The translations under genes were made by a program, and so were the position numbers. The notes beneath the pieces were generated by a model that was given only the letters and a program-made list of their open reading frames with translations, ran no database searches and was not told the DNA's origin. 49,756 nt of DNA. Source: Sulfurimonadaceae bacterium (GTDB taxonomy: Bacteria > Campylobacterota > Campylobacteria > Campylobacterales > Sulfurimonadaceae). How positions within the stretch are numbered: the first letter of the stretch is position 1; each line of letters opens with the position of its first letter. The stretch is taken from contig JAQUHB010000021.1 in NCBI GenBank assembly GCA_028683835.1, positions 1 to 49,756 on the forward strand. The letters are read 5' to 3'. Positions 1 to 49,756 of the stretch are shown piece after piece.

Positions 1-2
1 GA

Positions 3-27
3 ATTAGAGTGAAAAGTACACTCTAAT
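3..27 (-). terminator. Hairpin at the 3' end of tonB
   Basis: Nine-base perfect inverted repeat (3-11 with 19-27, seven-base loop). It overlaps the tonB stop codon and lies at the end of the TonB operon. The downstream T-tract cannot be judged because the window ends, so this is a possible terminator or mRNA-stabilising stem. Confidence 0.45.
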
Positions 28-694
28 CTATGGTGTAAACTACCGGCACGGTAATAGTCATACTTTCTTCTTTAAGCTCTTTGGGAATAGGAGCCGTTTT
101 TGCTAAAGTGATAAGTATTTTCTTTGCTGCATCATCTAACATTTCAAATCCTGAACCTCCATTAATTGAGATATTGGTAATCGTTCCATCTGCCAAAACA
201 GTAAATGTGACTTTCGCGGTTCCGCTTTGTCCAAGTCTTTTTGCATTCTTTGGATAAACCTTGAGTTTGTCTATGCTCTGATAAAGAGCTCCCAAATATT
301 TACTTTTAATATTCTTCGTATCAACGCCGGTAATTTTTGGTTCGCTCTTTGGCGCTTTTAGTGCAGGTTCAACCGGTTTTACAAGCTCTTTAGGTTTTTC
401 TACGAGTTTTTCTTCCACCGGTTTAGGCAGAGGTTTTGGTAAAGCTATAGGCGTGGGCTTTGTGTCTTGTACAACCGGTTTTTGTTTTACAAGCTCTTTA
501 GGAGGTTGCAGTTTTTGCACAGGTTGAACTTTAGAAGGCGAAGGTTTTGTCTTTGGAGTGCTCGGTAGTGTCATGATAGTTATAGGTATTACTTTTGGTT
601 TGGGTGGTGTGTGTGTTACAAACATAAAATAAACAACAACAGCCCCGATGGCTACATGTAAAGCTGTAGAGAATGCAATACTTTTTTTAAGCAT
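23..694 (-). CDS. tonB: TonB energy-transducing protein
   Basis: Couples the ExbB/ExbD proton motor in the inner membrane to outer-membrane receptors. From the ATG at 694 it is 223 residues: a cytoplasmic stub, one membrane segment at about residues 8-26, a long Pro/Lys-rich periplasmic linker, and a C-terminal TonB domain with the usual YPxxAxxxGxxGxxxVxFxV pattern. An in-frame upstream start would add 28 residues lying inside exbD; I prefer 694 because it falls four bases after the exbD stop and follows a purine-rich ribosome site (AAGAAAGAG). It is the last gene of an operon with exbB, exbD and the receptor, which suggests a TonB system dedicated to that receptor, although TonB can also serve others. 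Confidence 0.93.
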   Translation of the reverse strand: MLKKSIAFSTALHVAIGAVVVYFMFVTHTPPKPKVIPITIMTLPSTPKTKPSPSKVQPVQKLQPPKELVKQKPVVQDTKPTPIALPKPLPKPVEEKLVEKPKELVKPVEPALKAPKSEPKITGVDTKNIKSKYLGALYQSIDKLKVYPKNAKRLGQSGTAKVTFTVLADGTITNISINGGSGFEMLDDAAKKILITLAKTAPIPKELKEESMTITVPVVYTID

Positions 695-698
695 AGCT

Positions 699-1076
699 CT
701 ACTCTTTCTTTGTCGCAATGGAAAGGTGTGTATATCCCGCAGCTGTGAGGGTATCGATAGTTCCGACAAAATACTCATAGTTCATCTTCGCATCTCCGTT
801 GATGATGATAGTGGTCTCTTTTGGAGTTTGAGCTAGTAAAGATACAAGGTTGTTTTTATCTATTGCAACACCATCAAGGTAAGTTTTGCCGTCTTTGGTG
901 AGTGTGATATCTTTAGGTTTTTCCACTTTTGCACTTTGTGCAGAAGCTTTTGGAAGATCTACCTTGATAGCGCCTTTTGCGATGAAAGTCGCAGTTGTGA
1001 GAACGATTGCCAAAAGGACAAGCATGATATCAATGAAAGGGATGACATTGATGGATTCAATTTTTTTAATTGCCAT
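699..1076 (-). CDS. exbD: Biopolymer transport protein ExbD
   Basis: ExbD forms the proton channel with ExbB and energises TonB. The 125-residue protein has one N-terminal membrane helix (about residues 12-32) with the conserved aspartate in the NVIPFIDIMLVLL stretch, then a periplasmic domain ending in a typical LSIATKKE tail. Its start overlaps the end of exbB by 11 bases and its stop is four bases before tonB, so the three genes are probably translationally coupled. The length matches other ExbD proteins. The call is secure at family level; ExbD and TolR are close relatives, but the neighbouring tonB and receptor favour ExbD. Confidence 0.93.
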   Translation of the reverse strand: MAIKKIESINVIPFIDIMLVLLAIVLTTATFIAKGAIKVDLPKASAQSAKVEKPKDITLTKDGKTYLDGVAIDKNNLVSLLAQTPKETTIIINGDAKMNYEYFVGTIDTLTAAGYTHLSIATKKE

Positions 1077-1491
1077 TTTTGATATCCCATCTAATAAGGA
1101 GCACTTCCATTTTTCTCACAAGGTAGTTGTGAAAAACGATGGAAGGAATCGCCACCACAAGACCAAAAGCTGTTGCTTTCAAAGCAAGTGCTAGACCTGT
1201 CATGATAGCGCCGCTATCTGTCATACCATTTGTACCGATAGTGAAAAATGTCAGGATGATTCCAAATACAGTTCCCAAAAGCCCCACATACGGGGCATTT
1301 GAAGCGATAGTCGAGATGATGGTGAGATTATTTCCAAGATCGATCTCTAACTCTTTTTTGTCTTTGTAATCTTCTAAAGTTATCTTTTTATAAAACGTTG
1401 TGCGCTCAATTCCTACACCGATTGAGAGGATGCTCATCAATCCTAAAATTGCAAATATTATGATATCTAGTATCTCTTTGTATTGTTCCAT
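1066..1491 (-). CDS. exbB: Biopolymer transport protein ExbB (short form)
   Basis: Inner-membrane subunit of the ExbB/ExbD/TonB motor. At 141 residues it is much shorter than E. coli ExbB (about 240), as is usual in Campylobacterota. It has an N-terminal helix (about 7-27), a short cytoplasmic loop and two more helices (about 65-88 and 100-125), with the MotA/TolQ/ExbB signature APYVGLLGTVFGI and the ALKATAFGLVVAIPSI segment that faces the proton path. It follows the receptor by 16 bases and overlaps exbD, so it belongs to the same transcript. TolQ is the alternative, made unlikely by the tonB context. Confidence 0.92.
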   Translation of the reverse strand: MEQYKEILDIIIFAILGLMSILSIGVGIERTTFYKKITLEDYKDKKELEIDLGNNLTIISTIASNAPYVGLLGTVFGIILTFFTIGTNGMTDSGAIMTGLALALKATAFGLVVAIPSIVFHNYLVRKMEVLLIRWDIKNGN

Positions 1492-1507
1492 CTGTTTTTT
1501 CCTTTAA

Positions 1508-3610
1508 TTAAAATGTTGCTTTTATGCCGGCGTAGAGTGTTCTACCGCGAAGTGGACCCCAAACATATGATGTGTCAAAACCACCGCTTGCATCATAAAA
1601 TAACGGTGACTGCACATCTGTCTGTACAAAGTCAAAGAGGTTTTTCGCTCCTGCATAGAGCGTAAAGTTTTTATTGATTTTTTTAGATATTTTCATATCG
1701 ACTGTTACAAAAGAGGGAGCCGTTTGATTTTTTGGAGATGAAGCGGTTGTTCCATTGTAAGCATCATATCCATCATAGCCATATTGCGCTAAATCACGCG
1801 CACCTACCCAAGTTGCTTCACCGTAAAGATCCCAACCGCTATAGTCATAATCTGCACTCAAACGCGCGCGCTGTTCTACGGGAGCTAAAGTCATAAGTGA
1901 TTTATAGTTATTATCGTAATTGTATATCTCATAAGAGCCGGAAAGAGTAAGATTATTGTTGAGAATGTATCCAATAACGACATCTCCTTCTTTAACACTG
2001 ATATCATTTGCACTGTTGCGAAGGGTAGGAATTGCTCCTGAATTGTCCACATAAGCCAGATTTTTTACCTGAGTATATGCGGCTGAACCTGTGACGCTGA
2101 GACCGTTTTTATTGTAAGCAAGAGAATAATTGATCCCGTTTGATTTTTCAATGGAGTTAATATCCATCGCAAATCCGTTATCAAGCACTCCATGATCAGA
2201 TTCAAAAAATGTCAAAGGTGAACGGTAACCCATTCCCCAGCCCAGACGTGATGTAAGAGTGTTTGTATGATCATGACGAAATAAAATACGTGGAACAAGC
2301 AGGGTATCGTCGATCTCATTGCCTTTGGCTTTTTGAGCAAGCCAATTGGTTGTGATCTTTTCACCTCTGAGTGCTAAAGTAAGCTGATTCGCATCATCGA
2401 GCGTCCATGCGTCTTGTCCATAAACACCGTATGCCGCGTAATCAAAATCATCTTTTTCCATCCCATGTTGTACATAATAATATGTGGACTCTGAACGTGC
2501 CTGCTCGATTTTTGCATCCAAACCGTAAGTTAAAAAGTGATTTTCACTTACTGCATGATCTATTTTGATATCCCCAAAATAGGTCTTATCGACATTTGAA
2601 TAATCGGCACCTTCATAAAGAGAATCTTGTTTTTGCTCTGAGTAAGCAAGCGTCGTTTGCAGGCTCATCGTATTGCTGATGATATGATGCTCTTTTGCAT
2701 AGACTTCATCACGAGTTGTGTTAATGACTTCTATCATGGCGAGGGGATCGCCTGTATAGGTATTATTGATGTTATTTCCTAAAAAACTCGTATTGCCACT
2801 ATTTCCCTGTGCGATAGCCGAGTTTTCAGAAGCTATAGTTCCCCCTTTGACATCAGAACTGAAATGTGCTGCATGGATGTCTAAAGAGTCATAAGGAGAA
2901 AATTTATGAGTGAGCATGACGGAGATCGATTGATTTTTCATCGAAGGAGATTCGCTGACACCGTTATGGTCGTTATCTACCTGATCTTGCTCATGAGAAG
3001 ATGCGGAGATTAAGATACCGGTTTGTTTGTCATCAGTGATTGCTTGGCCAAGAATGGAGTAGTTTTTTTCACCTAAAGTGCCCATTGATGCATCAAACTC
3101 TACACCGTTCTTATAAGGACGCATCGGGATGATATTGACTGTCCCTCCAATAGCTTCAGGAGCAGTAAGTGAAGCTCCGGCACCGCGAGTGATTTGGATG
3201 CTTTGGATGTCGGAAGTGCCCACAGCATCAGCTCCGTAAAAGCTCGATACTGTCGAATTGAATGGAATACCATCCACAAGGATAGTCGTATGATCTCCCG
3301 TAAGACCGTTGATCTGTATACGCTTCATACCGCAAACAGAACATCCTGTTTCTACATTCACACCTGCTTGTTGGCTTATTGCTTCACTGAGTGTAGCTGA
3401 TTGTGTTTGTTCTATCTGTTTTTTATCAACAACTTCAGTCTTTTCAACTGCATCTTGGAGAATTCTTCTTTGTTGTACTTTTGTTGTTTTTGTAGTCTCT
3501 AAAGAGCTAGAGTTTGTATCACCTACAGTGATAGAATTGAGCTGAATATCCTCAGCAAACGCGCTTGTACATATCGCTGCACACGCAACGACTGATATAA
3601 ATTTTGTCAT
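1508..3610 (-). CDS. TonB-dependent outer-membrane receptor with a CSVC plug motif
   Basis: A 700-residue outer-membrane beta-barrel with a cleaved signal peptide (cut probably after AFA, residue 19), a plug domain (about 50-170) and a C-terminal barrel ending in an aromatic residue (AGIKATF), as expected for BAM recognition. The plug contains LVDGIPFNS and the TonB-box-distal motif GCSVCGMKRIQINGL with C90, C93 and M95. Receptors with a C-x-x-C before the R-x-NGL segment form a recognisable subgroup whose ligand I cannot name; Cys/Met pairs near the plug are used by the copper receptor OprC, so a metal such as copper is a reasonable guess. The upstream small gene carries the same CSVC tetrapeptide. 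exbB, exbD and tonB follow directly. The ligand is unproven. Confidence 0.9.
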   Translation of the reverse strand: MTKFISVVACAAICTSAFAEDIQLNSITVGDTNSSSLETTKTTKVQQRRILQDAVEKTEVVDKKQIEQTQSATLSEAISQQAGVNVETGCSVCGMKRIQINGLTGDHTTILVDGIPFNSTVSSFYGADAVGTSDIQSIQITRGAGASLTAPEAIGGTVNIIPMRPYKNGVEFDASMGTLGEKNYSILGQAITDDKQTGILISASSHEQDQVDNDHNGVSESPSMKNQSISVMLTHKFSPYDSLDIHAAHFSSDVKGGTIASENSAIAQGNSGNTSFLGNNINNTYTGDPLAMIEVINTTRDEVYAKEHHIISNTMSLQTTLAYSEQKQDSLYEGADYSNVDKTYFGDIKIDHAVSENHFLTYGLDAKIEQARSESTYYYVQHGMEKDDFDYAAYGVYGQDAWTLDDANQLTLALRGEKITTNWLAQKAKGNEIDDTLLVPRILFRHDHTNTLTSRLGWGMGYRSPLTFFESDHGVLDNGFAMDINSIEKSNGINYSLAYNKNGLSVTGSAAYTQVKNLAYVDNSGAIPTLRNSANDISVKEGDVVIGYILNNNLTLSGSYEIYNYDNNYKSLMTLAPVEQRARLSADYDYSGWDLYGEATWVGARDLAQYGYDGYDAYNGTTASSPKNQTAPSFVTVDMKISKKINKNFTLYAGAKNLFDFVQTDVQSPLFYDASGGFDTSYVWGPLRGRTLYAGIKATF

Positions 3611-3632
3611 AGAAATTTCCTAATCTTTATAA

Positions 3633-3638
3633 ATTATA
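3633..3638 (-). promoter_or_regulatory. Possible -10 element for the receptor
   Basis: Minus-strand TATAAT lies 23 bases before the receptor start, followed by AGGAAA as ribosome site. This could let the receptor and exb/tonB genes be expressed separately from the small upstream gene. No Fur-box-like palindrome was recognised. Confidence 0.35.
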
Positions 3639-3664
3639 GTAGTAATTGTTATTTGGTAAAAAGA

Positions 3665-3922
3665 TTAGGCGAGAGGAGGGGCTCTGCTACGAGCTTGGAT
3701 AAGACACGGTTTAGCTGTACTTTGAGGTATGGAGATGAATTCGGTATAAGTTTTGTCGATGGATACAAGAGATGGAGTATCAACGGCAACAGCTGGAGTA
3801 TGGGAAAGAACACACACGCTACAATTGTCACCAAGATGGTGCACATGGGAGATCTCATGTGCAACACCCATAAAAATAGAGAGGAAATAGATAAGCGCTA
3901 ATAATCGTTTTATCTTACGCAT
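3665..3922 (-). CDS. Small His/Cys-rich exported protein (DUF2946-like)
   Basis: An 85-residue protein with a basic N terminus and one hydrophobic helix (about 7-21), followed by a histidine-rich patch (H22, H26, H28, H29) and a C34-S-V-C37 pair with H41. This HEISHVHH...CxxC pattern resembles the DUF2946 family, small proteins of unknown function often found beside TonB receptors and copper genes. It is probably exported or membrane-anchored with the metal-binding-type residues outside the cytoplasm. The start is convincing: AGGAGGGG sits directly before the ATG. It is the first gene of the operon, 54 bases before the receptor. Family assignment is by pattern only; metal binding is inferred. 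Confidence 0.72.
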   Translation of the reverse strand: MRKIKRLLALIYFLSIFMGVAHEISHVHHLGDNCSVCVLSHTPAVAVDTPSLVSIDKTYTEFISIPQSTAKPCLIQARSRAPPLA

Positions 3923-3943
3923 TCCCCTCCTTTATTTTTCGCA

Positions 3944-3949
3944 AGTATA
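3944..3949 (-). promoter_or_regulatory. Possible -10 element for the TonB operon
   Basis: Minus-strand TATACT 21 bases upstream of the first operon gene, just before the strong AGGAGGGG ribosome site. No clear -35 was seen, which is common for Campylobacterota sigma-70 promoters. Confidence 0.4.
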
Positions 3950-4004
3950 ACATTTTTATAAGAGATGTCACTTTCAACATCTTTGTAATTGGATACAATT
4001 ATGT

Positions 4005-6785
4005 ATGGCAAAGAAAAATAAACACTCAATAAAAATAAATACAAAGATAAGACATTTTTTCGGGGATGATCCTTTTGATGTTGGGATTGAACGCGTAGAT
4101 GAAAGAACACTTATAGAACTCGCTCATACCATTGGTCTCTTTGATGTGGATTTTCACAAAAAAGAGCTTCTCCGTGCACTTCGTCAGCTTTGGTCCACTG
4201 GGGATACGATAGTGCGTGATGATATCTTGCACTTTTTTCAAGCAGACAAACGACTGTATCCACCTCTTAGCGCACCAGAACCTTCGATGGAAAAAGAGGA
4301 GAAGATAGACTCTCTTTTAGAGGAATTTAAAGACCTTTCAGCAGATGAGCGTTTACAGATATTCGGTGCGTTTTTGGATGTACGAAGTAAAAAAATCACT
4401 TATGCGAAGATAGAATCAAAACTCCGACACTTAAGATTTGAGAAGAAAAAAGAGCGTCTGCAAAAAGCTCTTGATGGACGTTTTGATCTTGATGACAGAT
4501 TCGAGTTTAACGCTTCCATAGCTATAACAACCAAAGAACAGAGTTTTAAAAAGATAACAGTTTTAAAAACATCTGTTATAGATGTAGATGAGCTTATGAA
4601 TGAAGAGGATGAGCATCTTATACAAAAAATAGCTTCACTCAAGATGACTGCAACTCTGCGAAAGCAAAAAGAGGTGGATGAGTTTATCAAGAATCTCAAA
4701 TCTCCACATCCATACCTCAGCGATCAACAGATCATCACTGCTATAAAAACTGCTTCACCAACAGCTGATTTAAAATTGCCACCGTTGAGCGAAACTTTAT
4801 TAGCTGCTATTTTGAAACAATATTCAAGTGTTGAGGGCTTGCATGTAAGTCAAGATGATGTTATTTTGACTTCAAAAGAGAAGTTTGATTTTACAGATCT
4901 TGATATCGAGATAAAATATGAAGTACACGTTGTTATAGAACTTGAAGAGCTTTTGAAACTTATCTGGAACGGACAGGATCTTTCACTCAATGTTCAAATC
5001 GAAATGGCAAAAAAAGAGCAAGAAGATGAGTTTTTAAAAGAGTTTAATATGCTTGTAGATGAGTGTCAAAAAGCTTCGACACTTTTACAGCTTCCAAAAC
5101 AAGAGCTTCTTGAGATAGTGTTCGAACACCTTTCCCCTTACCTGTATAATACTTTGAGTATCTCTGCAAAAACACACAGAAAAATTATCTACGCCTTTAA
5201 CAAGCAGATACAAGAGGAACTTTTAAAACGTCAAAAACAGATGCTTCTCGCGCGTACTATCCGTGACTTTAAAAACCTCTTTCCTATCGCTCGTTCTATC
5301 AAAAGAGAGCTGATTCTTCATATTGGGCCCACGAACAGCGGAAAGACCTATGAAGCGATGCAGGCTTTGAAAAAAGCGGACACGGGATACTATCTCGCAC
5401 CGCTTCGACTTCTTGCTCTTGAAGGTTACGAAGACCTCAATGCAAGCGGTGTCGATGCTTCGCTTGTCACGGGTGAAGAGCAGCTTATTAACGAAGAAGC
5501 CACACATATCAGCTCGACGATCGAGATGCTCAACTTCGATGTGGATGTGGATGTGTGTGTTATCGATGAGGTACAGATGCTTGATGACCGTGACCGTGGC
5601 TGGGCATGGGCAAATGCCATTATCGGCGCACCTGCGAAAAAGATCATCATGACGGGTTCTATCAATGCAAAAGATGCTATCGTCGCTTTGGCTGAGTATC
5701 TTGGAGAAAAACTTACTATCATAGAGTTTGAGCGAAAAAATCCTCTCAAACTTCTTCCAACAGCAACGGCTATCGCCGATGTTATGCCAGCAACTGCCAT
5801 CATAGCATTTTCAAGAAAAGATGTGTTACGTCTGAAGCAAAACTTTTCCCGCAGCTATAAGGTAAGTGTCGTGTACGGCAATCTTTCTCCTGAAGTCAGA
5901 CGTGAAGAAGCGCGTAGATTTCGAGAAAAAGAGACAGACATCTTAATTGCCACAGATGCAATCGCTATGGGGATGAATCTTCCTATTAAAACGATTCTGT
6001 TTTCAAAAGTGATTAAGTTTGATGGGGAAAAAGACCGTTTTTTAACGCCTTCGGAAATTCATCAAATCTCAGGGCGAGCAGGACGTTATGGACTCAATGA
6101 AGTTGGATATGTCGGCGCACTTAAAAGTGATGCCTTACATGTAATCGAAAAAAATATGGCAAAACCTGCAAAACCTGTGGATATTCCGTTTAAAGTGATG
6201 GCAAATCTTGACCACATCAGACTTGTCGGCTCGATTTTAGAAGAGAACTCGCTTACGAAAATATTGGAATTTTTTGTTGAAAATATGCAGTTTAACGGTC
6301 CCTTCACCGCTGCAAATATTGAGACGATGCTTGAAGCGGCAAAAATAGTCGATGGATACGATATCGACATTGCAGCAAAATATCATCTTGCTTCTGCTCC
6401 GTTGACACTCAAATCTCCTTTTATTATGGCTTCATTTGAGCGTTATGTACATAAATTGGAGCAAAAAGAACCTATCATGTATCTGCCTCCTGAAATGAAA
6501 AGTGAGTTTGCAAGCACTATGGAAGAACTTCTCGATATAGAAGATCGTGTCAAAGAGATTACGCTTTATCTGTGGTTGAGTTATAGATTTGACGAGTTTT
6601 TTGTTGATGCGGATAATGCAAGACATTTTAGGAGTGTACTCAATAGATATATAGAAAATTCTCTCAAAAATAGTCATTTTGTTCCAAGATGCAGAATGTG
6701 TACAAAACCGCTTCCGCTCAACTCAAATTATGGTATCTGTCAAAGCTGTTTTAGAAAAGAGTATAAAGGGAAAAGACATGGGTAA
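4005..6785 (+). CDS. Suv3-like SF2 RNA/DNA helicase with C-terminal zinc-ribbon-like motif
   Basis: A 926-residue ATP-dependent helicase resembling mitochondrial Suv3, the RNA helicase of the mitochondrial degradosome. Residues 1-430 are a lineage-specific region without a motif I recognise. The core has motif I GPTNSGKT (about 441-448), motif II DEVQ (about 520), the RDRGWAW segment, motif III TGS, the second RecA domain with YGNLSPEVRREEARRF, and motif VI QISGRAGRYG (about 687-696). The C terminus has C-x2-C...C-x2-C (about 896-916), suggesting a zinc ribbon. The ATG lacks a clear Shine-Dalgarno, and a TACAAT -10 ends only five bases upstream, so the message may be leaderless. It stands alone, divergent from the TonB operon. 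RNA turnover is the likely role but is inferred. Confidence 0.85.
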   Translation: MAKKNKHSIKINTKIRHFFGDDPFDVGIERVDERTLIELAHTIGLFDVDFHKKELLRALRQLWSTGDTIVRDDILHFFQADKRLYPPLSAPEPSMEKEEKIDSLLEEFKDLSADERLQIFGAFLDVRSKKITYAKIESKLRHLRFEKKKERLQKALDGRFDLDDRFEFNASIAITTKEQSFKKITVLKTSVIDVDELMNEEDEHLIQKIASLKMTATLRKQKEVDEFIKNLKSPHPYLSDQQIITAIKTASPTADLKLPPLSETLLAAILKQYSSVEGLHVSQDDVILTSKEKFDFTDLDIEIKYEVHVVIELEELLKLIWNGQDLSLNVQIEMAKKEQEDEFLKEFNMLVDECQKASTLLQLPKQELLEIVFEHLSPYLYNTLSISAKTHRKIIYAFNKQIQEELLKRQKQMLLARTIRDFKNLFPIARSIKRELILHIGPTNSGKTYEAMQALKKADTGYYLAPLRLLALEGYEDLNASGVDASLVTGEEQLINEEATHISSTIEMLNFDVDVDVCVIDEVQMLDDRDRGWAWANAIIGAPAKKIIMTGSINAKDAIVALAEYLGEKLTIIEFERKNPLKLLPTATAIADVMPATAIIAFSRKDVLRLKQNFSRSYKVSVVYGNLSPEVRREEARRFREKETDILIATDAIAMGMNLPIKTILFSKVIKFDGEKDRFLTPSEIHQISGRAGRYGLNEVGYVGALKSDALHVIEKNMAKPAKPVDIPFKVMANLDHIRLVGSILEENSLTKILEFFVENMQFNGPFTAANIETMLEAAKIVDGYDIDIAAKYHLASAPLTLKSPFIMASFERYVHKLEQKEPIMYLPPEMKSEFASTMEELLDIEDRVKEITLYLWLSYRFDEFFVDADNARHFRSVLNRYIENSLKNSHFVPRCRMCTKPLPLNSNYGICQSCFRKEYKGKRHG

Positions 6786-6860
6786 ATATAAAATCTAATA
6801 ATCGATTATGCTATATTATGCTTTAATGAAGGTCACATATTTTGATGAAAGGCGATTTTG

Positions 6861-9800
6861 ATGTATCTACAGATTTTTAATCTTATTAAAGATTTGGTTT
6901 TTATTCATGATAGTGAGTATAAAATTGTTTTTGCCAATGATGCTTATCTTTCATTTTGTGAAAAAAAATTTGAAGAGGTCGTTGGACATCCCTATTATGA
7001 AATCCTGCCTGTGCGTGATGGTCCGCTAGAAAGCTGTTTGAAGTCGTTGAAAAGTGAAGATCTTTCTGAACACAGTGAAATTCTCATGCTTAATGAACAG
7101 CCATTTCTAAGCCGCTCCATAAGAACTCAACTTCCAAATTTTTCTCTTCCTATCTCTATCCATATTCTTGAAAATTTGAAATTTTTACCGCAAAATCGAG
7201 AGATTTCTGAAGGTTTGCTGTTAAACACTTTTGTAAAAGATCGTCATTCAAGCTACCTTTTTTCTTATCAAGAGTACAACCGGACAATATCGCAGCTAAA
7301 CGGTATTTTAGACACGATTCCCGATCTGATCTGGCTTAAAAATAGTGAGGGGATTTTTTTAGCGTGTAACCCGACATTCGAACGTTTATTGAATCTCACA
7401 GAAAAAGATATTGTCGGAAAAACAGACTATGATTTTGTCGACAAGGAATTAGCTGATTTTTTCCGTGAAAAAGATCGTTTAGCGATAGAAGCCAACGGGC
7501 CAAGCCGTAATGAAGAGTGGCTGACGTTTGCAGATAATGGATATCATGGTCTTTTCGAGACAGTTAAAACTCCGTTGTATGATGATGCCCACAATTTGAT
7601 CGGTATTTTGGGAATTGCACGCGATATTACCGAACTTAAAAACAAAGAAAACAGATACCGTGTTTTATTTGAACGAAATGGTACATGTACGGCTATTATT
7701 GAAGCGGATGGAACTATCTCTTTAGCCAATGAGCAGTTTGCAGAGCTTGCGGAGTGTTCAAAAGAATCAGTGATTGGAACTTCTTTTTTAAATTTTGTGG
7801 ATGACATGGACAAAGAACAGATGAAAACCTACCATCTCAGACGTTCATTTGATGAAATGATCCCCGATCAGTATGAATTTAATTTTGTTTCTGCAAAAGG
7901 GCAAAAGGGAATAGGATCTGTTACTGCTGTTTATTTGCCGGAAACAGGGCAGACAATCGCTTCGATGATAGATATTACAGAGCAAAATAAAGACAAAATG
8001 CATATCCAGCGACTGACTCAGATGTATGCAACATTGAGTCAATGTAATCAAGTGATTATCCATGCGCTCAATCCCCAAGAGCTTTTTGAACAAATCTGCA
8101 GATATGCTGTTACGCTCGGTGGGATGAGTATGGCATGGATAGGAGTTATTGATACTCAGACACAGATGATTCGTCTTAAAGCTTCTTATGGGGATATAAA
8201 TCATTATCTTGATGAAATCGAAATTTCTACTCGAGAGGATGATCTTTTTGGACAAGGACCCACTAGTGCTGCTGTTCGTGAGGAGCGTTCAGTCTGGTGT
8301 CAGGACTTTATGCATGATTCATCTACGGCTCCTTGGCAGGAAAAAGTAAAAGCAATGGGAGTGCAAGCTTCCGCCTCAATTCCTTTCTATCAAAACGGTA
8401 AAGTTATAGGAGCTTTTATACTTTATTCTACAACCCTGAATGCATTTGATACATTAAGCCAAAAGTTAATTCAAGAAATGACGACAGAGTTGAGTTTTGC
8501 TATGGATAATTTTGATCGTGAGTCGAAGCGAAAAGCTTCACAAAACCGCTTAATAAAAACAGAGAAACTCTTAGAAAATATGAGTGCGATGGCTCATGTA
8601 GGCGCATGGGAGTTCAATCCAAAAACTGGAGAAGGAGAGTGGACTGCTGAAGTTTCCCGTATCCATGATATGGATCCAAATGATTCTACCTCTTTAAAAA
8701 GAGGACTCAGCGTATATCATGGCGAATGGCTCGAAAAAATCAAAAGTGCTATAGACTTGGCCGTGAACCAAGGCATCCCTTATGATCTGGAACTCCAGAT
8801 GGTAACACCTAAGGGAAATAAAAAATGGGTCCGCACTATTGGAACTCCGATTGTTGAGAGTGGAGAAGTCCTTAGTGTCCGTGGTTCAATGCAAGATGTC
8901 ACAGCCCAAAAAACAGCGCAGGATCAAGCTAAATGGTTGGCACATTTTGATGCTTTGACTGGGTTGCCAAATAGACTATTGCTTACCGATAGGGCCCAGC
9001 ATGCAATTAGTATTGCCAATAGAACAGATACTTCACTAGCGGTAATGCTTCTTGATCTGGATCATTTTAAAAATATAAATGACACGCTTGGACATGCTGT
9101 GGGTGATACTCTTTTGGTTGAAATTGCTTCACGCATGAAACTTATTACACGCTATGGTGATACTCTTTCTCGTCAGGGAGGTGATGAGTTTGTTATTTTA
9201 CTTCCAGGCGCTGACCTTGATGGAGCGATTCATTTTGCCGAAAAAGTAACACATAGTATTTCTCAGGTATATCAGATTGAAGATCATAATCTTACAGTTA
9301 CTCCATCAATTGGAATTGCCATATACCCGATGGACGGTAAAAATTTTCAAAACTTGTTTCAAGCCGCTGATGTTGCGATGTATCGTGCAAAACATGACGG
9401 ACGTAATTGCTATCGATTTTATGCTTCTGAACTTCAAACAAGTGCGGCTCGTAATCTTCAAATTGAAAATGCTTTACGTCAGGCAATAGAAAATAAAGAA
9501 TTAGAAGTTTATTATCAACCACAAATCGATGCTATGACACAAAAGTTAGTTGGATGTGAAGCTTTGCTCCGCTGGAAACATCCCATACTTGGAATGGTTT
9601 CTCCAGCGGAGTTTATCCCTATTGCAGAAAGTAGCGGACAGATTATAGCTATTGGGGAGTGGGTTCTTCGTACTGCTTTAGAGCAACTAAAAATCTGGTT
9701 AGATAATGGAATGGAATCTTTTCTTATGGCTATAAATCTCTCAGCAGTTCAATTTCGCCATCCTAAACTTATCTCCTTAGTCTTAAGTGTGTTACAAGAG

Positions 9801-10229
9801 AGTGGAATCGCATCAGAATATCTTGAGTTGGAACTTACAGAAAGCATAACGATGCAGGATCCAATGGATGCTATTGCTATCATGAATGAACTCCATAGTC
9901 ATGGGATACGGATGTCAATCGATGATTTTGGTACTGGATATTCATCTTTGAGTTATCTCAAAAAATTTAGTGTATATAAACTAAAAATAGATCAATCGTT
10001 TATTCGTGATATTAATGAAAATCTTGATGATAGAAATATTGTCAAAACAATCATTAGTATGGCGCACAATCTCAATATGGTAACGATTGCAGAAGGTGTA
10101 GAGACGAGAGATCAGTTAGAGTTCTTGCAACAAAATGGCTGCGATGAGATACAAGGATATTATTTTAGTAAACCGATTCCATCGAATGAATTTGAGGTTT
10201 TTGTAAAACAACATGCTATCAAATGTTAA
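6861..10229 (+). CDS. PAS/GAF sensor with GGDEF and EAL domains (c-di-GMP cyclase/phosphodiesterase)
   Basis: A 1,122-residue cytoplasmic signalling protein with no obvious membrane helix. Order: PAS (about 1-110), PAS (about 140-260), PAS (about 265-380), GAF (about 395-550), PAS (about 570-690), GGDEF (about 695-855) and EAL (about 865-1115). GGDEF is intact (SRQGGDEF near residue 772) with an RYGD inhibitory-site RxxD five residues before it. The EAL domain keeps EALLRWKHP, ELTES, DDFGTGYSSL and the late EGVE glutamate, so both activities look possible. The chosen ATG at 6861 has AAAGG eight bases upstream; a TTG immediately before it is less likely. Multiple PAS and GAF modules suggest redox, gas or ligand input. 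Its signal is unknown. Confidence 0.9.
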   Translation: MYLQIFNLIKDLVFIHDSEYKIVFANDAYLSFCEKKFEEVVGHPYYEILPVRDGPLESCLKSLKSEDLSEHSEILMLNEQPFLSRSIRTQLPNFSLPISIHILENLKFLPQNREISEGLLLNTFVKDRHSSYLFSYQEYNRTISQLNGILDTIPDLIWLKNSEGIFLACNPTFERLLNLTEKDIVGKTDYDFVDKELADFFREKDRLAIEANGPSRNEEWLTFADNGYHGLFETVKTPLYDDAHNLIGILGIARDITELKNKENRYRVLFERNGTCTAIIEADGTISLANEQFAELAECSKESVIGTSFLNFVDDMDKEQMKTYHLRRSFDEMIPDQYEFNFVSAKGQKGIGSVTAVYLPETGQTIASMIDITEQNKDKMHIQRLTQMYATLSQCNQVIIHALNPQELFEQICRYAVTLGGMSMAWIGVIDTQTQMIRLKASYGDINHYLDEIEISTREDDLFGQGPTSAAVREERSVWCQDFMHDSSTAPWQEKVKAMGVQASASIPFYQNGKVIGAFILYSTTLNAFDTLSQKLIQEMTTELSFAMDNFDRESKRKASQNRLIKTEKLLENMSAMAHVGAWEFNPKTGEGEWTAEVSRIHDMDPNDSTSLKRGLSVYHGEWLEKIKSAIDLAVNQGIPYDLELQMVTPKGNKKWVRTIGTPIVESGEVLSVRGSMQDVTAQKTAQDQAKWLAHFDALTGLPNRLLLTDRAQHAISIANRTDTSLAVMLLDLDHFKNINDTLGHAVGDTLLVEIASRMKLITRYGDTLSRQGGDEFVILLPGADLDGAIHFAEKVTHSISQVYQIEDHNLTVTPSIGIAIYPMDGKNFQNLFQAADVAMYRAKHDGRNCYRFYASELQTSAARNLQIENALRQAIENKELEVYYQPQIDAMTQKLVGCEALLRWKHPILGMVSPAEFIPIAESSGQIIAIGEWVLRTALEQLKIWLDNGMESFLMAINLSAVQFRHPKLISLVLSVLQESGIASEYLELELTESITMQDPMDAIAIMNELHSHGIRMSIDDFGTGYSSLSYLKKFSVYKLKIDQSFIRDINENLDDRNIVKTIISMAHNLNMVTIAEGVETRDQLEFLQQNGCDEIQGYYFSKPIPSNEFEVFVKQHAIKC

Positions 10230-10259
10230 AGGAGATTAGGTTTTAAGAAAAACTTATGC

Positions 10260-10265
10260 TACAAT
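10260..10265 (+). promoter_or_regulatory. Promoter -10 for rpsU
   Basis: TATGCTACAAT is an extended -10 (TGC before TACAAT) 39 bases upstream of the rpsU ATG and outside the preceding gene. It gives a monocistronic rpsU transcript bounded by the terminator at 10523. Confidence 0.55.
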
Positions 10266-10304
10266 TCGCGTCCAAAAAATTTTAAAAGAAAGTGGGTGAT
10301 GTGA

Positions 10305-10517
10305 ATGCCTGGTATCGTATTACGCCATGACGATAATTTTGATGCTTCTTACCGCCGTTTCAAGAAACAAACAGATAGAAATCTGATTGTAACTGAAGCG
10401 CGTGCTCGCCGTTTCCACGAAACAGCAACTGAAAAGCGTAAGAAAGACAAAATTAGCGCTCGTAAGAAAATGCTTAAACGCCTCTACATGATGAGACGTT
10501 ATGAATCACGCCTGTAG
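10305..10517 (+). CDS. rpsU: Small ribosomal subunit protein bS21
   Basis: A 70-residue, highly basic protein matching bS21, which sits near the 3' end of 16S rRNA on the 30S subunit and helps in mRNA selection at initiation. The family pattern is clear: an N-terminal segment with [10 protein letters not shown], then an Arg/Lys-rich helix ending [17 protein letters not shown]. The length is normal. It has its own promoter and terminator. The gene lies between a c-di-GMP protein and a DUF234 gene, with no sign of the rpsU-dnaG-rpoD operon seen in enterobacteria; dnaG is 16 kb away here. Confidence 0.97.
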
Positions 10518-10522
10518 TAATT

Positions 10523-10540
10523 AGCCCTTTTGGGCTTTTT
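10523..10540 (+). terminator. Rho-independent terminator of rpsU
   Basis: AGCCC-TTTT-GGGCT followed by a T-run begins five bases after the rpsU stop. This is a compact classical intrinsic terminator. Confidence 0.88.
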
Positions 10541-10626
10541 ACTCAACCTCTGTCAATTTCCTGCATCAAACATTTAATCTGATATAATTTTAACAACACC
10601 TAAGCAAACCATCTAAAGGTACTCCT

Positions 10627-11496
10627 ATTTTTTTAATCAATACACCCATATCTGAGCAGTTTAGCTCGTTTTATACAGAAAACAAGTTTGAAGATTTTGA
10701 ACGTGCAATCGAATATTTTACCGTATTTGGCGGAGCAGAGATTAAAATTGATGCTACAAAACCGCTTGATGAGCTCATAATCAATCATATTCTTACCAAC
10801 TATAATTTTTTACATAAGCAAGTTTCTCAACTAGTAGATGTCGAAAAAGTGCCGCTTTTAAGCGCTCTTGCTCTTGGCGATGGACGTATTCACTCTGCAG
10901 TTAAACGCGCACGCATATCCGATACAAATGTTAGTGATTTAGCACAAGAGCTCATGGACACAAATATCGTACAACTTTTAAAATCAAGAAAGCTCTTTAC
11001 AAGCTGGGTAGATGATGAGCGAGTGAGTGATAAGCTCCTTTTTACAACTCCATTTTTAAGATTTTGGTTTGCCTTTGTTGCACCTATCTTTAAGGGGATC
11101 AAAGAGGGCAATTATGCTGAGTTCAATGAAAGATATGCAAATAAGATCGTAGAGTTTAGAGAAGCTGTATTTAAAGAACTCTCTTATGCGCTCATTATTA
11201 AAAGTTTTGAAGAGGATAAAATCGTCGAGATCGCAGGATATTGGGACAGAGATGTTGAGATTGATATCTACGCAAAAACTGCTTCGGGCAAAAATATACT
11301 CGGTACATGTAAGTATTCAAATGCAAAAGTAAAAAAGAGCGAGATCGCAAAACTTCAAGAACTAAGTGTAAAAGCAAAGATCAAAGCTGATATTTTTGTC
11401 TTTGTCGCAAAGAGTGGATTTTCAACAGAAGTAAGAGCTCTCAAAGGTGAAGATCTTAAACTTTTTAGTTTGAAAAATTTTAAGAACCTGCTATAA
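10627..11496 (+). CDS. DUF234-domain protein, probable ATT start
   Basis: The open frame runs without a stop from 10594 to 11496, but the first ATG/GTG/TTG codon is the GTG at 10849, which would discard about 74 codons of protein-like sequence (including IEYFTVFGGAEIKID). An AAAGG ribosome site at 10615-10619 is seven bases before ATT at 10627, so I place the start there (289 residues). The C-terminal part (about 190-289) resembles DUF234, a PD-(D/E)xK-nuclease-like domain usually fused to an archaeal-type ATPase; no ATPase domain is present here. The usual ExK of the nuclease-like core (GECKW) reads TCK (GTCKY), so catalysis may be lost. It overlaps the convergent next gene by 17 bases. Function unknown. 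Confidence 0.7.
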   Translation: MFLINTPISEQFSSFYTENKFEDFERAIEYFTVFGGAEIKIDATKPLDELIINHILTNYNFLHKQVSQLVDVEKVPLLSALALGDGRIHSAVKRARISDTNVSDLAQELMDTNIVQLLKSRKLFTSWVDDERVSDKLLFTTPFLRFWFAFVAPIFKGIKEGNYAEFNERYANKIVEFREAVFKELSYALIIKSFEEDKIVEIAGYWDRDVEIDIYAKTASGKNILGTCKYSNAKVKKSEIAKLQELSVKAKIKADIFVFVAKSGFSTEVRALKGEDLKLFSLKNFKNLL

Positions 11497-13750
11497 CGAC
11501 TCTGTTTCTTCCAGACTCTTTGGCCGTGTAGAGTGCGGAGTCTACTTCTTTCACTAAAGTGATAGCATCTTGGGTGCCGTTATAGCAGGTGATACCAAAA
11601 CTTGCCGTGAGCTGTTGTATGTTATTGGAAAAATCATGAGAGGCAATTGTCTCTCTTAAATGCTCCGCCACTTTGAAAAGCGCATCGATCTCAGTTTGAG
11701 GGCATATGATCATAAATTCCTCTCCGCCCCAGCGTCCCGCACTGTCAGTATCACGGATATTCTCTTGAATGATCGTGGCAAACTGTTTTAATACAGCATC
11801 TCCGACTTGATGCCCATAGGTATCGTTGATATTTTTAAAATAGTCAATATCAAGAATCATTATTCCAAAAACAGTATCATACCTTTTTGCAAGTTTATAT
11901 TGAAAGTCTAGTATTGCATCAATTTTCATTCTATTGTTTAGACCAGTTAGTACGTCCGTTGTTGATAATTTCTCAAGTTTTTTATTGTACTTTGTCAGTT
12001 CATGATATCTGTAAAAATAGAGTAATGAAAGAGCAAGAACAAAGAGCAAAATTTTATATAAAAATGAATAGTTGACTTCTTTTGTTTCCTCTACGGAGAT
12101 CCAATTATTAAAAACACTTTGTTTCTCTTTTTCGGAGATATTGTGTACTAATTTTTGAAATATATCATGTAAAATCGGCTCATCATTTCTTGTACCTATA
12201 GCAAGGGCAACATCTTCATTGACCCTTGAAGAGACTTTTAATATTCCTGTATATTCATGTTGTATGGTGTAGGCTATAACCATTAGATTATCAATATATC
12301 CGTAAAGCTCACCATTTTCAACTTTTGTAAGACCTTCATGAATATTGTTAACTTCTATAATCTGCATATTTGGATATTTACTATGGAGAATTTCAGCGAT
12401 TGCATACCCTGTTACGACACCAATTTTTTTGTCTTTGAGTGTATAAAAATTGTCCGTGTAGGGCTTGTCGATTGTAGTAGTAACTACCAATGGAAGCTTG
12501 ATATACGGATCTGTAAAATCCATATATTTTAACCTTAAGGGAGTCGCTGATGCGAGTGTGAAGATATCGCATTTTCTATTTTTTGCAGCTTCTAGACTCT
12601 CCTGCCAACTTTTTGTAGGATACAGTTCCATAGAGATATTGGAATTTTTTCTCAAAATATTGAAATAATCAGCTGCAATGCCTACATGTTTATTATCTTT
12701 AATTGCTTCAAAAGGCATCCATGAGGGATCGGTACAAAGTTTGAGTGTTCTTTTAGCTTTTAAATATTCTATTTCCGTTTTTGAAAGATCGGTATTGTAG
12801 TTGATATCCTTGTAGATAAAATCATCAAAATCGAGGTTAATATCATTTGCGATAAGTCCCATCTCAATAAAGTCTTCAGCCATAATACGTACACGTCTTT
12901 TATCGATGCTACCGATTTTAAAAAGTGTAGGGTTTACCATCTTCTGAATCTGCATCGCTTCAAATTCGAGCGCTTCGCGTGATTTATGTTGTGTATTGTA
13001 TTTTTTTAAGATGAGATCTATAATCTCGTCTTTATGTGAAAGAGCATATTCCCACCCCTTGATACTTGCTTCTCTGAAATTCTTTACCCTCTGTGGATGG
13101 TTGATAAGCTCCTCTTTGGATGTGAAGAGATTGACATCATAGAACTCTGTTCCATAACTTGAAGGATTCAAGACATGGTATTTGATACCAGATTTATCAA
13201 GGTTATAGAGCTCATTAGAGCTAAAAACTACCATCGCATCTACTTTTTTATCAATAAAGTCATTGACATTAAATGAGGGAGGTACATTTGTAAAACTATG
13301 CATATCCATACCGAAATCTTTAAACATCATCAAAAAGGCGGTGCTTTTCAGTGAGTCTTGCACACCCATAATTTTTTTTCCCTTAAGATCGCTTGGAAGC
13401 TGGATCTCTGGCTGTGTTACAAGAATAAGAGGAGAATGTTTGAAAAAATTGGCTAAAAAAACTATCGGCTTCCCATGTAGATAATCAACAATAAGATCTG
13501 AATATGTGATGCCATAAATAGATTTTTTACTGATAACATTATCTATAATGTTCATCCCGTTTGTGTATTCTTTGAAAGTAACATTAAGCCCTACATCTTT
13601 ATAGAATCCTCTCTCTTTTGCGGCATAAAACCCTGCATACTCGAACTGGTGTTTCCACTGAAATTGGAGAGAAACATCTTGAAGTTTCTCTGTGCCATGA
13701 AGGGAGGAAAATAGAACTAATATATATAAAATATTTATAAATCGCAACAT
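11480..13750 (-). CDS. Periplasmic-binding-domain sensor diguanylate cyclase (NMT1 + SBP3 + GGDEF)
   Basis: A 756-residue membrane sensor. After a signal peptide (about 1-19) come two solute-binding modules in tandem: an NMT1/THI5-like domain (about 24-320, with QFQWKHQFEYAGFYAAKERGFY) and an SBP_bac_3 domain (about 325-560, with LCTDPSWMPFEA). A membrane helix (about 572-592) leads to a GGDEF domain. GGEEF is at 675-679 and an RDTD inhibitory site precedes it, so it should make c-di-GMP with product feedback. NMT1 domains bind thiamin-precursor-like or other small ligands and SBP3 binds amino acids, but neither ligand can be read from sequence. It is a single gene, divergent from purT and convergent with the DUF234 gene. 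Confidence 0.9.
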   Translation of the reverse strand: MLRFINILYILVLFSSLHGTEKLQDVSLQFQWKHQFEYAGFYAAKERGFYKDVGLNVTFKEYTNGMNIIDNVISKKSIYGITYSDLIVDYLHGKPIVFLANFFKHSPLILVTQPEIQLPSDLKGKKIMGVQDSLKSTAFLMMFKDFGMDMHSFTNVPPSFNVNDFIDKKVDAMVVFSSNELYNLDKSGIKYHVLNPSSYGTEFYDVNLFTSKEELINHPQRVKNFREASIKGWEYALSHKDEIIDLILKKYNTQHKSREALEFEAMQIQKMVNPTLFKIGSIDKRRVRIMAEDFIEMGLIANDINLDFDDFIYKDINYNTDLSKTEIEYLKAKRTLKLCTDPSWMPFEAIKDNKHVGIAADYFNILRKNSNISMELYPTKSWQESLEAAKNRKCDIFTLASATPLRLKYMDFTDPYIKLPLVVTTTIDKPYTDNFYTLKDKKIGVVTGYAIAEILHSKYPNMQIIEVNNIHEGLTKVENGELYGYIDNLMVIAYTIQHEYTGILKVSSRVNEDVALAIGTRNDEPILHDIFQKLVHNISEKEKQSVFNNWISVEETKEVNYSFLYKILLFVLALSLLYFYRYHELTKYNKKLEKLSTTDVLTGLNNRMKIDAILDFQYKLAKRYDTVFGIMILDIDYFKNINDTYGHQVGDAVLKQFATIIQENIRDTDSAGRWGGEEFMIICPQTEIDALFKVAEHLRETIASHDFSNNIQQLTASFGITCYNGTQDAITLVKEVDSALYTAKESGRNRVVIAGS

Positions 13751-13802
13751 CCTACGATTTTATCAGAAGAATTATTAAATTTTTCTGCCAAGCAAGTTAT
13801 GT

Positions 13803-13808
13803 TACAAT
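13803..13808 (+). promoter_or_regulatory. Promoter -10 for the purT cluster
   Basis: TACAAT 27 bases upstream of the purT ATG, in the 85-base gap between divergent genes. Confidence 0.5.
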
Positions 13809-13835
13809 TGCAGTAATTTTAACATAGGATTTTTA

Positions 13836-14999
13836 ATGCAATTTTCTGCTCCATTAAAAAGTAATTCAAAGCGTATTATGCTTTTAGGCTCGGGTGAATT
13901 AGGCAAGGAAGTGGCGATAGAAGCACAGCGTTTAGGACTTGAAGTGATCGCCGTAGACAGATACCAAAATGCTCCTGCGCATCATGTGGCACATAGAAGT
14001 TATGTGGTGAATATGCAAGACAGAGAAGCAGTGCTAGAGATCATAAGACGTGAAAAACCTAACTATATTTTGCCTGAGATTGAAGCCATCAGTATTGAGG
14101 CTCTTTTTGATGCAGAGAAAGAGGGATTTAATGTTATCCCGAATGCAGACGCTGTAAATAAAACGATGAACAGAAAAAATATCCGCCGTTTTGCAGCAGA
14201 AGAACTTGGCCTAAAAACCGGTTCTTATGCTTTTGTAAGTACGCTTGAAGGTCTCAAAGAGGAAGCTGGTAAGCTTGGTTTTCCTTGTGTTATTAAACCC
14301 GTTATGAGTAGTTCAGGACATGGACAAAGTGTTGCAAGAACTGCAGACGATATAGAAAAATCTTGGGAGATGGCAAAAGAAGCGCGCGGCGACGCCAGCG
14401 AGTTGATCGTTGAAGCGTTTGTTGATTTTGATTATGAGATCACGATGCTTACCGTACGTAATGGTAAAGAAACGGTGTTTTGTGAGGCGATAGGCCACGA
14501 ACAACGTGATGGAGATTATGTATTTTCATGGCAACCGATGCGTATGAGTGAAGTCGCAAAGAAAAACGCGCAAGAGATCGCGAAAAAGATCACAGACGGT
14601 CTTGGCGGTCGCGGACTTTTTGGTGTTGAGATGTTTGTAAAAGGTGATGAAGTCTATTTTAGCGAGGTAAGTCCTCGTCCTCATGATACGGGAATGGTTA
14701 CCCTTATCACTCAAAGCCAAAGTGAGTTTGCATTGCATCTTCGTGCAGTTCTTGGACTTCCTCTTGGATTTACATTTTATGGAGACGGCGCATCTGCGGC
14801 ATTTAAATCTGAAAAAGACTCTTACGCTCCGATGGTGGATGTGGATGAATCACTTTTCACTGACAACTCGTTTGTAAGGGTCTTTTCAAAACCGGAATCG
14901 CATAAAGGCAGACGTATGGCTGTGGCTCTTGTTTTTGATGAAGTAGACGCGGCACTCAAACAAGCTCGTGATATTATCAGTAACATCAAGGATGTATAA
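13836..14999 (+). CDS. purT: Formate-dependent GAR transformylase PurT
   Basis: PurT converts glycinamide ribonucleotide, formate and ATP to formyl-GAR, the folate-independent version of the third purine step. The 387-residue ATP-grasp protein has the N-terminal [19 protein letters not shown] nucleotide-binding loop, the PEIEAI segment, the [17 protein letters not shown]-grasp entry, [12 protein letters not shown] phosphate-binding loop and a C-terminal [14 protein letters not shown] stretch that is diagnostic for PurT versus PurK. The length matches the family. The next gene begins three bases after its stop, so a dehydrogenase and a membrane protein are probably co-transcribed. Start context is ATAGGA before ATG. 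Confidence 0.96.
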
Positions 15000-15002
15000 G
15001 GT

Positions 15003-15923
15003 ATGAAAATAGTTTTACTTGATGCTATTACTTTTGGTGCTATGGATTTAAGTGGTTTTGATGCCCTTGGAGAGGTTAGCCTTTACCAAAAAACATCGCC
15101 AGAAGAACTTGACGAACGTATCACTAACGCAGAAGTTATAGTTACAAACAAAGTTGTTATCTCCGCAGGGTCAATTGAACGAGCAAAAAATCTTAAACTC
15201 ATCTGTGTAGCAGCAACAGGCACAAACAATGTCGATATTGAAGCTGCAAATGAGCATGGTGTTGCTGTGAAAAATGTTGTCGGTTACTCAACAGAGTCTG
15301 TTGTACAACATACGTTTGCAATGCTTTTTTATTTAATAGAGCATATGAAGTATTATGATGGTGCAGTTAAAGATGGGTTTTGGAGTAGAAGCGGTATTTT
15401 TACCGATATCACAAATCCGTTCTTTGAGATCAGCGGAAAAAAATGGGGTATTATCGGACTTGGAATGATCGGTAAAAAAGTAGCGACTCTTGCACAAACA
15501 TTTGGATGTGATGTGAGTTATTTTTCAACAAGCGGGAAAAATAGCGATGCAGAATTTAAAAGCATCTCCCTCCAAAAGCTGTTAGAAGAGAGTGACATTA
15601 TTACTATTCACGCACCTCTTAACGAAACTACAAACAACCTCTTAGATTATGAACAACTGCTTACATGTAAACCTAATGCAGTGATCTTAAACCTTGGTCG
15701 TGGCGGTATTATCAACGAAGAAGCTGTGGCAAAGATTATCGACGAAAAAGATCTCTTTTTTGGACTCGATGTTCTTACAAAAGAACCGATAGATAAAAAT
15801 CATCCACTTTTAAGTGTAAGAAATCGCAACAAACTTCTTATCACTCCGCACATCGCATGGACGTCTAAAGAAGCGCGCGATACTTTGATAGCAAAGACCA
15901 TAGAAAACATCCGTTCACTTTGA
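15003..15923 (+). CDS. D-2-hydroxyacid dehydrogenase (glycerate/hydroxypyruvate type)
   Basis: A 306-residue NAD(P)-dependent dehydrogenase that would interconvert a 2-keto acid and its D-2-hydroxy acid; HprA-like hydroxypyruvate reductase is the closest group I recognise. It has the NAD-binding GLGMIGKKVA motif (about 155), the arginine in NLGRGGIINE, a downstream acidic residue (DVLTKEP) and the catalytic histidine in TPHIAWTSKEAR. PHIAW-type ends are typical of glycerate dehydrogenases rather than SerA, and no ACT domain is present. It lies three bases after purT and overlaps the next gene at TTGA. Substrate is uncertain (glycerate, lactate and others are possible). Confidence 0.85.
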   Translation: MKIVLLDAITFGAMDLSGFDALGEVSLYQKTSPEELDERITNAEVIVTNKVVISAGSIERAKNLKLICVAATGTNNVDIEAANEHGVAVKNVVGYSTESVVQHTFAMLFYLIEHMKYYDGAVKDGFWSRSGIFTDITNPFFEISGKKWGIIGLGMIGKKVATLAQTFGCDVSYFSTSGKNSDAEFKSISLQKLLEESDIITIHAPLNETTNNLLDYEQLLTCKPNAVILNLGRGGIINEEAVAKIIDEKDLFFGLDVLTKEPIDKNHPLLSVRNRNKLLITPHIAWTSKEARDTLIAKTIENIRSL

Positions 15924-16324
15924 TCGCACTCTCTCTCTTCTTCTCGGCCTTTTTGGCTGCGACTATTTTACCCTTCTCTTCAGAAGTGGCACTTTTTGCG
16001 GCTGTGGAAGCTGGACTCGATAAACATACAGCTCTTTTTGCTGCTTCGGTTGGAAATATCTTAGCAATTATATTTAACTACTATCTCGGCTACTTTTTAT
16101 ATGAAAAGACAAAAGCAAAACTTTTGAAAAATAAAACGACCAAAGCGGTCTTGCATGTAGGACATAACTACGGCTACTGGGTACTTCTCTTGTCGTGGTT
16201 GCCTATCATCGGTGATCCGCTTACTTTAGTTGCAGGAATGGTGAGACTGAACTTTTTTTATTTTTTAGTGATTGCAGCAACGTTCAGGGTTGCTCGGTAT
16301 ATTGTTATCCTTTATTTTTTATAA
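15920..16324 (+). CDS. YqaA/DedA-like small membrane protein
   Basis: A 134-residue, strongly hydrophobic protein resembling the short YqaA branch of the SNARE-associated/DedA (VTT) family, thought to work in lipid scrambling or membrane homeostasis. Features: two to three membrane segments, the FSSEVALFAAVEAG entry motif, GNILAIIFNYYLGY, and the YWVLLLSWLPIIGDPLTLVAGMVRL motif typical of DedA proteins. Translation starts at a TTG overlapping the previous stop (TTGA), implying coupling to the dehydrogenase. There is no obvious functional link to purT or the dehydrogenase, so co-transcription may be incidental. Confidence 0.82.
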   Translation: MIALSLFFSAFLAATILPFSSEVALFAAVEAGLDKHTALFAASVGNILAIIFNYYLGYFLYEKTKAKLLKNKTTKAVLHVGHNYGYWVLLLSWLPIIGDPLTLVAGMVRLNFFYFLVIAATFRVARYIVILYFL

Positions 16325-16343
16325 CTTTACAATATGTTGGTAT

Positions 16344-17720
16344 TTACTCTTTACCTATTTCCACTCTGTTTCTTCCCATTTTTTTTGCTTTATAAAGAGC
16401 ATCATCTGCACGTTTAAAAAGAGTTGTTTTCGTATCATCACTTTGTAGCTGTGCTACACCAATACTTATAGTAAGATTTTTTTCAACATAACTAAAAGAG
16501 TGGTTTTGAATAAGGATTCGTAAGTGCTCGGCTAAAGCATATGCTCCATCTACGTTGGTCGTAGGAGTTAAAATAACAAACTCTTCACCGCCCCAACGTG
16601 CAAAAATATCTCCATGTTTGATTTTTGTACCAATAAGTGTTGCAATGTCGATCAGAATCACATCTCCGGCTTGATGTCCATAAGTGTCGTTAATGAGTTT
16701 GAAATTATCAATATCCAAGATAAGTAAACTTAAAGACTGATCTTCTTGTTTTGCATTTGCAATTTCAATATCAAAATAGTTTTCAAAATTTTCTCTATTA
16801 TTGATTCCTGTAAGATTATCTTTGTAGACTTTTTTTTCTAAAGAGTTTGTCATAGAATAAAGCTCATCAACTTTATGTTTCATCGCTTTATTGATATTCC
16901 TCAATTGCTGTTTCGTCTCTTCTAGTTCCGTGATATCGTGGCGAATTGCAATATATTCCACAACATCTCCATCTACATCTAAGATAGGGATAATAGTTGT
17001 ATCTACTATATATTGGCTTCCATCTTTTTTCATATTCGTTACAATGCCATTCCAGCTTTTTTTCATTTTGATTGTGTCCCACAACTCTTTAAAAGCCTCG
17101 CGCGGCATATCTGGATGACGGATAATATTATGGGGTTTACCAATAAGCTCATCTCTTGTGTATCCTGATATCTCACAGAATTTATCATTTACATAAGTGA
17201 TAACACCTTTTGGATTTGTTTTTGAGACGATATTACTGAGGTCTACCGCTTTTTTGTACTCAGATAAAAGGTTGGAATTTTCACTTTTATAGTTTTCATT
17301 GCTTTTAATAATCGTCTCAAAATTAGAAGCGAGATCATTTGCCATGGCAAGAGTAAGAGAATTTATTTCACTTTGAAGTGCAAATGAAAGATTGCCGTTT
17401 TCAAAGATAACTTGCTCTATTGAACTTTTAAGTATGAGTATGAGGGTAAAAAGATCAGCAGTTGTAACGTTATAGTTGTTTAAAAGTTGTAGAAAATCTA
17501 TCTTGATTTGACATTCTGTTATTGTTGAACCCCACTCTATAACACTTATAAAACAGTCACAAAACTGATAAAAAAGATGAGTATTTTTTTCAATAGCAGG
17601 CAAAGAGTGTCTATGCAGAACATTTTGCACTTCACTTTTATCCATCCATCGCTTAATAATCTCATTGCGATGAACACGTAAAAAATAGGAAAACTCTTGT
17701 GTATTAATAATTTTTATCAC
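16344..17720 (-). CDS. PAS-GGDEF diguanylate cyclase with RsbRD-like N-terminal domain
   Basis: A 458-residue cytoplasmic protein. The all-helical N-terminal region (about 1-140, beginning FLRVHRNEIIKRWMDK) resembles RsbR/RsbRD-type globin-fold sensor domains, though that is by pattern only. A PAS domain follows (about 160-270, with GVITYVNDKFCEISGYTRDELIGKPHNII cut here as a family hallmark), then a coiled segment and a GGDEF domain with GGEEF at 377-381. The residue set before it reads KHGD, so the RxxD inhibitory site is altered to KxxD and feedback inhibition may be weakened. The PAS core is of the Aer-like redox type. It lies between the YqaA-like gene and another GGDEF gene on the same strand. 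Confidence 0.88.
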   Translation of the reverse strand: MIKIINTQEFSYFLRVHRNEIIKRWMDKSEVQNVLHRHSLPAIEKNTHLFYQFCDCFISVIEWGSTITECQIKIDFLQLLNNYNVTTADLFTLILILKSSIEQVIFENGNLSFALQSEINSLTLAMANDLASNFETIIKSNENYKSENSNLLSEYKKAVDLSNIVSKTNPKGVITYVNDKFCEISGYTRDELIGKPHNIIRHPDMPREAFKELWDTIKMKKSWNGIVTNMKKDGSQYIVDTTIIPILDVDGDVVEYIAIRHDITELEETKQQLRNINKAMKHKVDELYSMTNSLEKKVYKDNLTGINNRENFENYFDIEIANAKQEDQSLSLLILDIDNFKLINDTYGHQAGDVILIDIATLIGTKIKHGDIFARWGGEEFVILTPTTNVDGAYALAEHLRILIQNHSFSYVEKNLTISIGVAQLQSDDTKTTLFKRADDALYKAKKMGRNRVEIGKE

Positions 17721-17777
17721 CTTAATCTCTTTTTATTAAATTTATCGTAATTATTTAAGCTTCTATAATTTTCATAT

Positions 17778-20321
17778 TTAATTAGAAAAACTAGAATTTG
17801 GCTTACCGATATGGAAACCTTGAAGATAATCCACGCCCATCTCTTTAAGTGTGACAACGATCTCTTCATTTTCAACATACTCTGCAACTGTTTTTACGTT
17901 TAATTCTCTTGCAAGCGTTAAAATACTATTTACAAACGCACGGTCTTGTTTGTCTGTATTGATATTAACAATAAACTCACCATCGATTTTGAGATAATCA
18001 ATAGGAAATTTCTTAATATAGTGAAACGATGAAAATCCCGATCCAAAGTCATCGATTGCAAACTTATATCCTTGCATTTTGAGATTGAGTACAAATTTTT
18101 CTAAGATGGAGAAGTTTTTGACAGTCTCTCTTTCTGTAATTTCAAATACGATATTGTCTTTAGAAATATCATATTTTTTGATCAAATTTGTAATTGATTC
18201 TGCATAATTTCCGACAATAAGTGATTTTGGGGAAAGATTGATAAAAAGAATCCCTTGGTACTTTTCTCTTTGAATTTTTATAAATGCATTTTCGATGACC
18301 ATCAGATCCATACGATTGATCATACTCATACTTTCTGCAACTTCTATAAACTCATATGCGGGAATCACCTTGCCATCGATCTCTATACGCATTAAAAGTT
18401 CATGAATTTCAACTTCTCCGGTTTGAGTATTTTGAAGAGGTTGAAAATATGCGACAATACGATTATTGGAAATGGCATCTACTAAAAGAGCTGATTTTGC
18501 TTTTTGCTCTTTTACAATAGAAAGGATATCTTCTTGAGATGGCAGTTTGACTCCATTTTTCCCCTCTTCTTTAACTCTGTACATCATACTGTCGGCAATA
18601 AGAAAGAGTTCTTTTTCTGTTTGCGCATGATCTGGATATATAGACACCCCAATAGAAGCAGTCACACTGACATATTTGCCATCGGGTGCAAGTAATCGAA
18701 ACTCTTCAATCGCTTGCACGATTTTACTTGATACTGCAAAAGCACCAGCAATATCACATTCGGGCAGTATAATAGTAAATTCATCCCCTCCGTAGCGGGA
18801 AAGGATATCTTCATCTCTTTTATGCGAAGAAAGCAGTCTTGCGAATTCTTGCAGAAAACTATCTCCAAAAGCGTGTCCATAACGGTCGTTGATGGGCTTA
18901 AAGTTATCGCAGTCTACAACCAAAAGTGCAAACCGATATTGATGACGTGCTGCTCTTTTGGTCTCATACTCAAGAAGATCTGCAAAAATTCTTTGATTAA
19001 AAAGTCCTGTTAGCGGATCGTGTGCAGCATAATACTCAAGATCATTTGTATATTTATTGATCGCTTTGACTGAGCCTACAAGATTGACCATAGTTGTCAA
19101 AATACTATCTATGACGATATGTTTTACAGGATCTACTGCGATCTCCGATTGTACACTGAGTCCGACTATGCCGCCAATTTTTGGAGTATCTAGAAATAGA
19201 GATTTTGTTCTATGTGCAAAATTATCAAATTGAGGAAGGTCTATACATTTGTTATAATCTGTAACGTTGTGACGAACAGTATAGTCGCTATGTCCTAAAA
19301 AATGATCAGTTTGTACTATTTGTGTTTTGACATACTCTTCGTATCTCTCTTTTACATTGGCTTCGGGAGTGCCAAACCAAAAAATATCCACTTCGAATTG
19401 ATCATCACCAACTCTAAAGATGGTCATAAGCGTGTATGTCATCATAACATTATTGATATCGGCTAAAAGTTCAGAGATAAAATCACGCCAATCTCTTACA
19501 ATATCAGAAGTGATAATAAACTTATCTAAGAGTTGTATCTCAAACTCTAAGAGATCTTTGTCAACGGCAACTGCTTTTAATTTTTGAGCAAGTAGATTTA
19601 CATTTGAAATAATCTGATTAAGTTCATTGAAATGTAGATTTATCTCTGTTGAATCAAACTCTTTAAAGTCTTGTACAGAGTTGATGTTTTGTACTTTATC
19701 ATTAAAGAGTTTGAGAGAGTTTGTGATTTTTGAAGTGGTGTATCTTGAAGCAAAAAAAGCGGCTGCGCCAAATAAGGGAAGGGCGATTAAAAAGAAATAA
19801 ATATACTCTAAAAAAGTTTCTTGAATAATACTGACAAGGTTTTGTTTTACTTCTATCACTCCGAGTGTGTCGCCGACATGAGCATTGATATGACATCTTA
19901 AACACTCATCTTTTGCATTGAGTGGAAGTAAATTTCGTAGCTCTCCATTACTATTTACAATCTCTTTTTTTCCGCTTTGAAGCGCATAATCGATAAGAGT
20001 ATCTTTCTTCTCCTCTTTGACGGCTCCAAAGAGCTGTTTTACTAAATCGCTTCGATAGATTGTAATTACATAATTGGAATCATTAAAATTTTCTTTGAGT
20101 GAAAACATAAAATCATTGAGATCATCTCTGCTCCATCCTCTTTTCATAACCTGATACATAGATGTAAAGACCTGACTTGATACGGCATTGGCATGTTTGA
20201 TGGCATTCTTTTCAGCTAATGCAGTATGGAGGTACGTTGTAAATATAAAAACTATTACAAACAAAGAGGAAAGAAGAATAATATTGATTGAAAAGATGAA
20301 ATTTTTAAGTGTTTTTGGCAT
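17778..20321 (-). CDS. Haem-motif periplasmic sensor with GGDEF and EAL domains
   Basis: An 847-residue inner-membrane protein. A helix at about 9-30 and another at about 168-190 enclose a periplasmic domain carrying C140-L-R-C143-H144, a c-type haem attachment motif, within an ECLRCH...HVGDTLGVIEV context like Tll0287/DUF3365-type haem sensors. The cytoplasmic part has a middle domain (about 250-440) with no recognised fold, an intact GGDEF (SRYGGDEF) with an RDED inhibitory site, and an EAL-family domain whose signature reads ELLMR, with the later FEITE, DDFGSGFSS and EYVE residues conserved. It could thus both make and break c-di-GMP in response to a haem-sensed signal (oxygen, NO or redox); this is inference. 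Confidence 0.88.
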   Translation of the reverse strand: MPKTLKNFIFSINIILLSSLFVIVFIFTTYLHTALAEKNAIKHANAVSSQVFTSMYQVMKRGWSRDDLNDFMFSLKENFNDSNYVITIYRSDLVKQLFGAVKEEKKDTLIDYALQSGKKEIVNSNGELRNLLPLNAKDECLRCHINAHVGDTLGVIEVKQNLVSIIQETFLEYIYFFLIALPLFGAAAFFASRYTTSKITNSLKLFNDKVQNINSVQDFKEFDSTEINLHFNELNQIISNVNLLAQKLKAVAVDKDLLEFEIQLLDKFIITSDIVRDWRDFISELLADINNVMMTYTLMTIFRVGDDQFEVDIFWFGTPEANVKERYEEYVKTQIVQTDHFLGHSDYTVRHNVTDYNKCIDLPQFDNFAHRTKSLFLDTPKIGGIVGLSVQSEIAVDPVKHIVIDSILTTMVNLVGSVKAINKYTNDLEYYAAHDPLTGLFNQRIFADLLEYETKRAARHQYRFALLVVDCDNFKPINDRYGHAFGDSFLQEFARLLSSHKRDEDILSRYGGDEFTIILPECDIAGAFAVSSKIVQAIEEFRLLAPDGKYVSVTASIGVSIYPDHAQTEKELFLIADSMMYRVKEEGKNGVKLPSQEDILSIVKEQKAKSALLVDAISNNRIVAYFQPLQNTQTGEVEIHELLMRIEIDGKVIPAYEFIEVAESMSMINRMDLMVIENAFIKIQREKYQGILFINLSPKSLIVGNYAESITNLIKKYDISKDNIVFEITERETVKNFSILEKFVLNLKMQGYKFAIDDFGSGFSSFHYIKKFPIDYLKIDGEFIVNINTDKQDRAFVNSILTLARELNVKTVAEYVENEEIVVTLKEMGVDYLQGFHIGKPNSSFSN

Positions 20322-20441
20322 ATCTTACTCTCGCTATATTTCTTAAAAGTATATCAAAATGTCTATTTACATAAATATGTTTATTTTATAATTATTGATA
20401 AAATAGATATTTTATTCGTCAAATATCTTAATTTCATTGAA
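20322..20441. other. AT-rich intergenic region
   Basis: A very AT-rich 120-base gap containing TATTTTATAATTATTGATAA-like sequence. It lies upstream of the haem-GGDEF-EAL gene and downstream of the AEC carrier (both minus strand), so it should hold the promoter of the former. No specific operator was recognised. Confidence 0.4.
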
Positions 20442-21350
20442 TTAAAAATAACTTATGATTTTAGTGGCTATAAAAATTACTCCTAAAAACGTCATAGAGC
20501 TTATAAACACTAATGCGGTCACGACTCTTGGAACACAGTCATAAAGTGAGGCAAGATTGACATTCGCGATGGCGAGAGGCATCATCAGTTCTATAAAAAC
20601 TATCCCTTTTATCATGGGAGAAAGATCAAGCGGATACAAAACACAAAAAGCGACAAGCGGTAAGAGAATAAATTTTACAGAGCTTACAAGGCTCAAAAGA
20701 ATCTTATCAATCTCTTTGATTTTCGTGCCATAAAGATAGATACCAAACAAAAAGAGTTGCATTGTGATAGAAGCATATGCGCCCATCATCAACATATTTG
20801 CAATGATCGGCGAGGGCTTATAACCGTTGACACTTAAGATAATTGCTATGATTGCCGCCCAAAGAATAGGAATTTTTGCGATGTTTATAAGTGATGTTTT
20901 CATATCAAAATTACCGCGTGAATAATAATAAACCCCAAAAGTGTAAACCACAAAGACATTTACAAGATTTACAACTGTCATATAGGGGATAGAGGAATCT
21001 CCAAAGATGGCAATGTTAATAGGAATACCAAGATTTCCAGTATTGCCGATGATAGCGGCGACTGTGGCGATGGAGCGCTCTTTTTGGTCAGTAAAAAGTT
21101 TACGTGCCGCTAAAATGGAGATAAGAAGGACAATTAAGACGACAACGAGATAGGCTGATGGAGCGTATAAAAGAGTGATATCCATAGGCTGTAAAAGAAG
21201 TCCCCAAAAAGTAAGAAAAACTTGTAAAAAATAGACATTGATAATCGTGATAGTTTTATCGTCTATCTTCTCCTTGAAACTCATTTTTGAGAGAAATCCC
21301 GTAATGATAAAAATATAAACGCCGATGATAGAAAAGATAATATTTGTCAT
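20442..21350 (-). CDS. AEC-family (auxin efflux carrier-like) transporter
   Basis: A 302-residue integral membrane protein with about ten hydrophobic segments arranged as two halves, typical of the bacterial AEC family, which exports or takes up organic acids such as malate or malonate. Recognisable family features include IIGNTGNLGIPINIAIFGD in the centre (the helix-break region) and a late LMMPLAIANVNLASLY segment. It follows the ICMT-like gene by 12 bases and shares its strand, so the two are probably one transcript. The substrate cannot be predicted. Confidence 0.85.
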   Translation of the reverse strand: MTNIIFSIIGVYIFIITGFLSKMSFKEKIDDKTITIINVYFLQVFLTFWGLLLQPMDITLLYAPSAYLVVVLIVLLISILAARKLFTDQKERSIATVAAIIGNTGNLGIPINIAIFGDSSIPYMTVVNLVNVFVVYTFGVYYYSRGNFDMKTSLINIAKIPILWAAIIAIILSVNGYKPSPIIANMLMMGAYASITMQLFLFGIYLYGTKIKEIDKILLSLVSSVKFILLPLVAFCVLYPLDLSPMIKGIVFIELMMPLAIANVNLASLYDCVPRVVTALVFISSMTFLGVIFIATKIISYF

Positions 21351-21362
21351 AAGAAAAAACTT

Positions 21363-21794
21363 TTAAAAAATATAGGGGATAAGACGATAGGTATTTTGTG
21401 CGTACTCTTTGTAATTTTCATCTTTAGAGTGCCAAAGAAACTCTTCGTAGAACATTTTAGTCAGCATATTTGCAAGGAGTATCACATATAAAATACTCAC
21501 ATAGATGTTTGCATATAAAACAAGAACGCCAAGCATTGATAACAAAACAGATAAATACATAGGGTGTCGGATATATTTGTAAATACTGTGACTCACAAGG
21601 ACACACTCTTCTTTGATATCTGGACGGATGTTGAAGTTGCCAGGAGAATGCGCCTTGATGGCAAATAACCCGATAATGATGCCAGCACTAATGATGACGA
21701 GACCTGAGTATAGATTTTGCACTTCTCCGCCAAGAGGCAGAATCATCAAAAAGATGGCGAGAAACTGGATAAAAACTAAAATACGACTTTTCAT
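21363..21794 (-). CDS. ICMT/PEMT-like membrane methyltransferase family protein
   Basis: A 143-residue membrane protein with about four hydrophobic helices and the C-terminal pattern YIRHPMYLSVLL...EEFLW, the signature of the isoprenylcysteine carboxyl methyltransferase/phospholipid methyltransferase superfamily (binding SAM through RHPMY and the distal glutamates). Bacterial members act on lipids or other small hydrophobic molecules and mostly lack an assigned substrate. The Shine-Dalgarno is weak. It is the first gene of a pair with the AEC carrier. Confidence 0.82.
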   Translation of the reverse strand: MKSRILVFIQFLAIFLMILPLGGEVQNLYSGLVIISAGIIIGLFAIKAHSPGNFNIRPDIKEECVLVSHSIYKYIRHPMYLSVLLSMLGVLVLYANIYVSILYVILLANMLTKMFYEEFLWHSKDENYKEYAQNTYRLIPYIF

Positions 21795-21863
21795 AGGAGA
21801 ATCTTATCAGATTTACTCTAATTTCAAAACAATACCTTGAGTAAAGTCGAGATTTTGTAAAAT

Positions 21864-21990
21864 CATCTGCTTGAAGGTTAGAAGCAAAATATAAATCTGT
21901 TTCTTTTCGCTCATTTTCGGAATTTCAGAATGAAATTTTTCCGAGGCTGCGTTACACTTAGAACCGTTTCAAGCAGCAGATCTATATTTT
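21864..21990 (+). ncRNA. Candidate structured leader or small RNA upstream of the flavoprotein gene
   Basis: The 240-base gap before the flavoprotein gene contains complementary segments in crossing order. TGCTTGAAGGTT (21868-21879) can pair with 21964-21975 with a two-base bulge, while AAAATATAAATCTG (21886-21899) can pair with 21977-21990 (13 of 14). A third local hairpin occupies 21917-21944. The crossing arrangement is that of an H-type pseudoknot or of two mutually exclusive stems. It does not match a riboswitch class I know. It could instead be a short repeat remnant. Confidence 0.35.
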
Positions 21991-22034
21991 TTATTTCTAC
22001 TAGGTAGAGCAGCTTACATAATAAAGGTTTTTTT

Positions 22035-23642
22035 ATGGTTGATGTTTTAGTGATTGGTGCTGGCGGTGCTGGTCTTGTGGCGGCGTTAAGCGCCAAAGAG
22101 TCTGGTGTAAGTGTGAAAGTGCTAACCAAGAGTTATCCGACACGTTCACAGACTTGTATGGCACAAGGGGGGATCAACGCAGCATTGGGTAATGTGAGTG
22201 AAGACAGCGTCAAATCGCATTATGAAAATACCCTCAAATCAGCTCACGGTATAGCTAATAAAAAGATGATAGAAAAGCTTTGCAGCGAGGGGATCGAGGC
22301 TGTAAAATGGCTCGATAGCATTGGTATGCCTTTTAGCAGAACTAAAGAGGGGAACATCGCTCAACGTCGCCTTGGTGGAGCGAGTGCGCCACGAGCTTGT
22401 TACGCTCAGGATTATACGGGACTTAAAATTCTCCATACGCTTTATGATCAGTGTAATGCAAATGATATCGAGATGCTTAGTGAGAGATTTCTGCTAGAAC
22501 TTTTAGTAGAAAATGGTGTTGTCATTGGCGTTGAAGTGCTCAATATCAAAACGGGCGAAGTAGAACAACATCTTGCAAAATGCGTGATTTTGGCTACGGG
22601 CGGATACAGTCGTATTTATGGCAAAAATTCTACAAATACTGTGGGTTCTACGGGAGATGGGATTGCCGCGGCATATCGTGTGGGAGCAAGTTTGAGCGAC
22701 ATGGAGTTTGTGCAGTTTCATCCCACTGGGCTTAAAAACTCATCCATCCTTATAAGTGAAAGTGCTCGAGGTGAAGGGGGATATCTTTTAAACAAAGAGG
22801 GGAAACGTTTTACAGATGAACTCGCTCCTCGTGATAAAGTGAGTCGAGCGATTTATGAAGAGATAGAAAAAAGCGGCGAAGTTACCATCGATATCCGTCA
22901 TTTGGGAAAGGAGTTTATTTCTCATAATCTTCCTCAAGAATGTAAACTTGCAAAGCTGTATGAAAATGTCGATCCTGTTTTTGAACTCGTTCCTATCAAG
23001 CCAGTTGCTCACTATACGATGGGCGGCATTGATGTAGATGAAGCTGCACAGACAAACATTCAAGGACTTTTTGCTGCGGGTGAATGTGCAAATCAAAAGG
23101 TACACGGAGCCAATCGACTTGGTGGAAACTCTTTGCTTGAACTCATTGTTTTTGGGCGAGAAGCTGGAAAGAACGCTGCAAAGTTAGCAAAAGAAAACTT
23201 GCTTACATCCACAGAGCACTTTGCATGTAAGCAATCTGAGCGTGAAACATACGCGTTGGATCTTCTCATAAGGTCTACATGCAAAGTAGATTTTTATAAA
23301 AAACGGGATGAACTCGCAGAGCAGTTTTACAAAAATGTTGGAATAAAACGTGATAAAGTAAAACTCTCAACGGCATTAGAATATTTACAATCACTAAAAG
23401 AAGAGATTCCTTTAATGGGCGTTAGAGACACAAACAAACTCTACAATACTGAGTTAGTTGAATTTTTGGAGTTTAAAAATATAGTAGCATTGGCAGAGAT
23501 GATTGTATCCGGTGCACTACAAAGAGAAGAGAGTCGAGGCTCTCACTATAGAGAAGATATGCCGAGTGAAAATAAAGCCTTTGAAAAAAATACGATTTAT
23601 TATAAAAATGGAGAAAAATTATGTGTGCAATTGATGAGATAA
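22035..23642 (+). CDS. Soluble fumarate reductase/succinate dehydrogenase-type flavoprotein
   Basis: A 535-residue FAD protein of the FrdA/SdhA/TfrA family. It starts directly with the dinucleotide-binding VIGAGGAGLVAA, with no Tat or other signal, so it is cytoplasmic and not MfrA. Family motifs: CMAQGGINAA, RRLGGASAPRACYAQDYTG, QFHPTG, RGEGGYLLN with the EGKRFTDELAPRDKVSRAI catalytic arginine region, HYTMGGI and GANRLGGNSLLE. The position of the histidine that covalently binds FAD in E. coli FrdA/SdhA is Q39 (TRSQT rather than RSHT), so FAD is probably non-covalent, as in thiol:fumarate reductase. A separate Fe-S subunit follows. L-aspartate oxidase is the alternative, disfavoured by the RxxGGASAPRA motif and the partner gene. 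Confidence 0.85.
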   Translation: MVDVLVIGAGGAGLVAALSAKESGVSVKVLTKSYPTRSQTCMAQGGINAALGNVSEDSVKSHYENTLKSAHGIANKKMIEKLCSEGIEAVKWLDSIGMPFSRTKEGNIAQRRLGGASAPRACYAQDYTGLKILHTLYDQCNANDIEMLSERFLLELLVENGVVIGVEVLNIKTGEVEQHLAKCVILATGGYSRIYGKNSTNTVGSTGDGIAAAYRVGASLSDMEFVQFHPTGLKNSSILISESARGEGGYLLNKEGKRFTDELAPRDKVSRAIYEEIEKSGEVTIDIRHLGKEFISHNLPQECKLAKLYENVDPVFELVPIKPVAHYTMGGIDVDEAAQTNIQGLFAAGECANQKVHGANRLGGNSLLELIVFGREAGKNAAKLAKENLLTSTEHFACKQSERETYALDLLIRSTCKVDFYKKRDELAEQFYKNVGIKRDKVKLSTALEYLQSLKEEIPLMGVRDTNKLYNTELVEFLEFKNIVALAEMIVSGALQREESRGSHYREDMPSENKAFEKNTIYYKNGEKLCVQLMR

Positions 23643-23764
23643 AATGTATGAACGATGAAGAAGTTGAAAATCAAGATAATGCCCAAGAAGAAGATGATTG
23701 GGAAGGGTGTTGCGAAGATGTTTTAATGGATGATGAATTCTATGAAAGAGAGTATTGTGACTGA
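23621..23764 (+). CDS. Small acidic cysteine-containing protein between the two subunits
   Basis: A 47-residue ORF, too short for usual gene calling. It starts with ATG at 23621, has GGAG eight bases upstream, overlaps the end of the flavoprotein gene by 22 bases, and its TGA shares one base with the ATG of the Fe-S subunit. This spacing leaves almost no untranslated sequence, as expected for translational coupling. Twenty of 47 residues are Asp or Glu, and there are five cysteines (2, 9, 30, 31, 46), including a CC pair. I recognise no family. It could be an assembly factor, a metal or Fe-S carrier, or a small subunit. Low complexity makes chance less likely than usual but cannot exclude it. 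Confidence 0.6.
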   Translation: MCAIDEIKCMNDEEVENQDNAQEEDDWEGCCEDVLMDDEFYEREYCD

Positions 23765-24462
23765 TGAAAATTGATATCAAAAGAGATGTGCAAACAGTTA
23801 GTTATGAGCTGGCTTGCGAAGATCTTACTTTACTTGAACTTTTGAATCATATCAAAACTGGGATAGACAGTTCTCTATCCTTTTCATCAGGATGTAGAAG
23901 CGGAATTTGTGGAAGCTGTGCTGTGCGTGTCAATGGCAAAGAAGTACTTGCCTGTGCCTACAAACCTCAGGATGGTGATTTTATAGAACCTCTTCGTTAT
24001 GCTTCTGTTTTGCGTGATCTGGTTGTAGATATGGATAAAGTACTTGTCTTTAATAAGATTGCAAAAGCTTGGGGATTACCCACTTCAAAAAATTTGAATG
24101 TAAGCCAAAAAGATGCAGAGATAAATGAGCTTCAAAGCGATTGCATCTTGTGTGGCGCTTGTTATAGTGCTTGCCCTGTGTACACTGTTAACCCTGAATT
24201 TATCGGTCCATTTGCGCTCACGCGGGCTTGGAAATATGTGAGCGACGTGAGAGAAACGGATATAACACAGACGATTTCGGCCGTACAAACAAAAGGAATT
24301 TATGACTGCACACTTTGTAATGAGTGTGTTCCTGTTTGCCCTCAAGGGATCGCTCCAAAACAAGATATTGTGATGTTGAGAAACAAAAGCGGTGTGATGG
24401 GATATATGGACCCAAATTTTGCAAGCTCTTTTGGTGGTTTTGATTCTGGTTTGATATTTTAA
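23764..24462 (+). CDS. Fumarate reductase/succinate dehydrogenase-type iron-sulfur subunit
   Basis: A 232-residue electron-transfer subunit. The N-terminal ferredoxin domain has the [2Fe-2S] ligands C44, C49, C52 and C64. The C-terminal part has C127-x2-C130-x2-C133-x3-C137 and a second C182-x2-C185-x2-C188-x3-C192. In E. coli FrdB the third centre is [3Fe-4S] because the residue at the C185 position is valine; a cysteine there, as in type E archaeal SdhB, predicts a second [4Fe-4S]. No HdrB-like or cytochrome b membrane subunit follows, so the complex may be soluble or use a partner encoded elsewhere. The start overlaps the stop of the acidic ORF by one base. Confidence 0.9.
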   Translation: MKIDIKRDVQTVSYELACEDLTLLELLNHIKTGIDSSLSFSSGCRSGICGSCAVRVNGKEVLACAYKPQDGDFIEPLRYASVLRDLVVDMDKVLVFNKIAKAWGLPTSKNLNVSQKDAEINELQSDCILCGACYSACPVYTVNPEFIGPFALTRAWKYVSDVRETDITQTISAVQTKGIYDCTLCNECVPVCPQGIAPKQDIVMLRNKSGVMGYMDPNFASSFGGFDSGLIF

Positions 24463-24538
24463 AATCTTTTTTCACAATTTTAGTAAAAATGAAGAAATTT
24501 TGTTTTATCATACTTTTATTTTTGTATAAGGAAATATT

Positions 24539-24991
24539 ATGACAAGACCTACGCCTACAAGCAAAGAGATCAATTTTCATGATGGAAATTTCATTTATGA
24601 AATAGACAATGATGGCTATATTACTTACGCGAATAGATCTTTTTTAAACTTTACAGGTTATGACAAAACTGAACTTATTGGTGCACATTATAGTCAAATA
24701 GTTGATCCACATATGCCAACAACACTCTTTCACTGCATGCGGACATCTACAGGAAAAGGTGAAGAGTGGAAAGGGTATTCTAAAAACCTTTTAAAAAATG
24801 GAGATTATTACTGGTCAGTTGCGCATGTAAGTCCAAAAGAGGATGTAAATGAGGGATATATTGTTATGTACAATCCTGCTGGAAAAATGGCCGTTGAGGA
24901 TATCTCAAAAAAATATGAGGAGATCTATGCATTAGAACAAAAAGGCGAAGATACACGTGGTCTGATCAAAAATATCATTGTACTGAGATAA
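24539..24991 (+). CDS. Single-domain PAS protein (Aer/CetB-like)
   Basis: A 150-residue cytoplasmic protein made of one PAS domain (about 15-120) and a short C-terminal tail. Features: GNFIYEIDNDGYITYANRSF at the start of the fold, FTGYDKTELIG and WKGYSKNLLKNGDYYW, which resemble the FAD-binding PAS of the Aer/CetB energy-taxis receptors. In Campylobacter, CetB is a lone PAS protein that pairs with a membrane partner (CetA) to sense redox. No CetA-like gene is adjacent here, so the partner is unknown. AAGGAAA precedes the ATG by four bases. Confidence 0.75.
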   Translation: MTRPTPTSKEINFHDGNFIYEIDNDGYITYANRSFLNFTGYDKTELIGAHYSQIVDPHMPTTLFHCMRTSTGKGEEWKGYSKNLLKNGDYYWSVAHVSPKEDVNEGYIVMYNPAGKMAVEDISKKYEEIYALEQKGEDTRGLIKNIIVLR

Positions 24992-25021
24992 AACAGATTT
25001 TAAACCCTAAGTTTTATCTGT

Positions 25022-25027
25022 TATAAT
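25022..25027 (+). promoter_or_regulatory. Promoter -10 for yajQ
   Basis: Perfect TATAAT 28 bases upstream of the yajQ ATG. Confidence 0.55.
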
Positions 25028-25055
25028 TACTAAAACAGTTGTGAGGTGGTATGTT

Positions 25056-25556
25056 ATGGCTCCAAAAGAGTTTTCATTCGATATTTCTGCAAAAATCGAT
25101 ATGCAAGCGTTTAAAGATTGCATCAATCTTGTGGATAAAGAGGTTGCTAACAGATATGATTTTAAGGGAACTCCCTATGAAGTCTCTTATAAAGAAAAAG
25201 AAAAAGCGCTCGTTCTTGTAGCATCAAGCGACAATAAACTTGAGGCGCTTTATGACATTGTTATATCAAAATTGCTTAAGCGTGACCTTTCTTCAAAAGC
25301 TTTAGATGAAGCAAAAGTGGAAAATGCGAGTGGTAACACACGTAAAGCAACTTATAAAATTGTTGATTATATTGACTCAAAAGAAGCCAAAAAGATCGTT
25401 GCAGAGATCAAAAACTTAAAACTCAAAGTAACAGCAACTATTGAGGGTGATGCTATTCGTGTAAAATCCAAACAGATTGACGATCTTCAAAAAGTTATGA
25501 AGACTATCCGTTCTATGGAGTGGGAAGCACCACTTGTTTTTGAAAATATGCGTTAG
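25056..25556 (+). CDS. yajQ: YajQ family nucleotide-binding protein
   Basis: A 166-residue soluble protein of the YajQ family (UPF0234), with two RRM-like alpha/beta halves. YajQ homologues in some proteobacteria bind c-di-GMP and regulate transcription, and some bind nucleic acids; which applies here is not known. Recognisable segments: SFDISAKIDMQAFKDCINLVDKEVANRYDF near the N terminus and IRVKSKQIDDLQKVMKTIR at the C terminus. I start at the ATG at 25056, seven bases after AGGTGG, rather than an in-frame GTG at 25041. It is followed, after nine bases, by an HTH protein and dnaG. Its presence beside many GGDEF genes fits a c-di-GMP effector, by inference. Confidence 0.92.
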   Translation: MAPKEFSFDISAKIDMQAFKDCINLVDKEVANRYDFKGTPYEVSYKEKEKALVLVASSDNKLEALYDIVISKLLKRDLSSKALDEAKVENASGNTRKATYKIVDYIDSKEAKKIVAEIKNLKLKVTATIEGDAIRVKSKQIDDLQKVMKTIRSMEWEAPLVFENMR

Positions 25557-25565
25557 GCGGTTGTT

Positions 25566-26159
25566 ATGGCAAAACTAACTATACAAGAAGCGTCTGATCA
25601 TTTTAAAGTATCCAAAGAAGCAATCCACAATCGTATAAGGCGTGGCAGTCTTGCTTGTATAACTGAACACGGCGTAAAATATGTGATAGTCGAAGATGCC
25701 ATAACACAAACCAAACAAGTTGCAAATGATGATAAATATTATGCTTTTTTAGAAGAGCAAAATAAAACACTACAAGAAAAAGTGGAACGTCTTGAAAAAG
25801 ATAACTCCTCGCTTCGAGATCAAAAAGAGCTTATGCTCATAGAAGAGCGTATAAAAATCGAAAATATTTATAAAGAAAAAGATGAACAGTTAAAAAACAT
25901 CCTTCAAACTATTGCTGCAAAATTTTTATCTCAACATAGTCAAACTGAAGTTTCAAATGTCGAGATCATAGATGTAGAAAGTGATGAAATCTCTTTAAAA
26001 AAATATCTTCGTTCTCTTGGACTTAAACCAAAAAAAGAGGAAAAAGTAAAAGCTCGCTTTAAAATGATGGCCCATAAAGATGAGCGAATCTTTATAAGGA
26101 ACGATAAACTTTTTGTTAATCCAAAACTCTATGGTTATGGAGATATTACCTCTATATGA
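25566..26159 (+). CDS. HTH and coiled-coil protein coupled to dnaG
   Basis: A 197-residue protein. Residues about 3-45 (LTIQEASDHFKVSKEAIHNRIRRG) form an excisionase/MerR-like helix-turn-helix, suggesting DNA binding. Residues about 55-115 are a charged coiled coil rich in Glu and Lys. A basic C-terminal region (about 140-197) has no recognised fold. The next gene, dnaG, starts inside its stop (ATGA), so the two are translationally coupled. The location before dnaG suggests a role in replication initiation, primase recruitment or a local regulator, but I know of no characterised homologue. Confidence 0.75.
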   Translation: MAKLTIQEASDHFKVSKEAIHNRIRRGSLACITEHGVKYVIVEDAITQTKQVANDDKYYAFLEEQNKTLQEKVERLEKDNSSLRDQKELMLIEERIKIENIYKEKDEQLKNILQTIAAKFLSQHSQTEVSNVEIIDVESDEISLKKYLRSLGLKPKKEEKVKARFKMMAHKDERIFIRNDKLFVNPKLYGYGDITSI

Positions 26160-27805
26160 TAGCAAACGACTCGATTGAGCAGTTAAAGTCCAGACTCGAC
26201 ATTCTTGATGTAGTCGGCTCTTATATAGAACTTAAAAAAGCTGGGGCAAACTTCAAAGCACCATGCCCATTTCATGATGATAAATCTCCAAGCTTTGTAG
26301 TCAGTCCTTCAAAGCAGATATACCACTGTTTTGGCTGTGGTGCAGGTGGAGACAGTATCCGTTTTGTGATGGAATATGAAAAACTCAGCTACCCAGAAGC
26401 GATAGAGAAATTAGCAACTCAGTATAATTTTTCACTTCAATATACAGATAATCAGCATCAGCAAAAACGCTCACAGCTTCTCGACAAACTTAATGAATAT
26501 TATCAAACTCTTTTGACTCATCATCAAAATGCTCTTGGCTATCTTAAAGAGCGTGGGATTTTTGAGTCAAGTGTTGAAAAATTTGGTATTGGCTATGCGC
26601 CAAGTTCAGCGCAAACACTCACATATATACAAAAAAATATGTTTACTATGCGAGAGGCCATAGAAGTGGGAGTTGCCGGACATGAGAATGGCAAAAGTTT
26701 TGCACGTTTTATAGAACGCATCACTTTCCCCATCTTTGCAATCAATGGCACAATTGTCGGTTTTGGTGGACGTACGATCATAGGACATCAAGCTAAATAT
26801 GTAAACTCTCCGCAAACAAAGCTTTTTAATAAATCAAAACTTTTGTATGCGTACAATTTTGCAAAAGACGCCATTTATAAAAACCGTCAAATCATTATAA
26901 CAGAAGGCTACTTGGATGTTATTATGTTACATCAGGCTGGTTTTACTAATGCTGTCGCGACACTTGGAACAGCACTTACTGCTGAGCATCTTCCACTGCT
27001 TAGAAAAGGTGAGCCAGAGATTATTATGGCGTATGATGGCGACAATGCGGGAACTGTGGCTGCACTTAAAGCCGCCAAACTTTTAAGCGCTTCAGGTTTT
27101 AATGGTGGAGTCATACTCTTTGGCGATGGAATGGATCCAGCTGATATGGTAAAAAATGGAAAAATAGAGGAGTTGAACAATCTTTTCAGGCATCCAAAAT
27201 CATTTGTTGAGTTTGTTATTGATAAAATACTTGGCACTTATGATTTAAGTAGTCATCAGTCAAAACAAGAAGCATTAGAAGAAGGAGCAATATATTTAAA
27301 AACTCTTTCTCCATTTTTGCAAGAAAAGTACCAAAGTTATCTTGCATCACTACTTGGGGTAAGACCTTCATTTGTGAAAGTTGAATCGAATAATCTTGTG
27401 TATACAAATAAAAAAAATATTAAAGTTCCACAAAAAGATGCATGGGAGCTTGCGTTAATTAAAACAATTTTGGAGTATCCTGAGCTTCTCGATCAGGTAC
27501 TCGATGTTATAGATCCTTCGATTTTACAGTTTCATCAAAGAGAGTTTGCTCTTGCCCTTAATAACAAAAAAGATATGTCTGAACTCATGGCCATCTCCAT
27601 GGATGAAGAGATTATTCCTTTTACAAGCTATGATACGTTAAAAATTGAACTCATTTGGTTTCTAACAAATTACTATAATCAAGAATATAAAAAAATACAG
27701 TCACGAAGTGATATTGGATTTGAACAAAAAGCTTTTTTAATACGTTCGATTCGTGGTAAAATTTCAAAACTACAACGAGGTGAACTAGTTGCATATGAGG
27801 CTTGA
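26156..27805 (+). CDS. dnaG: DNA primase
   Basis: DnaG makes RNA primers for DNA replication. The 549-residue protein has the N-terminal CHC2 zinc finger (C...H around CPFHDDKSPSF, then C-x2-C in YHCFGCGAGGDS), the catalytic N-terminal core, and a Toprim domain with EGYLDVIMLHQAGF and YDGDNAGTVAALKAA carrying the metal-binding acidic residues. The C-terminal helicase-interaction region is present but divergent, as usual. The length is typical of Campylobacterota primases. It overlaps the HTH gene at ATGA and is followed, after 39 bases, by a PP-loop protein. Confidence 0.97.
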   Translation: MIANDSIEQLKSRLDILDVVGSYIELKKAGANFKAPCPFHDDKSPSFVVSPSKQIYHCFGCGAGGDSIRFVMEYEKLSYPEAIEKLATQYNFSLQYTDNQHQQKRSQLLDKLNEYYQTLLTHHQNALGYLKERGIFESSVEKFGIGYAPSSAQTLTYIQKNMFTMREAIEVGVAGHENGKSFARFIERITFPIFAINGTIVGFGGRTIIGHQAKYVNSPQTKLFNKSKLLYAYNFAKDAIYKNRQIIITEGYLDVIMLHQAGFTNAVATLGTALTAEHLPLLRKGEPEIIMAYDGDNAGTVAALKAAKLLSASGFNGGVILFGDGMDPADMVKNGKIEELNNLFRHPKSFVEFVIDKILGTYDLSSHQSKQEALEEGAIYLKTLSPFLQEKYQSYLASLLGVRPSFVKVESNNLVYTNKKNIKVPQKDAWELALIKTILEYPELLDQVLDVIDPSILQFHQREFALALNNKKDMSELMAISMDEEIIPFTSYDTLKIELIWFLTNYYNQEYKKIQSRSDIGFEQKAFLIRSIRGKISKLQRGELVAYEA

Positions 27806-27844
27806 GCCTTTCATGTAACCCCTGTGCCTACCCAAAGGAAAATT

Positions 27845-28831
27845 ATGTCAAAAACAAAAGCGATCGCTCTTTTTAGTGGCGGTCTGGATTCTACACTCGC
27901 CATGAAGCTTATTATCGATCAGGGTATCGATGTGATAGCTTGTAATATCAATACAGGTTTTGGTTCTACAAAAGACAGATATGACCATATGAAAAGTATG
28001 TGTGATCAAGTGGGTGCTGAACTTCGTATGATTGATATTCAAAGTGAGTATCTTCAAGAAGTTTTATTTGATCCAAAGCATGGATATGGCAAAAACTTCA
28101 ATCCTTGCATCGATTGTCATGCAAAGATGTTTGAAGTGGCTAAACGCATTATGGTGGCAGAGGGTGCTAGCTTTTTAATAAGCGGCGAAGTTTTGGGACA
28201 GCGTCCGATGAGTCAAAATAAAGATGCGCTTCAAATTGTTTTGGATGAAAGTAATTGTGATGGGCTTTTATTGCGTCCTATGTCAGCTAAACGTCTGAAG
28301 CCTACTATTGCCGAAGAATCTGGTTTGGTAGATAGAGAGAAACTTGAAGAAATAGTAGGAAGAAACCGTGAGAGACAGTTTGCTCTTGCTCGTGAATTTG
28401 GACTTAAAGATTTTGAAAGTCCAGGTGGCGGCTGTTTGTTGACTGATGAGAGTTTCACAAAAAAAATGCGTGATTTTTTAGCGTATGACAATTTTGAAAT
28501 TGAAGATATCCCCGTGATCAAATATGGCAGACATATGCGACTTCCCCAAAAAGCAAAGCTTGTTGTAGGTCGTGATCAAGTAGATAATGAACATATGAAA
28601 AATGTGAAAAGTAAAAAGTATCTACATGTAAGTGTAGCTCCAATGGCCGGACCATATGCACTTCTCTCAAAATCTGCCACGGAGGATGAAAAGAAACTTG
28701 CTGCAAAGATAATTCTTACTTATTGTAAAACGAGTGTTGATGAAAGCTATACTGTTCTTTTTGCCGATGAAGAGATATTGGCCTCGCCGCTAGCTTCCAG
28801 AGCAGAAATAGAACCTTTTACTGTTTTGTAA
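27845..28831 (+). CDS. ThiI/MnmA-like PP-loop protein with C-terminal NFACT-R-like domain
   Basis: A 328-residue enzyme. The N terminus has the PP-loop ATP motif SGGLDSTLAMKL, followed by a CIDCHAKMF pair and GEVLGQRPMSQ, a pattern shared with tRNA-thiolating or adenylating enzymes of the ThiI/MnmA group. The C-terminal quarter (RHMRLPQKAKLVVGRDQVDN...KYLHVSVAPMAGPYALL) resembles the NFACT-R/DUF814 RNA-binding fold. This suggests an RNA-modifying sulfur-transfer or tRNA-dependent function, but the exact product is not known. The start at ATG 27845 follows AAAGGA; an upstream in-frame GTG is less likely. The preceding gene is dnaG, 39 bases away. Confidence 0.75.
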   Translation: MSKTKAIALFSGGLDSTLAMKLIIDQGIDVIACNINTGFGSTKDRYDHMKSMCDQVGAELRMIDIQSEYLQEVLFDPKHGYGKNFNPCIDCHAKMFEVAKRIMVAEGASFLISGEVLGQRPMSQNKDALQIVLDESNCDGLLLRPMSAKRLKPTIAEESGLVDREKLEEIVGRNRERQFALAREFGLKDFESPGGGCLLTDESFTKKMRDFLAYDNFEIEDIPVIKYGRHMRLPQKAKLVVGRDQVDNEHMKNVKSKKYLHVSVAPMAGPYALLSKSATEDEKKLAAKIILTYCKTSVDESYTVLFADEEILASPLASRAEIEPFTVL

Positions 28832-28877
28832 GATTAGAACATATATACTTGACAAAATATATTTAAAGGAATGGCAT

Positions 28878-29294
28878 ATGTCTGGAATCAAGTTCGCATT
28901 TAAAAATATAGTCCCATTGATAGATTTAAGCATAGGACTCGCGAAAAGAGTCGATGAAAACAGAGCTGAGAGTATAACGATTTTATATTGTAATTTTGCA
29001 GAGTTTCCTCAAGATATTATTAATGCAAGTTTGGGACAAATTTTACGTGGATCAGATGCTATTTTAAATTTTGAAAATCATTACTTCTTTATTTTGCAGT
29101 ATACCGATAAATACGGAGCGACGATAGTGAAAGATATGTTTGAAGAGTTTTTTGCCTCTCATATAGAATGTTCTATGTCAAGTTATCCAGTAGATGGTGA
29201 GAATGCCTATGAGTTGATAGAAGATATTCAAGCAAATGTGAGCAATCGACTTTCTCTTGATCTATTGTTTTTAGATAAAGAGAGACTTAGTTAA
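28878..29294 (+). CDS. Stand-alone degenerate GGDEF-like domain protein
   Basis: A 138-residue protein with no recognised name. The second half (about 50-125) follows the pattern of a GGDEF fold: RGSDAILNFENHYFFILQYTD matches the usual R-x-x-D...GGDEFxxLLPxTD, then GATIVKDMFEEFF, SMSSYP (for S-x-G), and DGENAYELIEDIQANV. The signature itself reads FENHY, so catalysis is not expected. It may be a c-di-GMP or GTP binder, or a partner for other GGDEF proteins in this window. AAAGGA precedes the ATG. It overlaps the convergent next gene by eight bases. The match is by eye only. Confidence 0.55.
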   Translation: MSGIKFAFKNIVPLIDLSIGLAKRVDENRAESITILYCNFAEFPQDIINASLGQILRGSDAILNFENHYFFILQYTDKYGATIVKDMFEEFFASHIECSMSSYPVDGENAYELIEDIQANVSNRLSLDLLFLDKERLS

Positions 29295-29505
29295 GAAAGT
29301 TGTATTTGGAAAATTTGTAGATTTTTGAGTTTTTATAAAACTCGAGCGCTTCTGCCATTTTTTCCTCACGAGAGAGCTTTTTATCACAGACACAACGGCA
29401 TTTGATCTCTTCTTTTTTACTTGTATTTGTATCTGCTTTCACTCCACACATAGAATCCGCAAAAAGAAAAGTTGACAACAAAGTAACTAATAAAAAAATC
29501 TTCAT
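29287..29505 (-). CDS. Small exported cysteine-containing protein
   Basis: A 72-residue protein with a classic signal peptide (MKIFLLVTLLSTFLFADS) and a short mature part containing C-R-C-V-C in a basic and acidic context, ending KFSKYNFLN. It is probably periplasmic. No family is recognised. I start at ATG 29505; the TTG three codons upstream is less likely. It lies between the convergent degenerate GGDEF gene and ilvD, whose terminator hairpin precedes it. Confidence 0.6.
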   Translation of the reverse strand: MKIFLLVTLLSTFLFADSMCGVKADTNTSKKEEIKCRCVCDKKLSREEKMAEALEFYKNSKIYKFSKYNFLN

Positions 29506-29530
29506 AAATCTCAACCGTTAGATAAATTAT

Positions 29531-29559
29531 TTGCATGTAAGTAAAGTTCTTACATGCAA
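29531..29559 (-). terminator. Inverted CATGTAAG pair downstream of ilvD
   Basis: A perfect 11-base stem (TTGCATGTAAG at 29531-29541 and its complement at 29549-29559) with a seven-base loop lies 11 bases beyond the ilvD stop. The minus-strand sequence after it is AT-rich but has no long T-run, so it may be a terminator or an mRNA stabiliser. Both arms are copies of the decamer described in the findings. Confidence 0.6.
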
Positions 29560-29569
29560 GTGTTCTAGA

Positions 29570-31258
29570 TTAAAGTTCTGTTTTTAGAGATGCGCCGTTT
29601 GATGCGTTAGAAACTAAAAGACTGTAGCGTTTAAGCCATTTTGATTTAATCTCTTTTTTTACAGGTGTAAAGTGAAGACGACGATGTTCTAAAGTTTCCG
29701 CATCTACATTGAGTTGAAGTAAGTGTTTATCAACATCGAGCTCGATCTCATCACCATCTTCGATGAGACTTATCATCCCACCCTCAGCTGCTTCTGGACT
29801 CACATGACCGATACTAGCTCCGCGTGTTGCTCCTGAAAAACGGCCATCAGTGATAAGTGCGACACTTTCACCAAGACCCATTCCCATGATAAGTGCGGTA
29901 GGTGCTAGCATCTCTTGCATTCCTGGTCCGCCTTTTGGCCCTTCATAGCGGATAACGACAACATTTCCTGCTTTTACTTTATGACCCATAATGCCAGCTA
30001 TCGCTTCTTGTTGTGAATTAAAACATACCGCAGATCCTTTAAACTGACGCATATTTGGAGTGATACCAGCAGTTTTAACAACTGCGCCCTCTTCTGCAAG
30101 ATTACCGAACAAAATAGAAAGACCACCCACTTGAGAGAAAGCATTTTCATTTGTATGGATGATACTGGTGTCCTTTATCTCAGCGTCTTTGATACGTTCT
30201 GCTAAAGTTTCACCTGTAATCATCATAACATTTGTGCGTAAGATGTCGCCACGACGGCTTACTTCTTTCATAACCGCATTAACACCGCCAGCACGATTGA
30301 TATCGTCCATATGAACAGTTGTGAGAGAAGGGGAAATTTTAGCAATATGTGCCACTTGTTTACCGATAGTATTGATGTTGGTGATATCAAATTCTACTTC
30401 CGCTTCATTAGCAATAGCAAGTAAGTGAAGAACAGTATTTGATGAACCACCCATTGCCATATCGATAACAAATGCGTTGTGGATGGCATCGGCATTAAGA
30501 ATATTACGCATATTCCATTTGCCATCTTCGTTTTCTTTTGCTAACTCAACTATGCGTTTTGCTGCTGTTTTTACCATTTCGATGCGCTCAGGAGTCATCG
30601 CTAAAACCGTACCATTTCCTGGGAGAGCAACACCCATCGCTTCACATAAAGTGTTCATGGAGTTTGCTGTAAACATACCTGAACAGCTTCCACCGCTTGG
30701 ACAAGCTTCGCACTCTATCTCATAAAGTTCTGCATCGCTCATGTTGCCCTCAGCATGTTGACCAACAGCTTCAAACGCAGTAGCAAGATCGATAGGTGTA
30801 CCATCTTTTTTATGTCCAGCTTTCATTGGTCCACCCGAAACAAAGATAGTTGGTACATTGACGCGAAGTGCGCCCATAAGCATACCTGGAACGATTTTGT
30901 CACAGTTTGGGATACAGATCATTGCATCAAGTTTGTGAGCATTCATTACAGTTTCGATACTGTCAGCGATCAATTCACGTGAAGGAAGTGAATAAAGCAT
31001 TCCATCGTGTCCCATAGCGATTCCATCATCCACACCGATAGTGTTAAATTCAAAAGGTACACCGCCTGCTTCTCGGATAGCTTCTTTAACAATACGGCCA
31101 TACTCTTGTAAGAAGAAGTGACCTGGAATGATATCTATATGAGAATTCGCAACGCCGATAAATGGTTTGTTGAAATCTTCATCTTTAAGTCCTGTTGCAC
31201 GTAGAAGTGAACGGTGTGGAGTACGGTCAAAGCCTTTTTTTATTGTATCGCTGCGCAT
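29570..31258 (-). CDS. ilvD: Dihydroxy-acid dehydratase
   Basis: IlvD dehydrates dihydroxy-isovalerate and dihydroxy-methylvalerate to the keto acids that precede valine, leucine and isoleucine. The 562-residue protein contains the Fe-S cysteines in [12 protein letters not shown] and [17 protein letters not shown], the GNGT and [14 protein letters not shown] segments, and the C-terminal GRFSGATRG motif. Length matches the family. AAGGA lies seven bases before the ATG and a TATAAT -10 lies upstream. It stands alone on the minus strand. Confidence 0.97.
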
Positions 31259-31291
31259 AAAAATCCTTATCTATATAGTATTATTACTGCG

Positions 31292-31297
31292 ATTATA
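31292..31297 (-). promoter_or_regulatory. Promoter -10 for ilvD
   Basis: Minus-strand TATAAT 33 bases upstream of the ilvD ATG. No leader-peptide attenuator was recognised in the short 5' region. Confidence 0.55.
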
Positions 31298-31328
31298 ACA
31301 CTTTTTAAAAAAAAATTGCAAAAAACCC

Positions 31329-31357
31329 TTTACATAAGAAATAAAATTTGCTATACT
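31329..31357 (+). promoter_or_regulatory. Promoter of the tRNA cluster
   Basis: TTTACA (31329-31334), a 17-base spacer and TATACT (31352-31357), then a GC-rich discriminator (TCCGGCCC), 34 bases before the first tRNA. It is the only promoter here with a good -35 and a GC-rich discriminator, as expected for a stringently controlled stable-RNA promoter. Confidence 0.65.
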
Positions 31358-31391
31358 TCCGGCCCAACAACGAAAAAAGTTGGTAATGTAT

Positions 31392-31466
31392 GCGGGAATA
31401 GCTCAGTGGTAGAGCACAACCTTGCCAAGGTTGGGGTCGCGAGTTCGAACCTCGTTTCCCGCTCCA
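31392..31466 (+). tRNA. tRNA-Gly (GCC)
   Basis: 75 bases with encoded CCA. Acceptor GCGGGAA pairs with TTCCCGC; T-arm GTTCGAA; anticodon loop TTGCCAA gives GCC. First gene of an eight-tRNA cluster. Confidence 0.96.
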
Positions 31467-31511
31467 TTAGAATAATTATTATTTATTAAGTCAAAAATAT
31501 AGTATGTATCT

Positions 31512-31598
31512 GCCCGGATGGCGAAATCGGTAGACGCAAGGGACTTAAAATCCCTCGGTGGTAACACTGTGCCGGTTCAAGTCCGGCTCCGGGCACCA
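31512..31598 (+). tRNA. tRNA-Leu (UAA)
   Basis: 87 bases with a long variable arm and encoded CCA. Acceptor GCCCGGA pairs with TCCGGGC; anticodon loop contains TAA. Confidence 0.96.
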
Positions 31599-31620
31599 TA
31601 ACATTGATAATAAACGAACT

Positions 31621-31694
31621 GGCGCCATCGCCAAGTGGTAAGGCCGGAGCCTGCAAAGCTTCTATCCCCAGTTCAAATCTGGGTGGCGCCTCCA
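31621..31694 (+). tRNA. tRNA-Cys (GCA)
   Basis: 74 bases with encoded CCA. Acceptor GGCGCCA pairs with TGGCGCC; discriminator U; anticodon loop CTGCAAA gives GCA. Confidence 0.95.
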
Positions 31695-31721
31695 ATTATT
31701 ATTAATACTTACAACATTAGT

Positions 31722-31811
31722 GGACAGATGGCAGAGCTTGGTTGAATGCACCGGTCTTGAAAACCGGCGAGGGTCATACCTCCTAGGGTTCGAATCCCTA
31801 TCTGTCCACCA
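31722..31811 (+). tRNA. tRNA-Ser (UGA)
   Basis: 90 bases with a long variable arm and encoded CCA. Acceptor GGACAGA pairs with TCTGTCC; anticodon loop CTTGAAA gives TGA. Confidence 0.95.
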
Positions 31812-31850
31812 CTAAGACAAAAAAATAATAAGAGTTAATTGAAGAAACTA

Positions 31851-31940
31851 GGATAGATGGGTGAGCGGCTGAAACCACATCCCTGCTAAGGATGCGTACT
31901 GGTAACGGTACCGAGGGTTCGAACCCCTCTCTGTCCACCA
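31851..31940 (+). tRNA. tRNA-Ser (GCU)
   Basis: 90 bases with a long variable arm and encoded CCA. Acceptor GGATAGA pairs with TCTGTCC through one U-G wobble; anticodon loop CTGCTAA gives GCT. Confidence 0.95.
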
Positions 31941-31952
31941 CTTAGGTGATAT

Positions 31953-32027
31953 TCCGAATTAGCTCAGCGGTAGAGTAGGTGACTGTTAATCACTTGGCCA
32001 CTGGTTCGAATCCAGTATTCGGAGCCA
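31953..32027 (+). tRNA. tRNA-Asn (GUU)
   Basis: 75 bases with encoded CCA. Acceptor TCCGAAT pairs with ATTCGGA; anticodon loop CTGTTAA gives GTT. Confidence 0.95.
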
Positions 32028-32057
32028 CTAAAATAAAAAAAACTTTTAAAGACACAT

Positions 32058-32132
32058 TGGGGTGTCGCCAAGCGGTAAGGCCTCGGTTTTTGGTACCGAT
32101 ATTCAGGGGTTCGAATCCCTTCACCCCATCCA
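32058..32132 (+). tRNA. tRNA-Gln (UUG)
   Basis: 75 bases with encoded CCA. Acceptor TGGGGTG pairs with CACCCCA; anticodon loop TTTTGGT gives TTG. Confidence 0.95.
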
Positions 32133-32146
32133 CATATAACAAACAT

Positions 32147-32223
<77 letters not shown>

Positions 32224-32575
32224 ACCTCAAAAATAAAACTCCAACTTTTAAACCCAAGAAAGCCAAATTTTACTTAATAGCTCACATAAAAGAGTTGAGT
32301 TGTAGCGATATCGCTGTGTTCAAGAGATCGAGAATCAATGGAAATGCCTAACCCACTTTAGCCTTGATAGGTATTGTAAATACATACTTTTTTTGAATAC
32401 TCACTTCATTAGACTCACTTTTTATCAATATGTAAATACCTTTGATGCAGAAACATTATTGGGTAAGCCGATCAAGCGATGTATAAAGTAAAACTATGAA
32501 CCTAAATTTGGCTTTCCACTCAAAATTAACGCTTGATTAGATACAATATCACTAACTAACTTTATGGAAATAGTA
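32224..32575. other. Gene-free stretch after the tRNA cluster
   Basis: About 350 bases with no supportable gene. It holds a 13-base perfect inverted repeat (GAAAGCCAAATTT at 32258-32270 and its complement at 32504-32516) enclosing about 230 bases with stop-rich frames, a GCGATATCGC palindrome near 32309, and the gmhA promoter. It may be a decayed insertion-element or MITE remnant at the end of a tRNA array. No tRNA-like or protein-like signal was seen inside. Confidence 0.4.
32542..32547 (+). promoter_or_regulatory. Promoter -10 for gmhA
   Basis: TACAAT 28 bases before the chosen gmhA start. It should drive gmhA, gmhB, the asparaginase-like gene, ccoI and ccoS, which are continuous. Confidence 0.45.
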
Positions 32576-33163
32576 ATGAAAGAATATATTAAAAATCAAA
32601 TTTTAGCTTCTTATGAAACAAAAAAGAAAATATTGGAAAATAGTGCTCTTATCGATATTATCGAAGATGTTGCGATAAGATGTGTTGATGTTTATAAAAA
32701 AGGTCATAAGACAATCCTCGCTGGCAATGGCGGAAGTGCGGCGGATGCCCAGCATATAGCAGCTGAACTTGTTGGACGTTATGGATTTGACAGACCATCT
32801 TTGCCTTCACTTGCCCTTACAACAGACACTTCAAATCTTACAGCTATTGGAAACGATTACGGATATGATAAAGTATTTTCTCGTCAATTGGAGGGAATGG
32901 GACAAGAGGGAGATCTTTTTATTGGAATCTCTACATCAGGAAATTCTGCCAATATTATCACTGCATTTGAAAGTGCAAAAGCAAAAGGAATCACAACTGT
33001 TGCCCTAACTGGACGTGATGGCGGAAAAATGGCCCAAATGGCAGATGTAGCTATTGTTATTCCTTCAAATGATACGCCTCGTATTCAAGAATCCCATATT
33101 TTGATAGGCCATATTTTGTGTGATATTATTGAAAAAGAGATTTTTGCCCAAGGTGTAAGATAA
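32576..33163 (+). CDS. gmhA: Sedoheptulose-7-phosphate isomerase
   Basis: GmhA converts sedoheptulose 7-phosphate to D-glycero-D-manno-heptose 7-phosphate, the first step of LPS heptose synthesis. The SIS-domain protein (195 residues from ATG 32576) has the phosphate loop GNGGSAADAQHIAAELVGR, FDRPSLPSLALTTDTS, and GISTSGNS. The late ESHILIGHILCDIIE has the helix with the metal-binding His. An in-frame ATG four codons upstream is possible, but only the second has GGAA at a good distance. gmhB follows after three bases. Confidence 0.95.
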   Translation: MKEYIKNQILASYETKKKILENSALIDIIEDVAIRCVDVYKKGHKTILAGNGGSAADAQHIAAELVGRYGFDRPSLPSLALTTDTSNLTAIGNDYGYDKVFSRQLEGMGQEGDLFIGISTSGNSANIITAFESAKAKGITTVALTGRDGGKMAQMADVAIVIPSNDTPRIQESHILIGHILCDIIEKEIFAQGVR

Positions 33164-33166
33164 AAA

Positions 33167-33682
33167 ATGGCACAAAAAGCACTCTTTCTTGACCGTGATG
33201 GTGTTATCAATAAAGAGATTAATTATCTATACAAGAAAGAGGATTTTGAGTTTATAGATGGTATCTTTGAGCTGTGCCGTTTTTACCAAGATCTCGGTTT
33301 TAAGATCATTGTAGTAACAAATCAGTCTGGGATCGCTCGCGGTTTTTACAGTGAAGATGATTTTGATGTTTTAACTTCTTGGATGAGTGAGGAGTTTGAA
33401 AAAAAAGGCTTACATCTAAGCCGGGTTTATCATTGCCCACATCACCCCGATATAAGCGGACCATGCAAGTGTAGAAAGCCTGATATTGGAATGTTTTTGG
33501 AGGCTAAGAAAGAGTTTGCTATCGATCTTGAAAACTCAGTAATGGTCGGAGATCATGAGCGCGATATCGAAGCGGCACATAAAGCAGGAATCGCTCAAAC
33601 ATATTTTTTTGATGAATACAAGAAGATTACAAATTCTAAAGCTTTAAAAATAGTGCATAGATTGGATGAGATTTACAGATGA
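33167..33682 (+). CDS. gmhB: Heptose-1,7-bisphosphate phosphatase
   Basis: GmhB removes the 7-phosphate from D-glycero-beta-D-manno-heptose 1,7-bisphosphate between the two HldE reactions. The 171-residue HAD enzyme has the nucleophile motif DRDGVIN, the VTNQSGIARG threonine motif, the C-x-H...C-x-C zinc site (CPHHP and CKCRKP) characteristic of GmhB and imidazole-glycerol-phosphate phosphatase, and the VGDHERDIEAA acidic motif. It overlaps the next gene by four bases (ATGA). Confidence 0.95.
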   Translation: MAQKALFLDRDGVINKEINYLYKKEDFEFIDGIFELCRFYQDLGFKIIVVTNQSGIARGFYSEDDFDVLTSWMSEEFEKKGLHLSRVYHCPHHPDISGPCKCRKPDIGMFLEAKKEFAIDLENSVMVGDHERDIEAAHKAGIAQTYFFDEYKKITNSKALKIVHRLDEIYR

Positions 33683-34164
33683 AGATATTAAATACAGGCG
33701 GAACATTCAATAAAAGATATAATCCGCTCAGCGGTGATATGGAAGTTCCATACGACAATAATGCTCTCGAAGAGATGATGAAAAGTTTTCTGAACCCCAT
33801 CGAGACAGCCGGTGTGATATATAAAGACAGTCTTGAATTTACGATGGATGATAGAAAGATGCTTGCGAGCATTATTCACGCAGATGAGGAAAAGAGCTTT
33901 GTTATTATTCATGGAACAGATACAATGGAGCTTACCGCAGAGTTTTTAGATGCAATATTTGACGATAGAATTATTATTCTTACTGGTGCTATGAGCCCTT
34001 TTGAAATTGACGCTGTTGAGTCTGCTGTTAACTTTGGTCTTGCAATAGGCTATGCAAAAGCATGTGAGAAAAATGGTGTCTATATTTGCATGAATGGTGA
34101 AATACAACCCTTTGGTAAACTTGTAAAAAATAGATCAGCAGGAAAGTTTGAAGTTGTCCAGTAA
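33679..34164 (+). CDS. Half-size asparaginase-like protein
   Basis: A 161-residue protein that matches only the N-terminal domain of type I/II L-asparaginases (which are about 330 residues). The catalytic-type residues are present: NTGGTF with T9, HGTDTME with T80-D81, TGAMSP, and a lysine (K127) aligned to the catalytic Lys. The C-terminal dimer domain is absent, and the gene ends naturally, overlapping ccoI by 11 bases, so this is not a recent frameshift. It begins inside the gmhB stop. It may be a compact amidohydrolase or a nucleotide-binding relative; the substrate is not known. Confidence 0.75.
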   Translation: MKILNTGGTFNKRYNPLSGDMEVPYDNNALEEMMKSFLNPIETAGVIYKDSLEFTMDDRKMLASIIHADEEKSFVIIHGTDTMELTAEFLDAIFDDRIIILTGAMSPFEIDAVESAVNFGLAIGYAKACEKNGVYICMNGEIQPFGKLVKNRSAGKFEVVQ

Positions 34165-36580
34165 AGTCGGCTGTACTCACTGTCATTTAGAGTTCAATGA
34201 CAATGTGATGATTGTTGATGGCGAGCACTATTTTTGTTGTAAAGGGTGTCAGGGGATTTATCATTTATTAAAAGATGAAGGACTTGATAGTTTTTACAAC
34301 AAAGCTGGTGATACAAAACTTACACCGCCTATACAACAATATGAAGATTCTTCAAACTTTAACTCTCCCGCATTTTATGATAAATTTGTTTCAATAAACA
34401 AAGATGGCTTTAGCGATGTTTCTTTGATCATCGAGGGGATTCACTGCTCGGCATGTGTTTGGCTCAATGAAAAAGCACTTCATAAAATGGCCGGAGTGAT
34501 TAGTGTCAATATCAATTATACAAACAATAAAGCTAAAATAGTCTGGGATGACACAGTCTTAAAACTCTCTTCCATCATCGATATGATCCGCGCCATTGGC
34601 TATAACGCCTTTCCTTATGATGCTTCGCTACAAGAAGTTCGTGCGAATAAAGAGAGACAAGAGTATTATCTTCGCATGGCGGTAGCGATCTTTGCAAGTA
34701 TGAATGTCATGTGGATAGCTGTAGCACAATATGCCGGATATTTCACAGGGATCACACAAGATGTTAAAACAATACTCAATATTGCAGAGGGAGTACTTGC
34801 AACACCTGTACTTTTTTATAGCGGATGGATTTTTTATCGAGGTGCATATTACGCGATAAAGACAAAAACTGTCAATATGGATATTTTGGTTGCCACTGGT
34901 TCGACTCTGACTTACATGTATTCGATTTATATCACTGCTTTTGAACGAGGTGAGGCGTATTTTGATTCGGTAACCATGATTATTACTTTTGTGCTTATCG
35001 GAAAATTTTTAGAGGTGCTGAGTAAAAAAAGTGTTGCCGATACACTCGATATTATGAGTAATCACGTTCCAAGTAGTATCAAAGTGATAGAAGATGGCAA
35101 GATAGTGGAAAAAAATATTAATGATGTGAAAGTCTTGGATATCATCGTTGTAGGTTCTGGTGAAAGAGTGGCGCTTGATGGGACTGTGCTTGAGGGCGAA
35201 GGTAATTTTGACGAGTCAAATCTTACGGGCGAGAGTGAACCTGTTTACAAGCAAATTGGCGACAAAATCATAAGCGGAACAGTCAGTATAGATGCTCAGA
35301 TCAAGTATGAAGCAACGAAAGATTTTGCTCACTCGACACTTTCAAATCTTGTCTCACTCTTAGAAGGTGCGATGAGTAACAAGCCTCGTATTCAGATGAT
35401 GGCAAATAAAATTTCAGAGTATTTTTCTGCTGTGATACTTGGATTCGCACTTATTACTTTCTTGGTTTGGTGGTTTTGGCCGCATAGTTTTGAACGCTCA
35501 TTTATGGTAGGAATCTCCGTTATTATTATCGCTTGTCCTTGCGCTTTGGCTCTTGCAACTCCAGTTGCTACCCTTGTAGGACTTGGTCTGGCTTCACGGA
35601 GAGGGATTTTGTTTAAACAAGCTTCTCAGCTTGAGACAATGGCAAAGGCTACAACGCTTGTCGTAGATAAAACAGGAACCATTACCCAAGGCAAACCAAG
35701 AGTCGTACAAGAATATATCTATGATGATTTTGACAGATCGCTTCTTTACTCTCTTGTGCAAAACTCAAAACATCCAGTTGCAAAAGGGGTTGGCGAATTT
35801 GTGTTGCAAGAGGGGATCAACAACTTTGAGCTTCAAAGCGTGAAACAGATTCCTGCACAGGGGATAAGCGCAATATATATGGATAAAAAAATCTTTGGCG
35901 GCAATCTAAAACTGATGCAAAATGAGGGTATAGAAACTCAAAATATCTTACACACACATGGCACTTCACATGTAAGCAATAGCGGAAACAGTGAATTTTA
36001 TTTTGCTGTCAATGACAAAATAGTGGCTAAGTTTGAGCTCTTCGATACTCCAAAAGCAGATGCAAAAGAGAGTATAAGCGCGATACAAGCACTTGGAATA
36101 GAGGTGATTATGCTCACAGGCGATCATCAAAAAAGTGCAAAAAAAGTTTCAGAGGAAGTAGGTATAAAAATATTTGAATCAGAACTCACTCCTGAGGGAA
36201 AATTTTTATATATTCAAAAACTTCATGATACGGGTAAAGTAGTTGTTATGGCTGGAGATGGAGTCAATGATATTCTTGCTCTTGCTCTTGCAGATATCGG
36301 TATCTCTATGGGAAGCGGAAGTGATATCGCTATTGATGTAAGCGATGTTGTACTGCTTAATGATTCTCTTGCAAGTCTCAGCGATACATTTAAGATATCC
36401 AGGAAAACCTATTTTATGATCAAACAAAACCTTGCACTTTCACTTTTATATAATGCCATTACTATCCCCCTTGCGATGGCGGGATACATTATACCTTTGC
36501 TTGCAGCTATCTCGATGTCATTTAGCTCACTGTTGGTTGTTGGAAATTCCTTGCGTATACGCGCTGGATTTAAAAAGTAA
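34154..36580 (+). CDS. ccoI: Copper-type P1B ATPase CcoI
   Basis: CcoI exports copper from the cytoplasm for the CuB centre of cbb3 cytochrome oxidase. The roughly 808-residue protein has an N-terminal Cys cluster (C-x2-C then CCKGC), an HMA domain with GIHCSAC, eight membrane segments, the CPC copper motif (CPCALALATP), DKTGTIT with the phosphorylated Asp, and GDGVNDILALALADIG. Its N-terminal Cys-rich region and the ccoS gene next to it mark it as CcoI rather than CopA. I prefer the TTG at 34154, seven bases after GGAAAG, over the TTG two codons earlier. No ccoNOQP genes are nearby. Confidence 0.9.
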   Translation: MSSKVGCTHCHLEFNDNVMIVDGEHYFCCKGCQGIYHLLKDEGLDSFYNKAGDTKLTPPIQQYEDSSNFNSPAFYDKFVSINKDGFSDVSLIIEGIHCSACVWLNEKALHKMAGVISVNINYTNNKAKIVWDDTVLKLSSIIDMIRAIGYNAFPYDASLQEVRANKERQEYYLRMAVAIFASMNVMWIAVAQYAGYFTGITQDVKTILNIAEGVLATPVLFYSGWIFYRGAYYAIKTKTVNMDILVATGSTLTYMYSIYITAFERGEAYFDSVTMIITFVLIGKFLEVLSKKSVADTLDIMSNHVPSSIKVIEDGKIVEKNINDVKVLDIIVVGSGERVALDGTVLEGEGNFDESNLTGESEPVYKQIGDKIISGTVSIDAQIKYEATKDFAHSTLSNLVSLLEGAMSNKPRIQMMANKISEYFSAVILGFALITFLVWWFWPHSFERSFMVGISVIIIACPCALALATPVATLVGLGLASRRGILFKQASQLETMAKATTLVVDKTGTITQGKPRVVQEYIYDDFDRSLLYSLVQNSKHPVAKGVGEFVLQEGINNFELQSVKQIPAQGISAIYMDKKIFGGNLKLMQNEGIETQNILHTHGTSHVSNSGNSEFYFAVNDKIVAKFELFDTPKADAKESISAIQALGIEVIMLTGDHQKSAKKVSEEVGIKIFESELTPEGKFLYIQKLHDTGKVVVMAGDGVNDILALALADIGISMGSGSDIAIDVSDVVLLNDSLASLSDTFKISRKTYFMIKQNLALSLLYNAITIPLAMAGYIIPLLAAISMSFSSLLVVGNSLRIRAGFKK

Positions 36581-36592
36581 AAAGGAAATAAT

Positions 36593-36811
36593 ATGGATTC
36601 ATGGGTTATAGCGATGATGCTTGGAGTATCAATATTTTTAGGTTCCATTGCGTTAGTAGCATTCTTATGGGGAATTAAAAGCGGTCAGTTCGATGATGAG
36701 CAGAAGTTTTTAAATGCGGTAAAGTTTGATACACAAGAAGATCTAAACGATGCTGTCGATCAAGAGAAAAAAGCTAAAGAACTGAAAAAGAAAAACTATA
36801 CTCCGGAGTGA
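36593..36811 (+). CDS. ccoS: Cbb3 oxidase maturation protein CcoS
   Basis: CcoS is a small single-helix membrane protein needed for cofactor insertion into cbb3 oxidase. The 72-residue product has an N-terminal helix (about 5-27), the LWGIKSGQFDD family motif and a charged Lys-rich tail. AAGGAAAT precedes the ATG, 12 bases after ccoI. It ends the operon; the next gene is convergent on the minus strand. Confidence 0.92.
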   Translation: MDSWVIAMMLGVSIFLGSIALVAFLWGIKSGQFDDEQKFLNAVKFDTQEDLNDAVDQEKKAKELKKKNYTPE

Positions 36812-36812
36812 G

Positions 36813-37121
36813 TTAGTTTCCTTTTTTGAGAGTTGCAATATACTTGGCTAATTCATTGATATCTTGATCGTTGAAACTACTCATTTTTATCTTCATGTAC
36901 GCACCCATGCCGTTCGTATTTCTGATTCCCTCCTTGTAACCCTGCAAGGCCGCAACTGTTTTCGCCACTTCCCATCCGGTAATAGCTTCAGAATGTCCAA
37001 GAGCTGAGAGTTGACCGCTATTTCCGTGACAGTTTTGACATTTTTGTTTGTAAAGTATTTCGCCGTTATTGGCAAAAAGAAAGGAACTGAGAATGAGCTG
37101 TAAAAATAGTATTTTATTCAA
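36813..37121 (-). CDS. Small monohaem cytochrome c
   Basis: A 102-residue protein with a signal peptide (about 1-17, MNKILFLQLILSSFLFA) and one haem motif C-Q-N-C-H, with a methionine in YMKIKMS as the likely sixth ligand. It is a class I type periplasmic electron carrier of the cbb3-linked kind. The start is TTG, with no ATG available in the signal region. The stop is two bases from the convergent ccoS end. Its job as a donor to the cbb3 oxidase is inferred from the neighbours. Confidence 0.85.
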   Translation of the reverse strand: MNKILFLQLILSSFLFANNGEILYKQKCQNCHGNSGQLSALGHSEAITGWEVAKTVAALQGYKEGIRNTNGMGAYMKIKMSSFNDQDINELAKYIATLKKGN

Positions 37122-37197
37122 AGTGGACTCGATATATTTTGATTTTTGTATATTAAAGTTGAAGGTAAGAAAGGATTTCTAAGAGAAGACTTTATTT

Positions 37198-37226
37198 TCA
37201 ACGAATTGCTTTTGGCAATTCGTTGA
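37198..37226 (-). terminator. Hairpin downstream of the cytochrome c-553-like gene
   Basis: A 12-base inverted repeat (CAACGAATTGC arms, five-base loop) ten bases beyond the gene's stop. On the minus strand there is no T-run after it, so it is a weak or rho-assisted terminator, or an mRNA stabiliser. Confidence 0.5.
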
Positions 37227-37235
37227 GAGGGATAA

Positions 37236-37511
37236 CTATTTTTTAGCCCAAGCTTTAGCAACTTCAGCAATTTGAGCGTCAGTTAATGGTTTTGCCATAC
37301 CTTTCATTACTGTACCTTCAGTACCAGCTTTGAAAGCTTTAAGTTTAGCACTGATTTCAGCAGAGCTTAGTTTGTTAGGAACAAGGTCCTTTTTAACTGT
37401 ATTTTTTGAACCATCAGCACCGTGACAAGCATTACAACTTGCTGGAATAGCAGCCATTAAAGTAGAACTAACTGCTAATGCAGCTATAGAAGCGATTACG
37501 ATTTTTTTCAT
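37236..37511 (-). CDS. Cytochrome c-553-type monohaem protein
   Basis: A 91-residue periplasmic electron carrier: signal peptide (about 1-20), haem motif C-N-A-C-H, and a GTEGTVMKGMAKPLT segment with methionines as candidate axial ligands, then an amphipathic C-terminal helix. Small c-553 proteins of this kind deliver electrons from the bc1 complex to terminal oxidases in Campylobacterota. GGAGAA precedes the ATG. It is separated from the preceding cytochrome c by a 114-base gap with a hairpin. Confidence 0.88.
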   Translation of the reverse strand: MKKIVIASIAALAVSSTLMAAIPASCNACHGADGSKNTVKKDLVPNKLSSAEISAKLKAFKAGTEGTVMKGMAKPLTDAQIAEVAKAWAKK

Positions 37512-37628
37512 ATTTTTTCTCCGTGGATAAAATTTTCGTACACATTATATTCCTTGAACTCTTAAATGAGTGTTAATAAGTGATAGGATATCATTAGATT
37601 AGAAATTAAATAGAGAGAGAGTGTGTAG

Positions 37629-38639
37629 ATGCGATACATTGACGATGAATTAACAAATAAAACCATTTTAATCACAGGCGGGGCAGGCTTTATCGGTTCA
37701 AATCTTGCTTTTTATTTTCAAAAGAATCATCCAGTTGCAAAAGTCGTTGTTTTGGATGCTTTTAGAAGTGGGGAAACGCTCTCTAACGGCAATTTAAAAA
37801 GTTTTGGCCATTTTAAAAATCTTATCGGTTTTACTGGCGAGGTAATTAGTGGAGATATTAACGATAAAACACTTTTAAAAGATCTGCAAAATAATTATAA
37901 GTTTGATTATATTTTTCACGAAGCGGCCATCTCTGATACCACGGCACTTGAACAAGATTTGATGATCAAAACAAATGTGAATGCGTATAAAGATCTTCTT
38001 GATCTTGCAGTTGCTCACAGTGCAAATATGATCTATGCCTCTTCAGCCGCGACTTACGGCGATGCTCCTTCTCCACAACGTGTGGGACGTGAAGCACCTC
38101 AAAATGTATATGGTTTTTCAAAACTCAGTATGGATTATTTGAGCCGTGAGTATATGAAAACAGCAGAGATCTCTATTGTGGGACTTCGCTATTTTAATGT
38201 GTATGGACCAAGAGAGTATTTTAAAAATACGACGGCTTCTATGGTGTTGCAGTTTGGACATCAGATTTTGGCGGGCAAAAATCCTCGTCTTTTTGAGGGA
38301 AGCGACAAAATCCTTCGCGATTTTATTTTTATCGAAGATATTATTCAGGCAAATATTAAAGCGATGCAGCCGAAAAAAAGCGGTATTTACAACGTAGGAA
38401 CAGGAAAAGCACGTAGTTTTCAAGATATCGTAGATATTTTACAGCGTGAACTCGGAACTGCTCTAGAGTGTGAATATATGCCAAACCCGTTTGTGGGAAG
38501 ATACCAGTTTCATACAGAAGCAGACATTACTGAAACTGTCGAAGGTCTTGGATATAAACCGGCTTATGAGATGGAAGATGGGATCAAAGCGTACATTGCC
38601 GAGATAGAACGTTTGTACCAAAGTGAAGTGAAAAAATAA
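37629..38639 (+). CDS. hldD: ADP-glyceromanno-heptose 6-epimerase
   Basis: HldD converts ADP-D-glycero-D-manno-heptose to the L form used for inner-core LPS. The 336-residue short-chain epimerase has the NAD-binding TGGAGFIGSNLA, the SSAATYG serine motif, catalytic YGFSK (Tyr-x3-Lys), and RYFNVYGPREYFK. Length matches the family. AGAGAGAG precedes the ATG. The stop shares one base with the hldE ATG. Confidence 0.95.
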   Translation: MRYIDDELTNKTILITGGAGFIGSNLAFYFQKNHPVAKVVVLDAFRSGETLSNGNLKSFGHFKNLIGFTGEVISGDINDKTLLKDLQNNYKFDYIFHEAAISDTTALEQDLMIKTNVNAYKDLLDLAVAHSANMIYASSAATYGDAPSPQRVGREAPQNVYGFSKLSMDYLSREYMKTAEISIVGLRYFNVYGPREYFKNTTASMVLQFGHQILAGKNPRLFEGSDKILRDFIFIEDIIQANIKAMQPKKSGIYNVGTGKARSFQDIVDILQRELGTALECEYMPNPFVGRYQFHTEADITETVEGLGYKPAYEMEDGIKAYIAEIERLYQSEVKK

Positions 38640-40069
38640 TGGACAAACTTAAAAAAGCAAAACCCAATATTTTGGTCATCGGTGATTTGATGCTTGACCA
38701 TTACTTGTGGGGAAGTTGTGAGCGCATCTCCCCAGAGGCTCCCGTTCAGATTGTGGATATCGCCAAAGAGACTACCGTTTTGGGTGGAGCAGGAAACGTG
38801 ATCAATAACCTTGTAACACTCGGAGCTAACGTAAGCGTTAGCGGTGTTATAGGCGATGATGAGAACGGAAAAGAGCTTTCTATAATGCTTAAAGGTATCG
38901 GCGTAAAGAGTGATGAGCTTATCATACAAACAGATCGTAAAACAAGCAAGAAGAGTCGTGTTATAGCTATATCACAACAAGTTTTGCGATATGACAGAGA
39001 GAGTAAAGATGCAATAAGTGAAGAGTCTGTTGCAAAGGTTTTGAACTCTTTAGAGAAAACACTTTTTTTATATGATGCGATTATCTTCTCAGATTACGGC
39101 AAAGGGGTTTTGACTGAAACTTTATGCCAAGGTGTAATCCAAAAAGCAAAAGCTATGGGCAAAATGGTACTTGTCGATCCAAAGGGAAGTGATTACTCAA
39201 AATACAAAGGCGCATACCTTTTAACGCCTAATAAAAAAGAGGCCGCACTTGCGACAAAGATTGATATCAACAGTGATGAAGCTTTACAAAATGCTCTTTT
39301 AAAACTCAAAAACGAGTGTGACCTTGGTATCTCCATGATAACCCTCAGTGAAGATGGTATCGCTATTTTTGATGATAAAGTCAAAAGATTTCCAACTGTT
39401 GCAAAAGAGGTCTATGATGTGACAGGTGCTGGAGATACGGTTATCGCTTCTATCGCCTATTCTTTAAGCGCCGGACAGAGTATTGAAGAGAGCTGTAAAT
39501 TTGCTAATCTTGCCGCGGGTGTTGTCGTGGGAAAAATCGGTTCTGCAACTGTGACCCTTGATGAGATAGAAGAGTATGAGGCAACGCTTCATAAAAGCAG
39601 TTCAGATGCACACATCAAAAGCTTTGTAGAGATCGATAAGATTATCTCACGATGCAAAGAAAACGGGAAGAAAGTTGTATTCACAAACGGTTGTTTCGAC
39701 ATCTTACATGTAGGGCATGTGAAGTACCTTCAAATCGCAAAAAGTTTTGGAGATATCTTGATCGTCGGGCTTAATTCCGATGAATCAGTCAGCCGTCTTA
39801 AAGGGCCTACTCGTCCGGTTAATCCTGCAGAAGATAGAGCGTACATTTTGGCGGCTTTGGAAGCCGTGGATTATGTCGTGCCATTTACTGAGGATACTCC
39901 TTATGAACTCATAAAAATGCTCTCTCCCGATATCTTAGTAAAAGGCGGAGATTACGAGGGTAAAGAGGTTGTTGGAACTGAATTTTCTGGAGAATTGCGA
40001 CTTGTCGATTTTGTTGATGGCAAAAGTACTACAACAACAATCCAAAAAATACAGGGGAAATTATGTTAA
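38639..40069 (+). CDS. hldE: Bifunctional heptose kinase/adenylyltransferase
   Basis: HldE phosphorylates heptose 7-phosphate at C1 and, after GmhB, adenylates the monophosphate. The 476-residue protein has the PfkB-type kinase domain first (GGAGNVINNL and the catalytic DVTGAGDTV) and a nucleotidyltransferase domain second (FTNGCFDILHVGHVKYL with HxGH). Both halves look intact, so a single enzyme covers two steps. It overlaps hldD by one base. Confidence 0.95.
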   Translation: MDKLKKAKPNILVIGDLMLDHYLWGSCERISPEAPVQIVDIAKETTVLGGAGNVINNLVTLGANVSVSGVIGDDENGKELSIMLKGIGVKSDELIIQTDRKTSKKSRVIAISQQVLRYDRESKDAISEESVAKVLNSLEKTLFLYDAIIFSDYGKGVLTETLCQGVIQKAKAMGKMVLVDPKGSDYSKYKGAYLLTPNKKEAALATKIDINSDEALQNALLKLKNECDLGISMITLSEDGIAIFDDKVKRFPTVAKEVYDVTGAGDTVIASIAYSLSAGQSIEESCKFANLAAGVVVGKIGSATVTLDEIEEYEATLHKSSSDAHIKSFVEIDKIISRCKENGKKVVFTNGCFDILHVGHVKYLQIAKSFGDILIVGLNSDESVSRLKGPTRPVNPAEDRAYILAALEAVDYVVPFTEDTPYELIKMLSPDILVKGGDYEGKEVVGTEFSGELRLVDFVDGKSTTTTIQKIQGKLC

Positions 40070-40140
40070 AAAAATTTGGACATACTCAACATGCAAATTA
40101 TAACCGCTCAGCATATGCGGAATTTAGATTTCAGTTTTAA
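40063..40140 (+). CDS. Possible 25-residue micro-ORF after hldE
   Basis: An ATG at 40063 overlaps the hldE stop and is preceded by AGGGGAAA. It encodes a basic 25-residue peptide that ends with TAA at 40140. Spacing and ribosome site are good, but the product is too short to judge; it could be a translated remnant of a once-downstream gene, a coupling peptide or chance. Confidence 0.25.
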   Translation: MLKKFGHTQHANYNRSAYAEFRFQF

Positions 40141-40170
40141 TTTTCTTTTCTCGTTTTAACTTATTCGTTG

Positions 40171-40176
40171 TATAAT
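40171..40176 (+). promoter_or_regulatory. Promoter -10 for the LOG-ppsA-nuclease genes
   Basis: Perfect TATAAT 30 bases upstream of the LOG-family start, with AAGGAT ahead of the ATG. Confidence 0.55.
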
Positions 40177-40205
40177 CACTCAAAGTCGATCCTAAGGATT
40201 TTAGA

Positions 40206-41135
40206 ATGAGTGATAAAAAACCAGAGCATGATAATCAGCCGTGGCAGCTTCCAAAATCCGTCAATGAAGATCCTCATGCACAGGGATTGATCAAAAATCT
40301 TATGGAGAGTCCAGGATACAAGGTTGCCTCGGAAGATCCGCTTTTTATGGAATCTTATGAAGCTCGGGGAATTAGGCTCGAACTTGATTATCTCAAAGCC
40401 GAACTCTCTATGCATACTCTTGGAATCGAGCATACGATAGCAGTATTTGGAAGCTCAAGAATTGTGGAATACAAAACAGCCAAGAAAAAATTACAGCAGA
40501 TTGAAAAAGAGCTAGATAAAGATCCAATGTGCCAAATGACACGATCGATGTTGCATACTGCACAAAGGATGCTTGAAAAAAGTGTCTATTATGATGATGC
40601 AAGAAAATTTGGCTCCCTTGTAGGCAAGGCTGGAAAAGGGGTTGATGATTGCCGTGTGACTATCATGACAGGCGGTGGTCCGGGTATCATGGAAGCGGCA
40701 AATCGCGGCGCATATGATGTCGGCGCAAAATCGATAGGGCTCAATATCAATCTCCCTCATGAGCAATTTCCAAATCCTTATATCTCAGTTGAACTCTGCT
40801 TTCAGTTTCACTATTTTGCCGTGCGTAAACTTCACTTTCTCAATCGTGCAAAAGCTCTTGTCGTCTATCCCGGAGGATTTGGAACTTTTGATGAACTTTT
40901 TGAGATCCTTACCCTTGTACAAACAAAAAAGACTGCACCCATTCCCATAGTGTTAGTCTCAAAATATTATTGGAACAGAGCGCTTGATTTTGATTTTTTA
41001 CGAGAAGAGGGAGTTATAGGTCACGCTGATCTGGAGATGTTTACTATTGTTGATAATGCAGACGAAGCATGGAGTCATATTTTAGAGTGGTATGAAAAAC
41101 GTGACACGCCTCTTTTTAATCATAATAAAGGCTAA
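40206..41135 (+). CDS. LOG-family nucleotide phosphoribohydrolase-like protein
   Basis: A 309-residue Rossmann-like protein of the LOG (lysine-decarboxylase-like) family. It has the two family motifs, GGGPGIMEAANRGA and YPGGFGTFDELFE. LOG proteins hydrolyse cytokinin or nucleoside monophosphates to base and ribose 5-phosphate, and bacterial relatives such as PpnN act on purine or pyrimidine monophosphates; which applies is unknown. An N-terminal region of about 80 residues precedes the core. The next gene, ppsA, begins three bases after the stop. Confidence 0.85.
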   Translation: MSDKKPEHDNQPWQLPKSVNEDPHAQGLIKNLMESPGYKVASEDPLFMESYEARGIRLELDYLKAELSMHTLGIEHTIAVFGSSRIVEYKTAKKKLQQIEKELDKDPMCQMTRSMLHTAQRMLEKSVYYDDARKFGSLVGKAGKGVDDCRVTIMTGGGPGIMEAANRGAYDVGAKSIGLNINLPHEQFPNPYISVELCFQFHYFAVRKLHFLNRAKALVVYPGGFGTFDELFEILTLVQTKKTAPIPIVLVSKYYWNRALDFDFLREEGVIGHADLEMFTIVDNADEAWSHILEWYEKRDTPLFNHNKG

Positions 41136-41138
41136 AAA

Positions 41139-43547
41139 ATGAGTTTCAAATATATAAAATTTTTCCGAGAAGTAGGCATAGAAGATGTAGAAAGTGTTGG
41201 AGGGAAGAACGCTTCTCTGGGGGAGATGTATCAAAACCTCACAAGTCAAGGTGTGAAAGTTCCAAATGGATTTGCCATCACTGCGGAAGCTTATAGTTAT
41301 ATTTTAGAAGTTAATAATGCACTTGAAGCTTTACATGGTGAGCTTGATATTCTTGATCCCGAGAATGTTGATGATCTTCAAAGAAAAGGCAAAAAATGTC
41401 GAGAGATAGTCTATAACTGTAGCATTCCAGATGATCTTCGTCTTGAAATATTAGAAGGATATAAACTTTTACAAGAGGAGTATGGAGAAAATATCTCTTT
41501 GGCCGTACGCTCCTCCGCTACAGCAGAAGACTCTCCAGAAGCCTCATTCGCAGGACAAAATGAGACTTACCTTAATGTTTCAGATGAAGATGCCCTTTTA
41601 GATTCTTACAAACGCGCTCTTGCATCTAACTTTACTGACCGATCAATCCACTACAAATATGATAACCATTTTGAGTATCTAAAAGTTCTTCTCAGTGTCT
41701 GTGTTATGAAGATGGTACGAAGTGACAAGTCGGCTAGCGGAGTGATGTTTAGCATCGACACTGAGAGTGGATTTAAAGATGTTGTCTTTATTAACGGTGC
41801 GTATGGGCTTGGCGAAAACGTAGTTCAGGGAAGTGTCAATCCCGATAGTTTTTATGTGCATAAGCCTACATTTAAAGCTGGATTCCGTACAGTTTTAAAA
41901 AGAACACTCGGTACGAAGCAAATCAAAATGGTCTTTAATGATGCGATCAATCAAAGCAATATGGCAGTGGAATATACGAAAAATGTATCAGTGCAAGAAA
42001 ATGAACAAAAACGATTTTGTATCAGCGATGAGGATGTTCTTATCCTAGCTGATTATGCGATCAAGATAGAAGAGTATTATTCACAAAAAGCTGGCTACCA
42101 TAAGCCTATGGATATAGAGTGGGCAAAAGATGGAGATGACGGGGAAATTTACATTGTTCAAGCGCGTCCTGAAACAGTAGAATCCCGTGATGATAAGCTT
42201 TTTTATGAGACCTACACTCTTAAAAATAGATCAAAGATTCTTATAGAAGGACGTGCTGTAGGGAGAAAAATAGCTTCTGGAAGAGTTCGCAAGATCGAAG
42301 ATATCAGTAAGTTAAATGAGTTTCAAATCGGAGATATCTTAGTTGCAGATACGACGACACCTGACTGGGAACCGGTGATGAAGATAGCTTCGGCCATCAT
42401 CACAAACAAAGGTGGGCGAACCTGTCATGCAGCTATTATCTCCCGTGAACTGGGGATTGCGGCTATTGTGGGCGCTGAGAATGCTACGGAACTTTTGCGT
42501 GATGGCGATGAAGTCACCGTCAGTTGTGCTGAGGGTGAAAACGGTTATGTGTATGAGGGACTCTTGGAGTTTGAAGTAGAAAAAACAGATCTCAGTCATT
42601 TATCAAAAACAAAAACAAAGATCATGATGAATCTGGGTAATCCTGATTTAGCGTTTTCACTTTCTTCACTTCCTGTGGACGGTATTGGACTCGCTCGCAT
42701 GGAATTCATTATCAATGAATATATCAAAGTGCATCCGATGGCTTTGGTGCACCCAGAAAAACTCGATATCACTACTCAAGCAGAAGTCAAAAATCTTGTT
42801 GGTGAGGAGATGGAGTACAAAGAGTATTTTGTACGCCGTTTAAGTGAAGGAGTGGCGACGATTGCCGCATCTGTGTATCCAAAGCCCTGCGTTGTGCGTA
42901 TGAGTGATTTTAAAAGTAATGAATACGCCGCTCTTTTAGGCGGGAGTTTTTTTGAGCCACTCGAATCAAATCCGATGATAGGCTTTCGCGGTGCGGCACG
43001 TTACAGCCATCCAGCTTATGAGGAGGGCTTTGCTTTAGAATGTGAGGCGATGAAGCGTGTACGCGATGAAATGGGCTTTACAAATGTCATTTTGATGATC
43101 CCGTTTTGCAGACGTGTACAAGAGGGGAAAGATGTAATAGCGACGATGAGAAAATATGGTCTCGAGCGTGGTAAAAACGGTTTAGAGATCTATGTGATGT
43201 GCGAGATTCCAAACAATGTCATTCTTATCGATGAGTTCAGTAAAGTGTTTGACGGTTTTAGTATCGGAAGTAATGATCTTACCCAGCTGACTTTAGGCGT
43301 AGACAGAGACTCTCAGATAGTAGCGTTTGATTATGAAGAGCGCGATGAGGGTGTCATGAAGATGATAGAAATGGCCGTTTCTGGCGCAAAAAGAAACGGA
43401 CGCCATAGCGGTATCTGCGGACAAGGACCTTCAGATTATCCAGAGATAGCAGAATTTTTGGTGCGTTTAGGCATAGATTCTATGAGTTTGAATCCTGATA
43501 GCGTGTTAAAAACGATAGAAAATATAGCAAAATTGGAAAAGGAATAA
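41139..43547 (+). CDS. ppsA: Phosphoenolpyruvate synthase
   Basis: PpsA makes PEP from pyruvate, ATP and water for gluconeogenesis. The 802-residue protein has the N-terminal ATP-binding domain (VGGKNASLGEM; RSSATAEDSPEASFAGQNE), the swivelling His domain with GGRTCHAAIISRELG (phosphohistidine), and a C-terminal PEP-binding barrel with FIGSNDLTQ-type sequence (IGSNDLTQLTLG) and GICGQGPSD. Length is typical. It is three bases after the LOG gene and two bases before the nuclease gene. Confidence 0.96.
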   Translation: MSFKYIKFFREVGIEDVESVGGKNASLGEMYQNLTSQGVKVPNGFAITAEAYSYILEVNNALEALHGELDILDPENVDDLQRKGKKCREIVYNCSIPDDLRLEILEGYKLLQEEYGENISLAVRSSATAEDSPEASFAGQNETYLNVSDEDALLDSYKRALASNFTDRSIHYKYDNHFEYLKVLLSVCVMKMVRSDKSASGVMFSIDTESGFKDVVFINGAYGLGENVVQGSVNPDSFYVHKPTFKAGFRTVLKRTLGTKQIKMVFNDAINQSNMAVEYTKNVSVQENEQKRFCISDEDVLILADYAIKIEEYYSQKAGYHKPMDIEWAKDGDDGEIYIVQARPETVESRDDKLFYETYTLKNRSKILIEGRAVGRKIASGRVRKIEDISKLNEFQIGDILVADTTTPDWEPVMKIASAIITNKGGRTCHAAIISRELGIAAIVGAENATELLRDGDEVTVSCAEGENGYVYEGLLEFEVEKTDLSHLSKTKTKIMMNLGNPDLAFSLSSLPVDGIGLARMEFIINEYIKVHPMALVHPEKLDITTQAEVKNLVGEEMEYKEYFVRRLSEGVATIAASVYPKPCVVRMSDFKSNEYAALLGGSFFEPLESNPMIGFRGAARYSHPAYEEGFALECEAMKRVRDEMGFTNVILMIPFCRRVQEGKDVIATMRKYGLERGKNGLEIYVMCEIPNNVILIDEFSKVFDGFSIGSNDLTQLTLGVDRDSQIVAFDYEERDEGVMKMIEMAVSGAKRNGRHSGICGQGPSDYPEIAEFLVRLGIDSMSLNPDSVLKTIENIAKLEKE

Positions 43548-43549
43548 TC

Positions 43550-44947
43550 ATGGCAACAGTCACATCACACGGAGCGGCGGGAGTCGTAACAGGTTCATGT
43601 CATCTTTTATCGATAGAAAATGGACCGAGCATCCTTATAGATTGCGGGATGTTTCAAGGAAGAGAAGAGGATAGAAACAGAGATGATTTTGGCTTTGAAC
43701 CAAGCAGTGTCGATTATCTTTTACTCACGCATGCGCATCTCGACCATGTCGGACGAACTCCCAAACTAGTAAAAGAGGGATTTGAGAGAAATATCGTGAC
43801 CACTAGACCTACGCGGGACTTGGCAGAAGTTATCTTGCTTGATAGTGCAAAGATCATGTTTCAAGATTATGAGACACACTTTAAAAAAGCTCTTCGTAAA
43901 GGGAAAGAGGACTCTGTGCCTCAGCCTTTGTATCTGGAAGAGGATGTCCATGCTGTTTTCGCTCTTCCTTGGAGATATGTGGAATATGATAAGCAAATAG
44001 AGTTGTGCGAGGGGGTGAAAGTTATATACAGAGATGCCGGACATATTCTCGGTTCGGCGTTTATCGAGATAAGCTATATGGAACATGGAGTGGAATACAC
44101 AATAGTTTTTTCCGGAGATATTGGCAATGACAACGATATGGTTCTGCCAAATCTTCAAATCTGCAAGAAGGCAGATTATCTTTATGTAGAATCGACTTAT
44201 GGTGATAGAGATCATAAAAATATCGATGATAGTATTGTGGAGTTTAAAAAAATCATTATTGATACTCTGCAAAACTGGGGAAATGTTGTAATCCCTTCTT
44301 TTGCGGTAGAGAGAACACAGGAGATTCTTTGTTTATTACGCGAAATGTATGACAGAAAAGAGTTACCGGAATGTAAGATTTTTGTAGACTCTCCGATGGC
44401 TCAAAGAGCGACGGATGTATATAAAAAATATGTAGAGGATTTGAGTCCAAAATGTCAAAAAAATAAAGAGGAGAATGGAACTATCTTTGATTTTCCTTTG
44501 TTAAACTATACGGCAGACGCGGAATCATCTCGCGCGATCAATGATATAGAGCGTCGAGCTATCATCATTGCAGGAAGTGGAATGTGTACGGGTGGAAGAA
44601 TCTTGCATCACTTCAAACACAGACTTTGGAATCCGAAGAACTCTGTTATTTTTGTGGGTTATCAAGGTGTGGGAACACTTGGTCGCCACATTGTCGATGG
44701 CGCTCGCTGGGTCAAAATATATGGTGAAGATATTTTGATAAAAGCAAATATCCAGACTATCAATGGCTTTTCAGCACACATAGATCAAAGTGGGCTTTTG
44801 GACTGGATCTCCAAAATAGAGGATCTCAAAACTATATTTTTAATCCACGGCGAAGAGGACAAACAGACGATTTTACGAAGCGTCTTAGAAAATGCTTTGG
44901 AGAAAAAGGTGCATATTGTGAAGGCGGATGAGGTTGTGTATTTGTAA
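43550..44947 (+). CDS. Beta-CASP metallo-beta-lactamase RNA nuclease family protein
   Basis: A 465-residue protein of the beta-CASP group (CPSF73/YsgB-like). It has the zinc motif H-A-H-L-D-H (about 62-67), DAGHILGSA, FSGDIGN, the beta-CASP motifs ESTYGDRDH and GSGMCTGGRILHH, and the final FSAHIDQSGLLDW. Bacterial members are RNA endo- or exonucleases; the precise target is not known. The gene is at the end of the LOG-ppsA run, and a palindrome that may terminate transcription follows it. Confidence 0.88.
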   Translation: MATVTSHGAAGVVTGSCHLLSIENGPSILIDCGMFQGREEDRNRDDFGFEPSSVDYLLLTHAHLDHVGRTPKLVKEGFERNIVTTRPTRDLAEVILLDSAKIMFQDYETHFKKALRKGKEDSVPQPLYLEEDVHAVFALPWRYVEYDKQIELCEGVKVIYRDAGHILGSAFIEISYMEHGVEYTIVFSGDIGNDNDMVLPNLQICKKADYLYVESTYGDRDHKNIDDSIVEFKKIIIDTLQNWGNVVIPSFAVERTQEILCLLREMYDRKELPECKIFVDSPMAQRATDVYKKYVEDLSPKCQKNKEENGTIFDFPLLNYTADAESSRAINDIERRAIIIAGSGMCTGGRILHHFKHRLWNPKNSVIFVGYQGVGTLGRHIVDGARWVKIYGEDILIKANIQTINGFSAHIDQSGLLDWISKIEDLKTIFLIHGEEDKQTILRSVLENALEKKVHIVKADEVVYL

Positions 44948-45057
44948 GGATTTGTTTGATATGTACCGAATATTATACTTACATGTAAAGCGTATTTCTT
45001 TATACTTTTTGTCCGCAACAAAGCGTGAAGAAATCCAACTGCTGACACGATTTTTGC

Positions 45058-45079
45058 ACTACTTTTTTAAAAAAGTAGT
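45058..45079. terminator. Bidirectional terminator between convergent genes
   Basis: A 22-base perfect palindrome (ACTACTTTTTT followed by its complement) lies between the ends of the beta-CASP gene (44947) and waaF (45089). T-runs occur on both strands, so it can act for both convergent transcripts. Confidence 0.6.
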
Positions 45080-45088
45080 AAAGAGAAG

Positions 45089-46060
45089 TCAGAGCAAAGT
45101 TTTTACTGCTTCAATAACTTCCAACGCTGTAATCTCTTTCATACAGTTATGATGCTTCAATGGGCACTCTCTTTTCATACATGGAGAACAGTCCATCTCA
45201 TGACGCACGATGATACTCTTTTTATTTTTCCACTGTGAAGTCTCTTTATATCGTGTCGGGCCAAAAATTGCGACGGTCGGGACTTGGTACGCTGCGGCTA
45301 CATGCATAGGACCGCTGTCGTTAGTGATGAAAAGTGAACATCCGCCAATGTATGAACAGAGTTCTTGGATGGAAGTTTTTCCTGCGAGATTTGTATAATT
45401 ATTTATCTGCAAACGGTTTAGTTCATTTTCTATTTCTCCAGCCATTTCAACTTCATTCGGTCCGCCGAAGATAATGATGTCGTATCTGTTGCTAAACTCT
45501 GCTGCGACTTGCGCGAAACGCTCAGGATACCATCTCTTCGCACTTCCATACGTTGCTCCGGCATTGATCCCCAAAGTGGGTTTTGAAAACTGATGCGTAG
45601 GAATGTAGAGTTGAAGCGCTCCAGCATCCGAGGGTTTGTTGTTTAGATTACTCGTAGCGATTTGAAAATATTGTAAAACAAGATGCTGTTTAGTCGAAAT
45701 ACGAGGTGCGTGACTTAGTAGAAACTGTGAATGCCAAGAACCCCGAGCGCAACAGATAACAGTATTTGTCCAGCGTAACAGGAGAGTCGCATGCAACTGA
45801 TCGCGAAAGCTTACAGCCAAGTTGAATTCTCCGAGTTCTCTTGCAAATTTATAAGTATTTACAAATCTATTTCCACCATTTTTTGTATTGTCAACGAGTG
45901 CTTTTTCACATTTTGGGTGATACTTGAGCGCTTCAATAGATACATAACTTCCCACAATAGTAAATCTCGCATCTGGGTAATATGTACTTAACGCTTCGAT
46001 GGCCGGAGTAGCCATAAGTGCGTCACCAAGCCAGTTTGGAAGGATGATAAGAATCTTCAT
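45089..46060 (-). CDS. waaF: ADP-heptose:LPS heptosyltransferase II
   Basis: WaaF adds the second heptose to the LPS inner core. The 323-residue GT9-family glycosyltransferase starts at the ATG at 46060 (overlapping the previous stop as ATGA) with KILIILPNWLGDALMATPAIEAL, keeps NAGATYGSAKRWYPERFA, and has the FITNDSGPMHVAAAY ADP-heptose-binding motif. An ATG three codons upstream is possible. Together with gmhA, gmhB, hldD and hldE it makes a complete heptose route in this window. It is in an operon with an LPS-type transferase and a PAP2 phosphatase. Confidence 0.94.
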   Translation of the reverse strand: MKILIILPNWLGDALMATPAIEALSTYYPDARFTIVGSYVSIEALKYHPKCEKALVDNTKNGGNRFVNTYKFARELGEFNLAVSFRDQLHATLLLRWTNTVICCARGSWHSQFLLSHAPRISTKQHLVLQYFQIATSNLNNKPSDAGALQLYIPTHQFSKPTLGINAGATYGSAKRWYPERFAQVAAEFSNRYDIIIFGGPNEVEMAGEIENELNRLQINNYTNLAGKTSIQELCSYIGGCSLFITNDSGPMHVAAAYQVPTVAIFGPTRYKETSQWKNKKSIIVRHEMDCSPCMKRECPLKHHNCMKEITALEVIEAVKTLL

Positions 46061-47973
46061 TTTTTCCATCTATTTTTTGTCAGAAGAGTTGCTTCTGCTG
46101 TATCGATAGCAAAGAGGATCTCTTTCATTTGTGCTGTTTTGTTCATGTCCGCTGACGTCTCAACTACATCTTTAAAATTATATTTGATGTAGCCATCATC
46201 TGTTTTAAGACCTATAAGATCACCTGCAAAAAAGTAAGCAAATCTATTTTTTATACTCTTGTCAAACAGCGAACTTCCCATAGTGGTGATATCGGCCTTC
46301 CAGCCAAGCATATCGACGATTGTCGGAAAAATATCGTTATGACTTCCAAGCGTATGGATCACTTCGGGTTTAAAGATTTTAGGTGCATAGATAATAAGAG
46401 GAATCCTAAAATGTTCTATACTAGGGAGCGGTTTATCATCTGGACGGTATTGTCTTGCTATAGGATTAAGCGCATTGCCTGTTCCATGATCTGAGGTGAA
46501 GATAAAGATAGTTCTATCAAACCAAGGCTCTTTTTTAACACTTTCCATAAATCTTCTAATCGAATCATCGGTGTAGATATAAGCATTGAGCGAACCGTTA
46601 TAGTTTTTGAGATCATGCGGATAGCGTTCAAACTTTTTGCTAGGAAGATAAAAGTCCGAGTGAGTTGAATCTGTAAAAGCAAATCCTAAAAAAGGCTCTT
46701 TCATAGAGTTTAGCTTTTTATGGTAAAAATCAAACATATTATAATCGTACGTTCCAGTCAAAGGAGCTCTTCCGGCATCGACAGTTTCGACATTCGGCAT
46801 CTCTTGGGCACCATAGTAGTTATCAAATCCCGCAAGAGCACTTACAGCATCTACTCGGTATGAACGGTCGTTTGACGCCTGCATCGCCAAAGTCGAATAG
46901 CCGTTTTGTTTGGCAACTTTACCTAGATAGCTGAGATTTGAAAGTTCTAGTCCATGTCCGAGATACTCAAATCCCGCCGGAATCGTGATACCCGTAAAGA
47001 TGGATGTGATACCAAAAATTGAGCGGTAGCCGTTAGAGTAAAAATTATCAAATTTAAGCCCTTCTTGGCTTAGTTGTTTAAAATATGGAGTGACTCCAAG
47101 CTCTTTGTAGTGAGTAAAGCCATCAAGATGTTCCGCTCCAAAAGACTCTAAAAGAACAATAACAACGTTGTACTTTGGTACATCTTTTTCTTTGTATTTA
47201 CGTTCTAAGGGATATATGTCATCTATAAAAGGTGCATTTGGCGAGGCGAGTTCTGTTTTGGTGATCTGCACCGCTTTGTCAAGGTTCATAAGATGATGTT
47301 TTGCCGGGGATTTTGCTGTTCTATACATAGTAAAAAAGCCGTTGAGTGCGAGGTTGCCACTACTGACTTTGTCCACCGCATATGCATCGCTTGTGCCAAA
47401 ACCTTTGCCCGAAAAATTGTTACGGATACCTAAAAAAAGAACCAAGATAACGATGAAAGTTGTGATGAAAAGCTCTTTGCCTGAGATAAAATTCCTTGTT
47501 TTGTGAGTAAAAAGTTTGTAAACGGTATATAAAAAGATCACAGAGAGGATGATCGCTCCCAACGTATAGGGAAGCATAGAACCAAAAGCCATCCCTGTGA
47601 TAATATCCGTGTCACTACCGAGGTTAAATAATTCATTGGACATGTGTCTATGGATATAGTCATAGTAAAGAACATCACTGAAGCTGAGAATAAAAATAGT
47701 CGTTAAAATGAGCGCCCATACAGTCCCGATAACTCCTCTTGTTCTTGACGATCTGACGAAGAGAAGCAAAAGGATAAAGAGTGCTGAAAATGTGAAAATA
47801 GTAATCATATCAACACGAAATCCCATCAAAAGGGATGCAAAAAATTCACTAGTTGTGAGATTGGAAAAATCGGTTTTATAGAATTCATAAAGGGAGAACC
47901 TGATTGCCATCAGAACTACGAAGCTAAAAAGAACGAGTGAAAGAATCTGAGTGAGTTGATTACGAAATTTCAT
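46057..47973 (-). CDS. Alkaline-phosphatase-fold membrane transferase (LtaS/EptA-like)
   Basis: A 638-residue inner-membrane protein. Five membrane helices (about residues 10-220) precede a periplasmic alkaline-phosphatase-like domain with VLLESFGAEHL, FTSDHGTGN and GSHNDIFPTIVD. Homologues transfer phosphoglycerol or phosphoethanolamine to glycolipids. At the nucleophile site most of the family has Thr in an RTS-like motif; here it reads YRSIFGITS, so Ser may replace it. ATG at 47973 has AAGGAAG eight bases upstream; the longer start lies in the PAP2 frame. Overlap with waaF by four bases suggests a joint role on LPS. The exact donor is unknown. Confidence 0.82.
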   Translation of the reverse strand: MKFRNQLTQILSLVLFSFVVLMAIRFSLYEFYKTDFSNLTTSEFFASLLMGFRVDMITIFTFSALFILLLLFVRSSRTRGVIGTVWALILTTIFILSFSDVLYYDYIHRHMSNELFNLGSDTDIITGMAFGSMLPYTLGAIILSVIFLYTVYKLFTHKTRNFISGKELFITTFIVILVLFLGIRNNFSGKGFGTSDAYAVDKVSSGNLALNGFFTMYRTAKSPAKHHLMNLDKAVQITKTELASPNAPFIDDIYPLERKYKEKDVPKYNVVIVLLESFGAEHLDGFTHYKELGVTPYFKQLSQEGLKFDNFYSNGYRSIFGITSIFTGITIPAGFEYLGHGLELSNLSYLGKVAKQNGYSTLAMQASNDRSYRVDAVSALAGFDNYYGAQEMPNVETVDAGRAPLTGTYDYNMFDFYHKKLNSMKEPFLGFAFTDSTHSDFYLPSKKFERYPHDLKNYNGSLNAYIYTDDSIRRFMESVKKEPWFDRTIFIFTSDHGTGNALNPIARQYRPDDKPLPSIEHFRIPLIIYAPKIFKPEVIHTLGSHNDIFPTIVDMLGWKADITTMGSSLFDKSIKNRFAYFFAGDLIGLKTDDGYIKYNFKDVVETSADMNKTAQMKEILFAIDTAEATLLTKNRWKK

Positions 47974-48634
47974 TATTTTCTTCCTTGAAAAAGAATCCAT
48001 AAATAATGAGTGTTGTGATGTAAACGATAAAAAATGAGACTACGGTATCGCTAAAAAAGTGCCCACCTACGGCGATACGGATATAGCTGATAGCAATCCC
48101 GTAACTAACTGCAAGACTCATCCATAACATACGTCTTTTTTTGGCAAGAAGTGCAAGTGCGATAAGAAAAAAAGCTCCAGCCGCATGACCACAGCTAAAA
48201 GAGTAGCCGCCTTGATCGCTGATGATAAAAGCTGGAGTGAACTCTTTTGTCCCTCCAAAGAGTGTTGTCTCAGCCGGGCGAGCACGCCCCCAATGATCTT
48301 TAAAAGTACTGTTTACGATAAGACCCGGACCAATAGCGACGATTAACAAAAGATAAAGAATCACTTTCCTATTTACATGGTAAAGATCTTTTTTTGCTGC
48401 AATATTATAAAACCATACAAGCATAGGCAAAATGATGGATAGAGTGACAACAGGTTGTATTGAATTATATAAAATTGGTTCATACCAAGTGTTATTTGTA
48501 AAAAATCCACTTTCTTTAGAGTAAAAAAGAGAGCTCACGAAGATATCGATCTGCGGGAAAAAGACAAAAATGAGGGAAGTGACGAGAAATGCGATCCATA
48601 TATAAAGCGGGACATTGATTATTTTTTTATTCAT
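47960..48634 (-). CDS. PAP2-family lipid phosphatase
   Basis: A 224-residue membrane protein with about six helices. The PAP2 motifs are KDHWGRARP (K-x6-RP), SFSCGHA (usual PSGH reads SCGH) and SYIRIAVGGHFFSD (SR-x5-H-x3-D reads SYIR). Members remove phosphate from lipid A, undecaprenyl pyrophosphate or phosphatidic acid. Its place beside waaF and the alkaline-phosphatase-fold transferase fits lipid A or carrier recycling, by inference. It overlaps the next gene by 14 bases and lies eight bases after the TIM-barrel-like gene. Confidence 0.85.
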   Translation of the reverse strand: MNKKIINVPLYIWIAFLVTSLIFVFFPQIDIFVSSLFYSKESGFFTNNTWYEPILYNSIQPVVTLSIILPMLVWFYNIAAKKDLYHVNRKVILYLLLIVAIGPGLIVNSTFKDHWGRARPAETTLFGGTKEFTPAFIISDQGGYSFSCGHAAGAFFLIALALLAKKRRMLWMSLAVSYGIAISYIRIAVGGHFFSDTVVSFFIVYITTLIIYGFFFKEENNEIS

Positions 48635-48642
48635 AGATGAAA

Positions 48643-49752
48643 TTATAACTTATCCTTGATTTGTAAATAAACAGGCGCATTAAAAACTGTTATTTCATTG
48701 CTTGTTATGAGTTCTCCATCGCGGGAATAAGCATCAAAATAGCTTTCATTTTTAATGATTTTTTCATTCAAAGACCAATGAACTTGTATGAGTTTGTCTT
48801 CTTTAAGAGATTGTAGAATGTGATAGCCTTTTTTGATATCAAGGCGTAAAAATCGAGAACCTTTTAAAAATGCGAGCATTGTTTTAAAAGCATAAAATGC
48901 GCTACGTTTTCTCACTTCCTTGCGATTGTCTATGAGTCCATATCCCGGAGCGATGAGCTGATGCCAGAGTACGGCATCGACCTCTTGCGAAGCAAATGAA
49001 AGGAGATAATAGCGCACTAAAAAGTTTGCATAACTCTCTTCATCCACACATTCATGTTCACTTGTAGGTGCATATGGTGCGGTGTTTGAGATGGGCCAGT
49101 TTGTTTCTGTGATGTAAAGGCGGTTTTTACTTTTTGGGCTAAGAGAGACCATCGTACTAAGCAGTGCGATCTTATCTAAAAGATTAAATCCCATCTGTGT
49201 ATTTTCAGGTGCTCCACGTCTATCGACATATAAAAGTGAGGCAACGCCGTCGTACATGTAAGGGGAAAAGTTAAAAAGTGTATGAGCTGTAAAGTGGTAC
49301 TCAAAGTCGATCACTCCGCTACCGATGAGGATGATGTCGGGAAACTCATGAAGTTTCAAATCATAAGCAACTTTGTAAAACTTGTTGTATTCATCCACAC
49401 TGAAAAAACCCCATTTCGCGCGATTGATAGTAGAACCAATCTGAAATCTTCTGATTTGAGGAATTGAAAATATCGTGCGAAGATCTCTTCTTAAGAGCTC
49501 AAGATTTTCAATATGTTCGCGGTCTTGAAGGATGTTTAGTGTAACTTCTTTAGCTTGGCATGAAAGGATAAAATCGTAGAGTTCTTGGAGTTTATCCATC
49601 TCCCAAAGTTTACAACGCACTAAAATGTGATCAACTCCAAGCTCCTCTAACAGTTCCGGTGTCATAGAAGGCTCTTTCTCAATATTGACACTCATCGCAA
49701 AAAAGTTATCACTGTCCACATTTTTTCGAGGTATAAAAGGGATGAGTAACAT
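48643..49752 (-). CDS. Uncharacterised glycoside-hydrolase-like protein, possibly incomplete
   Basis: A 369-residue protein from ATG 49752, three codons from the window edge, so a longer N terminus outside cannot be excluded. It has no signal peptide in this form. Residues such as LYITETNWPIS (a possible nucleophile Glu), alternating hydrophobic strands and a late PVYLQIK all resemble the (beta/alpha)8 barrel of clan GH-A glycosidases; the match is weak. No close family is recognised. Position in front of PAP2 and the LPS transferases suggests a role in cell-surface polysaccharide handling. Confidence 0.5.
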   Translation of the reverse strand: MLLIPFIPRKNVDSDNFFAMSVNIEKEPSMTPELLEELGVDHILVRCKLWEMDKLQELYDFILSCQAKEVTLNILQDREHIENLELLRRDLRTIFSIPQIRRFQIGSTINRAKWGFFSVDEYNKFYKVAYDLKLHEFPDIILIGSGVIDFEYHFTAHTLFNFSPYMYDGVASLLYVDRRGAPENTQMGFNLLDKIALLSTMVSLSPKSKNRLYITETNWPISNTAPYAPTSEHECVDEESYANFLVRYYLLSFASQEVDAVLWHQLIAPGYGLIDNRKEVRKRSAFYAFKTMLAFLKGSRFLRLDIKKGYHILQSLKEDKLIQVHWSLNEKIIKNESYFDAYSRDGELITSNEITVFNAPVYLQIKDKL

Positions 49753-49756
49753 TGAA

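Follow-up and report, generated by a model that had tools for sequence, protein, structure and literature searches.

A conserved gene for an acidic 47-residue protein between the frdA-like and frdB-like genes of Sulfurimonadaceae

Small extra proteins are known from several relatives of complex II. SdhE (SDHAF2) is a small, folded, soluble protein dedicated to the FrdA/SdhA-type enzyme, in which it promotes covalent FAD attachment (PMC9557727), and SdhF of mycobacterial Sdh2 is a tiny additional subunit anchored in the membrane by a single pass (PMC7447783). In the class E enzymes (SdhABE, MfrABE), a third component with vicinal cysteines, the CCG protein SdhE, stands next to the flavoprotein and iron-sulfur subunits, with a counterpart in the CCG part of TfrB; these CCG proteins reach about 290 residues, carry repeated cluster motifs (e.g., L089) and occur in the same bacteria as the locus described here. 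Finally, a cytoplasmic location and a part in the rTCA cycle have been suggested for a two-subunit FrdAB of Campylobacterota (PMC4674564, citing Sievert et al. 2008), and the passage of that account dealing with the two-subunit enzyme makes no mention of a small gene between frdA and frdB.

The window analysed here, a 49,756-nucleotide stretch from a Sulfurimonadaceae bacterium, encodes a FrdAB that corresponds to this two-subunit enzyme, with a short open reading frame (hereafter the micro-ORF) lying between its two genes on the forward strand (Table 1). The FrdA-like protein scores 580.7 bits against TIGR01812 (cut-off 567.3) and keeps the dicarboxylate-site and catalytic-type motifs QFHPTG, ESARGEGG, HYTMGG and GANRLGGNSLLE. 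Alignment to 6lum_A shows that the FAD-linking His is replaced by Gln (YPTRSQT, against YPTRSHT in 6lum), so that the S-H-T motif of covalent FAD attachment is absent from the window FrdA. The motif was read in 77 relatives from this clade, and every one has the same Gln, whether it carries the micro-ORF or not. Since homologues with noncovalent FAD catalyse fumarate reduction but not succinate oxidation (PMC9557727), the Gln leads us to predict that the window FrdAB works in the fumarate-reducing direction. FrdB contains twelve invariant Cys in its cluster motifs (alignment A2) and reads CTLCNEC where E. coli FrdB has its 3Fe-4S motif (alignment to 1kf6_B), a pattern consistent with one 2Fe-2S and two 4Fe-4S clusters; A2 revealed no spare conserved Cys for a cluster shared with the micro-ORF product. 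There is neither a membrane-anchor gene nor a CCG gene beside the window frdAB, and the lack of the latter places it apart from class E FrdABE. A separate CCG-type FrdABE is encoded on another contig (C46) of the same genome, which also contains ATP-citrate lyase, and the window FrdAB probably serves the rTCA cycle. We also noticed a third FrdA-like protein of 553 residues in this genome (G000, contig C5; L090:1955-3616, reverse strand), with Asn at the FAD-His position; there was no frdB in the 6 kb read around its gene, which adjoins an aldo/keto reductase-like gene and a NifU-like gene.

Table 1. Features at the frdA–frdB junction of the window and related features in other loci.
Feature	Position or locus	Strand	Basis
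frdA-like flavoprotein subunit, 535 aa	22035..23642	+	TIGR01812 above cut-off
GGAG ribosome-binding site, 7 nt 5' of the micro-ORF ATG, within the frdA coding sequence	23610..23613	+	sequence
micro-ORF, 47-aa acidic microprotein	23621..23764	+	ATG 23621 to TGA 23764, read from sequence
22-base overlap of frdA end and micro-ORF start	23621..23642	+	sequence
TGATG, micro-ORF stop overlapping frdB start	23762..23766	+	sequence
frdB-like iron-sulfur subunit, 232 aa	23764..24462	+	TIGR00384 above cut-off
frdA–frdB junction loci with a coiled-coil ORF in family f4	L096, L095, L201, L202, L210		
G311 FrdA with acidic extension	L199:2663-4375	-	

The micro-ORF product, MCAIDEIKCMNDEEVENQDNAQEEDDWEGCCEDVLMDDEFYEREYCD, holds 20 Asp or Glu and 5 Cys among its 47 residues (net charge −18), with a CCED core at residues 30–33 and a C-terminal E-x-E-Y-C-D at residues 42–47. 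The last base of its gene is the A of the frdB ATG. A first-pass annotation of this DNA had listed a 47-codon frame overlapping its neighbours by 22 bases and 1 base, a GGAG site, 20 acidic residues and 5 cysteines, all of which were found again in the sequence. It had also judged such spacing odd for non-coding DNA. An open frame arising by chance would be the simplest objection; in a first-order Markov model of the 121-nt gap the frame stayed open in only 1.3% of draws, a figure that does not yet require a start with its ribosome-binding site, or a stop placed at the FrdB ATG.

Comparison across relatives bears out that judgement and is the decisive evidence. An HMM search recovered micro-ORF orthologues in 30 of the 228 genomes of the window's family, spread over five genera, and within its own genus the gene was present in the window's genome and in five of the seven other members searched. 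Among the frdA–frdB junctions extracted and compared, 31 loci had an acidic ORF in the slot and 19 did not; the 31 belong to one Campylobacterales family and include Sulfuricurvum-labelled records, and wherever the surroundings were read the orthologue stood between FrdA and FrdB homologues. All 31 have a Shine-Dalgarno-like tetramer 3–11 nt upstream, nearly all overlap frdA by 22 or 19 bases, and 24 end at the frdB start. In each of these 24 abutting loci the frdA–frdB gap equals 1 modulo 3, meaning that all indels there keep the frame; the disruptive indels that would speak against a gene were thus seen in none of them. The 24 include L049 (G045) and L074 (G063), in which the ORF has taken up copies of a dispersed repeat. 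The orthologues share the motif CCED...E-x-E-[WY]-C-D, with C31, E32, D33, E42, E44, C46 and D47 invariant in alignment A1 (22 sequences), and across the five genera xCED and ExE..CD vary little or not at all. Acidity is retained in every orthologue. Of the five Cys in the window protein, three are broadly conserved, namely the CC pair and the C-terminal residue.

Selection on the amino acids was assessed from codons outside the frdA overlap, the last seven codons, which lie over the frdB ribosome-binding site, being left out as well. In 11 non-overlapping pairs we counted about 89 synonymous against 91 nonsynonymous differences, giving a pN/pS of 0.18, the selection check across relatives that the first-pass annotation had called for. 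The synonymous excess was significant with no transition bias (P = 6 × 10^-25) and also under extreme transition bias (kappa 20, expected fraction 0.31; P = 1 × 10^-7). Conservation, frame-keeping indels, the ribosome-binding site and the synonymous excess together refute a chance open frame, to which we give a negligible probability, and we conclude that the micro-ORF is a genuine protein-coding gene with selection on its amino acids.

The gene is not uniformly present across the family. A search of named records with FrdB as query returned as the closest matches uncultured Campylobacterales, Helicobacteraceae/Sulfurimonadaceae MAGs and Sulfuricurvum. In most Sulfurimonas-labelled FrdAB, frdA directly adjoins or overlaps frdB and the micro-ORF is lacking; it is also missing from G026 and from one member of the window's own genus (G016). 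Presence and absence require three changes on the FrdB tree, the root of which is not fixed; one gain followed by later losses is one reading of this tree. Several Sulfuricurvum genomes (L047, L135, L145, L155, L175 and others) keep the N-terminus and an EREWCD end and have lost the CCED middle, leaving 26 residues in L047, and CCED is lost in NORP14 too. Since most Sulfurimonas FrdAB lack the micro-ORF and some Sulfuricurvum have it in a partly degenerate form, its product is dispensable and not needed for catalysis.

Retention of both ends without the middle (L047, L145 and L175) is what one would expect if the ORF served mainly to pass ribosomes on from frdA to frdB and the peptide sequence mattered little in itself, and the overlaps at both ends would suit such a translational linker, its N-terminus being shared with the end of frdA and its C-terminus lying over the frdB ribosome-binding site. 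However, the overlap-free middle is under purifying selection, CCED is otherwise nearly invariant, and acidity is conserved in all members. Sulfurimonas, moreover, couples frdA to frdB directly, without the ORF, and the protein persists in six loci (L009, L010, L012, L017, L078, L079) in which it lies 20–136 nt away from frdB. Given above all the conserved middle and this persistence after separation, we consider a pure linker role unlikely. Separately, a programmed frameshift from frdA as the obligatory route to the peptide was considered and rejected, since the ORF of G010 starts in the frdA frame, 45 nt beyond the frdA stop, and the slot ORFs of a second family, f4, lie in varying frames.

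This second Campylobacterales family, represented by one genus, has a small ORF in the same slot matching the model in 15 of 18 genomes. Its product is a charged coiled coil; some end in W-EEE-x-GGNCCED followed by acidic residues and others do not, with about half of the f4 junctions read lacking the CCED end. In G311 (family f18), FrdA itself carries an acidic C-terminal tail ending in DNCCEDID. The frdB of G311 lies about 1.36 kb from frdA, and the interval holds an amino-acid permease-like gene in the opposite orientation. CCED appears in about 0.05–0.15% of composition-preserving shuffles of the slot and tail sequences. Profiles of the f1 and f4 proteins align with an hhalign probability of 23% (pairwise E 0.0009) over 14 columns, and the f4 proteins were not found by an HMM built from f1 alone (E 0.01); A4 included the G311 tail and two f4 proteins, so their A4 scores are circular. 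Common ancestry of the f1 protein, the f4 protein and the G311 tail is therefore offered as suggestive only, convergence on the same slot and motif being the possible alternative. The motif at the C-terminus of G311 FrdA and the GGNCCED end in f4 hint that the small protein may associate physically with FrdA. An apparent fusion of FrdA with the coiled coil in G336 (a 594-aa open frame) was rejected as a long overlapping open frame.

As the first-pass annotation had supposed, the protein has no described family: neither the peptide nor its alignment found a relative in Pfam, NCBIfam or PDB, and at E values up to 1 the Pfam and NCBIfam searches gave just isolated weak matches to unrelated families, none of them SdhE/SDHAF2. 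A literature search, the coverage of which is thin for subscription journals, found no description of a small gene between frdA and frdB. By these sequence comparisons the product belongs to no known family tested, although small extra proteins of complex II relatives are a known context. AlphaFold gave the peptide alone no fold (mean pLDDT 60, pTM 0.11), and modelled the G311 FrdA tail as disordered (pLDDT 35–50) without docking; with almost no alignment depth for the tail, the model of it is weak evidence. FrdB net charge showed no clear difference between lineages with and without the peptide.

We propose that the micro-ORF product is a small third subunit, or an assembly or holding factor, of soluble FrdAB that is co-translated with it, and we give this proposal about an even chance. 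The peptide would be a small, largely unstructured, acidic accessory protein. Encoded on the same mRNA with overlapping stop and start sites, it would be made in step with FrdA and FrdB through coupled translation, and it might bind the C-terminal side of FrdA and/or FrdB, acting there as a third subunit or as an assembly or holding factor during Fe-S cluster insertion into FrdB. Transient metal or redox contacts could run through the CC pair and the C-terminal Cys, and the acidic chain might maintain the solubility of the anchorless FrdAB or serve to dock a partner. This retains part of the first-pass annotation, which had imagined an acidic, Cys-rich small subunit or a factor for assembly or Fe-S delivery: an acidic Cys-bearing protein is indeed encoded with FrdA and FrdB, and the possible roles are narrowed by there being only three broadly conserved Cys and by the loss of CCED in some members.

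Measured against the described systems, the proposed factor would resemble SdhE/SDHAF2 in size, in solubility and in serving a FrdA/SdhA-type enzyme, yet it is predicted to be unstructured, has a partner FrdA with Gln for His and matches no family model. An SdhE-like role in covalent flavinylation is unlikely, considering that FrdAB is anchorless and has Gln at the FAD-linking position. As a possible very small additional subunit in a relative of complex II, it recalls SdhF; in contrast to the membrane-anchored SdhF, it is hydrophilic, with the strong negative charge given above and no anchor gene beside FrdAB. Its position as a third component next to FrdAB and its vicinal CC are shared with the CCG proteins, but it has a CC and one further conserved C in 47 residues, and no Pfam match.

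Other roles for the peptide deserve consideration. An acidic Cys-bearing chain might recruit a soluble electron donor to the anchorless FrdAB, replacing the membrane anchor as an electron-entry or partner-docking subunit. An anchorless enzyme with a predicted fumarate-reducing flavin (Gln for His; PMC9557727) needs a donor, and acidic tails and Cys pairs would fit such a function. Nevertheless, sister FrdAB lacking the ORF have no anchor either in the loci examined, CCED is gone in some lineages, and AlphaFold predicts no cofactor-binding fold, which makes this role improbable in our estimate. The vicinal CC, the C-terminal C, the dispensability of the peptide and its production from the same mRNA would also suit a regulatory or inhibitory peptide of FrdAB that senses redox state or metal, but the conserved location between the subunit genes also agrees with a structural or assembly role, and we regard regulation as very unlikely.

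A more novel but improbable reading is that the disordered acidic peptide is a new complex II component, its vicinal CC pair contributing to electron entry into, or Fe-S loading of, the cytoplasmic, anchorless rTCA fumarate reductase. Such a component would have arisen as its own gene in one family, in coiled-coil form in a second and as a FrdA tail in a third. Independently of that reading, a conserved third gene, lacking a family model, in the operon of the cytoplasmic FrdAB assigned to the rTCA cycle of sulfur-oxidising Campylobacterota would mean that the enzyme should be expressed and assayed as frdA-micro-frdB rather than as frdAB. The peptide also offers a testable handle on the assembly or electron supply of an anchorless fumarate reductase, and lineages with an intact peptide, with a degenerate one and without it constitute a natural experiment.

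Insertions of about 116–136 nt lie between the micro-ORF and frdB in L010, L017, L078 and L079, and that in L010 is flanked by a 26-nt direct repeat (AGCGGGAGTGGTGCGACT...) that recreates the frdB start context. In L049 (G045), L074 (G063) and also L136, a dispersed repeat sits in frame inside the micro-ORF and leaves the frame unbroken; G045 and G063, genomes of the Sulfuricurvum-labelled genus, each contain 6–7 matches to it.
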